Below the pieces are notes generated by a model. It did no database searches, had not been told where the DNA came from, and saw nothing but the letters and a program-made list of their open reading frames with translations. Positions 1 to 64,000 of a DNA stretch of 64,000 nucleotides are shown here, in pieces. The DNA comes from Candidatus Nitrosymbiomonas proteolyticus (GTDB taxonomy: Bacteria > Armatimonadota > Fimbriimonadia > Fimbriimonadales > Fimbriimonadaceae). The translations under genes and the position numbers were made by a program. How positions within the stretch are numbered: position 1 is the first letter of the stretch; each line of letters begins with the position of its first letter. The stretch covers positions 2,312,472-2,376,471 of the forward strand of contig AP021858.1 in assembly GCA_017347465.1 (NCBI GenBank). The letters are read 5' to 3'.

Positions 1-153
1 TGGCGGGTGCCGGGGGGAAGGCGGGTGCCACGGATAGATGATTGTGCTAACCGTGCCCACCAGGCTCCATAGGAACCGGAACTACGAGCACTTCCGAAAG
101 CCAGTGAGCCGCGGGTGGCCAACCCAGGGGTCGCATTCGCTTCCCGCGGGTGC

Positions 154-176
154 CACCCCGTACTCGTTTTGGGGTG
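154..176. repeat. Palindromic element, copy 1
   Basis: CACCCC at 154-159 pairs with GGGGTG at 171-176 across an 11-base spacer. The element is preceded by GCGGGTGC and followed by TCC. It resembles the second copy at 273-295 in stem sequence and size, suggesting a REP-like dispersed palindrome. There is no T-run, so it is not a typical intrinsic terminator. Confidence 0.5.
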
Positions 177-272
177 TCCGAGCGGGAGCCAACCCGCTGC
201 TCATCACTTCGGACCTTTATCCGGTCGAGAGGCCGCCTGGACCGCCGGATCACTTAAGGAAGGGGTGAGCAT

Positions 273-295
273 CACCCCAAAGCAAGTTTGGGGTG
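273..295. repeat. Palindromic element, copy 2
   Basis: This is a perfect 9-bp stem, CACCCCAAA with TTTGGGGTG, around the 5-base loop GCAAG. It is followed by GCCACT, like the GTGCCAC words upstream. Neither strand has a T-run after the stem. It is best read as another copy of the same palindromic repeat family. Confidence 0.55.
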
Positions 296-658
296 CCACT
301 CAGATTGGGTCGCACGCTGCCTCGCCGTCGAAAAGGTCGCAAGAGGTACACGGACAAGCATCCGATGCTGGAACGACGGCTTCGTTCAGGAAGTTGAGCG
401 GCGGAGCAATGGCCAGGTCGAGCATCGCCTACTGTCCCACGACCCAACGATCCCCGGCGGGATCGCGATTGGCATTGTCTGCGCCAACTTGCAGATTCGC
501 CGGGCTGAACGAAGGAGCCCGAGACTACCTCCCTTCCAAAAGCGGTTTCTGCTGGAAACAAGACTGCTTGGTGGACCTAGGGATTCGAAAACCCGTTTTG
601 CGCGGCGCGTTCTGGACCTGGAACGAATCGAGAAGTGGCGCGAAGCCCGGAAACCTGA

Positions 659-664
659 TAGAAT
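659..664 (+). promoter_or_regulatory. Predicted -10 box for the DUF5671 gene
   Basis: TAGAAT preceded by TGA gives an extended -10 (TGn-TAGAAT) about 48 bases before the GTG start at 713. No convincing -35 is visible. Confidence 0.4.
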
Positions 665-712
665 GGGCACGAGTCTCGTCTCCTGCCCTATCGGCCTTTG
701 GGAGAGGAAGTC

Positions 713-1360
713 GTGAGCCAAGAACTGACACATTTCGTTCGCGCGGCGCTCGAAAAGGGCGCGGGTCGCGAGCAGATTCGGGCCGCCTTGATGCAATCGG
801 GTTGGCCCACCGACGAGATCGACGACGCGCTCTCCAGATACGCCGAGGTCGACTTCCAAGTTCCTGTTCCGGTTCGGCGGACTTCGGGATCAGCTGGCGA
901 GGCGTTTCTCTACCTCGTGACGTTCTTCCTGCTTTATACGTGGGTGATCTCTCTCGGCAACCTCCTGGCCGGGTTGGTCGACCGCCTGATTCCGGATTTG
1001 CACAACGAATTCAAAATGTACGCGAGCGGCGATCATTCGATGCGTTGGCTGGTCGCCTCCATCGTGGTGTCGTTCCCCGCGTGGTATCTCCTGACTTCAT
1101 CCCACCTGAGGAGCTACGCCCACGACCCGGAGCGCCGCGCGTCGCCCGTGCGAAGGTGGCTGACCTATCTAACGCTATTCGTGGCGGCGACCGTGTTGGT
1201 CGTGACGTTGATCGTTCTCGTCGCCGGGTCCCTCGGTGGCGACTACTTCCTGAGGACGGCGCTCAAATCGGCCATTGTGCTCGCCCTTGCGGGAGGGGTG
1301 TTCTTCTTCTACCGATGGGAGCTGCGGATGGGGGACAAGCAACAAGGCGGCGGGAGATGA
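713..1360 (+). CDS. DUF5671-type membrane protein
   Basis: The 215-residue protein has a short soluble N-terminal helical region (about 1-45, with an SGWPTDEID segment like a small UBA-type helix bundle). Four or so hydrophobic segments follow (roughly 60-85, 108-128, 147-170 and 180-198), matching the DUF5671 architecture. Its biochemical role is unknown; it should sit in the inner membrane. The GTG at 713 is chosen because GGGAGAGGAAG lies just upstream; an in-frame ATG at 698 has no ribosome site. Its stop overlaps the next start as ATGA, so the two genes are co-translated. Confidence 0.75.
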   Translation: MSQELTHFVRAALEKGAGREQIRAALMQSGWPTDEIDDALSRYAEVDFQVPVPVRRTSGSAGEAFLYLVTFFLLYTWVISLGNLLAGLVDRLIPDLHNEFKMYASGDHSMRWLVASIVVSFPAWYLLTSSHLRSYAHDPERRASPVRRWLTYLTLFVAATVLVVTLIVLVAGSLGGDYFLRTALKSAIVLALAGGVFFFYRWELRMGDKQQGGGR

Positions 1361-1809
1361 AACCCGCTGCCCCCGGCGCGATCAGGCTGCTCGGGTGGCT
1401 CGCAATCCTCGCGGTTGTTTCTGCGATCGTACTGGCGTTTCTCGAGATTGGAAGTCCGGCCGACGCCCGAAGGGATCGTTCCGACGCGATTCGAGTTGAA
1501 CGACTCTGGAGCATAGCGTCCGCGGTTCGCTCCTACTTCGAGGAGCACAAGAAGCTCCCCGCGGATTTGGCTGAACTCACAAAGAAGGACTATTGGAGCC
1601 GCGCAAACGAAGAAGACCCCGTCACGAAGAAGCCCTTTGAGTATCGCATCGTCGATGAAACGCAGTTCGAACTCTGCGCCACGTTTGAAATGGACTGGAC
1701 CCTCGAGCGGGCGCGCAAGAAGGCGCTGTTGTACTGGGAACCACTGCCGTTCGCCGAACACAAGAAGGGGCGGCAGTGCTTCACGCTGAGCGCAAAGAAA
1801 GCGGATTGA
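1357..1809 (+). CDS. Membrane-anchored pseudopilin-like protein
   Basis: This is a 150-residue protein with one N-terminal membrane segment (about 9-27) and an extracytoplasmic domain. The segment RSYFEEHKKLPADLAEL, then DPVTKKPFEYRI and FELCATFE, resembles the soluble part of type II pseudopilin-like proteins (the DP..T..PY.Y pattern), but the Glu-5 prepilin cleavage motif is not evident. Function is unknown. It overlaps the DUF5671 gene by four bases, so the two probably act in the same membrane context. Confidence 0.65.
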   Translation: MKPAAPGAIRLLGWLAILAVVSAIVLAFLEIGSPADARRDRSDAIRVERLWSIASAVRSYFEEHKKLPADLAELTKKDYWSRANEEDPVTKKPFEYRIVDETQFELCATFEMDWTLERARKKALLYWEPLPFAEHKKGRQCFTLSAKKAD

Positions 1810-1827
1810 AGTCGGGTTGAGAGTGGC

Positions 1828-3090
1828 TTATTCCCCGAAGCGCGCTTCCCTTTCGAGCGATTCTTGGTGGTCAGGGTGCGCGATGTCGATCAAGGCCCGG
1901 GCTCTCTGGCGGAGGTTCTTCCCATAAAGGTTGGCCGCGCCATACTCCGTCACGACCCAATGGACGTTCGCGCGAGTCGTCACCACCCCTGCGCCCGGCT
2001 TCAGCCTCGCCACGATCCTTGACTCGCCCCGGCGCGTGATCGAGGGCAGGGCGATGATCGGCTTACCGCCCTCCGAAACCGATGCGCCCCGGATGAAGTC
2101 CATCTGGCCCCCGACTCCTGAATAAATCCGGTCACCAATCGAGTCGGCGCAGACCTGCCCGGTTAGGTCCACTTCGATCGCGCTGTTGATCGCGGTCACC
2201 TTGGGGTTACGGCGAATCACGCTCACGTCGTTGACATACCCCACATCGAGCAGCGCCACCTGCGGGTTGTCGTCGACGAAATCGTATAGCCGCCGCGAAC
2301 CCAGCACGAACGAAGCGGTCAGCTTCCCCGGATGGACGCGCTTCATTCGACCTGTGACGACGCCGCGTTCCACCAAGTCCACAACTCCATCCGAGAACAT
2401 CTCCGAATGAACTCCGAGGTCCTTGTGCGACGTGAGCGAAGCCAACACCGCATCGGGGATGTCGCCGATTCCCATCTGGAGCGTGGCGCCGTCCTCGATG
2501 AGTTCGGCGCAGTGGCGGCCGATGGCTTCGGCAACCTGGCCCGGGGTTCCGGGATTGTGCTCAGGCAGGGGTTCGTCGGATTCTACGACGGCGTTGAGGT
2601 TGGAAAGGTGAATGAGTCCGTCCCCATGAGTCCGCGGCATGAAGCGGTTGACCTGAGCGATTACGAACTTGGCCGCTATAACCGCCGCACGGCAAGCTTC
2701 CACCGACACGCCGAGCGAGCAGAAGCCGTGTTTGTCCGGTGGAGAAACCTGAATGAGGGCCGCGTCAAGCGGCAGAATCCCGTTGCGAAACAGCGCCGGG
2801 ACCTCGCTCAAGAACACGGGCACGAAGTCGGCTCGTCCCTCGTTGACGGCATCGCGCACGTTGGGCGCGACGAAGAGGGCATTGACCCGAAACCTTCCTT
2901 GCATATTGGGTTCCGCATAGGGTGCGGGCCCTTCGGTGTGAAGGTGGACGACTTCAACGTCTCGAAGATCCGTTCGCTGGGAGAGCGCGCGAACGAGAGC
3001 CTGAGGGGTCGCCGCCATCCCGTGTACATAGACTCGGCTCCCGGAAGTGATTGAGCTGACGGCTTGCTCGGCGGATAAGTGGGAGGACAC
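1828..3090 (-). CDS. Acetyl-CoA hydrolase/CoA-transferase family protein
   Basis: The 420-residue length and motifs fit the acetyl-CoA hydrolase / 4-hydroxybutyrate CoA-transferase family, which moves CoA between carboxylic acids in the cytoplasm. Visible landmarks are an N-terminal SGSRVYVHG segment, the GVHSEMFSDGVVDLVE block (about 226-241), INSAIEVDLTGQV (about 301-313), where E306 is a candidate for the catalytic glutamate, and GVGGQMDFIRGA (about 326-337). Substrates cannot be told from sequence; acetate, succinate, butyrate or 4-hydroxybutyrate are all possible. It appears monocistronic. Confidence 0.85.
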   Translation of the reverse strand: MSSHLSAEQAVSSITSGSRVYVHGMAATPQALVRALSQRTDLRDVEVVHLHTEGPAPYAEPNMQGRFRVNALFVAPNVRDAVNEGRADFVPVFLSEVPALFRNGILPLDAALIQVSPPDKHGFCSLGVSVEACRAAVIAAKFVIAQVNRFMPRTHGDGLIHLSNLNAVVESDEPLPEHNPGTPGQVAEAIGRHCAELIEDGATLQMGIGDIPDAVLASLTSHKDLGVHSEMFSDGVVDLVERGVVTGRMKRVHPGKLTASFVLGSRRLYDFVDDNPQVALLDVGYVNDVSVIRRNPKVTAINSAIEVDLTGQVCADSIGDRIYSGVGGQMDFIRGASVSEGGKPIIALPSITRRGESRIVARLKPGAGVVTTRANVHWVVTEYGAANLYGKNLRQRARALIDIAHPDHQESLEREARFGE

Positions 3091-3202
3091 TCCTGGATTG
3101 TATCTGGTGGGCGCCCAGTTTCAGTCGAGAATGCGCGCGGATCAAGCCTCTTGCGTCGTCGAGGACCGACCCGTCCGCTTACTTCGTTGGCCCGTGTCCC
3201 GC

Positions 3203-3820
3203 CTATTTCTTGCGAAACCGAAGGGCGAGCGCTCCCCATGCGAGACCAATCAGCGATGTCGGTTCCGGCACCGCGCTGAGTTCGACGTTGTCCAGATTGT
3301 AACTGACGTCGGTGTTTCCGGCCCCGCCGTTCGTGCGATTATCGAGTTCACCGGCGAAGATGACTGTATGGCTGGTCGATGTGGCGGTGAAGGAAACGCT
3401 CGACCGCACATACGTTGCGACCAAGCGCTCGCCAAAGAAGAGAGCGCCCGCATAGGTTTGATCGTCGAGAAATACACCGAAGGAGCGTCCAGTTCCCGAC
3501 CCGGAGTAGTTGACACGAAGCTTCCAGTCCCAGGCTATTGTGTATGTTTCGCCGATTTGAAGGCCCGAGACGGTCTGGGAAGCGGTGGGATCGAAAGAAG
3601 TGCTTCCGTTGCTTTCGAGTCGGCTGCTCTTACCAGGGTTGCCGTTGGTCTCAACCCCACAGTAGTTCTCAAAGATCCACCCTCCCTCAACCTTTGGAGT
3701 GCCCGGAACCGAATTGCCGATGCTCAGGGCTTCAAAGTCCCCGTTCAAGACGAGGTTCTGGGCGGATACCGAGGCGAAGAGCACCCCGATTGCTGCGAGA
3801 ACAAAGGAACGACTGACCAT
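3203..3820 (-). CDS. PEP-CTERM sorted secreted protein
   Basis: The 205-residue exported protein has a signal peptide (about 1-22, ending near VSA-QN) and an NLVLNGDFE segment at the mature N-terminus, typical of a jelly-roll, carbohydrate-binding-like domain. The C-terminal PEP-CTERM tail is VPEPTSLIGLAWGALALRF then RKK: VPEP motif, membrane helix and basic end. Such proteins are processed by an exosortase and delivered to the surface or extracellular matrix; no exosortase is in this window. The ATG at 3820 is preceded by GGAGG with 7-8 bases spacing, which favours it over an ATG 39 bases upstream. Confidence 0.85.
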   Translation of the reverse strand: MVSRSFVLAAIGVLFASVSAQNLVLNGDFEALSIGNSVPGTPKVEGGWIFENYCGVETNGNPGKSSRLESNGSTSFDPTASQTVSGLQIGETYTIAWDWKLRVNYSGSGTGRSFGVFLDDQTYAGALFFGERLVATYVRSSVSFTATSTSHTVIFAGELDNRTNGGAGNTDVSYNLDNVELSAVPEPTSLIGLAWGALALRFRKK

Positions 3821-4130
3821 CACGAATCCTCCGAAACGGCGCGATGCGCGCACGTACATCTTTGTTGACTCTGAAGGGCAAGATCGTGACCAAAAGCGTT
3901 CGATGGGATCTCAATTCCCGCAAAGATAGTTGAGTGCCCTTAGAGCGAGGACTTGCCGATAACCATGTGAAAGGCCAAATTGGGGCATCCGTCTCGGCGT
4001 CGCTGACCGGATCGACATTCAAGCGAGTGCAACGTATCCCAGGTACCGGGAAGGGGGCATGCGCCCGACTCGGACCTCCCATAAATTCGTCACTCTTATC
4101 CCTGCGTCGCCAATCGCGGGCCCAAATCGT
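3821..4130. other. Intergenic region between two PEP-CTERM genes
   Basis: About 310 bases hold the 5' leader of the gene at 3203-3820 and the 3' side of the gene at 4189. No coding frame or RNA gene is recognisable. Confidence 0.5.
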
Positions 4131-4162
4131 TGGGGCGTCATCCCTAATGGGACGACGCCCCA
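4131..4162 (-). terminator. Hairpin after PEP-CTERM gene
   Basis: TGGGGCGTC (4131-4139) pairs with GACGCCCCA (4154-4162); an inner CCC-TAAT-GGG stem lies inside a 2-base internal loop. It sits 27 bases after the stop of the gene at 4189 on the minus strand. The downstream side (ACGATTTGG) is only weakly T-rich, so termination is probable but imperfect. Confidence 0.5.
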
Positions 4163-4188
4163 GAAACGCACCGCTCTTGGGACTCGGA

Positions 4189-4791
4189 CTACGCCTTGCG
4201 TCGGCGAATCAGAGCGGCCAAGCCCAGGCCGAGAGTGGCGAGGGTCGCCGGTTCAGGAACGGCCGACGTGAAGCCACCGTAGCTGAAAATCTGGTCGTCG
4301 CCGTTATAGCCTAGATTGTACGGTCCCCAATCGCCTTCACGGTCCGCGACGAAGCGCTTGGCCGAGGTATCGAGCGAGGTCGACGTGTAAGAGAACCCTC
4401 CGACGGTCTCGCCCATGCCGACGCCGTTTGGCGCCGATCCCGGCCAAGGGTCTCCCGATGCCCAAGAGAAGGCAACATAAAGTTGGCCCTCAGGAGCGTC
4501 GATGTCGGGAGAAGGCGTCCCTTCATAGTAGTCCCAGCCGACATGGCCGCCATCGCCAAACGGGGTTCCCGCAGCGGCCCCTGGAGCGACGTTCATGTAC
4601 ACCACGACCCACCAGATCGGCAGAGGCTCCGCAGAATTGGTGAGGGAGTAGTTGTACGTGTACGTTCCGTTGCCGTTGTCGACGATGGTCTCCATCAGGT
4701 TCAGAACGCCTGAAGCGCTCGAGACCCATGCAACCTGTGCCGACGAAATCGCTGCCATCGCCATCAGAGGCAGCACAATGAACTTCTTCAT
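4189..4791 (-). CDS. PEP-CTERM sorted secreted protein
   Basis: This is a 200-residue exported protein. The signal peptide MKKFIVLPLMAMAAISSAQ spans 1-19. The middle contains a NGNGTYTYNYSLTN segment of beta-rich character, and the end is a classical PEP-CTERM tail (VPEPATLATLGLGLAALI then RRRKA). The expected fate is exosortase processing and surface display. It is separate from the other PEP-CTERM gene but on the same strand; the two share no obvious similarity outside signal and tail. Confidence 0.88.
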   Translation of the reverse strand: MKKFIVLPLMAMAAISSAQVAWVSSASGVLNLMETIVDNGNGTYTYNYSLTNSAEPLPIWWVVVYMNVAPGAAAGTPFGDGGHVGWDYYEGTPSPDIDAPEGQLYVAFSWASGDPWPGSAPNGVGMGETVGGFSYTSTSLDTSAKRFVADREGDWGPYNLGYNGDDQIFSYGGFTSAVPEPATLATLGLGLAALIRRRKA

Positions 4792-5027
4792 ATTCGAATT
4801 GCTCCTTTTGCTATTACGTGACTCAAGTCACGCAGCAGAAATACGAAACTATACTACTTTACAGGAACTTCCATTCCAACGGGAATTTTGGGGAGGGAAA
4901 CCAGTATTTTTGTCAGTGGAAAGACGGCGCGAGGGCCCGTGCCGCGAAATCCAACCCCGAGAGGCTCGAAGGTCAGTCCCCGGCCCCCAGCTGCTCCCAC
5001 CGAGCCCATGCGCCACCTGAGATTCGG

Positions 5028-6449
5028 CTACTTGCCCTTCGCTGCAGATTGAGCTTCCACGAACGGCTTGATGTAGGCCTGCGCCTTCTCCCGACTGAGA
5101 ATATCGGGCGCGGCGAACTCGGGCAGTCTCTTCTTGGCCCGAAGGATCGCCATCTTTCGTCGGGACTCGCTCGCGTACCTATGGGCCTTTGCGAGCACCC
5201 GGGCACACTCCTGAGGCGCATGGAAGCCCATTCCGTTGTTGGCGGCCACGTAGTCCCAGTACATCTGCCCCAGACTGACCAGTTTTCGCGCCTCCTCAAG
5301 TTCCCCATCAGCCATTCCGTTTCGCCAGGCGTCCCCGATCTCCAGATGAGCCAGCGTGATCTCGCTCTCCGCCGCCTCGAGGAGTTCCTTGTTCTTGTCC
5401 TGGATCGAGATCACGCGGGTCTTGATCTCGTTTTCCGACCATTTGTGGCACACCTGGCACGAGTTCTGGAGGTTTTCGAGCGGGCTCCGAATCTGGTGAT
5501 CGGTGTACTTGATGCCGCCTTCCGAGACGTAGGGCATGTGACAGTCCGCGCAGCTCACGCCTCGGAACGCGTGGATTCCTTGCATATACACCTCGTAGTC
5601 GGGGTGCTGCATCTTGATCATCTTCGCGCCCGAGATCGCATGAGTCCAATCGACGTGGCCGGTTCGTTCGTAGTACTCTTCCATGCCCTCGATGGTCATT
5701 CCGTCGTCCCAAGGGAACGTCAAATACTTCTCCTTCTCGCCTTTGAAGTAATACTCCACGTGGCACTGGGCGCATACGAGCGAGCGCATTTCCTGGTGGC
5801 TGACCTTTGTGATGTCTTTCCCCTGACGCTCAAAAGCCTCCTTCAAGGCCGGGCGGCTGATCCTTAGCTGCATGGTCTTGTTGTCGTGGCAATCGGCGCA
5901 CCCGATCGGGTTCTTGACTTCATCCTTGAAGTCGTGGAAGTTCGAGGCGTAAAACTCTCCGATCCCCACCTTGTCCATCAGCCGCGGCACGTCCGGGCTC
6001 TTGCAGGTCCAACAAGTGGCGGGCGTCTTTTCGTTGACGCGCTTGGTCATCGTGACGTCCTCGACCGCGTAGTAGTGGCCTCGCGCTTGGTTGTACTCCT
6101 TGGCAAACGCGTAGCCAGCCCACATAATCACAAGCCGAGGGGTCGATTCGAGATAGTCCCGAAAGCCCGAACCTCCGTACTTCGTCTTGGAGTTCATTTG
6201 CTTGGTGGCCTCCCACGACTGGTACTCACGCGGAAAGCTCGCGCCCCACACCGAGTTGTCGGCCTCCCAGTCAGGGATGTCCTTCATAAACTGGAGCCGT
6301 GCGGGAATCGACTCCATGCGCCGTTCGCCGATCGAGGCTGCGAGAAGCCCGAGCGCGACCACGCCCAGCGCGGAGCCTCCAAATACAAGCCAGCCCCAAG
6401 CGGATGATCGCCGGGTGGGAGCGTCGTGTGAGGTCGGTTTGTCGTTCAT
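5028..6449 (-). CDS. nrfA: Ammonia-forming cytochrome c nitrite reductase (NrfA)
   Basis: The 473-residue periplasmic pentahaem enzyme reduces nitrite to ammonium with six electrons. An N-terminal membrane/signal helix (about 17-38) precedes the catalytic domain. Five haem sites are visible: CWTCK (146-150), the lysine-ligated active-site haem typical of NrfA, then CADCH (184-188), CAQCH (226-230), CADCH (300-304) and CQVCH (331-335). The KMQHP segment (about 279-283) matches the conserved calcium/active-site region. The ATG at 6449 overlaps the nrfH stop as ATGA; upstream in-frame ATGs inside nrfH are not credible. The pair forms a translationally coupled nrfHA operon. Confidence 0.96.
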   Translation of the reverse strand: MNDKPTSHDAPTRRSSAWGWLVFGGSALGVVALGLLAASIGERRMESIPARLQFMKDIPDWEADNSVWGASFPREYQSWEATKQMNSKTKYGGSGFRDYLESTPRLVIMWAGYAFAKEYNQARGHYYAVEDVTMTKRVNEKTPATCWTCKSPDVPRLMDKVGIGEFYASNFHDFKDEVKNPIGCADCHDNKTMQLRISRPALKEAFERQGKDITKVSHQEMRSLVCAQCHVEYYFKGEKEKYLTFPWDDGMTIEGMEEYYERTGHVDWTHAISGAKMIKMQHPDYEVYMQGIHAFRGVSCADCHMPYVSEGGIKYTDHQIRSPLENLQNSCQVCHKWSENEIKTRVISIQDKNKELLEAAESEITLAHLEIGDAWRNGMADGELEEARKLVSLGQMYWDYVAANNGMGFHAPQECARVLAKAHRYASESRRKMAILRAKKRLPEFAAPDILSREKAQAYIKPFVEAQSAAKGK

Positions 6450-7015
6450 TTGTTGTCTCTCAAGAAGGAGGGCGAAACGGGCGGCAACGGAGGGACTGCT
6501 GCGTTCGGAGTCGAGTTCAGGCTGCTGATTCGGCCGTGCGGCACCTCGCGGTGGCACTCGATGCAGGGCCGAGTGGAGCCGCTATGCACGTCGGCCGCGA
6601 TGGTTTGGATCGTCGTCGTGTGGCATCGAATGCAGTTCTCTTGAATCACTGTCTTCGAGGCCTCGCGCGCCCGGATGACTTGGGGTTCGAGCCGAAACGT
6701 GAACATGAAGGAATGGCGCCCCCCATCCATCGCTTTGAACCAGTACTTCCGGACCACGTTGTCATGGGGCACATGGCAGTCATTGCAGGTGGCAACCCGG
6801 CCGTGGCTGGAGTGCTGCCAAGTCGCGTATTGGGGCGTCATGATGTGGCAGTTGATGCACGCCTTGGGGTCGTCAGAAAGGTAGCTCAGTCCGTTGGAGG
6901 TGTAGCCGACCCAGCCGGCCGCCGCCGTGAAAGCTCCCAAGCTCGCCATCCCGGCCAAGCGCAGCTTCGGCGGCATGAAACCAAGGCCCAAGATCGAGCG
7001 CAATCGCATCATCAC
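6446..7015 (-). CDS. nrfH: Cytochrome c nitrite reductase small subunit (NrfH)
   Basis: The 189-residue NapC/NirT-family membrane tetrahaem cytochrome takes electrons from the quinol pool to NrfA. One membrane helix lies at about 19-40. Four haem motifs follow: CINCH (53-57), CNDCH (77-81), CIRCH (128-132) and CIECH (151-155). A C-terminal Pro-rich tail (about 168-189) extends beyond the usual core. It starts at an MMM cluster, so the exact methionine is uncertain. It is first in the nrfHA operon; the 140-base upstream gap shows no clear Fnr-like palindrome. Confidence 0.95.
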   Translation of the reverse strand: MMMRLRSILGLGFMPPKLRLAGMASLGAFTAAAGWVGYTSNGLSYLSDDPKACINCHIMTPQYATWQHSSHGRVATCNDCHVPHDNVVRKYWFKAMDGGRHSFMFTFRLEPQVIRAREASKTVIQENCIRCHTTTIQTIAADVHSGSTRPCIECHREVPHGRISSLNSTPNAAVPPLPPVSPSFLRDNK

Positions 7016-7154
7016 CTCTAGGGTGAGAATGTACCTCCCCGGACGCCATGATGGGAGTCATATCGCCCCCCTTCTCGGCTCGCGGCAAATCGATTCCGGC
7101 TTGGCCGCGCAACCAACTTGGGCGTACGCAAATCTCAGGCCCCCAGCGCCGACA

Positions 7155-8285
7155 TCACTCTTTGCTCGAACGAATCGGACCCTCCAGCGTGACCTCCGCG
7201 CTCTGTCCTGGAGCGAGCGTGACGGGCTGAATCGAGGGGTTGACTGGCGTTACCTCCACCCGGCCCTCGGTCACTCGAACGGTCGCAACCCCAGTCTGCT
7301 TGTGAAAGCGCACCGTGAACTTGGTTCCCCTTACGCCGCAGGTAGCCGTAGGGGTCTTGACATCGAAGCTCGACGGGCGTTCCACCGAGCGGTTTACCGA
7401 AGCGGAAATCTCACCGCCTCGGATCCAAAGGCGCGTCTGGACAGCCGCGCCGGCATCGATGAAGCAGAGGACCTTCATGTCCGTCAGTTCGGATACGTCA
7501 ACGACGGTACCGTCTTCAAAGCGGAGTTTCACGCTTGAATCCATGCCGGTCACGATCCGATCCCACCGATTGATGCGGTCGCCGGGCTTCAACTCATAGG
7601 CCCGCGAATCGTCACCCCCAGGCGAAAGCTCGACCTCTCCGACAACGGCCAGCACCTCCACCCTGCCGGGACGCGCCTCTGCCTTGACCTCGGATTTCGT
7701 TTCCTCGTAGATGTAAGTCAGGCTGAACCCGGAAAGGGTCTGTACGACGCCCGTATGGCCGCTTATCGAGAAGCTACGGTAGTTCTTGCCCCCCTCTGAC
7801 CACTTTCGAACTAAGCTGTTTGCGGCGAACGAGGTCTCAATCGAAACCTCGACGCTCAGTGAGTGGTTGCCCGCCGTGGGCCAGGGGCCGGGATCGCCCT
7901 TCCCCACCGTCTTGGGGCTGCCGATGAGATTGACGCCCACGTTGAGGTTGTACACCGTCGACTTCAGGTTCCATGAGGCGTCGAGTCGCGCGCTGGCCGA
8001 AAACGTCTGCTGATCGTTCTCCACTCGGTCGGGGATCGAAATCGACAGCTTCCCAGTCGAAGTGAACGAAGGCTGGCTCGTGTTGATGTCCATCGACTTC
8101 AGCCCGCCTTCGACCCGCGAGGTTTCAGGCTGTCCGCCCGCGACATGTTTGGTGACCTCCGTACGGACTAGCTTGTAGTGCGTTTGGGCACTCGCTAAGG
8201 GCGAAAGCGCCACAATTAGAAGCGCGGCGACCCATAGGAAGCTCATCCGCAGGATCGAACCGCAGGAAACGTTGAGGTTGGCCAT
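7155..8285 (-). CDS. Exported FecR-domain protein
   Basis: The 376-residue protein has an N-terminal signal peptide (hydrophobic core about 14-30, ending near LASA-QT). A beta-rich N-terminal half has no family I recognise. The C-terminal FecR domain starts at about 205 (VEVLAVVGEVELSPGG), with KPGDRINRWDRIVTG, RLWIRGGEISASV, FDVKTPTATCGVRGTKF and VRVTEGRVEV blocks typical of FecR-like perception modules. Here it is fused to an exported protein with no sigma factor next to it, so classical iron-dicitrate-type signalling is unlikely. The start at 8285 is a choice; an upstream ATG (8315) and a downstream one (8246) are alternatives. Confidence 0.75.
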   Translation of the reverse strand: MANLNVSCGSILRMSFLWVAALLIVALSPLASAQTHYKLVRTEVTKHVAGGQPETSRVEGGLKSMDINTSQPSFTSTGKLSISIPDRVENDQQTFSASARLDASWNLKSTVYNLNVGVNLIGSPKTVGKGDPGPWPTAGNHSLSVEVSIETSFAANSLVRKWSEGGKNYRSFSISGHTGVVQTLSGFSLTYIYEETKSEVKAEARPGRVEVLAVVGEVELSPGGDDSRAYELKPGDRINRWDRIVTGMDSSVKLRFEDGTVVDVSELTDMKVLCFIDAGAAVQTRLWIRGGEISASVNRSVERPSSFDVKTPTATCGVRGTKFTVRFHKQTGVATVRVTEGRVEVTPVNPSIQPVTLAPGQSAEVTLEGPIRSSKE

Positions 8286-8400
8286 GATTTCACCACTCAG
8301 GGTCGATGCACGCATCCTGTCGCCACGACATTACCGCCGATCGGATACGCCGCACCGTTGGAGAAACCTTATCATATTTCCGCCAAAAAGCAAAGAGGGG

Positions 8401-8967
8401 CTACTCGTCGTCGGCCGTGTCCGGGACCGGTCCGCAGAGGCTCTTGCTGTACATCCCCGATCGGTCGAAACAGCAAGGACGGCGCTTCCCGCTCGCGAGC
8501 ATGTCGCAGGCGCTCTCGGCCCGTTTTCGACGCGTCTCCTCCCTTTTGGCCGATTCGACCCAATGCGCCCAATCTCTTCGGGCGAGCGCAGTCAGGCTAT
8601 GCCAGGTCTTCTGAACCTCGGGCGTCGATCCCGCCAGAGCCCTCACAAGGTCCTCAGGCACCTCTGGCTCCGGCTCTCGCAGCGAGGGCGCCAACTCGAC
8701 CGACACAGCCTGCCCGACCTCGATTCCTGCCTCCGCTCGCAAGTCTGGCAGTACCTTGAGCCAGTGGCCCCCGTTTCCGTTCGGTCGGAGCGTCGCCTGA
8801 AACTCGTGCCCATCGAGCGCGCCGTCCACCGACACCAGCCCCCGCGACGGCAGCTTCTGACTCGCTTCGTCGGGAAGGTTGAGAAAGGTCCATGTGGCCC
8901 CATGATCCTTGCCACCCGGACGGAACAGGGTCGCTTGGAATCGGATGCGAACGCTCGAATCAGCCAT
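8401..8967 (-). CDS. YdeI/OmpD-associated (DUF1905) protein
   Basis: The 188-residue cytoplasmic protein has an N-terminal DUF1905-like beta-barrel domain (about 5-100: FQATLFRPGG, GLVSVDGALDGHEFQATL, GHWLKVLP). The C-terminal helical YdeI/OmpD-associated segment (VPEDLVRALAGSTPEVQKTW, then ARRDWAHWVESAKREETRRK) is typical of proteins annotated as bacteriocin-protection YdeI-like. Role is unknown. After that the tail (PCCFDRSGMYSKSLCGPV) is cysteine-rich and unusual. The ATG at 8967 starts the conserved region; a longer form from 9036 has no support. Confidence 0.75.
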   Translation of the reverse strand: MADSSVRIRFQATLFRPGGKDHGATWTFLNLPDEASQKLPSRGLVSVDGALDGHEFQATLRPNGNGGHWLKVLPDLRAEAGIEVGQAVSVELAPSLREPEPEVPEDLVRALAGSTPEVQKTWHSLTALARRDWAHWVESAKREETRRKRAESACDMLASGKRRPCCFDRSGMYSKSLCGPVPDTADDE

Positions 8968-9102
8968 TCCGAGTTCATTGTGCCATAAGCCCACCGGCGA
9001 CGAGGGCAACTTGTGGCGCAGCATCGGGGCAAGCATTTCCGCTTAGTCTCCCAAGCAAGCCGCAGGAACTTGCTCCTATATCAAGCGCCAACATGTGGGA
9101 AA

Positions 9103-9918
9103 ATGACTGCTATGAGGAATTCTGCCTGGGCTCGTTCGTCTGTCCGGCCCGTTGTGTTCGTTTGTTTCGCAGGTGCGGCAGCCTTGGGGATCGCTGCGGC
9201 GCTTTCGGGGGGTGAACCCGAAGAAGGGCAACGGGAGCGGACCGGCGGCGCGGGGCAATTGGGGCAGCTCAGTCTCCACCTAGCGCCCTCTGTATATTGG
9301 CCGCTGGCTATGGGGAACAAGTGGACCTACGGCACTTCGTATCCTGAGACCGACAGTACGACCGAACTTGTGGTCAAGCGGTTCGCTTTGGGTCGGGCGG
9401 GCGGCGGCGCTACGGCGACTTTGGACACCGAGAGTTTCCGGTCGAAGATCGTTAATCAACGGGGCGGCGGCTTCAAGGTAGAAAAGTCGCCTAGCTGGGA
9501 CCCGTGGACCGAGCCCATCGTGGTAAAGGTCGACGATACAGGGATCTATTGGATCTCGGACCAGCACGGAACCTTCAATCCTCCCGTGCCGATCTTCAAA
9601 TCCGGCACGAAGCACGGCGACGAGTGGAAGTGGGCCGGGACGGTCCAGGGCCAAGGTTACTCGCACGCCGCCAGTGCGACCGTGTTAGCGTCCTCGGTGA
9701 AGGTGAAGACCCCCATGCTCGAAGTCAAGGAGCATGACGCTCTCAAAGTCATGATGATTCTGGAGATAGTGATTAACGGAGAGAAGTCGATCGACGCTCA
9801 GACTTGCTCGTTCGTTCCTCGAATCGGGCCAGTGACTTTTGGCTATTCGAGGCAAGAAAAGGGTTCTTACAACACGACTTTGGGTGGCGGAACGCTGATC
9901 GAGTACAGCGTTCGCTAG
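9103..9918 (+). CDS. Exported protein of unknown function
   Basis: The 271-residue protein has an N-terminal hydrophobic segment (about 15-34) consistent with a signal anchor. A beta-rich domain follows, beginning with a YWPLAMGNKWTYG segment; this 'PL..GN.W.Y' opening is common in secreted proteins that use polar repeats of strands. No catalytic motif or named family is recognised. The start at 9103 or 9112 is ambiguous; a frame extending to 9013 is not supported by a ribosome site. It stands alone between convergent or divergent neighbours. Confidence 0.65.
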   Translation: MTAMRNSAWARSSVRPVVFVCFAGAAALGIAAALSGGEPEEGQRERTGGAGQLGQLSLHLAPSVYWPLAMGNKWTYGTSYPETDSTTELVVKRFALGRAGGGATATLDTESFRSKIVNQRGGGFKVEKSPSWDPWTEPIVVKVDDTGIYWISDQHGTFNPPVPIFKSGTKHGDEWKWAGTVQGQGYSHAASATVLASSVKVKTPMLEVKEHDALKVMMILEIVINGEKSIDAQTCSFVPRIGPVTFGYSRQEKGSYNTTLGGGTLIEYSVR

Positions 9919-9987
9919 CTGAGGGGTGAGGGAAACCACGAGCTGGGTTCACTTCTCGATAAGGGCCAGCACGGCTTCTTGCAGGTC

Positions 9988-11394
9988 CTATTCGTGCATC
10001 CACAACGAATGAGTGGAGACTTTGCCAGTCTCCGCATCGATGACCACTAGGATGGGCTCCGACACTTTGTCGGGGACTTGCGGTCTGCGCCCGATGAGGG
10101 CAGGCAGTTTGGGATCGGGCAGGATGTCCTGCACCTCGCCGATGCCAGTGTCTGTTTCCCAAACTACCTGCCCCTCAGATCCCAATCGAGCCGCAACGAT
10201 CGAACTCTTCCGGTAGGGCTTTGTATGATGCAGTTCGAGCCAACCCTTGCCGACTAACTCCAGCAATTCTGCATCGCGTCCCGAGCGCACTAAGCCGCCG
10301 CCGAAGAACCCCTCTGAACCCTTGGAATCGAGTTTTCGAAAGGTTGGGCCTGAGGGTCCTTTGGACAACGACCAGACGTAGATGCGCCTCGGTTGGTTTG
10401 AGAGCGAGTAGTTCCCAGCGGCAGGCGCCCGGTCCCCCTGACGGCATTCGCTCTCCACTTGATCTTGGGTGAGGATGCCCAGCCAGCGGTTGCCACCTAC
10501 AACGCCGCCCGAGGCCATGTAACGAATAGTGGCATCCTCATCGGTCGCGAAGTCGGCCAACGTCCTTTGCTTTTTGGGCGGGACGAGGGACGGATCGCCT
10601 TGGAGCACATCGGGACCGATGACTTCACCGGAAACGAGGTTGACCCTCATGGTCTCGGGTGTATCGACCCACACAAAGTCTCCCTCGATGGCGGCCAACT
10701 TGCACATCCCGAGTGCGGACTGCGACCGTCCTTTTGCAAGTTCGATGTAACGGCTATCGCCGCTTTCCGCGTCGTGAAGCAATATCCCCAGGGAAAACAG
10801 GTCGTTCGCGTGATCGCGGTTGAGCGACGGAATGTAAGGCTCGAGGCGAGTCATCATCGTGACGATCGTCGTGCCCGATCTTAGAGAGGCACCTGACGGT
10901 CCACCCGTTGTCCTTATCTGAAGAACATGCTTCTGAAGCAACGCAAAGGCGATGAGGCCCAAGGCTCCCATTACGACGATCCCAAGGACTACGAAGCTCA
11001 TAGTGCGAATCCTTCGATAGAAACTCAGCCGGGGATCCCCGGGTAAGCCGCGGTTTGGGGGCTGCCGCAACTGGGGGGGTGGCGGTGGAGCGGCGGGCCA
11101 ACTGGCTCCCTGGTGAATCGTCACCCAACCATTTTCATCAAGCGTTCCTGCGCAGTTGGGCGCCTGCTGCCGGATCGTTTCCTCTACAATGCGTTGGATG
11201 ATTTCCTCTTTTCTCGGCGCGGCCCAAGGGAAGCGCTCCTCCCACTCCGCCGAGGTACCGACCGAAATGAGAGCGACGACTCTCCCGGTACCAAGCTCCC
11301 ACCAGAAACAAAGCTCACCCTCGGAGTCACTGTAGGTCACCGATCCGGACCTCCCATTCTGCTCGAACCGAACCTCCCAGTCGCGGTGTGTCAT
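9988..11394 (-). CDS. Single-pass membrane protein, unknown function
   Basis: This 468-residue protein has an N-terminal soluble domain (about 1-95) and a proline-rich linker (PAAPPPPPQLRQPP, about 99-112). One membrane helix (about 131-152) and a large C-terminal domain follow; the latter looks beta-propeller-like or PA2928-like, with recurring short strands and an ending VVIDAETGKVSTHS. The resemblance is weak and no family is claimed. The layout suggests a cytoplasmic sensor or adaptor joined to an extracytoplasmic domain. It is monocistronic and convergent with the exported protein at 9103. Confidence 0.65.
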   Translation of the reverse strand: MTHRDWEVRFEQNGRSGSVTYSDSEGELCFWWELGTGRVVALISVGTSAEWEERFPWAAPRKEEIIQRIVEETIRQQAPNCAGTLDENGWVTIHQGASWPAAPPPPPQLRQPPNRGLPGDPRLSFYRRIRTMSFVVLGIVVMGALGLIAFALLQKHVLQIRTTGGPSGASLRSGTTIVTMMTRLEPYIPSLNRDHANDLFSLGILLHDAESGDSRYIELAKGRSQSALGMCKLAAIEGDFVWVDTPETMRVNLVSGEVIGPDVLQGDPSLVPPKKQRTLADFATDEDATIRYMASGGVVGGNRWLGILTQDQVESECRQGDRAPAAGNYSLSNQPRRIYVWSLSKGPSGPTFRKLDSKGSEGFFGGGLVRSGRDAELLELVGKGWLELHHTKPYRKSSIVAARLGSEGQVVWETDTGIGEVQDILPDPKLPALIGRRPQVPDKVSEPILVVIDAETGKVSTHSLWMHE

Positions 11395-11753
11395 GGTCTC
11401 TACCTTCGAAATGCCAGCACCAAGTCCCGTGTTACTCTTGATTCCCCAACGTCCCAGAACGTCTCGCCGGCGACAAACTCCATGCTAACGCTGACCCGGC
11501 GCCGAATACAAGCTTCTCCTGAGAAAGCCATCAACGCAGACTTTTTTCCCTGTTTGTTCCGCGCTTACATCGTCCGTCCCGTTCCGGAAGTGTCCCAAAG
11601 TCGAACCGGGCGACTCCGAAAAGGCTCAATTGGGTTGTTCGAGGATCCAGACAACGAAACGCCCCTCACTTCGTCCCCACCTCAATGAACGATGCGTCGC
11701 ACCGGTTAAGAAGCGACTGCACCCGTCCCGGGACCCAGTTCCCTCGCTCCGGC
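11395..11753. other. Intergenic region, nothing recognised
   Basis: About 360 bases lie between divergent genes. No convincing reading frame, repeat or RNA fold is seen. Confidence 0.5.
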
Positions 11754-11759
11754 CATAAT
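11754..11759 (+). promoter_or_regulatory. Predicted -10 box of a leaderless gene
   Basis: CATAAT ends six bases before the GTG start at 11766, so transcription would begin at or next to the start codon. No ribosome site is present, which agrees with a leaderless mRNA. Confidence 0.5.
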
Positions 11760-11765
11760 CCTGAA

Positions 11766-12257
11766 GTGGCTAAGCTCGCGATCCAATCGATCGAAGCGCG
11801 GAAGTCGCTCCTTTCCGACCTTGACTCCGTCCGCAAGCTATTTCTCGAATACGAAGCCGAGCTTGGGGTCGATCTCTGCTTCCAGGGCTTTGAGGAAGAG
11901 CTAAGTTCCTTGCCCGGTAAGTACGCGGAGCCCCGCGGCGCGATTCTGCTGGCGCTGGAAGGCGAAGAGCCAGCGGGGGTCGTGGCGCTCCGGCCCTTGG
12001 GCGAGACGGAGTGCGAGATGAAGAGGCTCTATGTCCGCCCCGCGTTTCGGGGATCAGGCGCGGGACGCCTGCTCGCGGGGGCTATCGTCGAGTCGGCGAA
12101 GGCAAAGGGCTATGGGGCGATGGTGCTCGATACGCTGGAGAGACTCCAGCCAGCGATTCGACTCTACGAGAGCCTTGGATTTCGGCGGTGCGAGCCGTAC
12201 TACTCCAACCCCGAACCGGACGTGGTATTCATGCGGCTCGAACTCGGCGCTACTTGA
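11766..12257 (+). CDS. GNAT-family N-acetyltransferase
   Basis: The 163-residue acetyl-CoA-dependent transferase acts in the cytoplasm. The GNAT core is clear: ILLALEGEEPAGVVALRPL (beta2-4), CEMKRLYVRPAFRGSGAGRLL (acetyl-CoA-binding motif A, Q/RxxGxG/A type, about 82-102), then MVLDTLERLQPAIRLYESLGFRR (motif B). The substrate is unknown. The GTG at 11766 is preferred because a -10-like CATAAT lies immediately upstream; an in-frame start at 11685 would run through it. Its last eight bases overlap the convergent E2 gene. Confidence 0.85.
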   Translation: MAKLAIQSIEARKSLLSDLDSVRKLFLEYEAELGVDLCFQGFEEELSSLPGKYAEPRGAILLALEGEEPAGVVALRPLGETECEMKRLYVRPAFRGSGAGRLLAGAIVESAKAKGYGAMVLDTLERLQPAIRLYESLGFRRCEPYYSNPEPDVVFMRLELGAT

Positions 12258-13524
12258 AGAAGCTGAACTCTTCGAGAGTTTTCTTGACGCGCTGCAGGAA
12301 CCGCCCCGCCAAGAGTCCGTCGATGATTCGGTGGTCGTAGGTCAAGACCAGGTACATCATCGACCGGATCGCGATCATGTCGTCCACGATCACGGGGACC
12401 TTCTGAATGCCGTAGGTCCCGGCGATTGCGGCCTGCGGCGCGTTGATCATCGGCGTTCCGAACAAAGCCCCGTAGCTGCCGGGATTGGTCAGGGTGAACG
12501 TGCCGCCCTGGACATCTTCCACCTGGAGTTGGTTGTTGCGAGCCTTTTCGGCGATCTCGTCGAGAGCCTTGGCGATTTCCACCAAAGAAAGCGCGTGGCA
12601 ATCGCGAATGACCGGCACAATGAGCCCCTCGTCGCCCTTGCTCCCCAAAGCCACCGCAACGCCCATGTGAACCGCCGAGTTCTTCACAAGCTGGTCGCCT
12701 TGAAGGCTCGCGTTGAGCATCGGAAACTCGGTTATCGCCTCGCAGAGCGCCCGGAGAAAGAACGGCGTGTAGGTGAGTTTGACACCGTATTGAGCCTGGA
12801 ACGAGTCTTTGTTGGCCGTGCGGAAGTTCACGAGGGGAGTCACGTCGACTTGGATCACCGTGCTGACCGTGGGCACCGCGTTGGCTCGCATCATGGCTTC
12901 GGCGATCATTTTCCTCATGCCGACGAGCGGCACGATCTCTTGGCCCGGACCCGCCTTGAGGTCGGCGGGCGCCTTGTCCAGCCCAAGCGGAGCAGCCGGT
13001 CGAACTGCCGCCTTCCGGCCCGACGCGAGATAGTCTTCCAGGTCCTTCTTGGTGACGCGGCCGCTTGCGCCACGGCCCCGAATGCCCGCGAGTTCCGATT
13101 CGGTGACCCCTTCCGCCTTGGCGATCGAGCGCACCACCGGCGAATACCACTTGCGCTGCCCTTCCCTTTCCGAGGTGGGCTCAGGTTGCTGGAGCTGCGG
13201 CGGCGTTACCTCGGGCGCTGAGGCCGGTTGGGGCGCTGCCTGCTCTGGCTCGGCTTTCGGTTCGGCCTTGGCCGACGCCTGTCCGTTGCCCTCCTCGATG
13301 ATCCCCATCGGAGCGAACACTTGCACCGACCCCCCTTCGGGCACGATGATCTTCGAGAGCACGCCCGTGGCGGGCGCTGGAAGCTCGGTGTTGACCTTGT
13401 CGGTCATGATCTCGACGACCGGCTCGTCCTCCTTCACCTGGTCGCCCTCTTTCTTGAGCCATCGGGTGACGGTTGCTTCATGCACGGACTCGCCCAGTTC
13501 GGGCATGAGGATCTCGACAGACAT
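12250..13524 (-). CDS. Dihydrolipoamide acyltransferase (2-oxoacid dehydrogenase E2)
   Basis: This is the 424-residue core subunit of a 2-oxoacid dehydrogenase complex. The N-terminal lipoyl domain (1-75) has the lipoylated K43 in EIMTDKVNTE. A Pro/Ala/Glu-rich linker and a peripheral subunit-binding domain (SPVVRSIAKAEGV through RVTKKDLEDYL, about 127-162) follow. The catalytic domain ends with DHRIIDG (397-403), containing the active-site His398 and Asp402. The DKV lipoyl motif and overall make-up fit branched-chain or 2-oxoglutarate type E2s; no E1 or E3 gene is nearby to settle the substrate. Confidence 0.92.
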   Translation of the reverse strand: MSVEILMPELGESVHEATVTRWLKKEGDQVKEDEPVVEIMTDKVNTELPAPATGVLSKIIVPEGGSVQVFAPMGIIEEGNGQASAKAEPKAEPEQAAPQPASAPEVTPPQLQQPEPTSEREGQRKWYSPVVRSIAKAEGVTESELAGIRGRGASGRVTKKDLEDYLASGRKAAVRPAAPLGLDKAPADLKAGPGQEIVPLVGMRKMIAEAMMRANAVPTVSTVIQVDVTPLVNFRTANKDSFQAQYGVKLTYTPFFLRALCEAITEFPMLNASLQGDQLVKNSAVHMGVAVALGSKGDEGLIVPVIRDCHALSLVEIAKALDEIAEKARNNQLQVEDVQGGTFTLTNPGSYGALFGTPMINAPQAAIAGTYGIQKVPVIVDDMIAIRSMMYLVLTYDHRIIDGLLAGRFLQRVKKTLEEFSFFK

Positions 13525-13651
13525 AGGGCTATTCTAGCCTGTCGCAGATTTGCGTTGCAGCCGCCCGACGCGCACTCCTAGGGAGTCGCCCGGATTGTTC
13601 TTGGCACCGATCGCTGACGACGCCAGACGCCCCGCAGACGTAAAGGATGTG

Positions 13652-13816
13652 TTGAAAAGGAAGAAGCCGACGGGAGGTATAGCCAAGCGACCCTCACACG
13701 TGCGAGGCATTTCGCCTACGCTGATTGACGCAGCGCTATCATTTCTGGTCGCTCTCTTGGTGCTCGTGGGGACAGTGATGGCTCTCGGTGTTATCCTAAC
13801 GACTCGGTTCCGGTAG
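13652..13816 (+). CDS. Possible small membrane protein
   Basis: A 54-residue frame encodes a basic N-terminus (KRKKPTGGIAKRPS) and one strong membrane helix (about 28-48, ALSFLVALLVLVGTVMALGV). The TTG at 13652 has AAAGGA four bases upstream; an upstream GTG (13649) would be too close. It lies alone between the E2 gene and the defence-like islet. The hydrophobic segment is convincing, but nothing else supports expression. Confidence 0.35.
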   Translation: MKRKKPTGGIAKRPSHVRGISPTLIDAALSFLVALLVLVGTVMALGVILTTRFR

Positions 13817-13839
13817 GGTCCCCATGGTTGCTGGGCATC

Positions 13840-14103
13840 TCAAGGGCGATCCCGCAAACGGGACGCGCTTGCGACCCGCCCGATGCGGAACGTAGGCTCG
13901 TGGATCAGGGCGCTTAGGTCCTCGCGGTAGGGGAGTTGAAGGCTCGCATCGTGCTCGTAAGCCCAGTTCACGGCTAGTTCCAGGGCTCGTCTAGCATAGA
14001 AGCAGGCCGCCCTGGGGTCCGAGCACGCTGTTTCCTCCGCACGTTGGGCGGATTCGAAGATCTCCGGAAACTCGGACTCGAGGAAAGTGAACTGCGAACT
14101 CAT
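13840..14103 (-). pseudogene. Truncated N-terminus of an HsdR-type restriction helicase
   Basis: The 87-residue frame begins like the DUF4145-type N-terminal region of type I restriction R subunits / related DEAD-box helicases: QFTFLESEFPEIFESAQRAE, DPRAACFYARRALELAVNW and LSALIHEPTFR. After that the sequence departs abruptly (RIGRVASASRLRDRP, stop), whereas full-length relatives continue for many hundreds of residues. The nuclease and helicase domains and hsdM/hsdS are absent. It looks like the scar of a deleted restriction gene at the edge of the defence-like islet. Confidence 0.65.
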
Positions 14104-14143
14104 CTTTGAACAACTTCCAACATGCTAGCGAATATAGAGGGAA

Positions 14144-16294
14144 TTAGCTATCGTCCCCGTTGACCGGGTGCTCGGATTCAGCTTGGGTCTCTTCCTCTTC
14201 GTTCTCGTCGGATTCGAAGAATCGATCTTGCCGCTTGAGCCTCTCTGCCGAATCGAGAAGGTGCTGGCGCGCCCAATGTCCCTTTTCGGTAAGCAGAGAT
14301 AGATCGATGTCTCGAACGGCCTGGAGAAGCTTCTTTTCAACCCGCCAGTTCGAGAGATTCTTGTCGTCCATGTGAGAGCCGACAATGTGGTTGAGGTACT
14401 TCGCCAGTTGGTGCTTGTCGTCCGGAAGATTGTCGAACCAAGCATCCTTCTCTTTCTCAGCAACGTAGATCCAAGCGTGAATTGACTTCTCCGGATCTGG
14501 ATGGCTCCACACCCCGCCTGATCGAACCTCTCCTGTCATCCTTTCTCCGAGATCCTGAATCAAACCAGTCAGGTCTTCCCTCTGTGCCCAATGGCCCCAC
14601 CCGTCTTTCCTTTGCCTCTCTCCCTCCATGCCGACCACAAGGCTTGGAGCGACCATCGCCGCCGAATCGCGAATGGCTTGATTCAGAAGCTCGATCCTCT
14701 GCTTTGGGTCCCTGGTTGCTTCCAACATCGCTGTGCAACAAAAGCTGACAGCGAAGCTCCATTCGTGCTGCTCGAATTGAAGGAGAGACGTCTCCTCATG
14801 ACCGTGAGCGTCCCCCCACATGAAGAGCGCTGACATCAGCTTCAATCGTTGCAGCCGCGAGAGTTCGGTCGCCCGTGCGCAGATCGCAGTGACCCACCGA
14901 TCCCTCAGATCTCGATCGTCCCACTGCTTCAGCCATGATCTCAAGCTCTTCTTCGAATCAAGGAGCGATCTGAAAGCCATCCAGTCGGCTTCCTTGATCT
15001 TCGCTCGAGCATCGCAAAAACCGAAGTAAACAGGTCTCCAATAGTCGGTCTCAAAGCGGCAGGCTGCATGCGCTGCTGATTCGGAAGTGCTGGCACTGGA
15101 AAACGAATCGAGCGCTTCTTTCGCCAATGCCTTGGTGGGCTCGGGTAGATCGTCTATTGCCTTCTGACGACGATCCGCAACCATCTGCGGCCACTCCTCG
15201 TCATGGACCATTCTCGCCACTCGTCCTCCAGGGGCGGGAGCTTGCTCGTCACGCAGGACCGCATACACAGCGGGCGCATACTGCCGAAGAAACTCAAGTG
15301 CCAAGAAATCTGCAGGGTCGATGTTCCGAAAACTGTCAACAATGACTCCAGGCAAGAGCGACCGAACCGTCGAGACGAACCGCTTCACATGCCGAACGGT
15401 TTGAAGGCCCGGAAGGAGCACCTCGTCGAAGACTATGGAGAGTCGCTCCATATCCTGTTTGGGAAGACCTTCGTGCAAGCCAAGCTCACTGAGGGCATCG
15501 TCCAGCAGTTTGGCTCGCTGTTTCGTTGTCGCTTCCGGCAGGTCAAAAACCTGGTTGACAATCTTCTCGAGAAAGGCTTGCGGGTTATTCACCGATCCCT
15601 CCAGCGCGTGGAAGACCTGTTCGCGGTCAAACAAGAGCAGGTATCGAACATTCGGAAAGTCCGCGCAAGCCTTAATGAGCTGGAAAGTCGTTCGAACTTC
15701 GTCAAGGTCGAGTCGATCAATGTCGTCAATTACGACGACGATGGGCTTCTTGAGCTTTGAGAGGTCCTCGGAAATGCTCTGACGCATCTCTCGGAGCGTT
15801 GGCTCTGTCGACCTTGCCTGAAGCCCATCCGCGGCAAGATCGAGCGCTGAAGAAATCGATGTCGCGGCCTCTCCTGCTGCTGACGCTCCTGGGACAATCG
15901 CACCAGCGGCCTTGGCCCCGACTGCCAGAACTCCCACAATCTTAGAACCATAGCGATAGAAGCGCGACCTCGCCAGCTGCGCTTGCTTCTTGTCACCGCT
16001 CGGCAAAACTGCCTGACCGAGTACGGCAAAGAACTCGGCGGCAAGCGACTCTTTTGTCGTTACCATCCAAGGCTCGAAGTGAACGATGGACGCCGCTGAG
16101 GCGATTCGCTCGACCACCATGGTGGCAACGGAGGACTTGCCTGTTCCCCAGGCTCCGGTCAAGCCGATGACAGTAGCTCTGTTCAGATTGGGTGCAAGAA
16201 GGGCGTCAGCAAGCAACTTCGCGAACGGACCTCGGTCAAGGCGGTCTTCCGCTGCCGTACCGATCGGCGCATCAGTGCTGTATAAACTACTCAT
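14144..16294 (-). CDS. KAP family P-loop NTPase
   Basis: The 716-residue STAND-like NTPase belongs to the KAP family, whose members are often linked to anti-phage defence (PifA is one). The Walker A is GAWGTGKSS (about 47-55) and the Walker B is IVVVIDDIDRLD (185-196). Between them lies a hydrophobic segment (about 119-146, IVGVLAVGAKAAGAIVPGAS) as expected for the membrane insertion in KAP NTPases. The C-terminal half (about 330-716) is helical and ends in a very acidic tail (ESDENEEEETQAESE). It follows the TIR-like gene by 52 bases on the same strand; the two probably form one operon. Confidence 0.85.
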   Translation of the reverse strand: MSSLYSTDAPIGTAAEDRLDRGPFAKLLADALLAPNLNRATVIGLTGAWGTGKSSVATMVVERIASAASIVHFEPWMVTTKESLAAEFFAVLGQAVLPSGDKKQAQLARSRFYRYGSKIVGVLAVGAKAAGAIVPGASAAGEAATSISSALDLAADGLQARSTEPTLREMRQSISEDLSKLKKPIVVVIDDIDRLDLDEVRTTFQLIKACADFPNVRYLLLFDREQVFHALEGSVNNPQAFLEKIVNQVFDLPEATTKQRAKLLDDALSELGLHEGLPKQDMERLSIVFDEVLLPGLQTVRHVKRFVSTVRSLLPGVIVDSFRNIDPADFLALEFLRQYAPAVYAVLRDEQAPAPGGRVARMVHDEEWPQMVADRRQKAIDDLPEPTKALAKEALDSFSSASTSESAAHAACRFETDYWRPVYFGFCDARAKIKEADWMAFRSLLDSKKSLRSWLKQWDDRDLRDRWVTAICARATELSRLQRLKLMSALFMWGDAHGHEETSLLQFEQHEWSFAVSFCCTAMLEATRDPKQRIELLNQAIRDSAAMVAPSLVVGMEGERQRKDGWGHWAQREDLTGLIQDLGERMTGEVRSGGVWSHPDPEKSIHAWIYVAEKEKDAWFDNLPDDKHQLAKYLNHIVGSHMDDKNLSNWRVEKKLLQAVRDIDLSLLTEKGHWARQHLLDSAERLKRQDRFFESDENEEEETQAESEHPVNGDDS

Positions 16295-16346
16295 CGTCCA
16301 GATAACTTGCTGGGTTGACTTGCTGCCGGCAACGGTTCATTCCCAA

Positions 16347-17804
16347 TCATCCAACAGTGTCAAAGGCTTTTATCGTCTCCTGCGAAACCGGAACCTCCCA
16401 AATCCCGTTCGGCCAGAGTTTTTCGATGTAGGGAATCCGTTCCGACATGACTTTGCGGATATCGTCGGAGTCCTCCGTGCCAAGGGCAGTCTTGATTCCT
16501 TGGGCGTACTTCTTCGAAGCCGCCTCGGTGAGAAACCGAGGCTCTCGCTTCATGTACAGGACTGACCATGGCCTCCACTGAATCGTGTCGCTCCAGCCCG
16601 ATGGGATTCTCAGCTCACCTGCGACATACAGGAAGAGATCGGCCTCAATGAACTCCTCAAACGAGAGTGCTGAGCCGATGCCCTCCGGCCCGTATCGCTC
16701 GGCCAGAACGTCCGCGTGATAGCTCAAGCGGTGGTTCAGCTTAGCGTGGTGGCCAAAAAGCTCGATGTAGACGGAAAACTCGTCGAAATACACGCTGCCC
16801 TTGTTCGTCTTCGCTCGATGCTGCTCCCAATAGAAAGTTCGACCTAGGAGTTCGTCAATGAGCTTCCACCTTTCTTCCTTCAGAAGGCAACCGACCCATA
16901 CCGTAAAGAACTCGTGGCCAATAAGGCGCCAGAAGTCGAACCAGGCTTTGTAGATAGTGCCGATGGGAGAACCGGGCTTCGTGTCGTACTCTTCCAGGAG
17001 CTTCTCGAACCCCCGCGTCAAAGCATCGGCAGCTTCGGAATCGTCGGCAAGCGCGACTGCCTCGCACACTCTGCTCCATGAACGCGACAATGCGCCCGAA
17101 TTGTCGACCGACAGCTTCAGGGCTTCAACTTGAGCGGGAACGCTCGCATTAGACGGTGCTTCGGACCGTAAGTCCGGCTCGAGGGCGTGTAGTTCTGCGA
17201 GTAGCGAAGCCCAAAACTCGCGGATCCGAGCCTTTCGAGCCGGCACCTGACTCTCTATCGCCTCAATGGCGATGTCCGCGGGAGTCCTTTTCGGAACGAT
17301 TGGCTGGCGTTTCGTAATTGCCTCGACTCCTGCGGCAAGGCGACTGATGAGCCCCTTCTTATCTTCAGACCTGTCCTTCTCGCCTTCTTTGGCAGTATAA
17401 GGAATGGCCCTGCGCTTCTCAAGGTCGAATGGCAGCTTCTCGACGGGGCCGAACTCTGTGTTCACGACGAGAATGATCCGATCCCATCCCAATCGGGCGA
17501 CCGCATAGCCGAGTTCATAAACCACGTTCGGATTTGGCGCCGGTGTATCCTCGGGCCCGACGTAGCACAGGGAGACGTCTGCCACAAAAGCTTGGCACGA
17601 ATCGATCTTTTCCATGATCGCCTGCGGGATCGAAGGGGCGCCGGGCAGGCCTTGGGTGTCTTGGTCGAGCCGTGGTGACTCTTCAATCTCGGGGTTGTTC
17701 GCGATCTGCTTGCATGCCTTATCGAGCGCGTCTTGAATGAAGCCGCGATTGGTTGCATTTGGCAAGTCGGACTGCCAAGAGTAGAAGACCTTATACTCAG
17801 GCAC
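16347..17804 (-). CDS. TIR-like domain protein, putative defence effector
   Basis: The 485-residue protein has an N-terminal TIR-like/nucleotide-binding domain (about 1-140). Landmarks are KVFYSWQSDLPNATNR (5-20), a DTQGLPGAPSIPQAI segment (49-63), FVADVSLC (73-80) and NPNVVYELGYA (91-101), where E97 occupies the place of the catalytic glutamate in NADase-type TIR domains. The C-terminal 300 residues are helical and unrecognised. By analogy with bacterial TIR effectors it may cleave NAD or bind a nucleotide signal; this is inference. It is the first gene of the pair with the KAP NTPase. Confidence 0.78.
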   Translation of the reverse strand: MPEYKVFYSWQSDLPNATNRGFIQDALDKACKQIANNPEIEESPRLDQDTQGLPGAPSIPQAIMEKIDSCQAFVADVSLCYVGPEDTPAPNPNVVYELGYAVARLGWDRIILVVNTEFGPVEKLPFDLEKRRAIPYTAKEGEKDRSEDKKGLISRLAAGVEAITKRQPIVPKRTPADIAIEAIESQVPARKARIREFWASLLAELHALEPDLRSEAPSNASVPAQVEALKLSVDNSGALSRSWSRVCEAVALADDSEAADALTRGFEKLLEEYDTKPGSPIGTIYKAWFDFWRLIGHEFFTVWVGCLLKEERWKLIDELLGRTFYWEQHRAKTNKGSVYFDEFSVYIELFGHHAKLNHRLSYHADVLAERYGPEGIGSALSFEEFIEADLFLYVAGELRIPSGWSDTIQWRPWSVLYMKREPRFLTEAASKKYAQGIKTALGTEDSDDIRKVMSERIPYIEKLWPNGIWEVPVSQETIKAFDTVG

Positions 17805-18174
17805 TCACTAACCCTATGGCATGGATTTGGTGGGTGACCAGAAGCAATTGATGGCGAATCGAACTGTCCTCGTTCATTTAGACGACACTATACCAGATGC
17901 ATCCGACACTACAGCACATATAGCTACCGTTCACAATTGGACCGAAGAGTATCCGTGCGTGTGAACCCGCAGGTTGCCCGGCCAGGTACATCCCTAGACC
18001 AGTCGGCTCCGGTCGTCGCCGATGCTGCGCCCGAACACAAAAGCCGTTCCATCGTCGCTGAATTGAAGTTTACTAATCGGTTTGCCGCTCGAATGGGAGG
18101 TCGGTTGAAGGTCCCATTGAGTTTCTTCGGGGAGTGAAGGCAGATGGGTGGCTTCCCGCCCTCCCAGGCCCACG
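17805..18174. other. Leader region of the TIR/KAP operon
   Basis: About 370 bases with no credible coding frame. The part at 17870-17935 is AT-richer than its surroundings (ACTATACC near 17887, ACATATAGC near 17917) and may contain the operon promoter on the minus strand. No palindrome or RNA fold stands out. Confidence 0.4.
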
Positions 18175-18384
18175 TCAAGCTGCCGACTCCCCGTCTTCGA
18201 ACTGCACCCGACTCACGGGTTCGGCGCTCGCGAAATCCCAATTGTCGCAGTCCAACCTGCGGCAGTAGATCATCCGTTGCTGCGTGCCGTCCGCCGCTTC
18301 GACGTCCGCCATTTTCGCGAACCTGCAATCCAGACACAGTTCGGGCTCTAGTAAGCGAACGATTTTGAGTTGTCGGCGTGCCAT
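18175..18384 (-). CDS. Small cysteine-rich protein
   Basis: The 69-residue protein has two cysteine pairs, CLDC (17-20) and CRRLDC (41-46), separated by 20 residues. That spacing suggests a small zinc ribbon or metal-binding module. The middle (FAKMADVEAADGTQQRMIYC) and the end are hydrophilic; no signal peptide. The ATG at 18384 follows GGGAGCAACGG; an ATG 21 bases upstream is possible. It sits 142 bases beyond aat on the same strand. No family is recognised. Confidence 0.6.
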   Translation of the reverse strand: MARRQLKIVRLLEPELCLDCRFAKMADVEAADGTQQRMIYCRRLDCDNWDFASAEPVSRVQFEDGESAA

Positions 18385-18526
18385 CCGTTGCTCCCGTCGC
18401 CCCATCCGGCCTTGTCGCGCCCCTTCCTTGGAGCGCTCGCCATCGATCGGGCTCACTACAGTTGTGGGTTGCCGGTGCCTCGACCCGCTCGGCACAAATA
18501 CGGGATTGGAGCGGGAAGTCGGGCCA

Positions 18527-19123
18527 CTACAGGTCGAAGGGGCAGCGATCCCAGGGGGTTCGCACTCTTCCCCACCGCGCGAGCAGCGACTCGTACTCCT
18601 CTTGCGAGATGTCGAATGAGCCCATCGACTCCAGATGCGGGTTGGGGATCTGGGCGTCGAACACCTGGAACCCGAATGAGCGGCAGAGGTGAACGGCCTC
18701 GACCAGTGCGACCTTGGACGCGTTGGTTTCGGCATGGAACATCGATTCCGCCGAGAAAACGGAGCCGATGGCGAGGCCGAAGAGGCCCCCGACGAGCCGT
18801 TCCCCCTGGTAGACCTCGACCGAGTGCGCCCAGCCTTCGATATGCGCTTGCACGTAGGCCCGGATCAGCCCCTCCGTGATCCAGTTGTCGGCCTCTCTCA
18901 GACACCCGCGCACCACGTCTTCGAACCTGCGGTCGGCGGCAACCTCGAACGCCCGGCGACGGAGCACCGCTCTGAGAGTCCGCGAGACCCGCGCGCCTTC
19001 GATCGGAAAAAGCGCCCTGCGGTCGGGTTTGTACCAGTTCAACTCACCCGCCGCATCGCCCATGACGAACGCTCCGCAGAGATAGCCGTACCGCATTTCC
19101 CAGGTCGTGAGTTCGGGCCGCAT
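18527..19123 (-). CDS. aat: Leucyl/phenylalanyl-tRNA-protein transferase
   Basis: The 198-residue enzyme adds Leu or Phe from its tRNA to proteins with N-terminal Arg or Lys, marking them for ClpAP-type degradation (N-degron pathway). Family blocks are clear: WYKPDRRALFP, the ADNWITEGLIRAYVQAHIEG and AHSVEVYQGERLVGGLFGLA segments, FSAESMFHAETNASKVAL and FDAQIPNPHLESMG. It is slightly short at the N-terminus compared with the E. coli enzyme. It follows the methyltransferase gene with a 6-base gap, so they are probably co-transcribed. Confidence 0.92.
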   Translation of the reverse strand: MRPELTTWEMRYGYLCGAFVMGDAAGELNWYKPDRRALFPIEGARVSRTLRAVLRRRAFEVAADRRFEDVVRGCLREADNWITEGLIRAYVQAHIEGWAHSVEVYQGERLVGGLFGLAIGSVFSAESMFHAETNASKVALVEAVHLCRSFGFQVFDAQIPNPHLESMGSFDISQEEYESLLARWGRVRTPWDRCPFDL

Positions 19124-19129
19124 CTTGAC

Positions 19130-19846
19130 CTAGAAAGAACTGCGCTCCCACAGCATCGCATGGAACAGCGGCGCGATCGAGAGGTCCGCCATACCGGGGT
19201 CGGCCTCAAGCGCTGCGGGGGTGGGGATCGGTTCGAGGTACTCCCTCAACAGAAACCCGCTCCGAAGGAACGCGCCGAAGAACCGCTCCAGCGTCCGATG
19301 GTGCTGCATCACGGTGATTCCGCGCCACGACTGGACCCCGCCGGGATACTCGAAGTAGCGGTGAACGGGCCAATGGAGCTTCCTCCCCTCGGAGTCCTTC
19401 ACCCAACCCGAAGAACAGGTGGAGATCGGAGTCACATTGCTCACGACGCATCGTCCCCCCGGCCGCAACACCCTGGCGATCTCGGCAACCGCTTCCTCGA
19501 AGCCTTCGATGTCGACGAACGTGACGTAGGAAACGACTTTGTCGAACGCGCCGTTGGAAAACGGAAGGCGCTCGCCGCGAGACCGGGCTAGGCGGCTGAG
19601 GCCCTTTTCTTTCGCTGAGGCAAGCAAGGCCCGGACGGGGTCGATACCCACAACGCTTGCCCCGAGTTCGGCGAGCATTTTGCCGAATCGCCCTTCACCG
19701 CAGCCGACATCGAGGATCACTACCCTGTTCACGTCGCCACAGAGCCTCAGCATGACCTCGTCGAGCAGGTGCGTTCGGTTTGAGTCGCCCTCGTCGACGA
19801 ACTTCTGCCAGGCGTCCGCGGACTCGATCCAACCTCCCTCTTTCAT
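19130..19846 (-). CDS. Class I SAM-dependent methyltransferase
   Basis: The 238-residue enzyme has a Rossmann-type methyltransferase fold: VVILDVGCGEGRFGKML (motif I, about 42-58), VVGIDPVRALL (motif II acidic residue), FDKVVSYVTFVDIEGFEEAV (motif IV) and RVLRPGGRCVVSNV (post-motif). The C-terminal region (about 140-238), rich in aromatic residues, should set the substrate, which is unknown. It is most like UbiE/COQ5-type and related methyltransferases. It lies just upstream of aat on the same strand. Confidence 0.85.
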   Translation of the reverse strand: MKEGGWIESADAWQKFVDEGDSNRTHLLDEVMLRLCGDVNRVVILDVGCGEGRFGKMLAELGASVVGIDPVRALLASAKEKGLSRLARSRGERLPFSNGAFDKVVSYVTFVDIEGFEEAVAEIARVLRPGGRCVVSNVTPISTCSSGWVKDSEGRKLHWPVHRYFEYPGGVQSWRGITVMQHHRTLERFFGAFLRSGFLLREYLEPIPTPAALEADPGMADLSIAPLFHAMLWERSSF

Positions 19847-19882
19847 GAAGAAGATTTAACCGGATACCGGCTCCAGATCGCT

Positions 19883-19888
19883 CATAAT
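19883..19888 (+). promoter_or_regulatory. Predicted -10 box of a leaderless gene
   Basis: CATAAT ends six bases before the ATG at 19895, the same spacing seen upstream of the genes at 11766 and 36743. There is no ribosome-binding site between them. Confidence 0.5.
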
Positions 19889-19894
19889 CTGGGC

Positions 19895-20320
19895 ATGACC
19901 GATGCAACTTTTCGAGCCACGATGGAGAGCCCCGGACACAAGCTCCGAGCCGCCTTCGAGGGTTTTCCCGACGCCGGGCTCGACGCTCAACTATCGCCCC
20001 AATCGATGACGCCCCGCCAGATCGCGGAGCACCTGTGCGACTGCTACCTCGCCTTTGAGGACGCTCTCCAGGGGAAGAAACACGACTGGGGAGCCTACAC
20101 GGCCAAGGGCAGCAGTTCCGAGGAGCTTCTCCAAGAGATGATGTCGCTCCGTGGGGCGGCCGTCGAGAAGGCCCTCGCCGCGACCGAGGTGAAGCACAAG
20201 CTCGAAGCGCTCGAGTACATCTCCCTGCATGACGAGTACCACATCGGCCAGCTCTGCCTGCTTCGCTTGGAAGCCGATCCGGAGTGGAAGTTCGACAGCA
20301 TCTATGCCCATCTGATGTAG
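19895..20320 (+). CDS. DinB-family protein
   Basis: The 141-residue four-helix-bundle protein belongs to the DinB/YfiT-like superfamily. Metal-binding histidines are visible at HLCDCYLAFED (about 46) and in HDEYHIGQLCLLR (about 112 and 116). Many relatives are thiol-dependent transferases (bacillithiol, mycothiol or glutathione users), but the substrate cannot be deduced. It is divergent from the methyltransferase gene and probably leaderless. It ends about 120 bases before rpsB on the same strand, but rpsB has its own -10 element. Confidence 0.82.
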   Translation: MTDATFRATMESPGHKLRAAFEGFPDAGLDAQLSPQSMTPRQIAEHLCDCYLAFEDALQGKKHDWGAYTAKGSSSEELLQEMMSLRGAAVEKALAATEVKHKLEALEYISLHDEYHIGQLCLLRLEADPEWKFDSIYAHLM

Positions 20321-20338
20321 ATTCAAACGGCACCGAGG

Positions 20339-20344
20339 TATACT
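20339..20344 (+). promoter_or_regulatory. Predicted -10 box of the rpsB operon
   Basis: TATACT lies 96 bases before the rpsB start, leaving a leader of about 90 bases. In many bacteria this leader is where S2 represses its own operon; no particular fold is claimed here. Confidence 0.45.
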
Positions 20345-20440
20345 CGGCGCTCAAATCACACGGTCGTCGCTCCGCCGCAGGTGGCCCCATGGGCTAAGGC
20401 GAGGCTCCAGCGCGACCGGCGGAACAACCTGGAGGAAAAC

Positions 20441-21370
20441 TTGGCGCAACTCAGCATGAAAGAACTGCTGGAGTCGGGTGTGCATTTCGGCCACCAGACC
20501 CGGCGGTGGAACCCCAAGATGAAGCGATACATCTATGGGGCTCGCAACGGAATCTATATCGTCGATCTCCATCAGACGATCAAGCTCTTCGAAGACGCGC
20601 TCGAATTCGTCAAAAGCATCGTCGAAGACAACGGCACGATCCTTTTCGTCGGAACGAAAAAGCAGGCTCAGTCTGCGGTCAAAGAAGCCGCACAGCGCAG
20701 CGGCCAGTACTGGGTCAACGAGCGGTGGCTCGGCGGGATGCTCACGAACTGGAAGACCATTCAGCTTCGCGTCCAGCGGCTGAAGGAGCTCGACCGGATG
20801 GAGGAAGACGGCTACTTGGCCCGACTCCCTAAGAAGGAGATGCTCAAGCGGCGGGAAGAGCGAGACAAGCTGAACCGGTATCTCGAAGGCATCCGAGACA
20901 TGGACCGCATGCCCTCATGCCTTGTCGTCATCGACGTCAACAAAGAGGCGATTGCCATCCACGAGGCTCGAAAGCTCGACATCCCGATCGTCGCCATCGT
21001 CGACACGAACTGTGACCCCGACCTCGTCGACTACGTGATCCCAGGGAACGACGACGCCATTCGAGCGATTCGGCTCGTTGCAGGAAAGATCGCTGAGGCC
21101 ATCCTTGAAGCGAAGGCGATCGACGAAGGACTCACCGAAGGGACCTTGACCCCAGAAGGCGAGGCCGTCGATGAGGCGATCGTGTTCGGTGACGTAGAAG
21201 AGGAGTTGCTCCGAGCGTTCTCAGGCGATTCCGGAGGCGCGAGTTCGGCGCAAGCCCAGCCGGCAGGCGAAGTCGCCGTTGCCGAAGCTGCCCCAGAGCC
21301 GGCGCCGGCGGAAGCCGCCGAGGAAGAGGCCGGGAGCGATCTGGACGACTTGGACGAGGAAAGTATCTGA
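20441..21370 (+). CDS. rpsB: 30S ribosomal protein S2
   Basis: The 309-residue protein of the small ribosomal subunit is easily recognised: [51 protein letters not shown] and [20 protein letters not shown]. It carries a C-terminal extension of about 60 residues, rich in Ala, Glu and Asp, beyond the usual S2 core. The start is taken as TTG at 20441 because GGAGG lies 5 bases upstream and the N-terminus (AQLSMKELL) then matches the family; an in-frame ATG at 20381 would add an odd basic tail. It leads the rpsB-tsf-pyrH-frr-uppS operon. Confidence 0.96.
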
Positions 21371-22213
21371 ATGGAAATCAGTGCAGAGTTAGTAAAGAGG
21401 CTCCGCAGCGAAACGGACGCCCCGCTGATGGAGTGTAAGGCCGCGCTTCAGGAAGCGAAGGGCGACTTCGAGCGGGCTAAGGCCATCTTGCGAGAAAAGG
21501 GAAAGGCTGCAGCTGCGAAGCGGTCGGACCGGTCGACTTCGGCGGGCCTTGTCGTCGTCGCCTTGTCGGACGACCAGAAGCAGGCAGGGGCGGTGGTTCT
21601 CGAAAGTGAAACCGACTTCGTGGCCAAGAACGACGACTTCGTCGCGCTCGCCGAGCAACTGGCCAAGGCGTTTCTTGCGTCGGACCCTGGTTCTGACCCC
21701 AACGCGGTTGCCGTCGACGGAAAGACAGCGGGCGCGTGGGTTGAAGAGGCCATCGGAAAGATCCGCGAGAACATCCGGATCGGCGACGCGGTTCGGTTCT
21801 CCGCCGACTCGCCCGTTTCGGTATACGTCCACCACGACAAAACGAAGGCAGCTTTGGTTGGGATGAAGGGTGACAACCCGGCGCTTCAGGAAATCGGGCG
21901 CAAGATTGCCATCCAATGCGTTGCGTTCCCGCCTGACGTGATCCGACGCGCCGACTTGTCCCAAGAGATGCTCGACCGCGAGATCGAAACCGAAACGCAG
22001 CGGGCCCTGAACGAAGGCAAGCCTGAGAACATCGCTCGAAACATCGCTCAAGGCCGAGTCAATAAGGAGTATGTGAAGCGGGTCGTGCTGCTGGAACAGG
22101 ACTTCTACGCCGACGCGTCGAAAACCGTGAGCACGTACCTTGCCGAACAGGTAAAAGAGGGAGGCTCCGCCGAAGTGGTGGCCTTCCGATACCTCGCCGT
22201 CGGCAAGACGTAG
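21371..22213 (+). CDS. tsf: Elongation factor Ts
   Basis: The 280-residue nucleotide exchange factor recycles EF-Tu-GDP to EF-Tu-GTP. The N-terminal UBA-like module (1-55) contains the hallmark TDAPLMECKAAL (about 16-27). The core includes SETDFVAKNDDF (about 78-89), another family signature, then the dimerisation-type repeats with VYVHHDKTKAALVGM. Its ATG directly follows the rpsB stop codon with no gap, so translation is coupled. Confidence 0.97.
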   Translation: MEISAELVKRLRSETDAPLMECKAALQEAKGDFERAKAILREKGKAAAAKRSDRSTSAGLVVVALSDDQKQAGAVVLESETDFVAKNDDFVALAEQLAKAFLASDPGSDPNAVAVDGKTAGAWVEEAIGKIRENIRIGDAVRFSADSPVSVYVHHDKTKAALVGMKGDNPALQEIGRKIAIQCVAFPPDVIRRADLSQEMLDREIETETQRALNEGKPENIARNIAQGRVNKEYVKRVVLLEQDFYADASKTVSTYLAEQVKEGGSAEVVAFRYLAVGKT

Positions 22214-22219
22214 GCCAGA

Positions 22220-22945
22220 ATGCAACGACGTCAGGAACTTCGGCGAGTGCTCATCAAACTTTCCGGCGAGGCGCTCGCCGGTGGCGTCGGCTTTGGCTTG
22301 GACCCTGACACCCTCAAGTACATCGCCTGCGAAATCGCCGAAGTCCACGCGCTCGGCGTTCAGGTGGCGATCGTCGTTGGCGGGGGCAACTTCGTCCGCG
22401 GTGAGGCGTTCGCGGGAAGCGGCTCTGTCGATCGCACAGCCGGCGACCAGATGGGGATGCTCGCGACGATCATCAACGCGCTCGCCCTGCAATCCGCGAT
22501 TGAGGCGAGCGGGGTCCCCACACGGGTTCAGAGCGCGATCAACGTTTCCGAGGTGTGCGAGCCCTTCATTCGGAGGCGCGCGATGCGGCATCTCGAACGG
22601 GGCCGGGTCGTGGTGTTTGCGGCGGGAACAGGAAACCCCTACTTTACGACCGACACTGCGGCGGTCCTTCGGGCGCTCGAAGTCGAGGCGGATTGTCTCC
22701 TCAAAGCGACCAAGGTGGACGGAGTCTACAACAAGGACCCCAAGAAGAACTCCGATGCGGTTCGCTTCGAAGAATTAAGCTTCAGCGATGCCATCGACGC
22801 TCGTCTGGCTGTGATGGATCAAACGGCGTTCACGATGTGCAGGGAACACAATCTCTCGGTAATCGTATTAGACTTTCATCAGAAGGGTGCCTTGGCGCGC
22901 GCTGCGCGAGGCGAAACCGTCGGAACACTGGTAGGAGCGGATTGA
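22220..22945 (+). CDS. pyrH: UMP kinase
   Basis: The 241-residue hexameric bacterial UMP kinase makes UDP from UMP and ATP in pyrimidine nucleotide synthesis. It belongs to the amino-acid-kinase fold: VLIKLSGEALAG (about 8-19), IVVGGGNFVRGE (about 51-62), DQMGMLATIINALALQ, FAAGTGNPYFTTDTAA and KATKVDGVYNKDPKKN. It starts six bases after tsf. It is part of the translation operon, an arrangement shared with many bacteria. Confidence 0.97.
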   Translation: MQRRQELRRVLIKLSGEALAGGVGFGLDPDTLKYIACEIAEVHALGVQVAIVVGGGNFVRGEAFAGSGSVDRTAGDQMGMLATIINALALQSAIEASGVPTRVQSAINVSEVCEPFIRRRAMRHLERGRVVVFAAGTGNPYFTTDTAAVLRALEVEADCLLKATKVDGVYNKDPKKNSDAVRFEELSFSDAIDARLAVMDQTAFTMCREHNLSVIVLDFHQKGALARAARGETVGTLVGAD

Positions 22946-22946
22946 C

Positions 22947-23507
22947 ATGAGCGTAAACGAGATTCTCAAGGATGCTGACCACCGGATGGATCAGTCGATC
23001 GAGTCGATGAAGCACGATTTTCAGAGCATTCGAACAGGACGCGCCAATCCCTTGGTCCTCGAAAGGGTCAAAGTGGACTACTACGGCGTCGAATGCCCGA
23101 TCAATCAGGTCGCCAACGTGACCGTCCCTGAACCCAGACAGTTGATGGTCACGCCGTTCGAGCGCAACATGCTCGGCCCGATCGAGAAGGCAATTCAAAA
23201 GAGCGACCTTGGCATCAATCCCCTCAACGATGGGCAATGCCTGCGACTCAACTTCCCCCAGATGACCGAGGATCGGCGCAAAGAGATGGTAAGGCAAGTC
23301 AACGCTCGCGCGGAGCAAGCCTGTGTCGCCATCCGCAACGTCCGCCGCGATGCCATCGAGCACCTCAAGGCCCTTGAGAAGTCGAAGGAACTCAGCGAAG
23401 ACGAACTCAAGCGCCACGAACATAAAGTCCAGGAAATGACCGACAAGCACATCGCCAACGTCCACGAGCTTCAAAAGCGCAAGGACGAAGAGCTTATGGA
23501 GGTCTGA
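22947..23507 (+). CDS. frr: Ribosome recycling factor
   Basis: The 186-residue factor splits post-termination ribosomes together with EF-G. The family signature is clear: FQSIRTGRANPLVLERVKVD (about 26-45), VNVTVPEP-like ANVTVPEPRQLMVTPF, NDGQCLRLNFPQMTEDRRKEM and the long C-terminal helix ending in KRKDEELMEV. The ATG comes one base after pyrH; a GGAG near 22934 inside the end of pyrH serves as ribosome site. Confidence 0.97.
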   Translation: MSVNEILKDADHRMDQSIESMKHDFQSIRTGRANPLVLERVKVDYYGVECPINQVANVTVPEPRQLMVTPFERNMLGPIEKAIQKSDLGINPLNDGQCLRLNFPQMTEDRRKEMVRQVNARAEQACVAIRNVRRDAIEHLKALEKSKELSEDELKRHEHKVQEMTDKHIANVHELQKRKDEELMEV

Positions 23508-23512
23508 GGCCC

Positions 23513-24298
23513 TTGGCCCAATCCACCGCTTCCGGCGGCGCGTCCCGGTTCGATTCGGAACCCCTCAGGCTGGCCGCCGAAATGGGGCTGGACCTCGAAC
23601 GCCTGCCTGCTCATGTGGCGGTCATCATGGACGGCAACGGGCGCTGGGCGCAAAAGCGCGGCCTTGAACGGCTTCTGGGGCATCGCGAGGGCTACCGAGT
23701 GTTGCGGCGAGTGTTGCTCGATTGCAGCGAACTAGGCATCGAGTTTCTCACGGTCTACGCGTTCTCGGCTGAGAACTGGAGACGCCCTGAGAGCGAGGTT
23801 TCCGGGCTGTTCTCCCTCATCGAACGGGCAGCGAGAGACGAGCTGCGGGTCATGCACCAGAACCGCGTTCGCATTCGCGTTGCCGGCGACCTCCAGGCCC
23901 TCCCCAAAGGGCTGCAAGATGCGCTCCGAGAGGGCATCGAGACCACGCGCGAAAACGCAGGGATCACGTTCACGCTGGCGCTGAACTACGGGGGACGCGC
24001 AGAGATCGTCGAGGCGATCCGAAAGATCGTCCGGGCCGGAAGTCCGCCCGAGGACGTGACCGAGGAACTCGTCGGCGCGAGCCTCTACAACCCCGACATC
24101 CCCGATCCGGACCTCGTCATCCGAACCGCCGGAGAACGCAGGTGGAGCAACTTCCTCCTTTGGCAGGCTGCGTATTCGGAGCTGTTCGTTTGTCCCGAAC
24201 CCTGGCCCGAATTCTCGACCCGGAGCCTCGTTACCGCGCTCTGTGATTTTCAGAATCGTGAGCGAAAATTTGGCGGGTTGGAACCCAGTTCCGAGTAG
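23513..24298 (+). CDS. uppS: Isoprenyl transferase (undecaprenyl diphosphate synthase)
   Basis: The 261-residue cis-prenyltransferase makes the C55 lipid carrier for cell-wall synthesis. Hallmarks are HVAVIMDGNGRWAQKRGL (about 34-51, catalytic Asp in the DGNGRWA motif), GHREGYRVLRRV, LTVYAFSAENWRRP, TLALNYGGRAEI and PDLVIRTAGERRWSNFLLWQ. A Trp replaces the usual Leu/Ile in ERRxSNF. The likely start is TTG at 23513, five bases after frr, with GGAGG inside the end of frr. An N-terminal extension of about 30 residues precedes the conserved core. Confidence 0.95.
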   Translation: MAQSTASGGASRFDSEPLRLAAEMGLDLERLPAHVAVIMDGNGRWAQKRGLERLLGHREGYRVLRRVLLDCSELGIEFLTVYAFSAENWRRPESEVSGLFSLIERAARDELRVMHQNRVRIRVAGDLQALPKGLQDALREGIETTRENAGITFTLALNYGGRAEIVEAIRKIVRAGSPPEDVTEELVGASLYNPDIPDPDLVIRTAGERRWSNFLLWQAAYSELFVCPEPWPEFSTRSLVTALCDFQNRERKFGGLEPSSE

Positions 24299-24365
24299 CC
24301 CGGCACTCACCCTCGCAGAATTGCGGGACGGAACAATCGCTCCCTCATCCGAGTCGAAATGCCTG

Positions 24366-24371
24366 TACAAT
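24366..24371 (+). promoter_or_regulatory. Predicted -10 box of the secreted protein gene
   Basis: TACAAT lies 20 bases before the GTG start at 24392, with GGAGG (24378-24382) between them. Confidence 0.4.
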
Positions 24372-24391
24372 CCATTTGGAGGCGACACACG

Positions 24392-25690
24392 GTGAACTTA
24401 TCCGCGCGCATTTTGGCGATTCTCTCCTTAGTCTTCGTCGGCGCTCTGTCGATGGCCCAACGCAACATCTTCGAGCCGCCGCCCGAGCGCTCCTACGGGG
24501 TCTTCGAACTGGCTTACGGGAAGGTTCGGATGCCGAACGGCAAGTACCGAGACGTGTCCGGGCTGAAGATTCCTTACCAGATCGAGCGCATCTATCCGGG
24601 CACGAAAGGCACATCGGGACGAGCGCGCCACCCCGAGGCAGCCACCGCCTATCGGAACGATAACGGCGATCCCACTTACTACGTTTCTGGCTTGGCGATG
24701 CCGAGCGCGCTCGACGACGTGACGCTTGCCAGCACCGGCCAAGGTCAGCCGTGGACTCAAGTGACCGTCGGCATCATGAACACGTCGATGGACCGTATCC
24801 TCCTGAGGTGGATCGCGTACGATCGCTACGTTTCCGGCCTTGGGGCGGGAGTGAGCGCGTTTTACGATGTGATCGCCGACTGGGGCGGCTTTACGGTCAA
24901 CCAACTGGGCCAGAATATCTTTCCCAGCACTGGAACCTGGAAAATCACCTTCGACTTTTCGATCGTGGGCATCGTGGTGCCGGATGGAGAATGCTACTTT
25001 GCAGCTCAATTCCGTGAGCCTTTCGGAGTGCCGGACGGCCCCTTCCGCAACGACTTCTTCCCCGTTTTCAGCGGCGGTGGCGTGAGCGTGGGAATCAGCG
25101 ACGACCTGTTCTGGTACGACTGGGACCCCGAACCCAACGGTGTTTATGAGGAGACCGAGGTCGATTACTTCAACGGTCCGCCCAACGAGGCCAACTTCCT
25201 GCTGCAGATCGACACTGGGGGCACGACGACCGAGCTCTTCCCCTTCAGCTATACGATCTTCGCCGGACGGTACGTCTCAGGCTCGTTCGTCGACCTATGG
25301 TTCAGCGACAACTCCTACCTGGTCGTCGATGCCTTCAACGAAGACGAAAGGCCGTACCCGATCAGCGTCATGTTCGACTCCCAATCGCCGACCGCGACGC
25401 CCCTCAGCCTGACCTTCAAGTTGGAGTCTGCGACCATTGCTGACGGGTATGAAGTGGTCATTATGCTGTTCAACTACCAAGACAACAGGTTCGACGTGGT
25501 GCAGCGTACCGGCACTTCGAGCATCGACCGCGAGATTTCGGTGACGATCGGGAGCAACCCTGCGAAGTACGTTCATCCGAGTTCGCGGGCCGTTCGCGCT
25601 CTCGTGCAATATCGAGAGTCGGCGGTCGAGCTTGCCCAACTCTGGTGGACCAAGATCGACAGGGCCACCTGGCTGATCACGCGGCCCTAA
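24392..25690 (+). CDS. Large secreted protein, unknown function
   Basis: This 432-residue protein has a signal peptide (hydrophobic core about 5-21, ending near LSMA-QR). The mature part is rich in Tyr, Phe, Asp and Gly and looks all-beta, with segments such as WITFD-like TWKITFDFSIVG and EANFLLQIDTGG. No catalytic motif or named domain is seen. The GTG start is supported by GGAGG nine bases upstream and a -10 box. It is the last gene before a strong bidirectional terminator and is transcribed separately from uppS. Confidence 0.72.
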   Translation: MNLSARILAILSLVFVGALSMAQRNIFEPPPERSYGVFELAYGKVRMPNGKYRDVSGLKIPYQIERIYPGTKGTSGRARHPEAATAYRNDNGDPTYYVSGLAMPSALDDVTLASTGQGQPWTQVTVGIMNTSMDRILLRWIAYDRYVSGLGAGVSAFYDVIADWGGFTVNQLGQNIFPSTGTWKITFDFSIVGIVVPDGECYFAAQFREPFGVPDGPFRNDFFPVFSGGGVSVGISDDLFWYDWDPEPNGVYEETEVDYFNGPPNEANFLLQIDTGGTTTELFPFSYTIFAGRYVSGSFVDLWFSDNSYLVVDAFNEDERPYPISVMFDSQSPTATPLSLTFKLESATIADGYEVVIMLFNYQDNRFDVVQRTGTSSIDREISVTIGSNPAKYVHPSSRAVRALVQYRESAVELAQLWWTKIDRATWLITRP

Positions 25691-25710
25691 CGCCACCTTT
25701 CCGTGGTTGA

Positions 25711-25752
25711 ACATCCGGGGGTTGCCGACTTGGCAGCCCCTGGGTGTTTCTT
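25711..25752. terminator. Bidirectional intrinsic terminator
   Basis: A stem of about 16 bp pairs 25711-25726 with 25732-25747 around the loop GACTT, with one mismatch and two G-T pairs. TTTCTT follows on the plus strand, and the other side begins with TTCAACCACGG on the minus strand. It sits between two convergent genes and probably serves both, more strongly the plus-strand one. Confidence 0.75.
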
Positions 25753-25759
25753 GCTGAAA

Positions 25760-26176
25760 CTACTCGTCGCTCGTTACTTCGATGTTCCAGTAGATCGGCT
25801 TGGTCGAAAGTTGCCAGGAGTCCGTGATCTTCTCGGGCGTCAGCCTTTCCATCGCCTTCACAAACCGGCCGATCCGCACGCTGCTCGGCTTCTCTTTGAG
25901 GGCCGCCCGCGCCGCTTCCAGAGCCTCCTCATACCGTCCCAAGCGGTCCAGGCACCTCGCCAACGAGAACGCCGCCTGCCAGAAGTGAGGGTCGAGTTCC
26001 AACGCTTTGCGAAACTGCTCCGCCCCTTGGGTTTCGTCGCCCAAGTGGCAATGGCAGGTGCCCAGCACGGCGTTTGCAGCCGCGTGGGTCGGGTACTTCG
26101 CCACGAGTTCCTTGGCCTCGGCCAGGGCGTCCTCCCACTTCCCCGCTCGTATCAATCGCTCGACATGCTCGATCAT
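25760..26176 (-). CDS. TPR-repeat protein
   Basis: The 138-residue cytoplasmic protein consists of about three tetratricopeptide repeats: EHVERLIRAGKWEDALAEAK, AANAVLGTCHCHLGDETQGA and WQAAFSLARCLDRLGRYEEA, so it probably mediates protein contacts. The ATG at 26176 has AAAGGC five bases upstream. Longer in-frame starts would run back through the tRNA antisense sequence and are rejected. Function beyond scaffolding is unknown. Confidence 0.75.
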   Translation of the reverse strand: MIEHVERLIRAGKWEDALAEAKELVAKYPTHAAANAVLGTCHCHLGDETQGAEQFRKALELDPHFWQAAFSLARCLDRLGRYEEALEAARAALKEKPSSVRIGRFVKAMERLTPEKITDSWQLSTKPIYWNIEVTSDE

Positions 26177-26244
26177 TTCGCCTTTTCTAAGATACATGAG
26201 AACGGTCCTGAAGGACTCCCCGTTGGCTCGAATCTGGGCTGCGA

Positions 26245-26265
26245 CTGGTATAATTCCATTCCCGC
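26245..26265 (+). promoter_or_regulatory. Extended -10 promoter and leader of tRNA-Arg(GCG)
   Basis: TGG-TATAAT (TATAAT at 26249-26254) forms an extended -10. It is followed by TTCCATTCCC and then the tRNA at 26266, so the leader is about five bases. The same block, with two changes, precedes the other tRNA-Arg at 58132. Confidence 0.7.
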
Positions 26266-26341
26266 GCGCTCGTAGCTCAGTGGATAGAGCATCAGGTTGC
26301 GGACCTGGAGGTCGGAGGTTCGAGTCCTCTCGAGCGCGCCA
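26266..26341 (+). tRNA. tRNA-Arg (anticodon GCG)
   Basis: The 76-base cloverleaf folds cleanly. The acceptor GCGCTCG pairs with CGAGCGC; the D arm is GCTC/GAGC. The anticodon stem TCAGG/CCTGG carries the loop TTGCGGA, giving anticodon GCG, which reads CGC and CGU as arginine. The T arm has TTCGAGT, and the 3' CCA is encoded. Bacteria usually read these codons with an inosine-modified ACG anticodon, so a genomically encoded GCG is noteworthy. Confidence 0.93.
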
Positions 26342-26359
26342 ATTCCCCGCTTGTCCATA

Positions 26360-26399
26360 CCGGACACATGGGTTCCAGATCGTTCCGGACACATAGGTT
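26360..26399. repeat. Short direct repeat, possible IS-end remnant
   Basis: CCGGACACATGGGTT (26360-26374) recurs as CCGGACACATAGGTT (26385-26399), one mismatch, period 25. Such GTGTCCGG/ACCTATGTG words occur at ends of some IS481- or IS3-like elements; no transposase gene remains here. Confidence 0.45.
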
Positions 26400-26506
26400 A
26401 CACCTTTGTGGCCGACAGGGAGTTGAGCGGATCAACCCCAATGTTCGTGGTTCAGCAGGCGCCCCTGTGTCTGAATTCCAGGACACACCCGGCAACACCC
26501 TTAGAT

Positions 26507-26809
26507 TCACTTCTCGACGTTGACGCACTTGCCGAAGATGGCGCTTGAGCCTATCCAACCGTTGATGCGGCCCCGGTTGTTGCCAATCAGGAATTGCCCG
26601 CCTCGAAGGGCTTTGACGAGGTGAAGGTACTCGCGGCCACGCACTTTGCAGAGCACGATATCGCCAACCTCAATAGTTGAGACATCGGCAGGCGCAACGG
26701 TTACGAGGTCGCCCGAGTCTATCTTGCCGGACATCGAATGTCCACGCGGCCGAAACTGGACCGTCTCGCCGCAGCGGAGCTTCTCGATGTAGTGCGCTGC
26801 CCAACCCAT
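26507..26809 (-). CDS. S24/S26-like peptidase domain protein
   Basis: The 100-residue protein consists only of a LexA/signal-peptidase-like domain: RPRGHSMSGKIDSGDLVTV (about 20-38) with the candidate nucleophile Ser25, and EYLHLVKALRGG with the candidate Lys66 of a Ser-Lys dyad. There is no DNA-binding domain and no membrane anchor, unlike LexA or signal peptidase I. Such stand-alone domains occur in phages and accessory regions. The target is unknown. It lies just downstream of the tRNA, a place where mobile DNA often inserts. Confidence 0.75.
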   Translation of the reverse strand: MGWAAHYIEKLRCGETVQFRPRGHSMSGKIDSGDLVTVAPADVSTIEVGDIVLCKVRGREYLHLVKALRGGQFLIGNNRGRINGWIGSSAIFGKCVNVEK

Positions 26810-26819
26810 GCTGTAACCC

Positions 26820-27340
26820 CTGAAAGACTACCCTTGCGGATCGCGTTTGCTCACCTGACTGGTCCCCCAAAAACTGACCAGCCTCGAGTTTGACTTTCTT
26901 CGTCTGGAATCAAGGAGACACCCTGAGCAGAGGAAGACGTTACGGCGAGTGTCTGGTCCCCATTTCTCGACCAGGTCACGGGGACGCATTCCGGCAAGCT
27001 CATGGACCGCAGAACCGGCGGGGCGGCAACGGTGAGCGCTTCGTCGCTTCACCCTCGTGACATCTTCCTCCACCGTCTCGAACGGGGCTTGGGAGGAATC
27101 TGCCACGGGCTTAGGCTATAGACATGTCGCTCCTACGGAGCTTGGGTTTGCCTGACGATCGGCGATAGAGACATGCCGCTCCTACGGAGCTACGGAGGAA
27201 GCTGTTATGGGTAGTGGCTCCGGTCGACCTGCTTCCGGCCCGGCTACCCACGGAAAAGCCCGGTGAGTCCGGGGCTTCAACCCCAGGGACAGCCCGAAAG
27301 AAACCCCACCTATTGCAATCTTTGTGCAATAATCATCGAA
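26820..27340. other. Repeat-rich gap downstream of tRNA-Arg
   Basis: About 520 bases without a believable gene. It holds an imperfect inverted word around 26854-26875 (CTGGTC, CCCCCAAAAA, GACCAG), the 22-base direct repeats at 27121-27191, and a GC-rich palindromic stretch at 27225-27300 (CCCGGTGAGTCCGGGGCTTC and neighbours). The mixture suggests decayed mobile or REP-like DNA. Confidence 0.45.
27121..27191. repeat. Two direct repeats with internal palindrome
   Basis: GACATGTCGCTCCTACGGAG plus CT at 27121-27142 recurs at 27170-27191 with one change (T to C), period 49. Each copy contains GCTCC-TAC-GGAGC, a 5-bp stem. The arrangement is typical of a small dispersed palindromic repeat family. 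Confidence 0.6.
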
Positions 27341-27802
27341 ATGGAGACCGCCGCGAGAACGACCCGCCTCGGCCGATGGGCAACGCTTCTGGGACTGCTT
27401 TGCGCCGTGCATTGCGCGCTGTCCGCCGTGGCCGTCGCACTCTTGGGAGCCCTCCAGATTCGAGGGTTCGACAACCCATGGATCGAGGCGATTCTGCTCG
27501 CAGCTATGGTCTTGCTGGCGGGCGTTTCTCTCCGCCACGGCATCTCCCACCACAAGTCGCCTTGGCCGGCCGCGATGTTCGTTGGTGGGATCGTCCTGCT
27601 ACTCGCCGCCCACTACGCCGATATCGGACCCTGGACCGAGGCTCTGTTGGCTCTCTTGGGCGCGGCCGGCATCGTAGGTTCAAACGTCGCCAACATGCGC
27701 CTCCAACGCAAAGGACAGGGCTGCGGTTGCTCCCACTGCTCCCCGCTGACGGCAACGCCCTCCGAACCGGGAGACTCTTCTACGTCAGCGACATCGGCAT
27801 GA
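27341..27802 (+). CDS. MerC-domain membrane protein
   Basis: The 153-residue protein has four hydrophobic segments and the MerC signature CAVHCALS (about 22-29) in the first helix; in MerC this cysteine pair binds mercury for uptake. The C-terminal GQGCGCSHCSP cluster adds three more cysteines. No mer operon partners are nearby, so the role may be general metal handling. It starts at ATG 27341, with CAATAAT just upstream and no ribosome site. Its last 23 bases overlap the convergent dnaN gene. Confidence 0.78.
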   Translation: METAARTTRLGRWATLLGLLCAVHCALSAVAVALLGALQIRGFDNPWIEAILLAAMVLLAGVSLRHGISHHKSPWPAAMFVGGIVLLLAAHYADIGPWTEALLALLGAAGIVGSNVANMRLQRKGQGCGCSHCSPLTATPSEPGDSSTSATSA

Positions 27803-28889
27803 TCACGCAGAAGTAGTCATCGCCGTCTTCCGCCGGCCGGATCACGCCCGGGCGCGTGCTCTCCGTCAGCTCGAATCGAATCCCCGGGCCCCTGATTTGC
27901 TGAATGCAATCCAAGACGTATCGACCGTTGAATGCAACCTCGATCTGCCCGTTGTCCGCAATCATCGGGATCTCTTCCTTGGCTTCGCCGAGTTCTTCGC
28001 TCTTTGCAGTCAGGACCAGGGAATCGCCCGAACCTGAGAACTTGACCCGGTTCGCCGACTCCGAAGCGATAATCATGGCGCGCTTGAGGGAGTCGATGAG
28101 CTGGTCCCGCTCGACTTGCCACGTCCGGCTGAACTCGGAAGGCACGACGCGCTCCCAATTCGGGTAGGCCCCCGAGAGCATCTGGGCGACGACTCTCGCG
28201 CCGCCAGCCTCGACCCCCAACCTTCCCATCCCAAACCGTATCGTCACATCGTCATCGGCCCCCACAGGCAGACTGCGAATGGCCCGAAGCGCTCGGTCGG
28301 GAATTACCACAGAAAGCGACGAGCCCATCCCTTCTTGAGCGATCGTGCGCACCGCAAGTCGGTGGGTGTCGGTGGCGACAAGCTTCAGCGTCGCCCCATC
28401 ATAGGAGACTTGTACGCCGGTGAGGATGGCCCGATGCGGGTCGGTCGTCACGGCATACAGCACCGAATCCAGCGCGTCTTGCAGTTGCGAGAACTTCAGG
28501 GTGAGCTCGCCTTCGCCCCCAAAGTCGGGAGGCTCCGGGAAGTCCTGGGGATCGCTGGAAAGGACCTTATATTCGGCGCTTCCCTGCTGGACTCGCATCC
28601 CGTCCTCGACGAGTAATTCCAGAGCCACTTGACCCGAGGGCATCGCGCTGACCAGGCTCGTGATGAACTTCGCGTCGACGAGCACGCCGCCGCTCTCAAT
28701 CACCTCACAAGCCAGGTCTCGCTCGACCCACATCTCCCCATCGCATCCCAACACCGTAATCAGGCCCGATTCAGCGCCCAGGCGCAGGCTCTTCAGCGCG
28801 AACTTCGGTGAGTTGGAACGCGAGGCGGTGCTGGCCAGTTGCAGAGCTTCGGCCAGTTCTTCCTTTTGACATTCGACCTTGAGTGACAT
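27780..28889 (-). CDS. dnaN: DNA polymerase III sliding clamp (beta)
   Basis: The 369-residue ring-forming processivity clamp has three repeated domains. Visible family segments are LVDAKFITSLVSAMPSGQVAL, the ATDTHRLAVR block (about 173-182) and SGAYPNWERVVPSEF (about 238-252), and the end is YFCVIMPMSLT, with the conserved PM(R/S)L-type C-terminus. It lies directly behind a sigma factor and a putative anti-sigma gene on the same strand (4-base gap), not beside dnaA as is common. Confidence 0.95.
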   Translation of the reverse strand: MSLKVECQKEELAEALQLASTASRSNSPKFALKSLRLGAESGLITVLGCDGEMWVERDLACEVIESGGVLVDAKFITSLVSAMPSGQVALELLVEDGMRVQQGSAEYKVLSSDPQDFPEPPDFGGEGELTLKFSQLQDALDSVLYAVTTDPHRAILTGVQVSYDGATLKLVATDTHRLAVRTIAQEGMGSSLSVVIPDRALRAIRSLPVGADDDVTIRFGMGRLGVEAGGARVVAQMLSGAYPNWERVVPSEFSRTWQVERDQLIDSLKRAMIIASESANRVKFSGSGDSLVLTAKSEELGEAKEEIPMIADNGQIEVAFNGRYVLDCIQQIRGPGIRFELTESTRPGVIRPAEDGDDYFCVIMPMSLT

Positions 28890-28893
28890 ACGA

Positions 28894-29181
28894 TTAACCC
28901 TGAATCGGCAGCCTGTATTGCATGTGACCTGGGGAGTGTTCCTCGGACTGGAGTTGAACTCCTCGCGCCATCAGCTTCATCAGGATGCGCTGATTCGATT
29001 CTTCTGTGAATTCTGGTTGAGGGGACGACCGAAGCAGGTGGACAAGTTCGCGGAGCGACTTCATTTCGAAGGCAAGCTGGGGGTCGGACTCCGCCGCCTT
29101 TACCAGCGCCGACTCCAAGTCCTCCGGCAGCTCGCAACCTGCATAAAGATCGACTAACTTCTGATAGAACTCTTCGCTCAT
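28894..29181 (-). CDS. Putative anti-sigma factor, no zinc motif
   Basis: The 95-residue soluble protein overlaps the sigma-factor stop as ATGA. Its layout (LYAGCELPEDLESALVKAAE, then SDPQLAFEMKSLRELVHLLR) resembles the N-terminal binding domain of ECF anti-sigma factors. It lacks the HxxxCxxC zinc motif and any membrane helix. The other sigma-factor partner in this window (50970) has a similar 'DPQL..E...LR.L' region. Role as sigma regulator is inferred from position and shape. Confidence 0.6.
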   Translation of the reverse strand: MSEEFYQKLVDLYAGCELPEDLESALVKAAESDPQLAFEMKSLRELVHLLRSSPQPEFTEESNQRILMKLMARGVQLQSEEHSPGHMQYRLPIQG

Positions 29182-29723
29182 TTCAGTTTCTCCATCGTCC
29201 CACCTAATTTGTCTCTCAAGGCTTTTCGTCCTCGGTAGAGCCGCGACTTGAGGGCCGGGACGCTTATTTTGAGGACATCCGCCGCCTCTCGCGCCGGCAT
29301 GTCTTCCAAGTCACATAGCACCAAGGGGTCACGGTATTCGATCGGCAAATCTCGAAGCGCCTGCTGAACCGTGATCCTCAGAGTGGCTCGATCCTCAGAG
29401 CCTGAATCTTGCGCGTCGACAGGGAGTTCGATGAGCTTATGCTGCCGAAGCCTGTCGATGCAGAGGTTGCGAGCGATCCGGAATATCCATGTGCGAAAGG
29501 CGCCGTCGGCGCGCAGTTCACTGGACCTCCGCAAGACCCGAAAGAAGGTCTCCTGGGTCGCATCCTCGGCATCCGCTTTGTTTCCAAGAAGCCGAAAGGT
29601 ATACCTATAGATTCTCTCGTTGTACATTTCGTACAAACGACTGAACGCCATGGGGTCCCCATCGGCGAGCGCGTTGAGCCAACGCTTCTCGGATTGCGAA
29701 TCGCGTAACGTGTCATCAGGCAT
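29178..29723 (-). CDS. ECF-type RNA polymerase sigma factor
   Basis: The 181-residue sigma-70 factor has only regions 2 and 4. Region 2 includes FSRLYEMYNERIYRYTFRLL, DAEDATQETFFRVLRR and FRTWIFRIARNLCIDRLRQ. Region 4 includes LPIEYRDPLVLCDLEDMPAR, EAADVLKISVPALKSRLYRG and RKALRDKL. The target regulon is unknown. A GTTGG-AGCA-CCAAC palindrome (29736-29749) sits just upstream of the start and may be a control site or leader hairpin. It is followed by a putative anti-sigma gene and dnaN. Confidence 0.9.
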   Translation of the reverse strand: MPDDTLRDSQSEKRWLNALADGDPMAFSRLYEMYNERIYRYTFRLLGNKADAEDATQETFFRVLRRSSELRADGAFRTWIFRIARNLCIDRLRQHKLIELPVDAQDSGSEDRATLRITVQQALRDLPIEYRDPLVLCDLEDMPAREAADVLKISVPALKSRLYRGRKALRDKLGGTMEKLK

Positions 29724-29843
29724 AGGAAAGACGATGTTGGAGCACCAACAGATGCGCCGCGCCGTAGTTTACATGAATCCTAGCTGAATTGCGGGCCCAA
29801 GTCCAGAGTCGCCCGAGGAATTCTCCCGATTCGTCGAGGCAAC

Positions 29844-30578
29844 TTACTTCGGCGCGATCTCGACGAAGACGATTTGGGGCGCCAGAGCCCCTGTGCCATT
29901 TTCGATCCCGGTCACGAACACCGCGTAGATCTTCCCCGCTCCAAGGGTGACGTTGACGGTCGCGTAGACGTGCTCGCTCTCGTTCCTTCGGGCTTCGAAG
30001 TCGTGGGTACCCGCATCCACGTCGAGAGTCTTGCTCGAAGCGAATGCGATGTTCTCGACCTTGAACTGGGGATTATCGCCCGGATTCTGAAAATCGATGG
30101 CCGGGGTTTGGAATCCCGTTTCTCGTGCGAAGGCGTGGAAAATGATGAGCCGCGCGACGTTGCCGTTCACGGCATTGCGGTTGATTTCTGTCAATACGAG
30201 CCGAAGCCGCTTCTCCGCCTCCGTCCCGAAGTTCACCAATCCGATGGAGGACACCAAATAGTGCTTGTCCCGGTTGAGGTTGACGAAGATGGCGTCGTGG
30301 TTGTTCTGCGTACCCGCATCGAAGACCCCAATGTCGTAGGGTCCCGATTCGATCGATTTGAACCCGGCCGTCGAGGAAAGAAACGCCAACGCAGCCCCCT
30401 CGAGGTCTTCGTCCAAGAAGAAGTCCAAGGGTCCGCTATCAGGCGAGGCGTTGAAGAAGCGGATCGTGGGATCAGGAGCCGCCTGTGACGAACCCCCCGG
30501 GCACCCCGAAAGTACCAATCCGATAGCCGACAAACAAAGAACGGCTGCCGCCGTCCGCATCACACTCAACGTGCTCAT
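29844..30578 (-). CDS. DUF4397-domain lipoprotein
   Basis: The 244-residue protein has a lipoprotein signal with lipobox LSGC (Cys26 or so) after AVLCLSAIGLVLSGC. The DUF4397 domain begins with IRFFNASPDSGPLDFFLD and continues with FKSIESGPYDIGVFDAGT and a repeated beta module (LDVDAGTHDFEARRN). DUF4397 proteins are surface or periplasmic and of unknown function. The ATG at 30578 is chosen for the signal peptide; an ATG at 30560 is possible. It is separated from the zinc-ribbon gene by 7 bases, so the three genes from ilvE on may be one transcript. Confidence 0.82.
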   Translation of the reverse strand: MSTLSVMRTAAAVLCLSAIGLVLSGCPGGSSQAAPDPTIRFFNASPDSGPLDFFLDEDLEGAALAFLSSTAGFKSIESGPYDIGVFDAGTQNNHDAIFVNLNRDKHYLVSSIGLVNFGTEAEKRLRLVLTEINRNAVNGNVARLIIFHAFARETGFQTPAIDFQNPGDNPQFKVENIAFASSKTLDVDAGTHDFEARRNESEHVYATVNVTLGAGKIYAVFVTGIENGTGALAPQIVFVEIAPK

Positions 30579-30585
30579 TAGCCTC

Positions 30586-30906
30586 TTACGATACCAGTTC
30601 TGAACCTGCAACATGAGCCGCATTTTGTTTCAGACGATCGAACGAATCTAGCACCGGAGCGTCGAGGGCCTCATAACAGAGCGGGCACCCTAAGTGCGCC
30701 GTTCGGTCCAAGTCCTCGACGGTCCATCCGCAATGCGGGCATCGCGTTCGTCTAGCCCTGGGACGAGGAAAACACTCGAAAAGTTGCGAAACCAGGCTTA
30801 GGTTCCAGTCAAGCGAAGCGCAACGAAGGCACAAACGGTGGGTGACCCCATCGCTTTTCAGAGTCAAAGTCGACTCGGTCCCGCAGCCTTCGCAAGGAGG
30901 GTTCAA
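30586..30906 (-). CDS. McsA-like zinc-binding protein
   Basis: The 106-residue protein has four CxxC motifs: CEGC (5-8), CLRC (26-29), CPHC (56-59) and CPLC (74-77). The pattern CPHCGWTVEDLDRTAHLGCP resembles the zinc region of McsA/protein-arginine-kinase activator proteins (CPxCG.T..dF...G.LGC..CY). The C-terminal UVR motif is missing, and no mcsB or clpC lies nearby. The start is TTG at 30906, overlapping the ilvE stop as TTGA. Function is uncertain. Confidence 0.65.
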   Translation of the reverse strand: MNPPCEGCGTESTLTLKSDGVTHRLCLRCASLDWNLSLVSQLFECFPRPRARRTRCPHCGWTVEDLDRTAHLGCPLCYEALDAPVLDSFDRLKQNAAHVAGSELVS

Positions 30907-31775
30907 AATGCCGTACCGGTCTCCGTCGCCTTACGGAAGCGCCGCATCAGTTCAAGCGTGACTTCGCCAGGGCGGCCGCAACCGATCTTGTTCCCGTCGA
31001 GCGAGATCATCGGGATCACTTCGGTGGCGGTCCCCGTAAAGAACGCCTCATCGGCGGCATAGAAGTCAAACGGGGTCAACAGCTCCTCCCGCACCTCGAT
31101 CCCCGCCTCTTCGGCATGGCCGATCACGGTGTCCCGAGTGATCCCCTTGAGTATCCCTGAAGCCGGATGGGGCGTCCGCACCACCCCCTTTTGAACAAGG
31201 AACACGTTGTTGCCTGTGCCTTCGGCGACATAGCCCTGGTGATTCAGCATCAGGCCGTCGCCCGCCCCGATCCGATTGGCGTACTGTTTTGCGAGGATGT
31301 TCGAGGCATACCGCCCGATGCACTTGAGCCTTGGGTCGAGGCTGTCGGGAGGGATCACCCGAATCGGCGAAGTCATGACGGTCAACCCCGTTTCAAAAAG
31401 CTCCGGAGGGTAGAGGTTGAGAGTGGACACCATCACCATGACGTTCGGCTCCGGCGGGATGCTCTTGGGGTCGAGACCCAAGCCGGTGCCGCGAGTGACG
31501 TTGAGCCGGATGTACCCGTCCTCCATGTCGGCTTGCTTGCAGACATCGAGGATGGTCGACCTCAACTCCTCGACGGACATCTTCATGGGATAGCCCATGT
31601 AGGAGGTTCCGTGGTAGAGGCGTTCCAAGTGCTCGTCGAGCTTGAAGACCTTGCGCTTATAGAACCTGATTCCTTCGAAGAGCCCGTCTCCGTAGAGGTG
31701 GGCGTGGTCCGCGGCGCTTACCCTTGCAGATTCCAGCGGCTGAACAGCGCCGTTCAGCCAAACGAGCTTAGGCAT
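30903..31775 (-). CDS. ilvE: Branched-chain amino acid aminotransferase
   Basis: The 290-residue fold-type IV PLP enzyme moves amino groups between Val, Leu or Ile and 2-oxoglutarate, the last step of branched-chain synthesis. Landmarks are HAHLYGDGLFEGIRFY (about 23-38), PRLKCIGRYASNILAKQYAN with the PLP lysine in LKCIGRY, GYVAEGTGNNVFLVQKG and GTATEVIPMISLDG. Relatives include D-amino acid and aminodeoxychorismate enzymes, but the ilvC and leuB genes elsewhere in the window support this role. It is co-translated with the zinc-ribbon gene. Confidence 0.88.
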   Translation of the reverse strand: MPKLVWLNGAVQPLESARVSAADHAHLYGDGLFEGIRFYKRKVFKLDEHLERLYHGTSYMGYPMKMSVEELRSTILDVCKQADMEDGYIRLNVTRGTGLGLDPKSIPPEPNVMVMVSTLNLYPPELFETGLTVMTSPIRVIPPDSLDPRLKCIGRYASNILAKQYANRIGAGDGLMLNHQGYVAEGTGNNVFLVQKGVVRTPHPASGILKGITRDTVIGHAEEAGIEVREELLTPFDFYAADEAFFTGTATEVIPMISLDGNKIGCGRPGEVTLELMRRFRKATETGTAF

Positions 31776-31846
31776 GGAAGCATATTACCAAACGGCGGCT
31801 GGGCCATGTGACAGGTTCGTGCGATCCTAATCGGGCGTCAGGGCGT

Positions 31847-31852
31847 CATAAT
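31847..31852 (+). promoter_or_regulatory. Predicted -10 box of the VanW-family gene
   Basis: CATAAT lies 34 bases before the GTG start at 31887; GGAGG follows near 31874, giving a normal leader. Confidence 0.4.
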
Positions 31853-31886
31853 AGTAACGAGCGCGCCGCGTCATGGAGGACGGTTT

Positions 31887-33317
31887 GTGGCGAGCTCCCA
31901 GAACGAACTTGAACTGAACTGCGAACCAAGGATGAAGCGAATTGCTTGGATTACGATAGCGCTCGGCGCGATCGGAGGAGGGCTAGCCTACTTCCACTTC
32001 GCGCACGTTCCTACTTACCCATCCGGCTCTGTGGTGGGGGATGTCGCTGTGGGGGAACTCACGCCGACTCAGGCAGAGGGCGCTCTTCGCAGCAGGTGGC
32101 TTGAGATCTCCAACAAGGAGCCCACTGCACGCCTGGCTGGGATTCCGGGAAGGACCTTGCAGGCTAGGATCGGCGACCTCGGGATCGAACCCGACTTTGG
32201 GGCAACACTAGCGCAACTCCAAACCGAGGGCCTCTTCCAGACGTGGTACGGGAAGCTGTTCACTCCCAAATCGAAAGGAGCGCTGCCTTGGGTGTGGCGA
32301 CTCGATTCGGCAAAGGCCTCTGCGGTATCGGAAAGGGTCCGTGAGGCTCTGGGCCCGCGCAGCCCAGCCAAGGCGTTTTGGGTCGAGGGCAAGGTCGAAC
32401 TCACGCATGAGGTGCCTGACGCCGAAGTCGATTTCGATTCGTGGCTGGCGAGTCTGAACGCAGGTGAGACCTTCTTGGACGAGCCCGTTCTGCCCTTGCG
32501 AACCGGGGCCTTCCATGTTCCTCCGACCGAACTTTCCAAGATCCAAGAGGTGATTGCCGAGTTCGCCACGACCTTCCCTGCCGGCGAACGGTCCCGAAAC
32601 ACGAACATCCGAATTGCCTCGGAGAAGATCGACGGCGTGGTGTTGATGCCCGGCGAGGAGTTCAGCTTCAACGACTCAGTGGGGCGTCGAACGATCGAAA
32701 ACGGGTTCAAGCTTGCGGGCGTGTACCGGAGCGGGCGGCACGACGTTGGGATCGGAGGCGGGATATGCCAAGTAAGCGGAACGCTCTACAACGCCGCCGT
32801 GCTTTCCAACCTCGAAGTCGTCCAAAGGGCCAATCACTCGATGCCGGTTCCCTATTTGTCCGTCGGGCGTGACGCGACCGTCGATTACGGCAAGATCGAT
32901 CTTCGATTCCGAAACAACTACGACTTCCCGATTGCGATCAGCAGCACGTTTCAGCCCGGCAAGCTGACGTTTCGAGTTCTTGGCCAGAAGGACCCGTCGC
33001 TCGAAGTAAAGATCGTCACGGCGGGACATCAAAGCTGGGACCGAGGCGTGAAGTATGTACCCGACCCTGCAGTTCCGGCGGGTACGGAGCGGGTGGTCGA
33101 AAAGGGCAGCCGAGGGCACAGTGTCACCACTTACCGCGACGTGTACCGTAACGGCGCTCGAGTCTCGCGAACCGTCTTGAACAGCAGCCGGTACTCGGGC
33201 GGGGTGAAGATCATCGCCAAGAATCCAGCCGATCTGGGCACCCCGGCGAGCGCGACCGAATCCGGAACCGAACCGGCCAACGACGCGGCGGTTAGCGGCG
33301 GAGTTCAATCAGACTGA
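31887..33317 (+). CDS. VanW-family protein with peptidoglycan-binding and G5-like domains
   Basis: The 476-residue membrane-anchored cell-surface protein has a membrane helix at about 20-36. A YoaR-like putative peptidoglycan-binding region (about 45-200, VGDVAVGELTPTQAEGAL) follows. The VanW domain (about 210-360) has GEEFSFNDSVGRRTIENGF, GIGGGICQVSGTLYNAAVL and VDYGKIDLRFRNNYDFPI. A C-terminal G5-like module (about 370-450) closes the chain. The role of VanW is not defined; glycopeptide resistance is not implied. The GTG start has GGAGG six bases upstream. Its 3' end overlaps the convergent membrane protein gene by 26 bases. Confidence 0.88.
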   Translation: MASSQNELELNCEPRMKRIAWITIALGAIGGGLAYFHFAHVPTYPSGSVVGDVAVGELTPTQAEGALRSRWLEISNKEPTARLAGIPGRTLQARIGDLGIEPDFGATLAQLQTEGLFQTWYGKLFTPKSKGALPWVWRLDSAKASAVSERVREALGPRSPAKAFWVEGKVELTHEVPDAEVDFDSWLASLNAGETFLDEPVLPLRTGAFHVPPTELSKIQEVIAEFATTFPAGERSRNTNIRIASEKIDGVVLMPGEEFSFNDSVGRRTIENGFKLAGVYRSGRHDVGIGGGICQVSGTLYNAAVLSNLEVVQRANHSMPVPYLSVGRDATVDYGKIDLRFRNNYDFPIAISSTFQPGKLTFRVLGQKDPSLEVKIVTAGHQSWDRGVKYVPDPAVPAGTERVVEKGSRGHSVTTYRDVYRNGARVSRTVLNSSRYSGGVKIIAKNPADLGTPASATESGTEPANDAAVSGGVQSD

Positions 33318-35151
33318 ACTGCGGACCGTCAACCAACACCGTCCCCAGGCTCCTCACGTCCGCGTATCGAGGAAACCCCAAAGCGTAGAGGTCTTCAAAG
33401 GCCTCAGGAACTGGCGCGACCACGTGCGTAGCTCCGATTTCGTCGATCAGCGCTTGCCGTTCGGCTTCGGACTCTGAGGGTGAGAAGAACCGGACCGCCC
33501 GCGCCCTCCGATCGAGATAGTGGGGCGTCTCGCTCCAGTGGCCAGCGAAGGTGTAGGCACCCGCGAATCCGCTGAGGAACGGGTTGAGGTCGGGGAGGAA
33601 CGGGGTGTTGTATCGGTCGGGCACGAGGTAGCCGTCCGCGTCGATACCTGGGTGCGGCACTCCGGGAATCGCAATCACCAACTTCCGCCCTGGGATTTCC
33701 TGGAGGACGTCGAGAATCGACTTCACGTTGGAACTGAGGTAAAGCTGTTGTACGGTCGTGCGCGAGACGTCGGTTCGGACGTAAAGAAGCTCCCTCCTCA
33801 GCCAAAGCGCGCTGCTCGCGCAAACCACCACAATCGCAAGAGCGCCCAAGATGTTGCGAACGCCCTTAGCTCGATTTCGGGCCCACGCATAGAATCCCAC
33901 CGCCGCAAGGGCAGCCCAAGGCAACGCCAAACCCATCGAAAGCTTCCTTTGGAAGAGGACCGGCAAGTACGGCAGGGTGAGTCCCACCACCGCCCACGAA
34001 GCGAACAGCGCGCGCCACGGACACTTCGAACCCAATACCGCTACCAACCCAAGCGCCAAGGCAAAGACCAGGGACCACGTGAGCCAGCCCATCCAGTAGC
34101 CTCCGCTAGAAGGAGTCGCAAGCGCGAATAGTACGAGGGCGCCAGCGCCGAGCACGCCCAGAGCGATGCCACGCTCTCGCGAGGTTGCCTCTAAATGACG
34201 CAATCCTACGATCCCCAAGGCGATCAGCGGCAAGAGGCCAAGGACGACAAGTCGAAAGCTCGGAGAAAACGTGTCGGTCGCCGCGCGAGCTTGAAACACG
34301 GGGTCGTTTTGCCAGACGTAGACGAACCAACCGGCTGCCGGGACCGCCCCCAATCCGATCACGCCGACCCTGAGGGCCCATGCGCCATGAAGCGTCCCTG
34401 CCCGAAGCGAAGCCAGCGCTAGCCCGACCAACGTTGCGAGCACAATGACCACGTCGTAGCTGTGGATGTTCATGAGCGTCAGCATCGCCACCGCGCCGAC
34501 CGCCACGGGTTTCCAACTGTCCTTGGCAAGTACGGCGGACTCAAACACCAGCAGAATCAGGCACAAGCTGGCCGTGAAAAGGCTGTTCGTGAGCATCGAA
34601 GGAAACAGAAACGCCTCGGGCTGCCAAACATCCACGGGCAACCCGCCGCCTGAAATCGCCGCGAGCCAGTCGGAGGACGGGCGCGTGATCGCTTCGCCGA
34701 AGTCATGCCAGACCGAGAAGCCGATCCCAGCGCCAAAAGCCACCAGGCACAAAGCCATTTTGAGGAAGTAAGGTTCGGCCTCCACCCGGCGCAAGATGCG
34801 ATACAGGAGCATCACCAGCGCAAACGACAGGAGGAACCTCGCGGCCGCGGCCGCAGCCGGGATGCCAATTGCCTTGGCGACCAGCCCCAACAACCAGAAA
34901 TAGAGGTGAAGGGTGAGACCAGGCTGAGGGTCGATTGCGAAACGGTTATCGAAAAGGAAATTGCCGTCCATCGCCTGGCGCATCCAAGCGGAGTACACCA
35001 TGTGGTCGTCGGTCGCGAACGGGAATCCGTGAAAGGACGCCCCAGCGGGGGCGCTCAGGACGCCGACACCATACGGCAGGACCGAGAGCAGGCCAGCGCC
35101 AAGGGCAAGCGTCAGCGCGAACCTTTTGGCGGGGACGCGCGAATCAGGCAT
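33292..35151 (-). CDS. Polytopic membrane protein, GT-C glycosyltransferase-like
   Basis: The 619-residue protein has about 11-12 membrane helices and a C-terminal soluble domain (about 480-619). An acidic pair after the first helix (TDDHMVYSAWMRQAMDGN, about 46-63) and the following loop are typical of GT-C-type enzymes that use polyprenyl-phosphate sugars, and the C-terminal part (IGATHVVAPVPEAFEDLYAL) resembles loops in such proteins. The assignment is by general architecture only. The sugar donor and acceptor are unknown. A lipid-linked sugar transferase or a membrane sensor are both possible. Confidence 0.68.
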   Translation of the reverse strand: MPDSRVPAKRFALTLALGAGLLSVLPYGVGVLSAPAGASFHGFPFATDDHMVYSAWMRQAMDGNFLFDNRFAIDPQPGLTLHLYFWLLGLVAKAIGIPAAAAAARFLLSFALVMLLYRILRRVEAEPYFLKMALCLVAFGAGIGFSVWHDFGEAITRPSSDWLAAISGGGLPVDVWQPEAFLFPSMLTNSLFTASLCLILLVFESAVLAKDSWKPVAVGAVAMLTLMNIHSYDVVIVLATLVGLALASLRAGTLHGAWALRVGVIGLGAVPAAGWFVYVWQNDPVFQARAATDTFSPSFRLVVLGLLPLIALGIVGLRHLEATSRERGIALGVLGAGALVLFALATPSSGGYWMGWLTWSLVFALALGLVAVLGSKCPWRALFASWAVVGLTLPYLPVLFQRKLSMGLALPWAALAAVGFYAWARNRAKGVRNILGALAIVVVCASSALWLRRELLYVRTDVSRTTVQQLYLSSNVKSILDVLQEIPGRKLVIAIPGVPHPGIDADGYLVPDRYNTPFLPDLNPFLSGFAGAYTFAGHWSETPHYLDRRARAVRFFSPSESEAERQALIDEIGATHVVAPVPEAFEDLYALGFPRYADVRSLGTVLVDGPQFSLIELRR

Positions 35152-35178
35152 TTCGAAGGAGGGAAGCGACGCAGGGTT

Positions 35179-35628
35179 CTACTCGGGTACCGGGCGCCCC
35201 ATACTGGCGTAAATGTCTTCGATCGTCTTGATCCACTCCTTCGCTTCCTGGTTCGCCGGGTCTACCTTGAGCACCGTCCTATAAACTCGCAGCGCCTCGG
35301 GGTACTTCTCCTTTGCGGGGATTTCGTCCGCGTACATGGTGGCTTCGGCATACTTGAGACTCGCCGCGATGTACGCCTTTTGGACGCCCTCGTCCGCAGG
35401 CTTTTCGGCGAGGTCCTTGTCAGCCTGCGTCCACGCCTCCTTCAGCGCCACGACATCGGCCTTCGGCGCGTCGGACTTTGGCGCCTCGGAGCCTGAAGAC
35501 GCGGGCCCTTGGGCGTCAGACGGGGACGTGGGCGCGGGCTCCTGGCCCGCTTCTGCAAGTTCCTTCGTCGGGGGAGAGCACCCAATCGCAAGGCAAGCGA
35601 CAATGGCAAAGATCACGACAGATCGCAT
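35179..35628 (-). CDS. Small lipoprotein with TPR-like helices
   Basis: The 149-residue protein begins with a lipoprotein signal (FAIVACLAIGC, lipidated Cys about 17). A Pro/Ser/Ala-rich linker (about 18-58) is followed by a helical region (VVALKEAWTQADKDLAEKP and the TPR-like YPEALRVYRTVLKVDPANQE). It should be tethered to a membrane and bind other proteins. An ATG at 35628 with an adjoining TATCAT element suggests a leaderless transcript. It follows the oxidoreductase gene by 40 bases on the same strand. Confidence 0.72.
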   Translation of the reverse strand: MRSVVIFAIVACLAIGCSPPTKELAEAGQEPAPTSPSDAQGPASSGSEAPKSDAPKADVVALKEAWTQADKDLAEKPADEGVQKAYIAASLKYAEATMYADEIPAKEKYPEALRVYRTVLKVDPANQEAKEWIKTIEDIYASMGRPVPE

Positions 35629-35668
35629 GGACACTATGATATCTGCTTTTCGTGCCGCAGTCCCATCG

Positions 35669-36685
35669 TCACCGAAATCTCGAGGGCTGAATGACCTCCC
35701 CGCAGCGAGCGGATTCGAGCGCGGCAAAAGCGATCGCAAGAGCAGCCCATCCTTCTTCGGGCGCGACCGGGACCTCATGCCCCCCCTTCACCGCATCGAG
35801 AAACGTCGAAAGTTGCACGAAGTAAGGGTCGTCCTGGGGTGAGAGGGGCGCTTCGGGTCCGGTTCGAATCGGCGCAGCCGACCGAGGGTCGGTCGAAGAA
35901 CCCGACGCCGAGGCAGCGACGGCCGTCCTCAGAGAGGGGGAGTTGCGGCTATCGTGCTCGATCATCCCTTGGCTGCCGCAAACTTCGAAGGTCACTCGAA
36001 AGCCCGCAGGGTCCATCCAGGTGGATTCTACGTGGCCGATCGCACCGGATTCGAACTTGAGCAGCGTCAGCGCGTAGTCGGGTCCGGTTCCCTTTTGCGC
36101 ACCGACGGAACGTGAATACACGCTCTCGACCTCTCCGAGGGTCCAGCGGAGCCAGTCGAAATCATGAACCGCAAGGTCGAGCAATACGCCTCCGGACCTG
36201 GCATGGTCCATGAACCACTCGCGGGATCCCTTCGGGGCGACTCCCCCTCGCCGAACGCGAGCGACGGCCGGATCGCCCAGATCACCGCGCTTGACGATCC
36301 CGTGAGCCTTGGCAAACTCCGGGAAGAACCGAACCACCTGTCCCGGCATGAGGGGGACCCCCGCGTCACGAGCCGCCCCCACCAGTTCCCTGCCCTCTTC
36401 CAGGGTGCGAGTGAGGGGCTTTTCCATGAAGACGGCCTTGCGGGAGCGGATCGCCCTCAGCCCGAATTCGAGATGGAGGTCGGTGGGCAGGCATACGTCG
36501 ACCACGTCAGACGCCGCGATGAGGTCGTCTTCGGAGGCCATCGCCTTCGCTCCCCACCGCTGCGAAAACTGCCCCGCCTTCTCGGAGTCCGATTCAAAAA
36601 ACGAAACCTCGACGTCAGGCATGAGCTTGTACTTCGAGGCGTGGACGTTTCCCATCCCTCCTGCGCCGAGAATCCCCACTCGCAT
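35669..36685 (-). CDS. Gfo/Idh/MocA-family oxidoreductase
   Basis: The 338-residue NAD(P)-dependent dehydrogenase acts on sugars or related polyols. The N-terminal Rossmann fold has MRVGILGAGGMGNVHASKY (1-19) and, later, VVDVCLPTDLHLEF; the family hallmark EKPLTRTLEEGRELV (about 93-107, EKP) is present. The C-terminal alpha/beta domain includes the conserved DLAVHDFDWLRWTLGEVESV. The substrate is not predictable and no sugar cluster adjoins. It is divergent from the TauE gene. Confidence 0.88.
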   Translation of the reverse strand: MRVGILGAGGMGNVHASKYKLMPDVEVSFFESDSEKAGQFSQRWGAKAMASEDDLIAASDVVDVCLPTDLHLEFGLRAIRSRKAVFMEKPLTRTLEEGRELVGAARDAGVPLMPGQVVRFFPEFAKAHGIVKRGDLGDPAVARVRRGGVAPKGSREWFMDHARSGGVLLDLAVHDFDWLRWTLGEVESVYSRSVGAQKGTGPDYALTLLKFESGAIGHVESTWMDPAGFRVTFEVCGSQGMIEHDSRNSPSLRTAVAASASGSSTDPRSAAPIRTGPEAPLSPQDDPYFVQLSTFLDAVKGGHEVPVAPEEGWAALAIAFAALESARCGEVIQPSRFR

Positions 36686-36730
36686 GGCGCAAGCTTATCT
36701 CAGCACGCGCAGGCGACGCGGCGTTTGGCG

Positions 36731-36736
36731 CACAAT
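36731..36736 (+). promoter_or_regulatory. Predicted -10 box of a leaderless gene
   Basis: CACAAT ends six bases before the ATG at 36743, matching the spacing found before the genes at 11766 and 19895. Confidence 0.45.
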
Positions 36737-36742
36737 CGAACC

Positions 36743-37102
36743 ATGATTTGGGTCTTGGGGTTCGCGATCGGCGCGGCGGCAGGCGTTTTGAGCGGTCTGT
36801 TTGGGATCGGGGGAGGGGTTCTGATCGTCCCTGGTCTAATCTACCTGCTGGGTTTCGGCCAGGCCAAAGCACAGGGGACCTCCCTCGCCGCACTCGTGCT
36901 GCCCGTCGGCCTGCTCGGGCTCATCAACTACTACAAACAGGGCCAAGCTGACGTCAAGATGGGCCTCCTGGTCGCAGTCGGTCTCTTTGGTGGCGCCTAT
37001 GTGGGTTCGAAGTTCGCCCTCAACATGGACGAGAGCCTACTGCGAAGGTCGTTCGCGGTGCTACTCGTGCTCGTCGCCCTCCAGCTCTTTTTCAAGAAGT
37101 GA
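36743..37102 (+). CDS. Half-size TauE/SafE-family transporter
   Basis: The 119-residue protein has about four membrane helices and the TauE/SafE hallmark GVLSGLFGIGGGVLIVPGLI (about 14-33). Full-size family members (about 250 residues) have two such halves; this has one, so it probably works as a dimer or is a degenerate form. Relatives export sulfite, sulfoacetate or organic anions. It is a single gene, probably leaderless, and ends 3 bases before the convergent VanW gene stop. Confidence 0.8.
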   Translation: MIWVLGFAIGAAAGVLSGLFGIGGGVLIVPGLIYLLGFGQAKAQGTSLAALVLPVGLLGLINYYKQGQADVKMGLLVAVGLFGGAYVGSKFALNMDESLLRRSFAVLLVLVALQLFFKK

Positions 37103-37105
37103 GAG

Positions 37106-37852
37106 CTACCGACCCTTCGTTTCCAGAATCCGGTGGAACGGAGGATAGCTATCGACCGAAACGAGCTCTTGACGGCCGTCGATGGTCCGGTAGGTCATGA
37201 CCTCATACCCCGGCTTCCCCGAGTTGCGAACGCGGTTCACCGGGCCGCTTCCCTCGATCTTGTATTCGCGCGGCGAGACGAACCGAACGATCTCGCTGCT
37301 CAGCAGGACCTTGCGATCGACCTTCTTCGGGCCGATGAGCGAGACCACAAGACCACTCCGCTTCATTTCGGCCCGAATCGAGACTCGGAAATCGTAAGGG
37401 TTCTTCAGCTTCAGGTCGATCCCCCCGAACGCCACTGCCGCATCTCTGCCTGGCGGGCAATACCCGGGCGCAAAGCGATGCCGAGAACGCTCGACCACCT
37501 CAAAACCCCCGAGAAGCGCCGCGTTGTAGAGAGTCGTCGAGGTTTGGCACACACCGCCTCCCCAGTCGTCGACCAACGCCCCATTGAAGCTCACCGGCGC
37601 CTTCACGTATCCCATGTCTTTCGACCATCCGCCGACGGTCTTGTTGAAGGAGAACTCTCCGTGAGTGTCGATCACTGCGCCGTTGAGAGCCTCGACGGAA
37701 AGCCGCGCGTTGTGCCGCTGCGAGATCGTGCGCCCTTCGAGCGGAGTCTCAAACCGCGCTAGGACGTGGCTTTCCGGGTCTTCGTTGGCTGCGACCAGCG
37801 CGCCGACGCCCACCACAATACCGACGAGCAAGAGCACACCCAGGAGTCTCAT
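37106..37852 (-). CDS. VanW-family protein
   Basis: The 248-residue exported or membrane-anchored protein (hydrophobic 3-22) consists of a VanW domain. GEFSFNKTVGGWSKDMGYV (about 65-83), DDWGGGVCQTSTTLYNAALL (about 93-112) and FGGIDLKLKNPYDFRVSI match the companion gene at 31887. The C-terminus (GYEVMTYRTIDGRQELVSVD) resembles the G5-like end of that protein. It is the third gene of an operon with the alpha-2-macroglobulin (ATGA overlap), hinting at a joint envelope function. Confidence 0.88.
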   Translation of the reverse strand: MRLLGVLLLVGIVVGVGALVAANEDPESHVLARFETPLEGRTISQRHNARLSVEALNGAVIDTHGEFSFNKTVGGWSKDMGYVKAPVSFNGALVDDWGGGVCQTSTTLYNAALLGGFEVVERSRHRFAPGYCPPGRDAAVAFGGIDLKLKNPYDFRVSIRAEMKRSGLVVSLIGPKKVDRKVLLSSEIVRFVSPREYKIEGSGPVNRVRNSGKPGYEVMTYRTIDGRQELVSVDSYPPFHRILETKGR

Positions 37853-40800
37853 TCCGGCCTTACCTCCAAGGTCGCCGCCGAAGTCGACGAGCGAACGTTC
37901 GGCTCGTACATATTGAAGAGCACCGCCGGCAGAGCGCTCGCTTTGCCGGGGTTTTCGGCACGCAACGTAAACTGGAAACTTCGCTCCCGGCTCGCCATCG
38001 ACTTGAGGAAGAACACGATCTTGTCGTCAAACACGACGTGCTTGCTCCAGGGGTAGTACCACTCTTCGTAGATTCCGATTTCCTCGCGCTCCATGATGCG
38101 GAAGTTGCTCGGGATGGGCGCTTCGACCATCACAAACTGCCTCGCTGTATCGCTCGTCACGTCGATCAAGCACCGGATCAGGTCCCCGCGCTTGACGGAC
38201 TTAACGTCGGCCTTCGAGGGAACCAGACGGAGCGTCCCGTCCTCCATCCGCGCAACTTCGAGCTTAGCGAACCGGCGTGAGATTTTCAGGCCCGGGTCCG
38301 TAGTCGATGGCGGAAGCGTATCCCCCCCAACGTACTGCGTCAGCTTTGCGGAGAAGAAGCCCGCGCCCTGCGTCTCCTTCTTGAACTCGATTCGGTTGTC
38401 GCCTTGGATGAGGTCCTTCAGGGGGACTCGGATTCTGAGATTCGGGTCGGCAGGACTCGAAGCCGCAAGATTGAGGACTCGCACTTCCTTCCCGTTGATC
38501 GACACCGTCAAGGCACCTTGCAGGCCGACTCCGCCCGTTCCTCGCAGATACTGGCAAAGCGCGACCACGATGTACGCCGTATCCCTGGTGCTGGCCCAGG
38601 TCGAACCCCGCCGTTGGATCATCAGGTAATGAACAACCTTGGGAATCTCGGGGTCGGTCGGCCGAATCGTCGCCAGGGCGAGTAGGCATCGCGCCGTAGT
38701 CTCGAAGCCCCAATACTCCTCCTCCCACGACACGAGGTTCTCCCCTCGCTGCGCCGCAGCCAGCATCTTGCCCAGAGCCGCGTCCCGCTTTGAGGTGAAC
38801 TCGGACCCTAAGGCATGATAGGCGAGCGAAACGTTGGCAAGTTCGAGGGGCGTGAGTTGTTCGAGCCCAAGCGCGAACAGTACAGACTGAGCCCTTTCCT
38901 TCTGCCCATACAGCGCCAACACGTAGGCTGTATAGGACCTCTTCTTGCGGTCATATTGAACGAACGCGGAGTCCGGGCCTGAAGACCACGGTAGACTTGC
39001 CTTCTCCGAAAGCCACTTCACGGCGGGGCCGGGATCGATGTTCTCTGAGGGGTAGCCGGCCTTCTTAGCCAAATCGAGCCCTTCGAGCACGAGCGCCGTC
39101 ATGAACTCGTCGGGATCGCCGTATTCCCACCAGCCCCATGCGGCGTTGTAGATTCGCATTTTACGAAGTCGCGAATATCCTTCGGCGACCATCGAAGGGA
39201 TTTCTGCCTGCCGCCGGATGGGTGGGAGCGAGAGCTTTTTGAGCGTGTCAGCGACAACGACCGTGGGCAAAAACCGGCTCATCGTCTGTTCGACGCAACC
39301 GTACGGAAAGCCGATAAGTTCGTCGAGCGACTGGACGACCGCGCTTCCGACCGTCGGAGAAAGCTCGATTTCGAGGGCCCCGGCCGAAGGATCCGCCCCG
39401 GGGCGCACCGAGAACACTTCCGAGGAAGTCCCCTCCATCAGCCCCGATTTCCACTGGACCACCGCCCGCCCATAAACTCGGATCGGGACCGACTTTTGCA
39501 TTCCGTCGCTTTCCGAGCCTGTCCACGCCTTCGCCAAGAATGTGGCAGTGCCAGCATCGGGGAATTCAGCACTCCATTCGAGGGAAACCGTCGCCCCGGC
39601 TTTGACGTGAACCACGCGTCTCTTTTCGCCACGAATCGTAGCGCCGGCCGCCTCCAACTCCACTTGGACCGAAGCGTCCGCCGCGGAATCGTTGGTCACC
39701 ATCGCAAGGAGCCTCTGCGTATCGCGCTGCACGTAATACTCTCGCGTGAGAATCCGCAGCATGAGCGGCTTTGAGGCTCGGACCTTGAACGTCGAACTGC
39801 CCACCTGAGTCGACGCCGTAATTGCGGTCGCGGTGGCGCGCCACGTCGTGAGGTTATCGGGCAGGATGAAGGAAATCTGCGCCCGCCCGCTCGAATCGGT
39901 CACGACCGAAGGCGCCCAGAACGCCGTGTCTTCGAACTTCGATCGAATCTGAATGTCCGAGGGCGCTTTGTCCCCTCCATCCAGGTAGAGGTCCGCAAAC
40001 GAGTAGTCCGTGGAGACGGAGTTGTATCTCTTGGGATAGAAGGTGCCTACCACGTTGGTTCGGTCCGAAGCAAGGGCGTAAATCGCTTCATCGACCACGC
40101 CGAACGCGACTTCGGCAGAGACGGGCCGCCCGGATTCGTCGCGCGTCGAGACTTCGTAGGTCGCGCGGTCTCCAGGTCGATAGGTCGATTTGTCGGCTTC
40201 AATCTCCACTTGAAGACGGTTGACCCCAAGGTCGACGCCGAGCCTCCGCGACGACTCCATAAACTTCCGATTCTTGACGTAACTGACCGAAACGAACGCG
40301 TTGGGAAGGCACTCCTTCGTGACCGGAATCTCGACCCGAGTAACGCCCGACCGCAACTCGACCACGCGGCTCGAATACACGCGGTCGGCTTCGACGGTTA
40401 CCCAAGCGAACCCGCCGGGCTGGTCGGTTTGAATCACCGCGACCGCTCGCTCCCCGACGCTGTACTGCTTCTTGTCGAGCGTCAGCCGAACCCCCGTCGC
40501 CCGGCGATCGATCCAATCACCTGCGCCATCGTACGCATACACGTAGGTCGATGCCAGGATCTCGTTGTTTTTCGAGTCGAGGGTCGCCGCCCGAACGCGG
40601 ATGTATCCCCCTCGCCGGGCTTGAAAGCTCGCCCGAGCGGACCCGTTCTCTCCCGTTGTGACGACGTTCGAGTCGATTTCCTCGAAAACCTCGCCTGTAC
40701 GGGTGTAGTTGGAATACGCCGCGGTCAGCCGCACCCGCCGCCCCGCCAAAGGCTCGTAGGTCTTGTGCGCAAACGCTCGGACCTCGAACTCGATCGGCTT

Positions 40801-42588
40801 ACCGACATCGGCCACCCAGCGATCCGACGTAACGTCGAGCCCGAACTCCCCGCGAGAGACCACGACCGCCCCTTCGCCGTCAAAATACTTGTCGCCGTCG
40901 GTAACGCTCACATACGCCGTGAACTTGCTGTCGGTGTCGTCGACCCAAGCGTCGTCGAAGCGGCTGTCGAAGTCGATCAGGGCCTCGCCGCGCTCGTTGG
41001 TGGTCGCAACGTACTCGCCGACCCATTCGCCACCGTAATACCCTTCGCCACCGTACATCTCCTCGTATTCGAGGTAATCCTCTTCGTCTTCAGCGGAAAC
41101 GAACCCCCACTGGGGGCTTCGAGAGACGTTGGCCACGACCTTCGCCCCCACGACCGGCGCGCCGAAATAGTATTCCGCCTTGACCACAAACCGAACTCGT
41201 TCGCCTCGGACGAAACTCGGTTTGGAGGGCGTGACGGTGATCGAGTATTCGGGCTTGCGATAGGCCGCTATCGTCACCGGGAAAACGTCCTCGAACTCGC
41301 CGTAATTGACTTCGACGAGGTATTGCCCAGGAGGAGCTTCACCGTTGACTGAGAACTCGCCGCCGAAGCTGCCGAAGGTGTTGAGCGCGATCTCCTCCGA
41401 TTGAATGGGAACGCGCTCGGGGTCGAGAATGCGTACGAGGACCCGGCCGCTCGGCGGGGCGGCGTAGCTCACGCCTTCGAGAGCGCGGAGCGTGCCCCTG
41501 AACTGAATCCTGTCGCCTGGACGATAAATGGGGCGGTCCGTTTGAAGAAAGAGCCGGTATTGCTCGTCGCTGCCCCCGTACGAGTAAATATCGATGAAGG
41601 CGTCCGAGCCGTCAAAGCTGGCACGTACAAGGCGGTCGTTTCGCGAATCTCCCGAGTTCGAGCTAAGCAGTCCTTCGGAACTCGTGGTTCCCAGCGACAG
41701 CGGCTTGCCGTTCTTCCCCGCCTCGATCATTGCGCCCGAGATCGGCTTCCCGGTAGCTAGGTCGGTGACGAAGAGCGACAGTTGACTCGAAGCCGTTTTC
41801 GTCACGAGCGCGATTTGCGAGACGGAAATCCATGTGCCGGCTTCAAGCCCCTTGGCTTGGACTTCCACCCAATATAGGCCCTTGGGGAGATCGGGAAGCG
41901 CAAAGGGCTGGCGGAACACGCCTTCGGCGTCGCGATCGGTAGCCGTGCGGACGAATCTTTGCACTTCCCGGCCCATCGTGGACGGCGCCTTCCTCACGCG
42001 CCAAGAGGACGGCGCGATGGACGACAGCCCCGAGTAGAGCGATTTGGCAGCAAACAGCTTGTCGGGGTCGATGCGATAGATCAGGAATTCGATTTGGTCG
42101 GTATCGATGAACCCATGAACGTCCACCGACGCCTTTTCTCCAGGCAGGAACACGTGCTGCCCGAGGTAGGCATCGAGGAACGGCGGGTTCGGCTGAAGCT
42201 CGAAGACCTGCTCCTCCGCTCGGCCCTCCTCGATAGCGATGGTCTGATTTAGGGAGTGCGCTTTGGCGCTGGTGCGAGTCTGGTAGAAGCCTGCGCGGAC
42301 GTGCGAGAAGTTCACGCGGCCCGAGGCGTCGGTCGTCCGCACGTAGGACTGGGGCCGATCCTCGGGAGGCATGAGCTCCAACTCTTCCCATCCAAGGCTT
42401 TCGACCGGCTCCAGATAGACGGCGACGTTGGGAAGCGGCCTGCCGTTTTCGGCCATGACGAGTTGGGCCGAGAAGCTGCCCATCGGCACCTCGTAGGTGA
42501 TCCCTTGGCCCAGCAGAAAGACACCGAGGGTCGCGCCCACGATGAGGCTGGCTGCGCTGCCCTGTGCGATCCATTTCCCGATTTTCAT
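37849..42588 (-). CDS. Bacterial alpha-2-macroglobulin-like protein
   Basis: This 1579-residue protein belongs to the bacterial A2M family, thought to trap foreign proteases in the periplasm. An N-terminal membrane anchor (about 9-30) is followed by MG-type beta domains (MG2-like at about 350-440), then the LASDRTNVVGTFYPKRY and SFADLYLDGG regions. The thioester-type motif PYGCVEQTM lies at about 1093-1101 (codons near 39,300). Cys-Val-Glu-Gln matches the CxEQ thioester. A C-terminal helical and receptor-like part follows. A peptidoglycan synthase (PbpC), the usual partner in proteobacteria, is absent; a VanW gene and a membrane protein gene flank it in the same operon. Confidence 0.9.
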   Translation of the reverse strand: MKIGKWIAQGSAASLIVGATLGVFLLGQGITYEVPMGSFSAQLVMAENGRPLPNVAVYLEPVESLGWEELELMPPEDRPQSYVRTTDASGRVNFSHVRAGFYQTRTSAKAHSLNQTIAIEEGRAEEQVFELQPNPPFLDAYLGQHVFLPGEKASVDVHGFIDTDQIEFLIYRIDPDKLFAAKSLYSGLSSIAPSSWRVRKAPSTMGREVQRFVRTATDRDAEGVFRQPFALPDLPKGLYWVEVQAKGLEAGTWISVSQIALVTKTASSQLSLFVTDLATGKPISGAMIEAGKNGKPLSLGTTSSEGLLSSNSGDSRNDRLVRASFDGSDAFIDIYSYGGSDEQYRLFLQTDRPIYRPGDRIQFRGTLRALEGVSYAAPPSGRVLVRILDPERVPIQSEEIALNTFGSFGGEFSVNGEAPPGQYLVEVNYGEFEDVFPVTIAAYRKPEYSITVTPSKPSFVRGERVRFVVKAEYYFGAPVVGAKVVANVSRSPQWGFVSAEDEEDYLEYEEMYGGEGYYGGEWVGEYVATTNERGEALIDFDSRFDDAWVDDTDSKFTAYVSVTDGDKYFDGEGAVVVSRGEFGLDVTSDRWVADVGKPIEFEVRAFAHKTYEPLAGRRVRLTAAYSNYTRTGEVFEEIDSNVVTTGENGSARASFQARRGGYIRVRAATLDSKNNEILASTYVYAYDGAGDWIDRRATGVRLTLDKKQYSVGERAVAVIQTDQPGGFAWVTVEADRVYSSRVVELRSGVTRVEIPVTKECLPNAFVSVSYVKNRKFMESSRRLGVDLGVNRLQVEIEADKSTYRPGDRATYEVSTRDESGRPVSAEVAFGVVDEAIYALASDRTNVVGTFYPKRYNSVSTDYSFADLYLDGGDKAPSDIQIRSKFEDTAFWAPSVVTDSSGRAQISFILPDNLTTWRATATAITASTQVGSSTFKVRASKPLMLRILTREYYVQRDTQRLLAMVTNDSAADASVQVELEAAGATIRGEKRRVVHVKAGATVSLEWSAEFPDAGTATFLAKAWTGSESDGMQKSVPIRVYGRAVVQWKSGLMEGTSSEVFSVRPGADPSAGALEIELSPTVGSAVVQSLDELIGFPYGCVEQTMSRFLPTVVVADTLKKLSLPPIRRQAEIPSMVAEGYSRLRKMRIYNAAWGWWEYGDPDEFMTALVLEGLDLAKKAGYPSENIDPGPAVKWLSEKASLPWSSGPDSAFVQYDRKKRSYTAYVLALYGQKERAQSVLFALGLEQLTPLELANVSLAYHALGSEFTSKRDAALGKMLAAAQRGENLVSWEEEYWGFETTARCLLALATIRPTDPEIPKVVHYLMIQRRGSTWASTRDTAYIVVALCQYLRGTGGVGLQGALTVSINGKEVRVLNLAASSPADPNLRIRVPLKDLIQGDNRIEFKKETQGAGFFSAKLTQYVGGDTLPPSTTDPGLKISRRFAKLEVARMEDGTLRLVPSKADVKSVKRGDLIRCLIDVTSDTARQFVMVEAPIPSNFRIMEREEIGIYEEWYYPWSKHVVFDDKIVFFLKSMASRERSFQFTLRAENPGKASALPAVLFNMYEPNVRSSTSAATLEVRPE

Positions 42589-44033
42589 TGTGCTACCTGT
42601 TCACCGACCGAATCCCCGGCTCGGCGCGACACGATCGCGAGCAAGATCGCGAGCGCCGCCACTACAGGGCCGAGGACATAAAGGGCGCGGGCCTTTTCGT
42701 CGCGCGAGAGTTCGAGAATGGGCGAAATCCAGCCGTACGAAGCGGTCATTCCGAGGCCCAACCCCAGCGGCCAAGCGATTGCCAGCCCTGTGCCGCGCGC
42801 GTTGACACCCGCAAGAGCCCCGCCGAGACCCATCCCGGCAAGCATTCCGACATAGCCCTTCGCCGCCAAGGTCGAGGCTGAGACGATCACCGCGCCAGCC
42901 AGCAGTCCGACCCACAGGAAGGCCCCGGCGCCGCTGGCAAAGCCGCTCCGACCCTTCTCCTTGTACCATTCGAGCGCAAGGACGATCAGCATCGCTCCTG
43001 CGAGGATCCCGATGAGAGAGTAGTGTTGCCCGATGTCGAGCGCGCGGGAGGCCGCAAGGTGGTTCTCTCGGAACACCCGGTACACGACGATTCCCGCCAC
43101 AGGGGCGAGGGTGCTCAGCGCTCGTGGGTGGCGGAAGACGAGCAGCACGCACGCCCCGACGGCCAACCCCAGCGCGACGCCGTATCCGCGCAGAATCCCG
43201 AAAGCCAAGGTCGCGCCCGCCACCCAGAGGATCGTGGACAACCAATACCCCAGAGAGCTTTCCGATTCAGAACGAGGCACAACCCATAAGCTTGCCAGCG
43301 CCAAAGCCACGCCACCCAAGCCGACGACCGCGAACTGCTCGACGAGCAAGTACTTCATGCCCAGGAGCACGAATCCACCCGCGAAGAAACCGACAAACGC
43401 AAGGCCCCGGAGCCAGTCGGGCAGCCGCTCGCCGAGCTTTCTGCCGGGCAGCGCCCATACCATCAGCGCCGCATACGAGGCCGATACGCCGACGATCGCC
43501 CCCGAATGGGAGGGGTTGCCGCCGAAGCCGATCCTGCCGAGAACTTCCAGCGGGACGAGTACGCAAGCGGCGGCCGCGGCACGGATCGCCCAGGGGCTCG
43601 CGAGCATCCAGCCGCCTGCCACAGCCCCCATGCAATACCCCAGTTGAAGGTTGAGCAGGGTGGGCGGCTTCGCAAGAGCGAGGAGCGCGACCGCAGCCGC
43701 GCCGAACGCGATCGGCGCAGCCTTAGCATGCGCCGACTGGCCGGGGGCTCGCCCCAAAACCGCCACTAGAAAGGAAGCGGCAAGGCCGAGCAGAAGTCCA
43801 TGAACCGCCGCGCCCGCGTACGCCAACGAGCCGCCCCAAGTGAGGTGGGCCGCATAAGCCGACGCTCCGAGCGCCACGCTGCCCACAATGCCGGGGACCA
43901 ACGAGCTTGCGGCGGGCTTTTGCTCCTCTTCAACCGTGCTCTCGCGCAAGAGCCATGCTGCGAGCGCCCCTCCTAAACCGACCCAAGGCAATGCTTCCGT
44001 GACCACCCTATTTCCCCCTCGACTCTGGGCCAT
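42585..44033 (-). CDS. Polytopic membrane protein, unknown
   Basis: The 482-residue protein has about 13-14 membrane helices and almost no soluble part, with small-residue-rich helices (SSLVPGIVGSVALGASAY, LVAVLGRAPGQS). No transport or enzyme motif is recognised. It starts the operon; its last four bases overlap the A2M gene (ATGA). Coupled translation suggests it may be a membrane partner of the anchored macroglobulin, but this is inference. Confidence 0.7.
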   Translation of the reverse strand: MAQSRGGNRVVTEALPWVGLGGALAAWLLRESTVEEEQKPAASSLVPGIVGSVALGASAYAAHLTWGGSLAYAGAAVHGLLLGLAASFLVAVLGRAPGQSAHAKAAPIAFGAAAVALLALAKPPTLLNLQLGYCMGAVAGGWMLASPWAIRAAAAACVLVPLEVLGRIGFGGNPSHSGAIVGVSASYAALMVWALPGRKLGERLPDWLRGLAFVGFFAGGFVLLGMKYLLVEQFAVVGLGGVALALASLWVVPRSESESSLGYWLSTILWVAGATLAFGILRGYGVALGLAVGACVLLVFRHPRALSTLAPVAGIVVYRVFRENHLAASRALDIGQHYSLIGILAGAMLIVLALEWYKEKGRSGFASGAGAFLWVGLLAGAVIVSASTLAAKGYVGMLAGMGLGGALAGVNARGTGLAIAWPLGLGLGMTASYGWISPILELSRDEKARALYVLGPVVAALAILLAIVSRRAGDSVGEQVAQ

Positions 44034-44140
44034 CGAGCCCGTACACTAAGGACGGTTTACGGGCTCCCCAATGACGAACATTTCGCAAGGGAGTTCTGAT
44101 TCCTGCAAGGCGAAGGCGTTTCGTGTGAGAATGGGGCCAA

Positions 44141-45142
44141 ATGGCGGTCTATTTCGACCCAGACGCGATCGATTCGAGCCTGATCCTAGGGAGCGGGGTC
44201 TTGATGATCGGGTACGGGAATCAGGGCCGAGCCCAGGCCCTCAACCTTCGGGACAGCGGCGTCAGGGTGAGCGTCGGTCTTTATCCCGGCAGCAAGTCGT
44301 GGTCCAAGGCCGTCGCCGACGGGTTCGAGCCCGTCATTGCCGCCGAGACCGTTTCCGAGCACGACTTCCTCGTTCTCTGCACGCCCGACATGAAGATGGA
44401 GTCCGTGTACCGCGAGGCCGTAGCTCCCCACCTCCGGCCCGGTGCTGCGCTGTGCTTCTCGCACGGGTTCAACATTCGCTACGGACTGATCGTCCCGCCG
44501 CCGGAAGTCGATGTCGTGATGGTCTCCCCCAAGGGAGCGGGGTATGGGGTCAGGGGTCGCTACGAGGCGGGGTCGGGCGTGCCCGGTTTGATCGCCGTTC
44601 ATCAAGACGCGACGGGGCAAGCCCTGAATCGAGCGCTCTCCTATGCATGGGGGATCGGATGCGCCCGATCGGTTCTCCTCGAAACGACCTTTGCCGAGGA
44701 GACGGAATCGGACCTCTTTGGCGAGCAGGCCGTGCTTTGCGGGGGAATTCCTGACCTCATCCGGATGGGTTACGAAACTCTCGTCGAAGCGGGCGTCCAG
44801 CCTGAGATCGCCTACTTCGAGTGCCTTCATGAGACCAAGCTCATCGTGGACCTCATCGTCGAGCGGGGACTGGCGGGGATGAGGTCGGCGATCAGCGACA
44901 CGGCGCAATGGGGCGGGCTCACGGCCGGGCCTAAGGTCGTGACCCCGGAGACCCGGCAAGTCATGCGAAGGCTGCTGGCCGAGATTCGCGACGGGTCGTT
45001 CGCCAAGCGATGGGTTCAAGAGCGAGACGCTGGGTACCCCGAGCTCAACGCCTTAAAGCGCGAAGAAGCGGCGACTCCAGTGGAAGAAGTGGGCAAGGCG
45101 CTCCGACACAACATGCGGGAAGCCGAAGGCGGGGCGCACTAA
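44141..45142 (+). CDS. ilvC: Ketol-acid reductoisomerase
   Basis: The 333-residue class I (short) enzyme makes the dihydroxy acids of the Val/Ile/Leu pathways with NAD(P)H and Mg. The Rossmann fold has IGYGNQGRAQALNLRDSG (about 23-40) and the KARI core FEEDxxxE-like segment LETTFAEETESDLFGEQAVL (about 184-203) holds the metal-binding acidic residues. The C-terminal knotted domain includes DTAQWGGL. It stands apart from the ilvE and leuB genes. It overlaps the convergent trmFO stop by four bases. Confidence 0.93.
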   Translation: MAVYFDPDAIDSSLILGSGVLMIGYGNQGRAQALNLRDSGVRVSVGLYPGSKSWSKAVADGFEPVIAAETVSEHDFLVLCTPDMKMESVYREAVAPHLRPGAALCFSHGFNIRYGLIVPPPEVDVVMVSPKGAGYGVRGRYEAGSGVPGLIAVHQDATGQALNRALSYAWGIGCARSVLLETTFAEETESDLFGEQAVLCGGIPDLIRMGYETLVEAGVQPEIAYFECLHETKLIVDLIVERGLAGMRSAISDTAQWGGLTAGPKVVTPETRQVMRRLLAEIRDGSFAKRWVQERDAGYPELNALKREEAATPVEEVGKALRHNMREAEGGAH

Positions 45143-46539
45143 CCCTCCCCACCGCTTGGGCGGCCGCCATCTGAGACCGCTTCTCTCCACTCCGCAAAGC
45201 TCTCTCTGGCGGCCCTAAGCATCGCTTCGCGCCTCCGTCCCTTGTCTCGGTGGGTTCCAGGCGGCTCGGGGAAAAGCCCCCAGTTGATGTTCATCGGAGC
45301 GAATTCGCGGTCAGTAGGGTCCTGCAAGTGAGTCAACAGCGAACCGAGCGCGGTCGGCCTCGGTGGCAACGGAAACGGGATTCCCGCGACCTCAGCCGCC
45401 GCCGCCATCCCCGCGAGGATCCCCATGGCCGCGCTCTCGATGTAGCCTTCGACGCCGGTCAGTTGTCCCGCGAGTCGAATTCGCCCGTCCGATTTCAGGC
45501 GCAGATCGGGCGTCAGCACCTTCGGCGCCTCGACGTAGGTATTGCGATGGATCACGCCGTATCGCACGAACTCCGCCGACTCAAGCCCTGGAACCAAACG
45601 AAACACTCGCCTCTGTTCTCCCCAACGGAGCCTGGTCTGGCAAGCGACAAGGGAGTACAGCGTTCGCTGCTCGTTCTCAGGGCGGAGTTGCAGCACGGCG
45701 AACGGCCGTCTGCCGGTCCTGGGATCGCGCAACCCGACGGGCTTGAAGTTACCGAAGGCCAGCGACTTCTCTCCTTTTTCCGCGATCGCCTCGATCGGCA
45801 TACAGCCCGCGAAGTACTTGATCTTCTCCTCCAGCCCGCCGTGGGCTTCGCCGCCTGAGGAGTCCCGCTTGCCTCCGGCCTCAAACGCATGAGGGGTCAC
45901 CCGTTCGGCCGCAACAAGTTCTCGCACGAAGGCGCGGTAATCGTCTTCGGAAAACGGGCAGTTGAGGTAGTCATCGCCTCCTTTGTCGTACCTGCTTTGG
46001 GCAAAGACGACGCTTCGGTCGATGCTGGCGGCCTCTACGGTCGGGCTTACCGCATCGTAGAAGTAAAGGTGCTCGCGCCCCGAAGCTGTCGCCAGCCACT
46101 CGGAGAGCGGCCCTGTCGTCAACGGCCCCGTGGCAAGAATGAGCGCCCCAGACGAAGCAAGGGTTGGGATCTCGCCAGGCTCCAAGGTCCTGCGCTCGAT
46201 TTCAATGTTCGGGTGACTTTCGATCTCCTCGGTGATCCTCTGCCCGAACCTCCCACGATCGACGCAAAGCGCCTGGCCTCCCGGCACCTCGCAGGTCCGA
46301 GCAACCTGGAGCACGAGCGAGCCGAGTTCGCTCATCTCCGACTTAAGTTGTCCAGCGGGCGAGTCCGGCAGCTTGGACTTGAAGCTGTTGGAGCAGACGA
46401 GTTCGGCGAGCCATCCGGTCTCGTGGGCGGGCGTGGTCTCCTGGGGGCGCATTTCGATCAGGCGCACCCTTAGCCCCCGAGCCGCCGCTGCCCAAGCCGC
46501 CTCGACTCCCGCAAAGCCCCCGCCGACAATGCTAATCAT
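45139..46539 (-). CDS. trmFO: tRNA (uracil-54) C5-methyltransferase, folate/FAD-dependent
   Basis: The 466-residue flavoprotein makes ribothymidine at position 54 of tRNAs using methylenetetrahydrofolate. The FAD-binding start SIVGGGFAGVEAAWAAAARG (3-22) is followed by LIEMRPQETTPAHETG, the family segment LVCSNSFKSKLP, and FAGCMPIEAIAEKGEKSLAF. The later QLRPENEQRTLYSLVACQTR and GVIHRNTYVEAPKVL are also diagnostic of TrmFO. It is separate from the NYN gene (48-base gap). Confidence 0.95.
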   Translation of the reverse strand: MISIVGGGFAGVEAAWAAAARGLRVRLIEMRPQETTPAHETGWLAELVCSNSFKSKLPDSPAGQLKSEMSELGSLVLQVARTCEVPGGQALCVDRGRFGQRITEEIESHPNIEIERRTLEPGEIPTLASSGALILATGPLTTGPLSEWLATASGREHLYFYDAVSPTVEAASIDRSVVFAQSRYDKGGDDYLNCPFSEDDYRAFVRELVAAERVTPHAFEAGGKRDSSGGEAHGGLEEKIKYFAGCMPIEAIAEKGEKSLAFGNFKPVGLRDPRTGRRPFAVLQLRPENEQRTLYSLVACQTRLRWGEQRRVFRLVPGLESAEFVRYGVIHRNTYVEAPKVLTPDLRLKSDGRIRLAGQLTGVEGYIESAAMGILAGMAAAAEVAGIPFPLPPRPTALGSLLTHLQDPTDREFAPMNINWGLFPEPPGTHRDKGRRREAMLRAARESFAEWREAVSDGGRPSGGEG

Positions 46540-46587
46540 TCAGACGTGATTTCATAACTGCTGCACAGTCGTCCCAAATGAACACAC

Positions 46588-47487
46588 TTAACCTGGATTC
46601 AATTCGCGCACCGTCGGATGGTCCCAATTGACAAGTATAACCGCGTACCTTACGTACTCGCCGGAGTGTGGATGTATGCCCTCACGGTACTCAACGCTGA
46701 TGGCACCGCATGTCTGCAACGACCCAATAATCGCCTTGCGCTCATACTCGGCTAACAAGGGCAACTCTTCTCGAAGTGTCTTGATGAAAGGCGTCATCCA
46801 AATCTCCTTGTGTTGAGAGAAATTGGTGAGTAGCACGTCAAGCGCCCGCCGTTCGTTCGCAGACTCGACAGGCACATCCGACTTCGAGCGCACCTGTTTT
46901 GTCGATGCAATTTCAGAGGCTACGGCGACTCTATCAGCGGGCTTTTCTTCAAGTTGCCTCTCGCTGGCACTGGACTTGCTGACGGAGAGGTCCAAACCAA
47001 GCTGATCAATGTCAATTATCCGGTCGTCGGGCACGACTTGCCGCAAGTCCCCGGATAGAGCCTCGTTGAAAGCCACAACAAAGACGCGCTTTGCCATTTG
47101 CTTCAAATGCCTAATCACAGGAATGTAATCTCTGTCACCTGCGACGAACACAAAGCATTCAATCTCTTTTCTCGTATAGAGAACTTCCATAGCGTCAATA
47201 CAAAGTCGCATGTCCGCAGCGTTCTTATGGTCGGTTGAGAGGACGTTCTTCGTCTCGATACCAGCTAAGAACAACGGTCCCTGAATTGACGCCTCAATTC
47301 GATCGAAGTCAGCGTAAGCGTTTTCGACTATACACTCAGTATCAAACGTGTCAACAAAGTGCTCTCTCGTTTTGCGAACGACGCTCAGCAGAGCTTCGCC
47401 AGCGTCATCCGGCTCGAACTGCCTATCGTTTACGAGGTGCCAGTAAACGTTTTCAATGTCGAGGTACAGCGCACCTAATGAAGGCAT
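46588..47487 (-). CDS. NYN-domain (LabA-like) putative RNase
   Basis: The 299-residue protein has an N-terminal NYN/PIN-like domain (about 5-165): ALYLDIENVYWHL with an early Asp, STDHKNAADMRLCIDAMEVL and FVFVAGDRDYIPVIRHL, giving three acidic residues expected for metal-dependent RNA cleavage. The C-terminal part (about 215-290) looks like a small winged-helix (LOTUS/OST-HTH-like) domain. Its ATG shares one base with the leuB stop (TAATG), so it is translationally coupled to an amino acid gene. Target RNA is unknown. Confidence 0.8.
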   Translation of the reverse strand: MPSLGALYLDIENVYWHLVNDRQFEPDDAGEALLSVVRKTREHFVDTFDTECIVENAYADFDRIEASIQGPLFLAGIETKNVLSTDHKNAADMRLCIDAMEVLYTRKEIECFVFVAGDRDYIPVIRHLKQMAKRVFVVAFNEALSGDLRQVVPDDRIIDIDQLGLDLSVSKSSASERQLEEKPADRVAVASEIASTKQVRSKSDVPVESANERRALDVLLTNFSQHKEIWMTPFIKTLREELPLLAEYERKAIIGSLQTCGAISVEYREGIHPHSGEYVRYAVILVNWDHPTVRELNPG

Positions 47488-48563
47488 TAAGGAGCCTCCA
47501 GGTGATGCGAGACCGCATCACCCATTTCAGAGGTGGAAACGAGCTTCGTTCCCTCGACGAAGATGTCGGCGGTCCGCAGTCCTTGTTCGAGGGCCGACTC
47601 GACGGCGCGGTCGATCCTCGCCGCTCCTTCCCCTTCGCCAAAGCTGTACCTCAGCATCATCGCTGCGCTCAGTATGGCGGCGAGCGGGTTGGCGCGTCCC
47701 TGACCTGCGATATCGGGCGCGGAGCCATGGACCGGCTCATACATTCCAAAGACCTTCCCGTTCTTGGTGTCGCTCAGCGAGGCGCTGGGAAGCAGCCCCA
47801 GCGACCCCGTGATCATCGAAGCCTCATCCGAGAGGATGTCGCCAAACATGTTCTCCGTCAAGATCACGTCGAACTGGCGCGGGTCTCGGATGAGTTGCAT
47901 CGCGCAGTTGTCGATGAGCATGTGCGAGACCTTCACATCCGGGTTTTCGGCGGCCATTCGCGTCACGGTCTCGCGCCAAAGGCGGCTCGTTTCGAGCACG
48001 TTCGCCTTGTCCACGCTTACGATCTCCTTCCTGCGGGCGCGCGCGATCTCGAAGGCTCGTGCGGCGATCCTCTCCACCTCGTGCTGGGAATACACTGCGG
48101 TGTCGACGGCCACTCGGCCCTCGTCCCGGCGTTCCCGTGGCGTCCCGAAATAGATGCCTCCGGTCAGCTCGCGCACCACGACCAAGTCGATCAGTCCCCG
48201 ATCGCCCTTGAGCGGGCTTGCGGAAAGCAGCGGACCCAAGGTTTTCGCGGGCCGAACGTTGGCGTAGAGGTTGAGTTCGCGGCGCAAAGGAAGCAACGCC
48301 CCAACTTCCGGGCGGAGGCTCACAGGCTCGATGGCATCCCACTTGGGCCCGCCGACCGCGCCGAGAAGCACGGCGTCGGCGTTCCTGCACAGGTCGAGCG
48401 TCGCTTCGGGCAGCGGGCGTCCGCAGTCGTCATACGCCGCCCCGCCCACCAGCGCCGATTCAAATTCCAGGTCGCTGCTGACTCGCCGAAGCACCTTCAC
48501 CGCTTCAGCAATCACTTCGGGGCCGATGCCATCCCCAGCAAGGACAGCGACTTTGTGACTCAT
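47487..48563 (-). CDS. leuB: 3-isopropylmalate dehydrogenase
   Basis: The 358-residue NAD-dependent enzyme of leucine synthesis is oxidised-substrate specific through conserved blocks: [48 protein letters not shown] (about 135-150) and [18 protein letters not shown]. Mg ligands lie in [21 protein letters not shown] (start about 220) and [16 protein letters not shown] (about 285). The ATG at 48563 begins the conserved N-terminus; an upstream ATG would add a basic stretch. Its stop overlaps the NYN gene. leuA, leuC and leuD are not in the window. Confidence 0.95.
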
Positions 48564-48630
48564 GCGAGGAATTATGCCGAATTGCAGTCGATGAGGTCGC
48601 AAAGGGCTATGCGAGAGCGCTCACAGTCGT

Positions 48631-48636
48631 TACAAT
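48631..48636 (+). promoter_or_regulatory. Predicted -10 box of the kinase-like gene
   Basis: TACAAT lies 36 bases before the ATG at 48673; no -35 is obvious. Confidence 0.4.
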
Positions 48637-48672
48637 GAGGGGGCTTCGACTCTTCGGTTTTTGGGCGCTGAA

Positions 48673-49371
48673 ATGAGACTGATTGGGCTGGGCACGCGCG
48701 TGGTTTGCTTTGCGCTCGACGAGGCGAGGGTCGCCAAGTTCGTTCTGACCCCACAAGAAACTGTCAGCCAGTACCGACGCCTCGGAATCGACTTAGGGAG
48801 AGTCGCATGGTCGCCCTGCCCCGGAGACGTTCTCGAGTCGGCGCGTATCCTTCGCCGCCGGAGTCTTGCTTCCGTCCAGATGGCCTATCTTCGACACACC
48901 GACTTCTTCAGGCTCCTCGAAGTCCATCTCGAAGACCCATGCGATTCCGAGCCACCGTTCGTTTCTGATTCCTTGGAGTCTGCGCAGACTCTGCCGTTGG
49001 CAGGCCGCCCGTGGTTTCTCCAGAGTCGGGCGCTGACTGTGCAAAACGCGCTGATCGGAGCGAATCGCGAGCGTCAGCAAGAGATCCTCGACCTCGTGCT
49101 CGACTGCATCGCGGCCCTCGGGGAGCGGGGGATTCAGGACAAGACCTACAACTTCCTCGACAATTTCGGGCTCTGCGACGGGAGCGTCTTCCCTCTCGAC
49201 GTGGGCGAATTGGAGTTCAGCGATCAGTCAGAAGCAGGCCTCTGCGTCGATCGAATCTTGGCGAGCGATTCCTTTCGCACTCTCAAGTCGTGCGCCCCTT
49301 GGCTGGGCGGCTACTTCGCGGCAGGGCTGGCTTCGCTGGAGGCGAAAAGAGTTACTCCCCGAGGACCTTGA
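48673..49371 (+). CDS. Protein of unknown function, kinase-like features
   Basis: The 232-residue soluble protein opens with [20 protein letters not shown], a short strand-turn-strand like the N-lobe of small kinases (with a conserved-type lysine at about 22-23). It later has [20 protein letters not shown], followed by VGELEFSD, a possible degenerate catalytic-loop/metal site. Such an arrangement recalls YrbL-type kinase-like proteins, but the match is slight. It is a single gene whose end overlaps the convergent YjbQ gene by 20 bases. Confidence 0.6.
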
Positions 49372-49762
49372 GGACCACCCGCTTGCGGCGTTGCCCATCA
49401 AACTCCGCATAAAACACCTGCTGCCACGGCCCCAAATCGAGCCTCCCCTTGGTGATGGGCAGGACGACCTGGTGGTGCAGGATCAGGTTCTTAAGGTGGG
49501 CTTCGCCGTTGTCTTCCCCGGTGGCATGGTGGCGGTAGTCCTTCTTGGGGGCGAGCCCTTGGAGCCACTCCTTGATGTCCTCGATCAATCCATACTCAAG
49601 GTCGTTGACATAGACCGCGGCCGTAATGTGCATCGCGCTCACGAGGACAAACCCCTCTTGCACCCCGCTCGAACTGACCGCTTGCTCGACCTGGCCGGTG
49701 ATGCAAACGAATTCTTCTCGCTGGCGGGTCTCAAACCACAAGTATTCCGTATGCGATTTCAT
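49352..49762 (-). CDS. YjbQ/UPF0047-family protein
   Basis: The 136-residue protein is a small beta-rich enzyme-like fold. Family landmarks are [17 protein letters not shown] (about 42-58), [18 protein letters not shown] (about 78-95) and [21 protein letters not shown] (about 103-123), containing the conserved His and acidic residues. Some members have thiamine-phosphate synthase activity in vitro; the physiological role is unsettled. The gene stands alone. Confidence 0.9.
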
Positions 49763-49837
49763 GCCCGGCAGGTTATCCTATTGACATGCCCTGCCGAACC
49801 GATTCGTCATGTCCGATCGGGGGCTAAGGAGGGTCAA

Positions 49838-50395
49838 GTGACAGAAGAGAGTGCAGTGAAGTCCTTTGACATCGAGCCCTTGGAGAGTACGCACACGGAA
49901 GTAGGCTTGCTGGGGGCGGCACTAGTTGACGGGACTCGTGAGTGGCTCGAGGAACTTGGTGAAGTTCCCGACGACGCTGTGTCGTGGCAACCTCTGCCCG
50001 GTTTCCATAGCATCGGAGCGGTGATGTTGCACATCATCGACGTTGAGTCCTATTGGATCGAGCAAGTTGCATGCGGTCGTCAGGTTTCGGCTGAGGAAAC
50101 CCAGGAGTTGATGAGTGACGAAGTCGATCAATATCGGGGAGTCTGGCCAGCACCACCTCGAAAGCCCTGGAGCTACTACCTCGGGCTTCACACTCGAATC
50201 AGGGAGCGAACCTTACGTTTGCTCCGGGAGCTTACGGAACCCGAGAGGTTCATCCAGTTTGCAGAGCATTCCGTTTCTGTCCGGTGGATTCTTCATCATG
50301 TGGTTACGCACGAAGCCTATCACGCCGGTCAGGCAGTGCTTCTGAAGGCAATGTGGGAACGGACTGCCGGCAGGGCATTCGACAAATTAGACTGA
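49838..50395 (+). CDS. DinB-family protein
   Basis: The 185-residue helical-bundle protein has metal-binding histidines in GAVMLHIIDVESYWIEQ (about 68), WILHHVVTHEAYHAGQAVL (about 151-160, HEAYH). It probably belongs to thiol-dependent transferases or stress proteins. The GTG at 49838 is preceded by AAGGAGG with 5-base spacing, a strong site. It is unrelated in detail to the other DinB gene at 19895 except for the family fold. It is followed by a sigma factor gene 44 bases later. Confidence 0.82.
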   Translation: MTEESAVKSFDIEPLESTHTEVGLLGAALVDGTREWLEELGEVPDDAVSWQPLPGFHSIGAVMLHIIDVESYWIEQVACGRQVSAEETQELMSDEVDQYRGVWPAPPRKPWSYYLGLHTRIRERTLRLLRELTEPERFIQFAEHSVSVRWILHHVVTHEAYHAGQAVLLKAMWERTAGRAFDKLD

Positions 50396-50439
50396 ACGAT
50401 CGCGAGCCCACTCGACACACACTCTTCGGACAACCGACA

Positions 50440-50973
50440 ATGGATGCTGATCTGCAGCAAGCCCTAAGCGGAAACCGCGAAACGATGGCGCGAATCGTCG
50501 ACGAGCATTACGACTCGGTGTTTCGGTTTTGCGCCCGCCGGATCGGGACCGACGGGGCGGCGGACGCCGCGCAAGAGACGTTCGTAACGGCGCAACAGCG
50601 GATCCGCGGTTTCCGGGGTCATTCGAGTCTGAGGACTTGGCTTCTGGGCATCGCGCTCAACCACTGTCGGAACCTGTCCAGGAAGTTGGGACCGCAAATG
50701 GCGCGCTTTCAGCCCTTCGAGGACGAAACAGGAGACCCATCGAGCGTCGATCCGACCCAGGTCATGATCGAACGCGAGACTCTGCGGAGCGCCTTCGAGA
50801 AGCTGAGCGAAGACCACAAGGAGGTCGTCCTGCTCCACGAAGTCGAAGGGCTAACCTACGACGAGGCAGCACACGTGCTTGGAGTTCCCGCCGGCACCGT
50901 GAAGTCGCGGCTGCACCACGCCTTTCAGAACCTTCGCGCCAGCCTTTGCGACCCGCAGGAGGCCAACTCATGA
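50440..50973 (+). CDS. ECF-type RNA polymerase sigma factor
   Basis: The 177-residue sigma-70 factor has region 2 (IVDEHYDSVFRFCARRIG, GAADAAQETFVTAQQRIRGF and LRTWLLGIALNHCRNL) and region 4 (LSEDHKEVVLLHEVEGL, TYDEAAHVLGVPAGTVKSRL). The ATG at 50440 starts the conserved region; earlier in-frame starts lie in the DinB gene. The next gene overlaps as ATGA and is a putative membrane anti-sigma protein, so the pair should respond to an envelope signal. Confidence 0.9.
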   Translation: MDADLQQALSGNRETMARIVDEHYDSVFRFCARRIGTDGAADAAQETFVTAQQRIRGFRGHSSLRTWLLGIALNHCRNLSRKLGPQMARFQPFEDETGDPSSVDPTQVMIERETLRSAFEKLSEDHKEVVLLHEVEGLTYDEAAHVLGVPAGTVKSRLHHAFQNLRASLCDPQEANS

Positions 50974-52169
50974 GCCTACGTGACGACTTGAAAGCCTACA
51001 TCGACGGCGAACTCAGCGCGGATCGCGCCGAAGAGGTGCGACGGGCCATCGGCGCGGACCCCCAACTTCAAAAGGAGGTTGAACAATTGAGATTCCTTGG
51101 TCTTGAGATTCGAAGGCTCGCAGCGGAGCCGGCGGTAAACGGCCGTGAAGCGGCCCTTGCCGCAGTTCGCCGAAGTTCGCGCCCTTGGTGGCATCCCTTC
51201 AGCCCCGCGGGACGGTTCGCCTATGCTGGGGCGTTGCTCGTCTTGCTCCTGGGCTTTGCGCTCATGCAGCGCCCCCTACGCAGTCAGTTCTTGGCTGCCA
51301 CAGTCGCCTCCGAGAGCGCTTACATGGATGCCGGCGCCGAAAGCGCGAAGATGGAGTCGGGGGGAATGGCCGGCAGGATGCCTGCTGAAGCTCCGGCGGA
51401 CCAGGCGCCTGCAGCCAACACTCCGTATTCAGAGGGCCTCATGTCCGGAAAGAGTCGTTCGGGAGCTGGGACTAGCTCGGCGACCCCCCCCGAACTCCCC
51501 GATTTGGAGCGGCGTGTGATCCAGACGGGCTCGCTTTCGCTGCGTGTAGAGAACCTGCAAGCCGCGCTGGAACAGGCGGAAGCGATCGCCAATGCCCTCG
51601 GCGGGTATGTCGAAAACCAGAACGACAGCGGTTCGCAAACGCAGTTGCCCCGAGGCAATATGACGCTGCGCGTGAAGTCCGTTCACTTCAGCGACGCCAT
51701 GAACCAGCTTCGAGCGCTCGGGGAGAAACTCAGCGGGAGTACGAACCGAGAGGACATCACTCGGCAATACGCCGACATCGAAGGCCGATTGCGGGCGCTT
51801 CGGGCCGAAGAAGAGAGCTACGTGACGATGCTCCGCGCCGCCAAGAAGGTCGGCGAACTGCTGGAGATCAAGGAGCGCCTCGGGTACGTTCGGCAAGAAC
51901 TGGAGAGCTTCGAGTCGCAGCGCCGGGCGCTCGCCAACCTCTCGACCCTCTCGACGATCTCGCTTTCGATGGAGCAGCGAGTCAAGCCGGGGCAACCTGA
52001 AAAAGGGGAAGGCTGGGCAGAAGACACTTGGTCGTCGGCCCTCAACGCGCTGACTTCCGCGGGCCGTTTCCTCGGCAGACTCGTGATCTTCGTCTTCGTG
52101 TTCGCGCCAATCTGGCTTCCTCCCGTGCTGCTTTTCTGGTGGCTCGCCAAGAGAGCCAAGGCCGCCTGA
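50970..52169 (+). CDS. Putative anti-sigma factor fused to DUF4349
   Basis: The 399-residue protein starts with a short cytoplasmic anti-sigma-like domain (LKAYIDGELSADRAEEVRRA, DPQLQKEVEQLRFLG, about 7-45) without zinc ligands. A membrane helix (about 86-102) leads to an extracytoplasmic DUF4349 domain (about 190-360: RRVIQTGSLSLRVENLQAA, YADIEGRLRALRAEEESYV, ERLGYVRQELESFESQR) and a second membrane helix (about 370-393). In this topology an external coiled-coil sensor could control the sigma factor; that is inference. It overlaps the sigma gene by four bases. Confidence 0.78.
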   Translation: MSLRDDLKAYIDGELSADRAEEVRRAIGADPQLQKEVEQLRFLGLEIRRLAAEPAVNGREAALAAVRRSSRPWWHPFSPAGRFAYAGALLVLLLGFALMQRPLRSQFLAATVASESAYMDAGAESAKMESGGMAGRMPAEAPADQAPAANTPYSEGLMSGKSRSGAGTSSATPPELPDLERRVIQTGSLSLRVENLQAALEQAEAIANALGGYVENQNDSGSQTQLPRGNMTLRVKSVHFSDAMNQLRALGEKLSGSTNREDITRQYADIEGRLRALRAEEESYVTMLRAAKKVGELLEIKERLGYVRQELESFESQRRALANLSTLSTISLSMEQRVKPGQPEKGEGWAEDTWSSALNALTSAGRFLGRLVIFVFVFAPIWLPPVLLFWWLAKRAKAA

Positions 52170-52172
52170 TAG

Positions 52173-52781
52173 CTACCCCTTCATGCCGATGGGTTGGACG
52201 AGGGCTTGAATGCGGCCAAACGCAGAGACTACGCCGGGATCGAACTGGGTCCCGGCGCATCGCTGCAGTTCGGCCAGAGCCTCCTCGGGCATCCGCAATT
52301 CCCGAAACGGCGAGGCCATCGTCATCACGTCGAATGCTTCAGCGACTCCGATGATCCTCGAACCTAAAGGGATCTCGTCGCCCTGGAGGCCATCGGGGTA
52401 GCCGCCTCCGTCCCAATGCTCGTGGTGATGGCGTACCATGAGAGCCGCTTCCGCAAGCCACTCGATCCCTTCGAGCACGCGAATGGACAGCTCTGCATGG
52501 AGCCTTAGCGCGGCGAATTCCTCGTCGGAGAGTCCTCCGGGTTTGACGAGCAGGTCCCGGTCGACAGCCACCTTGCCGATGTCGTGAAGCGCGGCGGCTC
52601 GCCGGATGTCCAGCAGGTCGGCTTCAGATACGCCCAATTCGTGCGCGGTGGCGACTGAATAGACGGCGACGCGCTCCGCGTGGTCGGCCTCTCCAGGACA
52701 GTGGAGTTCGAGCGTTCGTTGCAAGGCTCGAATCAACTCGTTTTGCTGAATCCTCAGCGCGTCGGCTTCGTTCACTCCCAT
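52173..52781 (-). CDS. HD-GYP-domain protein
   Basis: The 202-residue protein is a stand-alone HD-GYP domain, which in relatives hydrolyses cyclic di-GMP. H35 or so starts the metal site (HAERVAVYSVA), HDIGKVAVDRDLLVKPG is the HD motif (about 66-82), HHHEHWDGGGYPDGLQGDEI holds the GYP motif (about 118-137) and SRIIGVAEAFDVMT follows. There is no receiver or sensor domain. It overlaps the selA gene end by ten bases on the same strand, and is the second gene of that transcript. Confidence 0.9.
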   Translation of the reverse strand: MGVNEADALRIQQNELIRALQRTLELHCPGEADHAERVAVYSVATAHELGVSEADLLDIRRAAALHDIGKVAVDRDLLVKPGGLSDEEFAALRLHAELSIRVLEGIEWLAEAALMVRHHHEHWDGGGYPDGLQGDEIPLGSRIIGVAEAFDVMTMASPFRELRMPEEALAELQRCAGTQFDPGVVSAFGRIQALVQPIGMKG

Positions 52782-54139
52782 TCCTCCTTCGACTTCAGGA
52801 CGCCTACAACGGCCTCAACTTCCTCCGGCTCCAAGGTTCTTGGGTCGATCCACACTCGATCGCGTTCAATTCGGGTCAAAATCGAAGGTTCGCCTTGCCG
52901 TAGGCTCTTGGCAAGAGCGATCGGATCCCGGCTTGCCAAGCCTACGCGAACCGTCGCTACCCCTTCCCCTTCTCCGCAGCCGCCTCCGATTTCGGTGATT
53001 CCTTCCTCGATGGCCGTTTCGACCCCTGCGGCGGACGCGATTCTCTCGGCGTACCCCCGGACGGTCTCCAGACTCCTCGCGAGGTAGGCGAGCGTAGGGA
53101 GTTCCAGGCTCCTTCCGGTCCAGTAGAGTCTGAGGGTCTCCGAGAGAGCTACGACGGTGAGCTTGTCGACCCGCGAGGCCCTTGCGGAGGGGTGCCTTGC
53201 GATCCGGTCGATCAGGGTCCCATCGCCGACCAGAAGCCCCGCTTGAGGACCCCCGAGCAGCTTGTCTCCGCTGAACGTAACGATGTGGGCGCCCGCTGCA
53301 AGGGCATCCTGCACTCGGTACCACTTCGGCGCTCCGAACTGAGAAGTATCGACCAGGCACCCGCTGCCGACGTCTTCGAGGAACACGATTCCCCGGCTCC
53401 GCGCGAGTTCGGCGAGCTCCTGGCTCGAAGGCGACTCGACAAAGCCAGTCATCTTGAAATTGGATCTGTGGCACCTTACGATTACGGCGGTCTCGGGGTT
53501 CATCGCCCTTTCGTAATCTGCCAGCCGCGTCTTGTTCGTACACCCGACTTCGACCAGGCGACACCCGCTCGCCTCGATCACTTCGGGCATACGGAACGAA
53601 CCTCCGATTTCGACCATCTCCCCCCGCGAGAGAAGCACTTCCTTCCCGGAGCCAAGAGCAGAGAGCGCGCAGTAGACCGCCGCAGCGCAGTTGTTGACAA
53701 CGAAGGAGGATTCGCCCCCGACCACCTTAGAGATCATCTCGCGCATCACCTCTTGACGGTCGCCCCGCGAGCCGGTGGTGAGATCGACTTCCAGCGCCAG
53801 ATGACCCTCTGCGGCCCCGGCCAGAGCCTTCGCAACGGAAAGAGCGAGCCTGGCCCTTCCGAGGCCCGTGTGCAAGATCACCCCGGAGGCATTGAGTACG
53901 GTACGGACTCGCGGACCCGTCAGCCGCTCCGCATGAGCCCGGGCCGCCCTTTCCACTTCCTCACGTGAAGGCGACGGTCCCTGAGACGCGGCTCGACGAT
54001 AATCATCGATCGCCCGTCGCGCGGCTTCCGTGCGTACAGCCTCAGGGAATGCCGCCAAGAGTTCGCTCCGCTTGACGGAATCGACTTGAGGGGGTCGTCT
54101 CGATGCGTCCAAATGTCCTCCCAGGGTCTCGTTGCTCAA
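52772..54139 (-). CDS. selA: L-seryl-tRNA(Sec) selenium transferase
   Basis: The 455-residue PLP enzyme converts Ser-tRNA(Sec) to selenocysteinyl-tRNA. The signatures are clear: RTVLNASGVILHTGLGRA (about 78-95), VVNNCAAAVYCALSAL, LLSRGEMVEIGGSFRMPEV, EVGCTNKTRLADYERA, HRSNFKMTGFVESP and TFSGDKLLGGPQAGLLVG with the PLP-binding lysine (about 290). The selB, selD and tRNA-Sec genes are not in the window. SelA implies that the organism makes selenoproteins. Its neighbour is the HD-GYP gene. Confidence 0.95.
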   Translation of the reverse strand: MSNETLGGHLDASRRPPQVDSVKRSELLAAFPEAVRTEAARRAIDDYRRAASQGPSPSREEVERAARAHAERLTGPRVRTVLNASGVILHTGLGRARLALSVAKALAGAAEGHLALEVDLTTGSRGDRQEVMREMISKVVGGESSFVVNNCAAAVYCALSALGSGKEVLLSRGEMVEIGGSFRMPEVIEASGCRLVEVGCTNKTRLADYERAMNPETAVIVRCHRSNFKMTGFVESPSSQELAELARSRGIVFLEDVGSGCLVDTSQFGAPKWYRVQDALAAGAHIVTFSGDKLLGGPQAGLLVGDGTLIDRIARHPSARASRVDKLTVVALSETLRLYWTGRSLELPTLAYLARSLETVRGYAERIASAAGVETAIEEGITEIGGGCGEGEGVATVRVGLASRDPIALAKSLRQGEPSILTRIERDRVWIDPRTLEPEEVEAVVGVLKSKEEWE

Positions 54140-54164
54140 TTTCGCTTCAATGCGCCAGATAAGA

Positions 54165-54842
54165 ATGTATCATGTTTCCGTGCATACATCGCCGCCGCCC
54201 TTTACACCGCCCGCACCGGCACAGCCCAAAAAGAGCCGCACCGGGTTGATTATCGGCATCACGATCATCGCCGTTGTCGGCGGTTGTGTGCTGATGGTCG
54301 GCCTGATGGCCTACATGTTCACCGGATTCTGGGGCAAGATGACGCCGTCGATCGGGTGCGCGATCGCCTTTGAAGGCGCGCGAGATGCCCTTCTCGAGTA
54401 CGCCGCTGAGCATGACGGCGCCCTCCCCAACGCCGAATCGTGGCAAGACGACATCCGGGAGTTGATGAGAAGGCGTCTGAAAGAGGAAGCGGACGTCCCG
54501 TTCGACCTAAAGATCATGGACCCGGACGGAGATTGGGGCTGCTTCAAGGACGATGGAAAGAGCATGACCGGAATGGCCTTCAATTCGGCCCTTTCCGGCA
54601 AGAAGCTGGCGGAGATTTCCGAGCCTGCGACGATCTACTTGGTGTTCGAGATTGAAAGCCCGCGCCCCAACGCTCACGAAGAGTATAAGGCGCGCGACAA
54701 CGCGACTTCGCCCAAATTCATGGGCACGCCTCGGGGATGGATCAAGGTGCCGGTCAAAGGCGAGGGCGATTTCGGCGCTCTAAGCGAGAACGAGGGCCCT
54801 TTCCGAAACACCCGACAGCAGCAGGATTTGGGCTCAGAATGA
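54165..54842 (+). CDS. Membrane-anchored pseudopilin-like protein
   Basis: The 225-residue protein has a short proline-rich N-terminus (HTSPPPFTPPAPAQPKKS), one membrane helix (about 27-53) and an external domain with DALLEYAAEHDGALPNAESW (about 77-96). That opening resembles the LPxxxxW region of pseudopilin-like proteins, as in the gene at 1357. No other motif is seen. The start is uncertain: ATG at 54165 is chosen, with GATAAG just upstream; a TTG at 54132 is possible. It is divergent from selA. Confidence 0.6.
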   Translation: MYHVSVHTSPPPFTPPAPAQPKKSRTGLIIGITIIAVVGGCVLMVGLMAYMFTGFWGKMTPSIGCAIAFEGARDALLEYAAEHDGALPNAESWQDDIRELMRRRLKEEADVPFDLKIMDPDGDWGCFKDDGKSMTGMAFNSALSGKKLAEISEPATIYLVFEIESPRPNAHEEYKARDNATSPKFMGTPRGWIKVPVKGEGDFGALSENEGPFRNTRQQQDLGSE

Positions 54843-54874
54843 ACCGTCGAGAGCAGGATGCGTCCCTGCTTGCG

Positions 54875-54880
54875 TATACT
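54875..54880 (+). promoter_or_regulatory. Predicted -10 box of the tatA operon
   Basis: TATACT lies 28 bases before the tatA ATG at 54909, with AAGGA between them. It probably starts the transcript that continues through the ABC transporter genes. Confidence 0.45.
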
Positions 54881-54908
54881 AGAGTGCGACGGTAAGGAAC
54901 CCTCCGAT

Positions 54909-55139
54909 ATGACTCACACCTTCACATTGGCATTTCTGCAGGGCCAGGAACTGTGGATCGTCTTGCTCGTCATCCTCGTTCTCTTCGGCGGCAAGAAGAT
55001 TCCTGAACTGATGCGGGGCGTCGGCAAAGGGGTTGGCGAACTGCAAAAGGGCCTGGACGAAGGCAAACGCTCGGTCGACTACTCCGCGAAATCCGAACCC
55101 GCGGACTCAGCTTCAAAGACCGACGACGACTCCAAGTAG
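54909..55139 (+). CDS. tatA: Sec-independent translocase subunit TatA/TatE
   Basis: The 76-residue protein has one N-terminal membrane helix (about 12-25, ELWIVLLVILVLFGGKKIP) with the FGGKKIPEL hinge of TatA (LFGxxKLPEL type), then an amphipathic helix and a charged C-terminal tail rich in Asp, Ser and Lys. TatA multimers form the pore for folded proteins with twin-arginine signals. tatC is not nearby. The gene opens a possible operon with the next four genes. Confidence 0.9.
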   Translation: MTHTFTLAFLQGQELWIVLLVILVLFGGKKIPELMRGVGKGVGELQKGLDEGKRSVDYSAKSEPADSASKTDDDSK

Positions 55140-55145
55140 CCGCGC

Positions 55146-55964
55146 GTGGCCGCCAACGAGCGCCGCGAGGTCTTTGGCTGGCAGGGATTTCGGTTTGACC
55201 ACCCGGCGGACTGGGCGCCAGTCGTTTTGATCGGCACCGCCAAATCGGGCCGCGTTAGGCTCGACGCCAAAGACTCGCTTTCGATCCAAGTGCGCTGGAA
55301 AGCCTCCCCTCACCCCCCGGATGGCGAATCCGCTCTTCGCACCTACCTCAAAAACCTCCACCGCGATGCCGCCCGCGCGAGAACGCCCTTCTCGAGCAAC
55401 GTGCAGCAGGACGGCGCGGCATGGCGCTACTCATGGTCATCGAAGTTGCACGCCCTCGGAATCTACTGGTTTGCCCCCGAACTGAAGCGGACGTTCCTCG
55501 TTGAAGCCGTGGGAACCTCGAAGAACCCACCGAAGAAGGCCCTCGAAGCCGTTTGGGAGCGCTTCGAATTGAGCCCAGGCGACCCTTGGTTGTGGTCCCT
55601 CTACGGGCTCGCCTTAAAGCTCCCGGCCGGGTTTCAGCTTGTGCAGCCTACTCTTCGGGCGGGCCGCACGACCCTCGAGTTCCGAGCCCGTGGCGCAAGG
55701 CTCGTCGCTGAGCGTTGGGGGTTTGGCCGTCAACTGGTGGAAAAACACGGACTGGCGGAGTGGGCCGCTTCCCTCCACAGGCTCCCACAGGGCTCCGGAA
55801 CCACCGACGGCCCAAGGTTCCATTGGAAGGGGGAGAGAAGGATCGGGTGGTTACCTTCCCGAACCGTACTCGTGCGCTATGATGAGGAGCGGAACCACCT
55901 TACGTCGGTGGTTTGCGACTTTCGCAGCAAGGATTTGGAGCCGCAATGGGATTGGTTCGCCTGA
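55146..55964 (+). CDS. Unknown protein of the PqqD-ABC operon
   Basis: The 272-residue protein has no signal peptide and no membrane helix, so it is probably cytoplasmic. It contains several short beta strands with Trp and Arg residues (FRFDHPADWAPVVLIG, SLSIQVRWKAS, DGAAWRYSWSSKLHALG) and a second similar half (LKLPAGFQLVQPTLRAGRTT), suggesting an internal duplication. No family is recognised. GTG at 55146 follows tatA by six bases; its end overlaps the PqqD gene by 19 bases, so all are read together. Confidence 0.6.
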   Translation: MAANERREVFGWQGFRFDHPADWAPVVLIGTAKSGRVRLDAKDSLSIQVRWKASPHPPDGESALRTYLKNLHRDAARARTPFSSNVQQDGAAWRYSWSSKLHALGIYWFAPELKRTFLVEAVGTSKNPPKKALEAVWERFELSPGDPWLWSLYGLALKLPAGFQLVQPTLRAGRTTLEFRARGARLVAERWGFGRQLVEKHGLAEWAASLHRLPQGSGTTDGPRFHWKGERRIGWLPSRTVLVRYDEERNHLTSVVCDFRSKDLEPQWDWFA

Positions 55965-56344
55965 TCGGAAGCTTCTTGGGGGACCGCAGGGGCCCTTCGA
56001 TCGAGGAATTGAGAAAGTCGGTACCACTTCGGTCTGCCCACGCCTCAGAACGCGATTGCGAAAACGGCGGCGTCGAACTCGCCCTTCCCCTCGACCAGTT
56101 CCGAGCCTACCGTTGGGTTCCTCGGGGGCTGTCGCCTCAAGGCGAGAAGAGGTTCGAGCTCGAGTCCGTGGGCGCTACCGTTTGGCGTCTGTGCGACGGG
56201 CGGCACACGTTCGACGCGATCGCACGGCAGCTTGTCTCGAAGTTCGGAATGAACCGGCTCGAAGCGGAGGCCTCATTGGCAGCGTTCTTACAGATGTTGG
56301 GCAAGCGCGGGCTTGTGGAATTGAAAGTCAAGAAGAAGCAATGA
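55946..56344 (+). CDS. PqqD-family protein
   Basis: The 132-residue protein has a PqqD-like fold in its C-terminal part (about 55-130): WVPRGLSPQGEKRFELESVG, VWRLCDGRHTFDAIARQL and LEAEASLAAFLQMLGKRGLV. PqqD-like domains bind leader peptides of modified peptides in some systems. An N-terminal extension (MGLVRLIGSFLGDRRGPS) may be an amphipathic helix. The ATG is preceded by GGAG. Its stop overlaps the ABC permease start (ATGA). Confidence 0.78.
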   Translation: MGLVRLIGSFLGDRRGPSIEELRKSVPLRSAHASERDCENGGVELALPLDQFRAYRWVPRGLSPQGEKRFELESVGATVWRLCDGRHTFDAIARQLVSKFGMNRLEAEASLAAFLQMLGKRGLVELKVKKKQ

Positions 56345-56922
56345 AACCCAAGCACCGACGAGTTTCCGCAGATTGGAGGATCGCATGGCGTCAAGCGTTC
56401 GCCAGCCTTCGCGTGCGGCTCCTCAGGCAAACGCTCACAACCCTTGGCATCGGCGCGGGTTCGGCATACCTCGCGGCGGCGCTCGTTATTCGATCGGTCG
56501 AAGTCGCCAAGCCGACAGTGGACGCCGTCACGTTGGCTCGGGTCGATTGGCAAGCTGCAGCGGCGGCCGCGCTGTGCTTGTTGGGCGTTTCGAACTCCAT
56601 GTTCATCGCCGTAACGGAGAGGTTCCGCGAGATCGGGACCTTCAAGTGCTTGGGCGCGACGGACGGCTTCATTGTGGCGGTGTTCTTTTTTGAGGGACTC
56701 TTCATGGGGCTGTTGGGGTCCGTCGTCGGGGCAACCCTGGGCGCAGGGGGTTCGGCCTTCGTTTTGAGTTGGGGCGGCTCCGAATTAATGGCGAGTTGGG
56801 TGCTGTCTGCGGTCGCGTTGGGTTCGACGGCGGGCACGGGATTGACGCTGATCGCTGCTCTCACCCCGGCAATCGTGGCCGCTCGAATGCCAGCGGTAGC
56901 TGCGTTGAGGACGGAGATTTGA
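56341..56922 (+). CDS. Compact FtsX-like ABC transporter permease
   Basis: The 193-residue membrane protein is an FtsX-like permease without the large periplasmic domain of MacB or LolCE. It has about four membrane helices and the diagnostic SNSMFIAVTERFREIGTFKCLGATDGFI (about 85-110; only the start SNSMFIAVTERFREIGTFKC is quoted as motif). The N-terminus (RQAFASLRVRLLRQTLTTLG) matches the permease opening. It is coupled to PqqD and, through TTGA, to the ATPase. Confidence 0.82.
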   Translation: MKPKHRRVSADWRIAWRQAFASLRVRLLRQTLTTLGIGAGSAYLAAALVIRSVEVAKPTVDAVTLARVDWQAAAAAALCLLGVSNSMFIAVTERFREIGTFKCLGATDGFIVAVFFFEGLFMGLLGSVVGATLGAGGSAFVLSWGGSELMASWVLSAVALGSTAGTGLTLIAALTPAIVAARMPAVAALRTEI

Positions 56923-57656
56923 GCTCGAGCGCCATCGTACGGACGCTCGAGCTCGTTCGCACCTATGGCGAGGGGTCGACGGCCGTTCATGCGGTGAACG
57001 GCATCTCGTGTCAGGTCGAGGCGGGCCAGTACGTCTCGATCATGGGACCCTCAGGTTCGGGCAAGAGCACGCTTTTCAATCTGATCGGCGGTCTCGACAA
57101 ACCCACCAGCGGGAGCGTGTTCATCAACTCGATGGACATCGCGCAACTCGACGCCCGTGAGCTCGCGTTCTTGCGTTGCCACACTATCGGCTATGTCTTC
57201 CAAACTTTCAACCTGATCGCCGTTCGCACCGCCCTCGAAAACGTCGTGCTGCCGATGCTGTTCGCGGGAACGCAATCGGAAGAGGCTGAGGAACGGGGGA
57301 TGGATTTGTTGGGGTTGGTCGGCCTCAAGGAGAGGTTCAACCACCGTCCTAACGAGCTTTCGGGCGGACAGCAGCAACGGGTCGCCATCGCGCGGGCGCT
57401 CGCCAACAGCCCTTCGATCGTCCTTGCCGACGAACCCACCGGGAACCTCGACCTCAGCACAGGGCAAGAGATCATCACTCTCCTAAAGAAGCTCAATCAG
57501 GAGCAGGGGGTCACGGTCATCTCAGCGACGCACGATCTCAAGATGATCGACGTATCCGACCGGGTGTTCCATATCAGGGACGGCCAACTGCAACGCGTTG
57601 AGTCGCGCGAGGAGATTCAGCTCACGATCGGCTCGCTGGGCCGGACCGACGAGTAG
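56919..57656 (+). CDS. ABC transporter ATP-binding protein (LolD/MacB type)
   Basis: The 245-residue ATPase powers the FtsX-like permease. Walker A is [12 protein letters not shown] (about 46-57), the Q loop is VFQTFNLI, the signature is [15 protein letters not shown] (about 145-159) and Walker B is [12 protein letters not shown], followed by HDLKM. It belongs to the LolD/MacB/SalX subfamily. The TTG start overlaps the permease stop. The substrate is unknown, but the PqqD neighbour hints at a peptide. Confidence 0.92.
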
Positions 57657-57665
57657 TTCTTAGCC

Positions 57666-57983
57666 CTACCGAACGTAATGGATTTTCGGCTGATCCATCC
57701 GGTCGAGAAGCATCAGCGCTACGACGGGAAACGGCCGCGCCTTTGCCACCTCGCGGGCTTCGTCGAACGTGAGTTCCACGACGGTCATCCCGCTGAGATC
57801 GATCCATTCGGTGAACCGAATCGCCGCCGCTTCGCTGCTAAAACAGGCAAGGCCGTGGATGCCCAGATGGCAATAGCATCCGTACTTGCCCGAAGCGCTG
57901 TGAAAGGACACATAGACGACGTCCGGGAACTCGCTGTCCAATCCAAGGATCGGTTTCGATAGGGTTTCGACCATAGCGGACAT
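57666..57983 (-). CDS. Small protein of unknown function
   Basis: The 105-residue soluble protein is alpha/beta, with VVYVSFHSASGKYGCYCHLG and AAAIRFTEWIDLSGMTVVEL segments and a C-terminal strand-helix (AREVAKARPFPVVALMLLD). No signal peptide, membrane helix or named family is seen. ATG at 57983 and 57974 are both possible starts. It is convergent with the ATPase gene, only 9 bases apart. Confidence 0.6.
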   Translation of the reverse strand: MSAMVETLSKPILGLDSEFPDVVYVSFHSASGKYGCYCHLGIHGLACFSSEAAAIRFTEWIDLSGMTVVELTFDEAREVAKARPFPVVALMLLDRMDQPKIHYVR

Positions 57984-58110
57984 TCTTGAGTTTCGGCAGG
58001 GCGAAGGGCCATTTGTAGACCCTTTGCTTTCTCGTTGTCAGTCATACCCGAACCTGGACGGAATCGCAACTGGTGGTCCTACAGGATCGGGCGCCTTGCA
58101 CGGGGGGAGT

Positions 58111-58131
58111 CTGGTAGAATTCCATGCCCGC
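58111..58131 (+). promoter_or_regulatory. Extended -10 promoter and leader of tRNA-Arg(UCG)
   Basis: TGG-TAGAAT (TAGAAT at 58115-58120) forms an extended -10, followed by TCCATGCCC and the tRNA at 58132. It differs at only two positions from the block before the tRNA at 26266. Confidence 0.7.
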
Positions 58132-58207
58132 GCGGGCGTAGCTCAACGGATAGAGCATCAGTCTTCGGAACTGAGGGTTGGGGGTTCGAGTCCCTCCGCC
58201 CGCGCCA
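58132..58207 (+). tRNA. tRNA-Arg (anticodon UCG)
   Basis: The 76-base cloverleaf has the acceptor GCGGGCG/CGCCCGC, D arm GCTC/GAGC and anticodon stem TCAGT/ACTGA. The loop CTTCGGA gives anticodon TCG, reading CGA and probably CGG as arginine. The T arm is GGGGG-TTCGAGT-CCCTC, and CCA is encoded. With the GCG tRNA at 26266 it could cover all four CGN codons. It stands alone. Confidence 0.93.
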
Positions 58208-58378
58208 GAGTTCTTTCCCAACTTCACTTTTTCAGGTTCCTTTGAAGCTATTGAGGCTCGGATTCCGTCCCTTCAAGTATCCGCGACTGCGCTTCTCAGG
58301 TATTTTTGCCAGAATAGTAAGGTCGCGCGCGTCTGAGCTTGGATGCTTGGGCGCGACAAAGGAACCGAGGTGAACGAT

Positions 58379-59593
58379 ATGCGTTGTTATTCGGCCAAAT
58401 GGATTGGGGTCTTGGCCTCTTTGGGAGTCGCTTGCCCCTTCGTCGAAGGAGCTTCCATGGCGGACGTGGTGTCCGCAGTGGGTTCGGCGAGGGCTGCGGT
58501 CGAGAAGGAAGCGAGCGCGGAGCCTCCTACGCGCCTCTCCGTCAATTCCAAGCAAGACGAAGACCCGATGTTCAAGAATTGGGAGTCCAGCGGCACGCTC
58601 GACTTCTATTATCAATACAACGACAATGAGTCCTACCGAGGGCACAGCGTCAACGGCCGCCTGTTCGACTCGCGGAACCAAGAACTCCAGCACATGGCGT
58701 TCCTTCTGCACCTGAACATGGTCCCGACGCCGAAGAACCCGTTTGGGTTGAACTTCACGATATGGAGCGGCGACGCCGCAGACAAGCATTTCGGGTTCGA
58801 TTCGTCGAACGGAAAGCTGGCCAAGCATTTGCTCGAAGCGTTCATCACCTTCCCCACGGGCGGAGGCACGATCGACCTTGGCAAGTTCAAAGGGTTCTTG
58901 GGATATGAGGACACCGAGAATTTTAACAACGACAATTACAGCCGCGGCCTCCTCTTCACGATGGCCCAGCCAAGACACATGACCGGAATCCGCGGAACGA
59001 TTCCGCTCAACGACAGAATCGAGCTTACAGCGTTCGTGGTCAACGGTTGGAACGAAACCGACGACCCCAATGGAAGCAAGACTTTTGGCGGCGTCCTCAA
59101 CGTCGATTGGAGCGAGCGGACGAAAGCCAAGCTGGCTTTGATCACTGGGCGTGAAGGCGGAACCTCTACGAACAACTCCGGGAGCTACAGCGGGCTTGGA
59201 TTCGGGTCTGCCGGAAGCACACAGGTCGATTCTGCGATCTTCAACCTGCGCCATCAGGTCGACGACCGCACATCGCTTGGGTTCGAGGCACAGGGCCTAA
59301 GGGCGAAAACCCCGAACAAGGCCGACGCTTTTGGCGGGGGCGTGTACCTGAAGCATCAGTTCAACGATCAGGTCACATTGGCCTTTCGAGGAGAAACCGT
59401 CGAAGTCGAGGTACCCGGTGACAAGGTTACGATCGATTCGCTGACCGGCACGATCGACTACCTATGGGGCGCCAAAAACGTCGTTCGGTTCGAAGCTCGG
59501 CACGATAGCTCGAACAAGGCGATGTTCTTGAGCAAGGGCCCGAAGGAGAAGACCCAAACGACGTTTACCGTTGCCTTCGGGTTCCGGTTCTGA
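58379..59593 (+). CDS. Outer membrane beta-barrel protein (porin-2, OmpL-like)
   Basis: The 404-residue protein has an N-terminal signal peptide (about 1-26). A short helical linker (VVSAVGSARAAVEKEASAEPP) is followed by a beta barrel with alternating strands (TLDFYYQYNDNESYRG, MAFLLHLNMVP, FGLNFTIWSG, TGIRGTIPLNDRIELTAFVVNGW) and a terminal TFTVAFGFRF with the aromatic C-terminus recognised by the BAM complex. It belongs to the BBP2/OmpL-like porin family. The ATG at 58379 follows GAGG with eight-base spacing. A strong terminator follows. Confidence 0.85.
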   Translation: MRCYSAKWIGVLASLGVACPFVEGASMADVVSAVGSARAAVEKEASAEPPTRLSVNSKQDEDPMFKNWESSGTLDFYYQYNDNESYRGHSVNGRLFDSRNQELQHMAFLLHLNMVPTPKNPFGLNFTIWSGDAADKHFGFDSSNGKLAKHLLEAFITFPTGGGTIDLGKFKGFLGYEDTENFNNDNYSRGLLFTMAQPRHMTGIRGTIPLNDRIELTAFVVNGWNETDDPNGSKTFGGVLNVDWSERTKAKLALITGREGGTSTNNSGSYSGLGFGSAGSTQVDSAIFNLRHQVDDRTSLGFEAQGLRAKTPNKADAFGGGVYLKHQFNDQVTLAFRGETVEVEVPGDKVTIDSLTGTIDYLWGAKNVVRFEARHDSSNKAMFLSKGPKEKTQTTFTVAFGFRF

Positions 59594-59613
59594 CGATCCG
59601 CAGGGTCCATTTC

Positions 59614-59668
59614 GGCCTGGGAACTGGCGTTGAGGGAAGGTTCTTTTTCGCCAAGGTCCCAGGCCTTT
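59614..59668 (+). terminator. Intrinsic terminator of the porin gene
   Basis: GGCCTGGGA (59614-59622) pairs with TCCCAGGCC (59657-59665), extended inward by GGCG/CGCC after a small bulge. TTTCT follows. It lies 20 bases after the porin stop. Confidence 0.75.
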
Positions 59669-59776
59669 CTACGGCCTTTTCGAATCGAATCGAAGCCTGC
59701 GTAATTACTCAGGCCTTCGTCCGTCTTCTTGAGAGGTGGCTGCTTACCATGGGGCTGTCATCCAAGGGAGAAAGCA

Positions 59777-61570
59777 ATGATCAAACGACTCGGGTTGCGC
59801 CTTGCAACCCTCATTCTGTTGGCGACTTCAGCGGTTGGGGCGCTGGGCGCGGAGTTCACCCTCGACGACCTCAAGAAGATGGTCCGCGAGATTGAGGCGA
59901 TCGCTCCGAAGAACGAGGCCTACCAATATCCGATCGACGTGGCGTTTGAGGAGGACGACGAAGTCAACGCCTACGCCAGCGCGATCTTCGAGGAAGGCAA
60001 GAAGCCGCAGGCCATTCTAAGGGTCCACACTGGGCTGGTCAAGTTCTGTGACGGAGACGCGCGGATCATCCGAGCCGTGGTCGCCCACGAAGTGGCGCAC
60101 CTCGCAAATGGACACGTCAAGCCCTCTGAACCCGCCGCGAGAGACCTCGCCAAGCTGTGGACGCGCGTTCAAGAAACGGAAGCCGACGTAAGCGGCGCCT
60201 CGTATTTGGAGAGGCTTGGCCATGCGAACAAGGACATGGTCGACATGCTCCTGAAACTCGAGACCTTGCGCGGCCGCCAAGGGAGTTGGCTCGGTAGATT
60301 GACCGGGACGCACCCCGACCCTAAGGCTCGCGCGGCGCGAATCTCTACCGAGCCTGCGGTATTGGAGTCGTTCGTTCAATTCGACGTCGCGCTGACTTAT
60401 ATGGAGGCTCGGATGTTTGGCATCGCGAGCCGCCTGTTCGATTCGGCGGCAACCCGATATCCGATGCTCAGCGCGGCCTACGTCAATTCGGCGCAGGCTT
60501 CGCTGATGAACTACTACGATAACCTGCCCGTACCCGTCAAAGAGAACTGGTTTCGACCGGACTTCGGCCCGCTCCTAACCGACATTCCGCTTTCGGAAGC
60601 CCGCGATCCTGAGATTCGCGACTCCGATCGAAGGCGATACGCTGAGGCTCTGCTGAAGCTCCAGGTGGCCGCCGAAAAGGCGTCCGGCAACCCCCGTGTT
60701 GCCGAGTTGATGGCTCTGGCGCAAGTGCTCGAACCCGATGGCAAGAAGGACGTGCTCCAAGCTGGAATCGCCGCATTGCGTAAGCTAACGGGCGCCGCGA
60801 CCGACACTTGGGACCTCCTTCGCCACGCGGTCAATCTAGGCCTCGGGCTCGATCGAATGGGCGACGTTCAAGGGGCGTACGACGCGATGATTGGCGCGCA
60901 GAAGAAATCGGAGTATTTCAACCCTGCAATCGCGGAGAACCTCGGTCGGATCAGCGTGAAGGGCGCGTCGAAAGAGACGGACGCTCTGACCGCCGAAGTG
61001 CTTGCCATGTGGCTCGCGGAGACGCCTTCATCGAACGTCAATTGGAGCGCAGTCAAGAAGAACTACGAGACCGTTTGCGGAAGGTTGGGCGTCGAACCCA
61101 AGAAGGTTGAGCCCAAGCCGTCCTACCTCTGCAAGCCTTTGACGGTAACCCTCGGCGACAAAACGTTGGGCCTGCTCGACCCAGTCCAAGAGATCGTAGA
61201 TAGGCTCGGCCCGGCGGACCTGCGCATCTCGTTCGATTCGCGGTATCCCGACCTTACGGAGATGAGGTGGCGAGGCGGCGACTTCTCGATCTTCACCGAG
61301 AGCGGACGAGTCATGCGCCTGACCACTTATGTTGCCGGGAGCTCCGTCTCCCTTCGTCCAGTCAACACGACCGACTCGCGGGAATTCCTGCTGACGGTTG
61401 GAATGAGCGAGGACGACTTCGCCAAGGTGCTCAACCTGAAGGGCGCCAAGGAGAAGGAACTCGCCAAGGGGGGCAAGCTCGAGACCTGGATGTACTTCAG
61501 CGGCCTCAACCTCGGCGTCATGTTCGAGGACGGAAAGCTGAAAGGGATCACGATCACGCCCGCTTACTAA
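59777..61570 (+). CDS. M48-family metallopeptidase
   Basis: The 597-residue protein has a signal peptide (1-25) and a zinc peptidase domain (about 27-210). HEVAH (104-108) gives two histidine ligands and the catalytic Glu, and ETEADVSG (133-140) supplies the third ligand, an M48 pattern. A helical middle region (about 210-440) has TPR-like character. A C-terminal domain (about 450-597) is beta-rich (LRISFDSRYPDLTEMRW). Relatives such as BepA and LoiP act on outer-membrane proteins. The ATG at 59777 has GGGAG upstream. It is flanked by strong terminators. Confidence 0.85.
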   Translation: MIKRLGLRLATLILLATSAVGALGAEFTLDDLKKMVREIEAIAPKNEAYQYPIDVAFEEDDEVNAYASAIFEEGKKPQAILRVHTGLVKFCDGDARIIRAVVAHEVAHLANGHVKPSEPAARDLAKLWTRVQETEADVSGASYLERLGHANKDMVDMLLKLETLRGRQGSWLGRLTGTHPDPKARAARISTEPAVLESFVQFDVALTYMEARMFGIASRLFDSAATRYPMLSAAYVNSAQASLMNYYDNLPVPVKENWFRPDFGPLLTDIPLSEARDPEIRDSDRRRYAEALLKLQVAAEKASGNPRVAELMALAQVLEPDGKKDVLQAGIAALRKLTGAATDTWDLLRHAVNLGLGLDRMGDVQGAYDAMIGAQKKSEYFNPAIAENLGRISVKGASKETDALTAEVLAMWLAETPSSNVNWSAVKKNYETVCGRLGVEPKKVEPKPSYLCKPLTVTLGDKTLGLLDPVQEIVDRLGPADLRISFDSRYPDLTEMRWRGGDFSIFTESGRVMRLTTYVAGSSVSLRPVNTTDSREFLLTVGMSEDDFAKVLNLKGAKEKELAKGGKLETWMYFSGLNLGVMFEDGKLKGITITPAY

Positions 61571-61584
61571 GGGGGCAGCAGTCT

Positions 61585-61624
61585 AACGGACGCGGGGGGT
61601 CTTGGCCGCCCGCGTCCGTTTTTT
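61585..61624 (+). terminator. Intrinsic terminator after the M48 gene
   Basis: A perfect 12-bp stem, AACGGACGCGGG (61585-61596) with CCCGCGTCCGTT (61609-61620), is followed by a T run (61619-61624). The T run ends inside the stop codon region of the convergent TPR gene. Confidence 0.85.
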
Positions 61625-64000
61625 AGGGACCGTAAGCGCCGATATTGGGCCGGGCAATCCAGGTCTTGCGAACTTGCAGCTTGTCGAAAGCCATGAAAAC
61701 CACGCCCATACTCTCCAGGCGCCCGACCTTGCCGTACCTGTCCGGCGGAGGCACCTTGGCATAAATCTTATGCTCCGAGCCGTCCCAAGTTCCAACCGCA
61801 GCCAAGTTGCCGTATTCGTCCACGGTTCCGGTGAATTCGAGGGCCATGCCTTCCTCGATCCCCAAACGACCCTTTGCCGACCCATCGGCAGAAACCGTCC
61901 ATTCGACCGTCGTCACTCGTGGCTCCATTTGATCGCCCACACCGATCGCGGGGAGCGACTTTGTGCCGACGTAGATCGAGACGTCGGGCTTGAGCCCATA
62001 GTGGAACCTTGCGAAGAGCGGATTGCCCGGATGAGCTAGGCCAGCCTCATAGGCGAGGGTGTCGCATGCGTCGCTGTCGCCTGCGGCTTTGACCTCCTCG
62101 AACAGAACCCCGACCGCGAAGGCATGAATCGGAAGCCAGTTCGAATTGCGCTGGGTACGCGACTCCTCGAGCAACGGAAACGACTTGTCGAACTCTCCAA
62201 GCGCGTGCCATGCAATCCCTGCGAAGGCTCGCTGGGCAGGGTCCTTGAACTCGGGATCGAGCAGCTTCCGCGCTTCGTCCTTATCACCCACAATCGCCTC
62301 CAGCAACGCGCGCGTGGCCCGTGCGTGGTCCTTGAGCGGATACGAGGGTTCGACAAGCTTCTTGACGAGGTCGTAAGCCTCTTGGAACTTGCCGGCCGTC
62401 GCCCAGGTCATGGCGAGAAACCACTGAGAATCGACCCGATCGCTTGCGACGAACTTGTCCGAATGAGCGATTCGCTCTACTTCCTCTGAGTCTCCGACCC
62501 CGATGCAAATCATCATGTAGATCGACAGCAACCCGGACGACATCTTGCCTTGCCGTTCCAAGGGCGTCAGATGCTCGCGAGCTAAAAAGTACAGTTGAAG
62601 GTTGCGCTCGTTGCTGAGTCCGATCGTCACGAGGCGTTCCCATAGTTCGGCGTCCAACCCGAACTTGGGGACGTATTCGATCATAAGGTTGAAGAACGTC
62701 GTTTGGAGTTGAGCGTAGGCCATCCCATCGATCGCTCCCGCCTCAAACGTCTCCTGTAGCATCTCGTCGACGATAGTGAAGGCCATCGTGACGAAGTCCA
62801 CTTCGCTCTCGGCATACTTCTCGGTTGGCCGGATGAGGTCCATGCCCTTCTCCATGCCGTTCTTCACGGATTCGGCGATCATCTTGGCGAGCCAAGCCTT
62901 CCAGGAGTAAGGGTGCGCTTCCGATGCCGCCTTGACCTCGTCGGCGATTAGTGCGACTCTCATGCCCGCTATGCGAAGACCGGCGATGATTTCGTTCGGC
63001 GCGGGACTTTCCTTCATCGCCTCCCGCAAGAACCTGATCATCTCGTCGAAGCGGTCGTTGTCTTTGTGGAACCGCGCCTTCGCCAAGAGCCAAAACGCTC
63101 GGTGCTCGCCGACAGCGTCCGTTTCCGCAAACAGCTTTTCTAGGTCGTCGAACCTCTTCAAGGACCCAAGCACGATGTACTCGCCGATCTGAAACAGGTA
63201 GTCCTCGATGATGCCGGGCGGCAGTTGTCGGCCCTTTCGGTACCATTCGACGGCTTCGTCGTTCTGGCCCGCCAGGACGTGGGACTCCGCTTTTACGTAA
63301 GCGTATAAGCGCCCCTGAGGATCGGTCGATTCGAGAATCCTTGTGGCGAAAAGCTGCTGCGTGTCGCTTTCGGCGTTGTTCTTGACCAGCACCCAGATCA
63401 GCATCGCCGCGCCATCCGACGAGTCCGTCTCCCAAAGGGCGTCGATGGCCTTCAGCCTGTCTTCCACAAGGACGGTCTTTGAGCCATTGCTGCACACCGC
63501 GAGAGCGCGGATGTATTCGGATTCGCTTTCCTTGGCCAGTTTCTCGAGGATTCGCACGGACTCCGAGAGCCGGTCCGTGAGGTCGAGGGCGATCCCCAGC
63601 GTGTACCGCGAGTGATCGGTCATCTCGCCGATCTGGTCGAGCGTTTTGAGGGCCTCGACAGCGGTCAGGTACTCCTCGGCCTGAAAGAGCGCCTCGGCAT
63701 ATCTCGCCAGAGCCGCTTCGAATTGGGCTTGCTCGAGTTTCTGAGCTTCGTCGAGAAATGCCGCGAGACCCGATTCTCCCGATTGGGGCAGGTAGGCGGC
63801 GAGCAGCACGTCTTGGGTCTTCTCCGACCAAATCGCGGGCTCTTGTGCGTCTTCTCCGAAGTCCCTTTGGGTGAACTCAAAGACACTTTTGCGCACGTCC
63901 TCGGCGACTGCTGAAGCCCACAGGGCGCCCGAAACAGGGTTTCGAAGCTCGGTCTTTTCGAACGACTCAAGCAGGAAGTGGGCGAAGACCCCTTGGCGGA
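61623..64000 (-). CDS. Large TPR protein with caspase-like N-terminal part (partial)
   Basis: The 5' end is cut by the window edge; at least 791 residues are visible. The first residues (GVFAHFLLESFEKTEL) resemble the end of a caspase-like/metacaspase C14 domain (GxFT..LLE), then a short DVRKSVFEFTQRDFGEDAQE linker follows. About 640 residues of TPR-like helices come next (LAAFLDEAQKLEQAQFEAAL, EYLTAVEALKTLDQIGEMTD). A beta-rich C-terminal domain (VEWTVSADGSAKGRLGIEEG) ends the protein. An apparent internal GTG start at 63896 is not the true start, because the frame stays open to the edge. Confidence 0.7.
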   Translation of the reverse strand, partial: RQGVFAHFLLESFEKTELRNPVSGALWASAVAEDVRKSVFEFTQRDFGEDAQEPAIWSEKTQDVLLAAYLPQSGESGLAAFLDEAQKLEQAQFEAALARYAEALFQAEEYLTAVEALKTLDQIGEMTDHSRYTLGIALDLTDRLSESVRILEKLAKESESEYIRALAVCSNGSKTVLVEDRLKAIDALWETDSSDGAAMLIWVLVKNNAESDTQQLFATRILESTDPQGRLYAYVKAESHVLAGQNDEAVEWYRKGRQLPPGIIEDYLFQIGEYIVLGSLKRFDDLEKLFAETDAVGEHRAFWLLAKARFHKDNDRFDEMIRFLREAMKESPAPNEIIAGLRIAGMRVALIADEVKAASEAHPYSWKAWLAKMIAESVKNGMEKGMDLIRPTEKYAESEVDFVTMAFTIVDEMLQETFEAGAIDGMAYAQLQTTFFNLMIEYVPKFGLDAELWERLVTIGLSNERNLQLYFLAREHLTPLERQGKMSSGLLSIYMMICIGVGDSEEVERIAHSDKFVASDRVDSQWFLAMTWATAGKFQEAYDLVKKLVEPSYPLKDHARATRALLEAIVGDKDEARKLLDPEFKDPAQRAFAGIAWHALGEFDKSFPLLEESRTQRNSNWLPIHAFAVGVLFEEVKAAGDSDACDTLAYEAGLAHPGNPLFARFHYGLKPDVSIYVGTKSLPAIGVGDQMEPRVTTVEWTVSADGSAKGRLGIEEGMALEFTGTVDEYGNLAAVGTWDGSEHKIYAKVPPPDRYGKVGRLESMGVVFMAFDKLQVRKTWIARPNIGAYGP

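What the first reader, a model, noticed from the sequence alone, without database searches (positions are those of the whole stretch)
26266..26341. tRNA-Arg with encoded GCG anticodon, paired with a UCG isoacceptor
Seen: clean cloverleaf with loop TTGCGGA. Most bacteria read CGU/CGC/CGA with a single ACG tRNA modified to inosine by TadA. Here GCG (CGC, CGU) and UCG (CGA, CGG; at 58132) could cover the CGN box without inosine. Inference: the organism may lack tRNA-Arg(ACG) and tadA.
Basis: partly seen in the sequence, partly recalled or inferred. Interest (0 to 1): 0.6.

Follow-up and report, generated by a model that had tools for sequence, protein, structure and literature searches.

The report
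Bacterium reads arginine codons without inosine
This bacterium of the phylum Armatimonadota decodes the arginine CGN codons with three plain tRNAs and lacks the inosine-making enzyme TadA, a scheme known from a few other bacterial groups and shown here to dominate almost an entire phylum.

Summary
The tRNA-Arg(GCG) at 26266-26341 is real, and so is the UCG isoacceptor at 58132. The window lies in a single-contig genome (2.81 Mb, 99% complete) of the same species as Armatimonadota isolate H1_ARM1. Its arginine tRNAs are GCG, UCG, CCG, UCU and CCU. There is no ACG tRNA and no A34 tRNA of any kind. It has only three enzymes of the CDA fold (RibD, a dCMP deaminase and Cdd), so there is no TadA. 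Across 291 genomes of the phylum, TadA occurs in 13, and tRNA-Arg(ACG) tracks it (11 of 13 against 5 of 278, p about 1e-14). In an RpoB tree the TadA carriers form one group, with one nested loss: family f17 has a GCG tRNA in exactly the slot where its sister has ACG followed by tadA, and its anticodon arm is a CCG arm with base 34 changed. The decoding scheme itself is published for Candidate Phyla Radiation bacteria, Thermotogae and Spirochaetes, so this is a new member of a known kind. CGA codon use does not differ systematically between the two states.

The parts
26266..26341 (+). tRNA-Arg, anticodon GCG (loop TTGCGGA, encoded CCA, A20, G73)
   Evidence: ARAGORN; Rfam RF00005 68.8 bits; sequence
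58132..58207 (+). tRNA-Arg, anticodon UCG (loop CTTCGGA, encoded CCA)
   Evidence: ARAGORN; Rfam 69.2 bits (G000:C1:2370603-2370675); sequence
26249..26254 (+). TATAAT, likely -10 element of the GCG gene; also present in H1_ARM1
   Evidence: sequence; function inferred
58115..58120 (+). TAGAAT, likely -10 element of the UCG gene, in the same spacing and flank (TGGTAKAATTCCATKCCCGC)
   Evidence: sequence; function inferred

Best explanation
This is the tRNA that reads CGU and CGC in a bacterium that does without wobble inosine. Shown: the genome encodes Arg tRNAs GCG, UCG, CCG, UCU and CCU, no ACG tRNA, no other A34 tRNA and no TadA. Inferred from wobble rules: G34 of the GCG tRNA reads CGC and CGU, UCG reads CGA (and CGG), CCG reads CGG, so all four codons are covered without deamination. 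Shown by comparison: this is the normal state of the phylum Armatimonadota, while ACG plus TadA is confined to one group of families in it. Inferred: the TadA-free state arose by loss at least twice, because the tadA neighbourhood is shared with Chloroflexota and because family f17, nested inside the TadA group, carries GCG in the very slot where its sister family has ACG followed by tadA.
For: Own genome. Species and phylum: locus L128 (CP054189.1, H1_ARM1) is 97.8% identical over 7.8 kb including the tRNA; the name is placed in Armatimonadota. Phylum: TadA over the cut-off in 13 of 291 genomes, all 153 bits or more, next best 87.5 bits; a set of the 55-87-bit proteins examined are other deaminases. 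GCG pattern in 233 of 291; the pattern-negative genomes G008, G014 and G041 have GCG too, with loop TTGCGGT. ACG with a paired stem: 11 of 13 TadA genomes and 5 of 278 others, p 1.3e-14. UCG pattern in 255 of 291. RpoB tree: minimum 2 changes of state, shuffled mean 7.8. f17 against f18: same cluster Ser(GCU)-Arg(GCG or ACG)-Arg(CCG), with Arg(CCU) after it in G061 and G065 and tadA only in f18; GCG arm CTGGCCTGCGGAGCCAG equals the CCG arm except base 34.
Against: No expression, charging or modification data, so decoding is inferred. CGA use relative to other A-ending codons does not differ between TadA and TadA-free genomes (medians 1.31 and 1.13, p 0.42), so there is no codon-usage signature of the switch across the phylum, although this genome itself uses CGA in 27.7% of CGN codons in the window. 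The direction (loss rather than gain of TadA) rests on an unrooted single-gene tree and on gene neighbourhood. Four TadA-free genomes carry a plausible ACG tRNA: two in 9-12-gene tRNA arrays, one on a 3.9-kb contig, one at a contig edge.
Confidence: 0.93

Rival explanations
2. The GCG tRNA is a recent acquisition from a phage or mobile element and not the core decoder.
For: Some large Armatimonadota genomes carry GCG or ACG tRNAs in 9-12-gene tRNA arrays of mobile-element type; similarity to H1_ARM1 ends about 60 bases downstream of the gene, at CCGGACACAT repeats.
Against: It is a single gene with its own promoter-like site, present with its upstream region in H1_ARM1 at 97.8% identity, in single copy across the family with a nearly constant sequence, and no other tRNA in the genome could read CGU/CGC well.
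Confidence: 0.03
3. TadA and ACG were gained once in the phylum by transfer (the GCG state is ancestral), instead of being lost elsewhere. This rival concerns only the history, not the present decoding.
For: TadA genomes form one group in the RpoB tree and tRNA-Arg and tRNA-Ser genes lie beside tadA in most of the loci examined, so they could have travelled as one cluster; GCG tRNAs of like sequence occur in many phyla.
Against: A TadA homologue next to tRNA-Ser(CGA)/(GGA) is also found in Chloroflexota, which suggests an old shared neighbourhood; f17 is clearly a loss.
Confidence: 0.3

Closest known systems
Candidate Phyla Radiation CGN decoding (PMC8629427)
   Same: No tRNA-Arg(ACG); GCG reads CGU/CGC, UCG and CCG read CGA/CGG, as stated in that paper.
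   Different: Here in ordinary-sized (mostly 2-7 Mb), often GC-rich genomes; arginine codon reassignment was not looked for.
Thermotogae and Spirochaetes with tRNA-Arg(GCG) instead of ACG (PMC8007984)
   Same: G34 replaces A34 in the Arg CGN box.
   Different: Another phylum; here both states occur within one phylum, with an in-place switch visible.
Mollicutes without TadA (PMC3711424)
   Same: Loss of tadA with alternative CGN tRNA sets; some (M. suis, M. pulmonis) have GCG plus UCG.
   Different: Mollicutes are reduced, lack CCG and prefer AGA; this genome keeps CCG and uses CGN for about 82% of arginines in the window.
Standard bacterial ICG system: TadA plus tRNA-Arg(ACG) plus CCG
   Same: Present in 13 Armatimonadota genomes by TadA, 11 of them with ACG found.
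   Different: Absent from this genome.

Membership tests
Inosine-free CGN decoding (GCG/UCG/CCG), as in CPR | tRNA-Arg(GCG) and tRNA-Arg(UCG) present | tested here: met
Inosine-free CGN decoding (GCG/UCG/CCG), as in CPR | tRNA-Arg(CCG) present | tested here: met
   L015, G000:C1:1511662-1511734
Inosine-free CGN decoding (GCG/UCG/CCG), as in CPR | No tRNA-Arg(ACG) in the genome | tested here: met
Inosine-free CGN decoding (GCG/UCG/CCG), as in CPR | No tadA | tested here: met
Inosine-free CGN decoding (GCG/UCG/CCG), as in CPR | No inosine at position 34 in vivo; GCG reads CGU and CGC, UCG reads CGA | not testable with these tools
   needs tRNA sequencing or mass spectrometry
Standard TadA / tRNA-Arg(ICG) system | tRNA-Arg(ACG) plus TadA (HAE...PCxxC, FF tail) | tested here: not met
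tRNA-Arg | Arg identity elements A20, C35, A/G73 | tested here: met
   sequence; charging itself not tested

The most novel reading that the evidence does not exclude
Inosine decoding was lost at least twice inside one phylum of ordinary-sized bacteria, and one of these losses is still readable: in family f17 a copy of tRNA-Arg(CCG) with C34 changed to G took over the ACG slot of a Ser-Arg-Arg-Arg tRNA cluster and tadA next to it vanished. Armatimonadota would then be a natural experiment for how an essential tRNA-editing enzyme becomes dispensable.
Probability: 0.55. Interest if true: 0.5.

Novelty: new member of a known kind. Interest (0 to 1): 0.38.

Why it matters
TadA is essential in E. 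coli and present in most bacteria. That almost a whole phylum of ordinary-sized bacteria lacks both it and its substrate, while one branch of the same phylum keeps both, gives a matched comparison for what wobble inosine is good for. It would also mean that these bacteria lack the TadA-dependent mRNA editing reported elsewhere (PMC12255301).

Tried and rejected
A clade without either GCG or ACG (families f10, f13/g74), suggested by the pattern search, was an artefact of requiring A38: an Arg-tRNA model found GCG with loop TTGCGGT. UCG as a mark of the TadA-free state was rejected: TadA genomes G005, G007 and G065 have UCG as well. A relief of CGA avoidance in TadA-free genomes was tested on samples of 32 genomes and not found. 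The 55-87-bit TadA-model hits examined in other Armatimonadota are guanine-deaminase-like and other nucleoside deaminases by motif, not TadA. Centring a genome search on another phylum through a locus was not possible. Rooting the RpoB tree with an outgroup was not done.

Full report
What is there. ARAGORN places tRNA-Arg(GCG) at 26266-26341 and tRNA-Arg(TCG) at 58132-58207, both on the plus strand. The GCG gene scores 68.8 bits with the Rfam tRNA model and has loop TTGCGGA, A20, G73 and an encoded CCA. Both genes are preceded at the same distance by a -10-like hexamer within a shared flank.

Which organism. Locus L128 from CP054189.1, 'Chthonomonadaceae bacterium isolate H1_ARM1', matches window 18555-26398 at 97.8% identity including the tRNA. 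That taxon is placed in Armatimonadota. The window's genome is one contig of 2,809,316 bases, 99.07% complete.

Complete tRNA set. The tRNA model gives 45 genes over the cut-off; all were read with ARAGORN, and a tRNA-Sec was added by its own model. The arginine set is GCG, UCG, CCG, UCU and CCU. There is no ACG and no A34 tRNA at all. Pro-GGG is the one expected G34 tRNA not found.

No TadA. The NCBIfam TadA model reaches only 37 bits (cut-off 150) in this genome, at RibD. The cytidine-deaminase-fold Pfam model finds three proteins: RibD (338.8 bits to TIGR00326), a ComEB-like dCMP deaminase (best match 143.7 bits to TIGR02571, below that model's curated cut-off), and a cytidine deaminase Cdd. 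None is TadA.

How it most likely works. By wobble rules (general knowledge), G34 reads CGC and CGU, UCG reads CGA and can read CGG, and CCG reads CGG. The genome thus covers the CGN box without deamination. In the 64-kb window CGA makes up 27.7% of CGN codons, 2.5 times the average share of A-ending codons in five other boxes. This fits a dedicated CGA reader, but it is not a general mark of TadA-free genomes (median ratio 1.31 with TadA, 1.13 without, p 0.42). Most GCG tRNAs of the phylum have U32 and A38, while the UCG and ACG tRNAs mostly have C32 and A38. Whether this Watson-Crick U32-A38 pair helps G34 to avoid misreading CGA/CGG, as the A32-U38 pair is said to do in tRNA-Ala(GGC) (recalled, not tested), is an idea only.

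Spread over the phylum. Of 291 genomes, 13 have TadA over the cut-off, with a clear gap (lowest 153 bits, next 87.5). The intermediate proteins that were read differ from the TadA set in the LNH and FF motif regions and look like guanine or other nucleoside deaminases. An ACG tRNA with a paired anticodon stem is found in 11 of the 13 and in 5 of the other 278 genomes (Fisher p 1.3e-14; cells are genomes, which are related, so the p value is only a guide). Of these five, one (G026) is not confirmed by ARAGORN, two lie in tRNA arrays, one lies on a short contig and one at a contig edge. GCG matches occur in 233 genomes, with a few chance matches among them and some real genes missed, since genomes from two pattern-negative groups turned out to have GCG. 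UCG matches occur in 255.

Evolution. An RpoB tree of 27 genomes needs two changes of state, against 7.8 in shuffles. The TadA carriers are one group, with family f17 nested inside it as a TadA-free member. In f18, sister of f17, the order is Ser(GCU)-Arg(ACG)-Arg(CCG)-Arg(CCU) with tadA about 100 bases further on; in f17 it is Ser(GCU)-Arg(GCG)-Arg(CCG), followed in G061 by Arg(CCU), with no room for tadA before the next tRNA. The f17 GCG anticodon arm is identical to its CCG arm except for base 34 in G061 and G062, and f17's UCG is 91% identical to f18's ACG. This reads as a loss of inosine decoding in which a CCG-derived GCG tRNA replaced ACG. The large TadA-free part of the phylum has a differently built GCG tRNA (TTGCGG loop), so the two switches are probably separate. 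Whether the larger one was a loss or the original state is not settled; the neighbourhood of tadA with tRNA-Ser(CGA)/(GGA), shared with Chloroflexota, favours loss.

Comparison with what is known. The same tRNA scheme is described for the Candidate Phyla Radiation (PMC8629427: GCG for CGU/CGC, UCG and CCG for CGA/CGG), and GCG in place of ACG for Thermotogae and Spirochaetes (PMC8007984). Mollicutes without TadA are described in PMC3711424, and a review states that bacteria without A34 tRNAs also lack TadA (PMC8072771). No paper in the held library was found that reports it for Armatimonadota; two key surveys (Diwan and Agashe 2018; Rafels-Ybern 2019) could not be read, so it may be in their tables. 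I file it as a new member of a known kind.

Verdict. Interest is moderate: the decoding state is known elsewhere, but the phylum-wide distribution and the in-place switch in f17 make a useful comparison.

Noticed in passing
L352-L356 (Chloroflexota genomes of loci L107, L157, L096, L112, L146): All five Chloroflexota genomes with a strong TadA-model match have a TadA homologue beside tRNA-Ser(CGA), in four of them also Ser(GGA), in which the catalytic HAE reads HAV (Glu to Val, a change also known from eukaryotic ADAT3) while the zinc cysteines stay and the FF tail is lost. It is gap-free over 131 residues and pN (0.20-0.30) is well below pS (0.46-0.63), so it looks like a maintained pseudo-deaminase in bacteria that carry tRNA-Arg(GCG). 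No report of it was found in the held papers.
   Followed up: partly
G000:C1:908143-908210 (L048) and 534764-534815 (L050): Besides a tmRNA (58.4 bits) there is a second tmRNA-like 3' end with encoded CCA (34.9 bits, under the cut-off), perhaps an attachment-site remnant or a diverged second copy.
   Followed up: no
window 26360-26402 and 26953-26974: Just downstream of the GCG tRNA, where similarity to H1_ARM1 ends, lie two CCGGACACAT-type direct repeats and, further on, a palindromic CTGGTCCCCATTTCTCGACCAG; the same palindrome lies beside the tmRNA-like end in L048. Possibly remnants of mobile elements.
   Followed up: partly
L075, L076, L078, L089, L090: Large Armatimonadota genomes carry arrays of about 9-12 tRNA genes, some holding an ACG or GCG Arg tRNA that may be extra to the core set.
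   Followed up: no
L254, L259, L260: GCG tRNAs of families f10 and f13/g74 have U38 (loop TTGCGGT) instead of A38.
   Followed up: no
G000:C1:814862-814950 (L051): The genome encodes a selenocysteine tRNA (74.4 bits), and no tRNA-Pro(GGG) was found although Pro-UGG and Pro-CGG are present.
   Followed up: no
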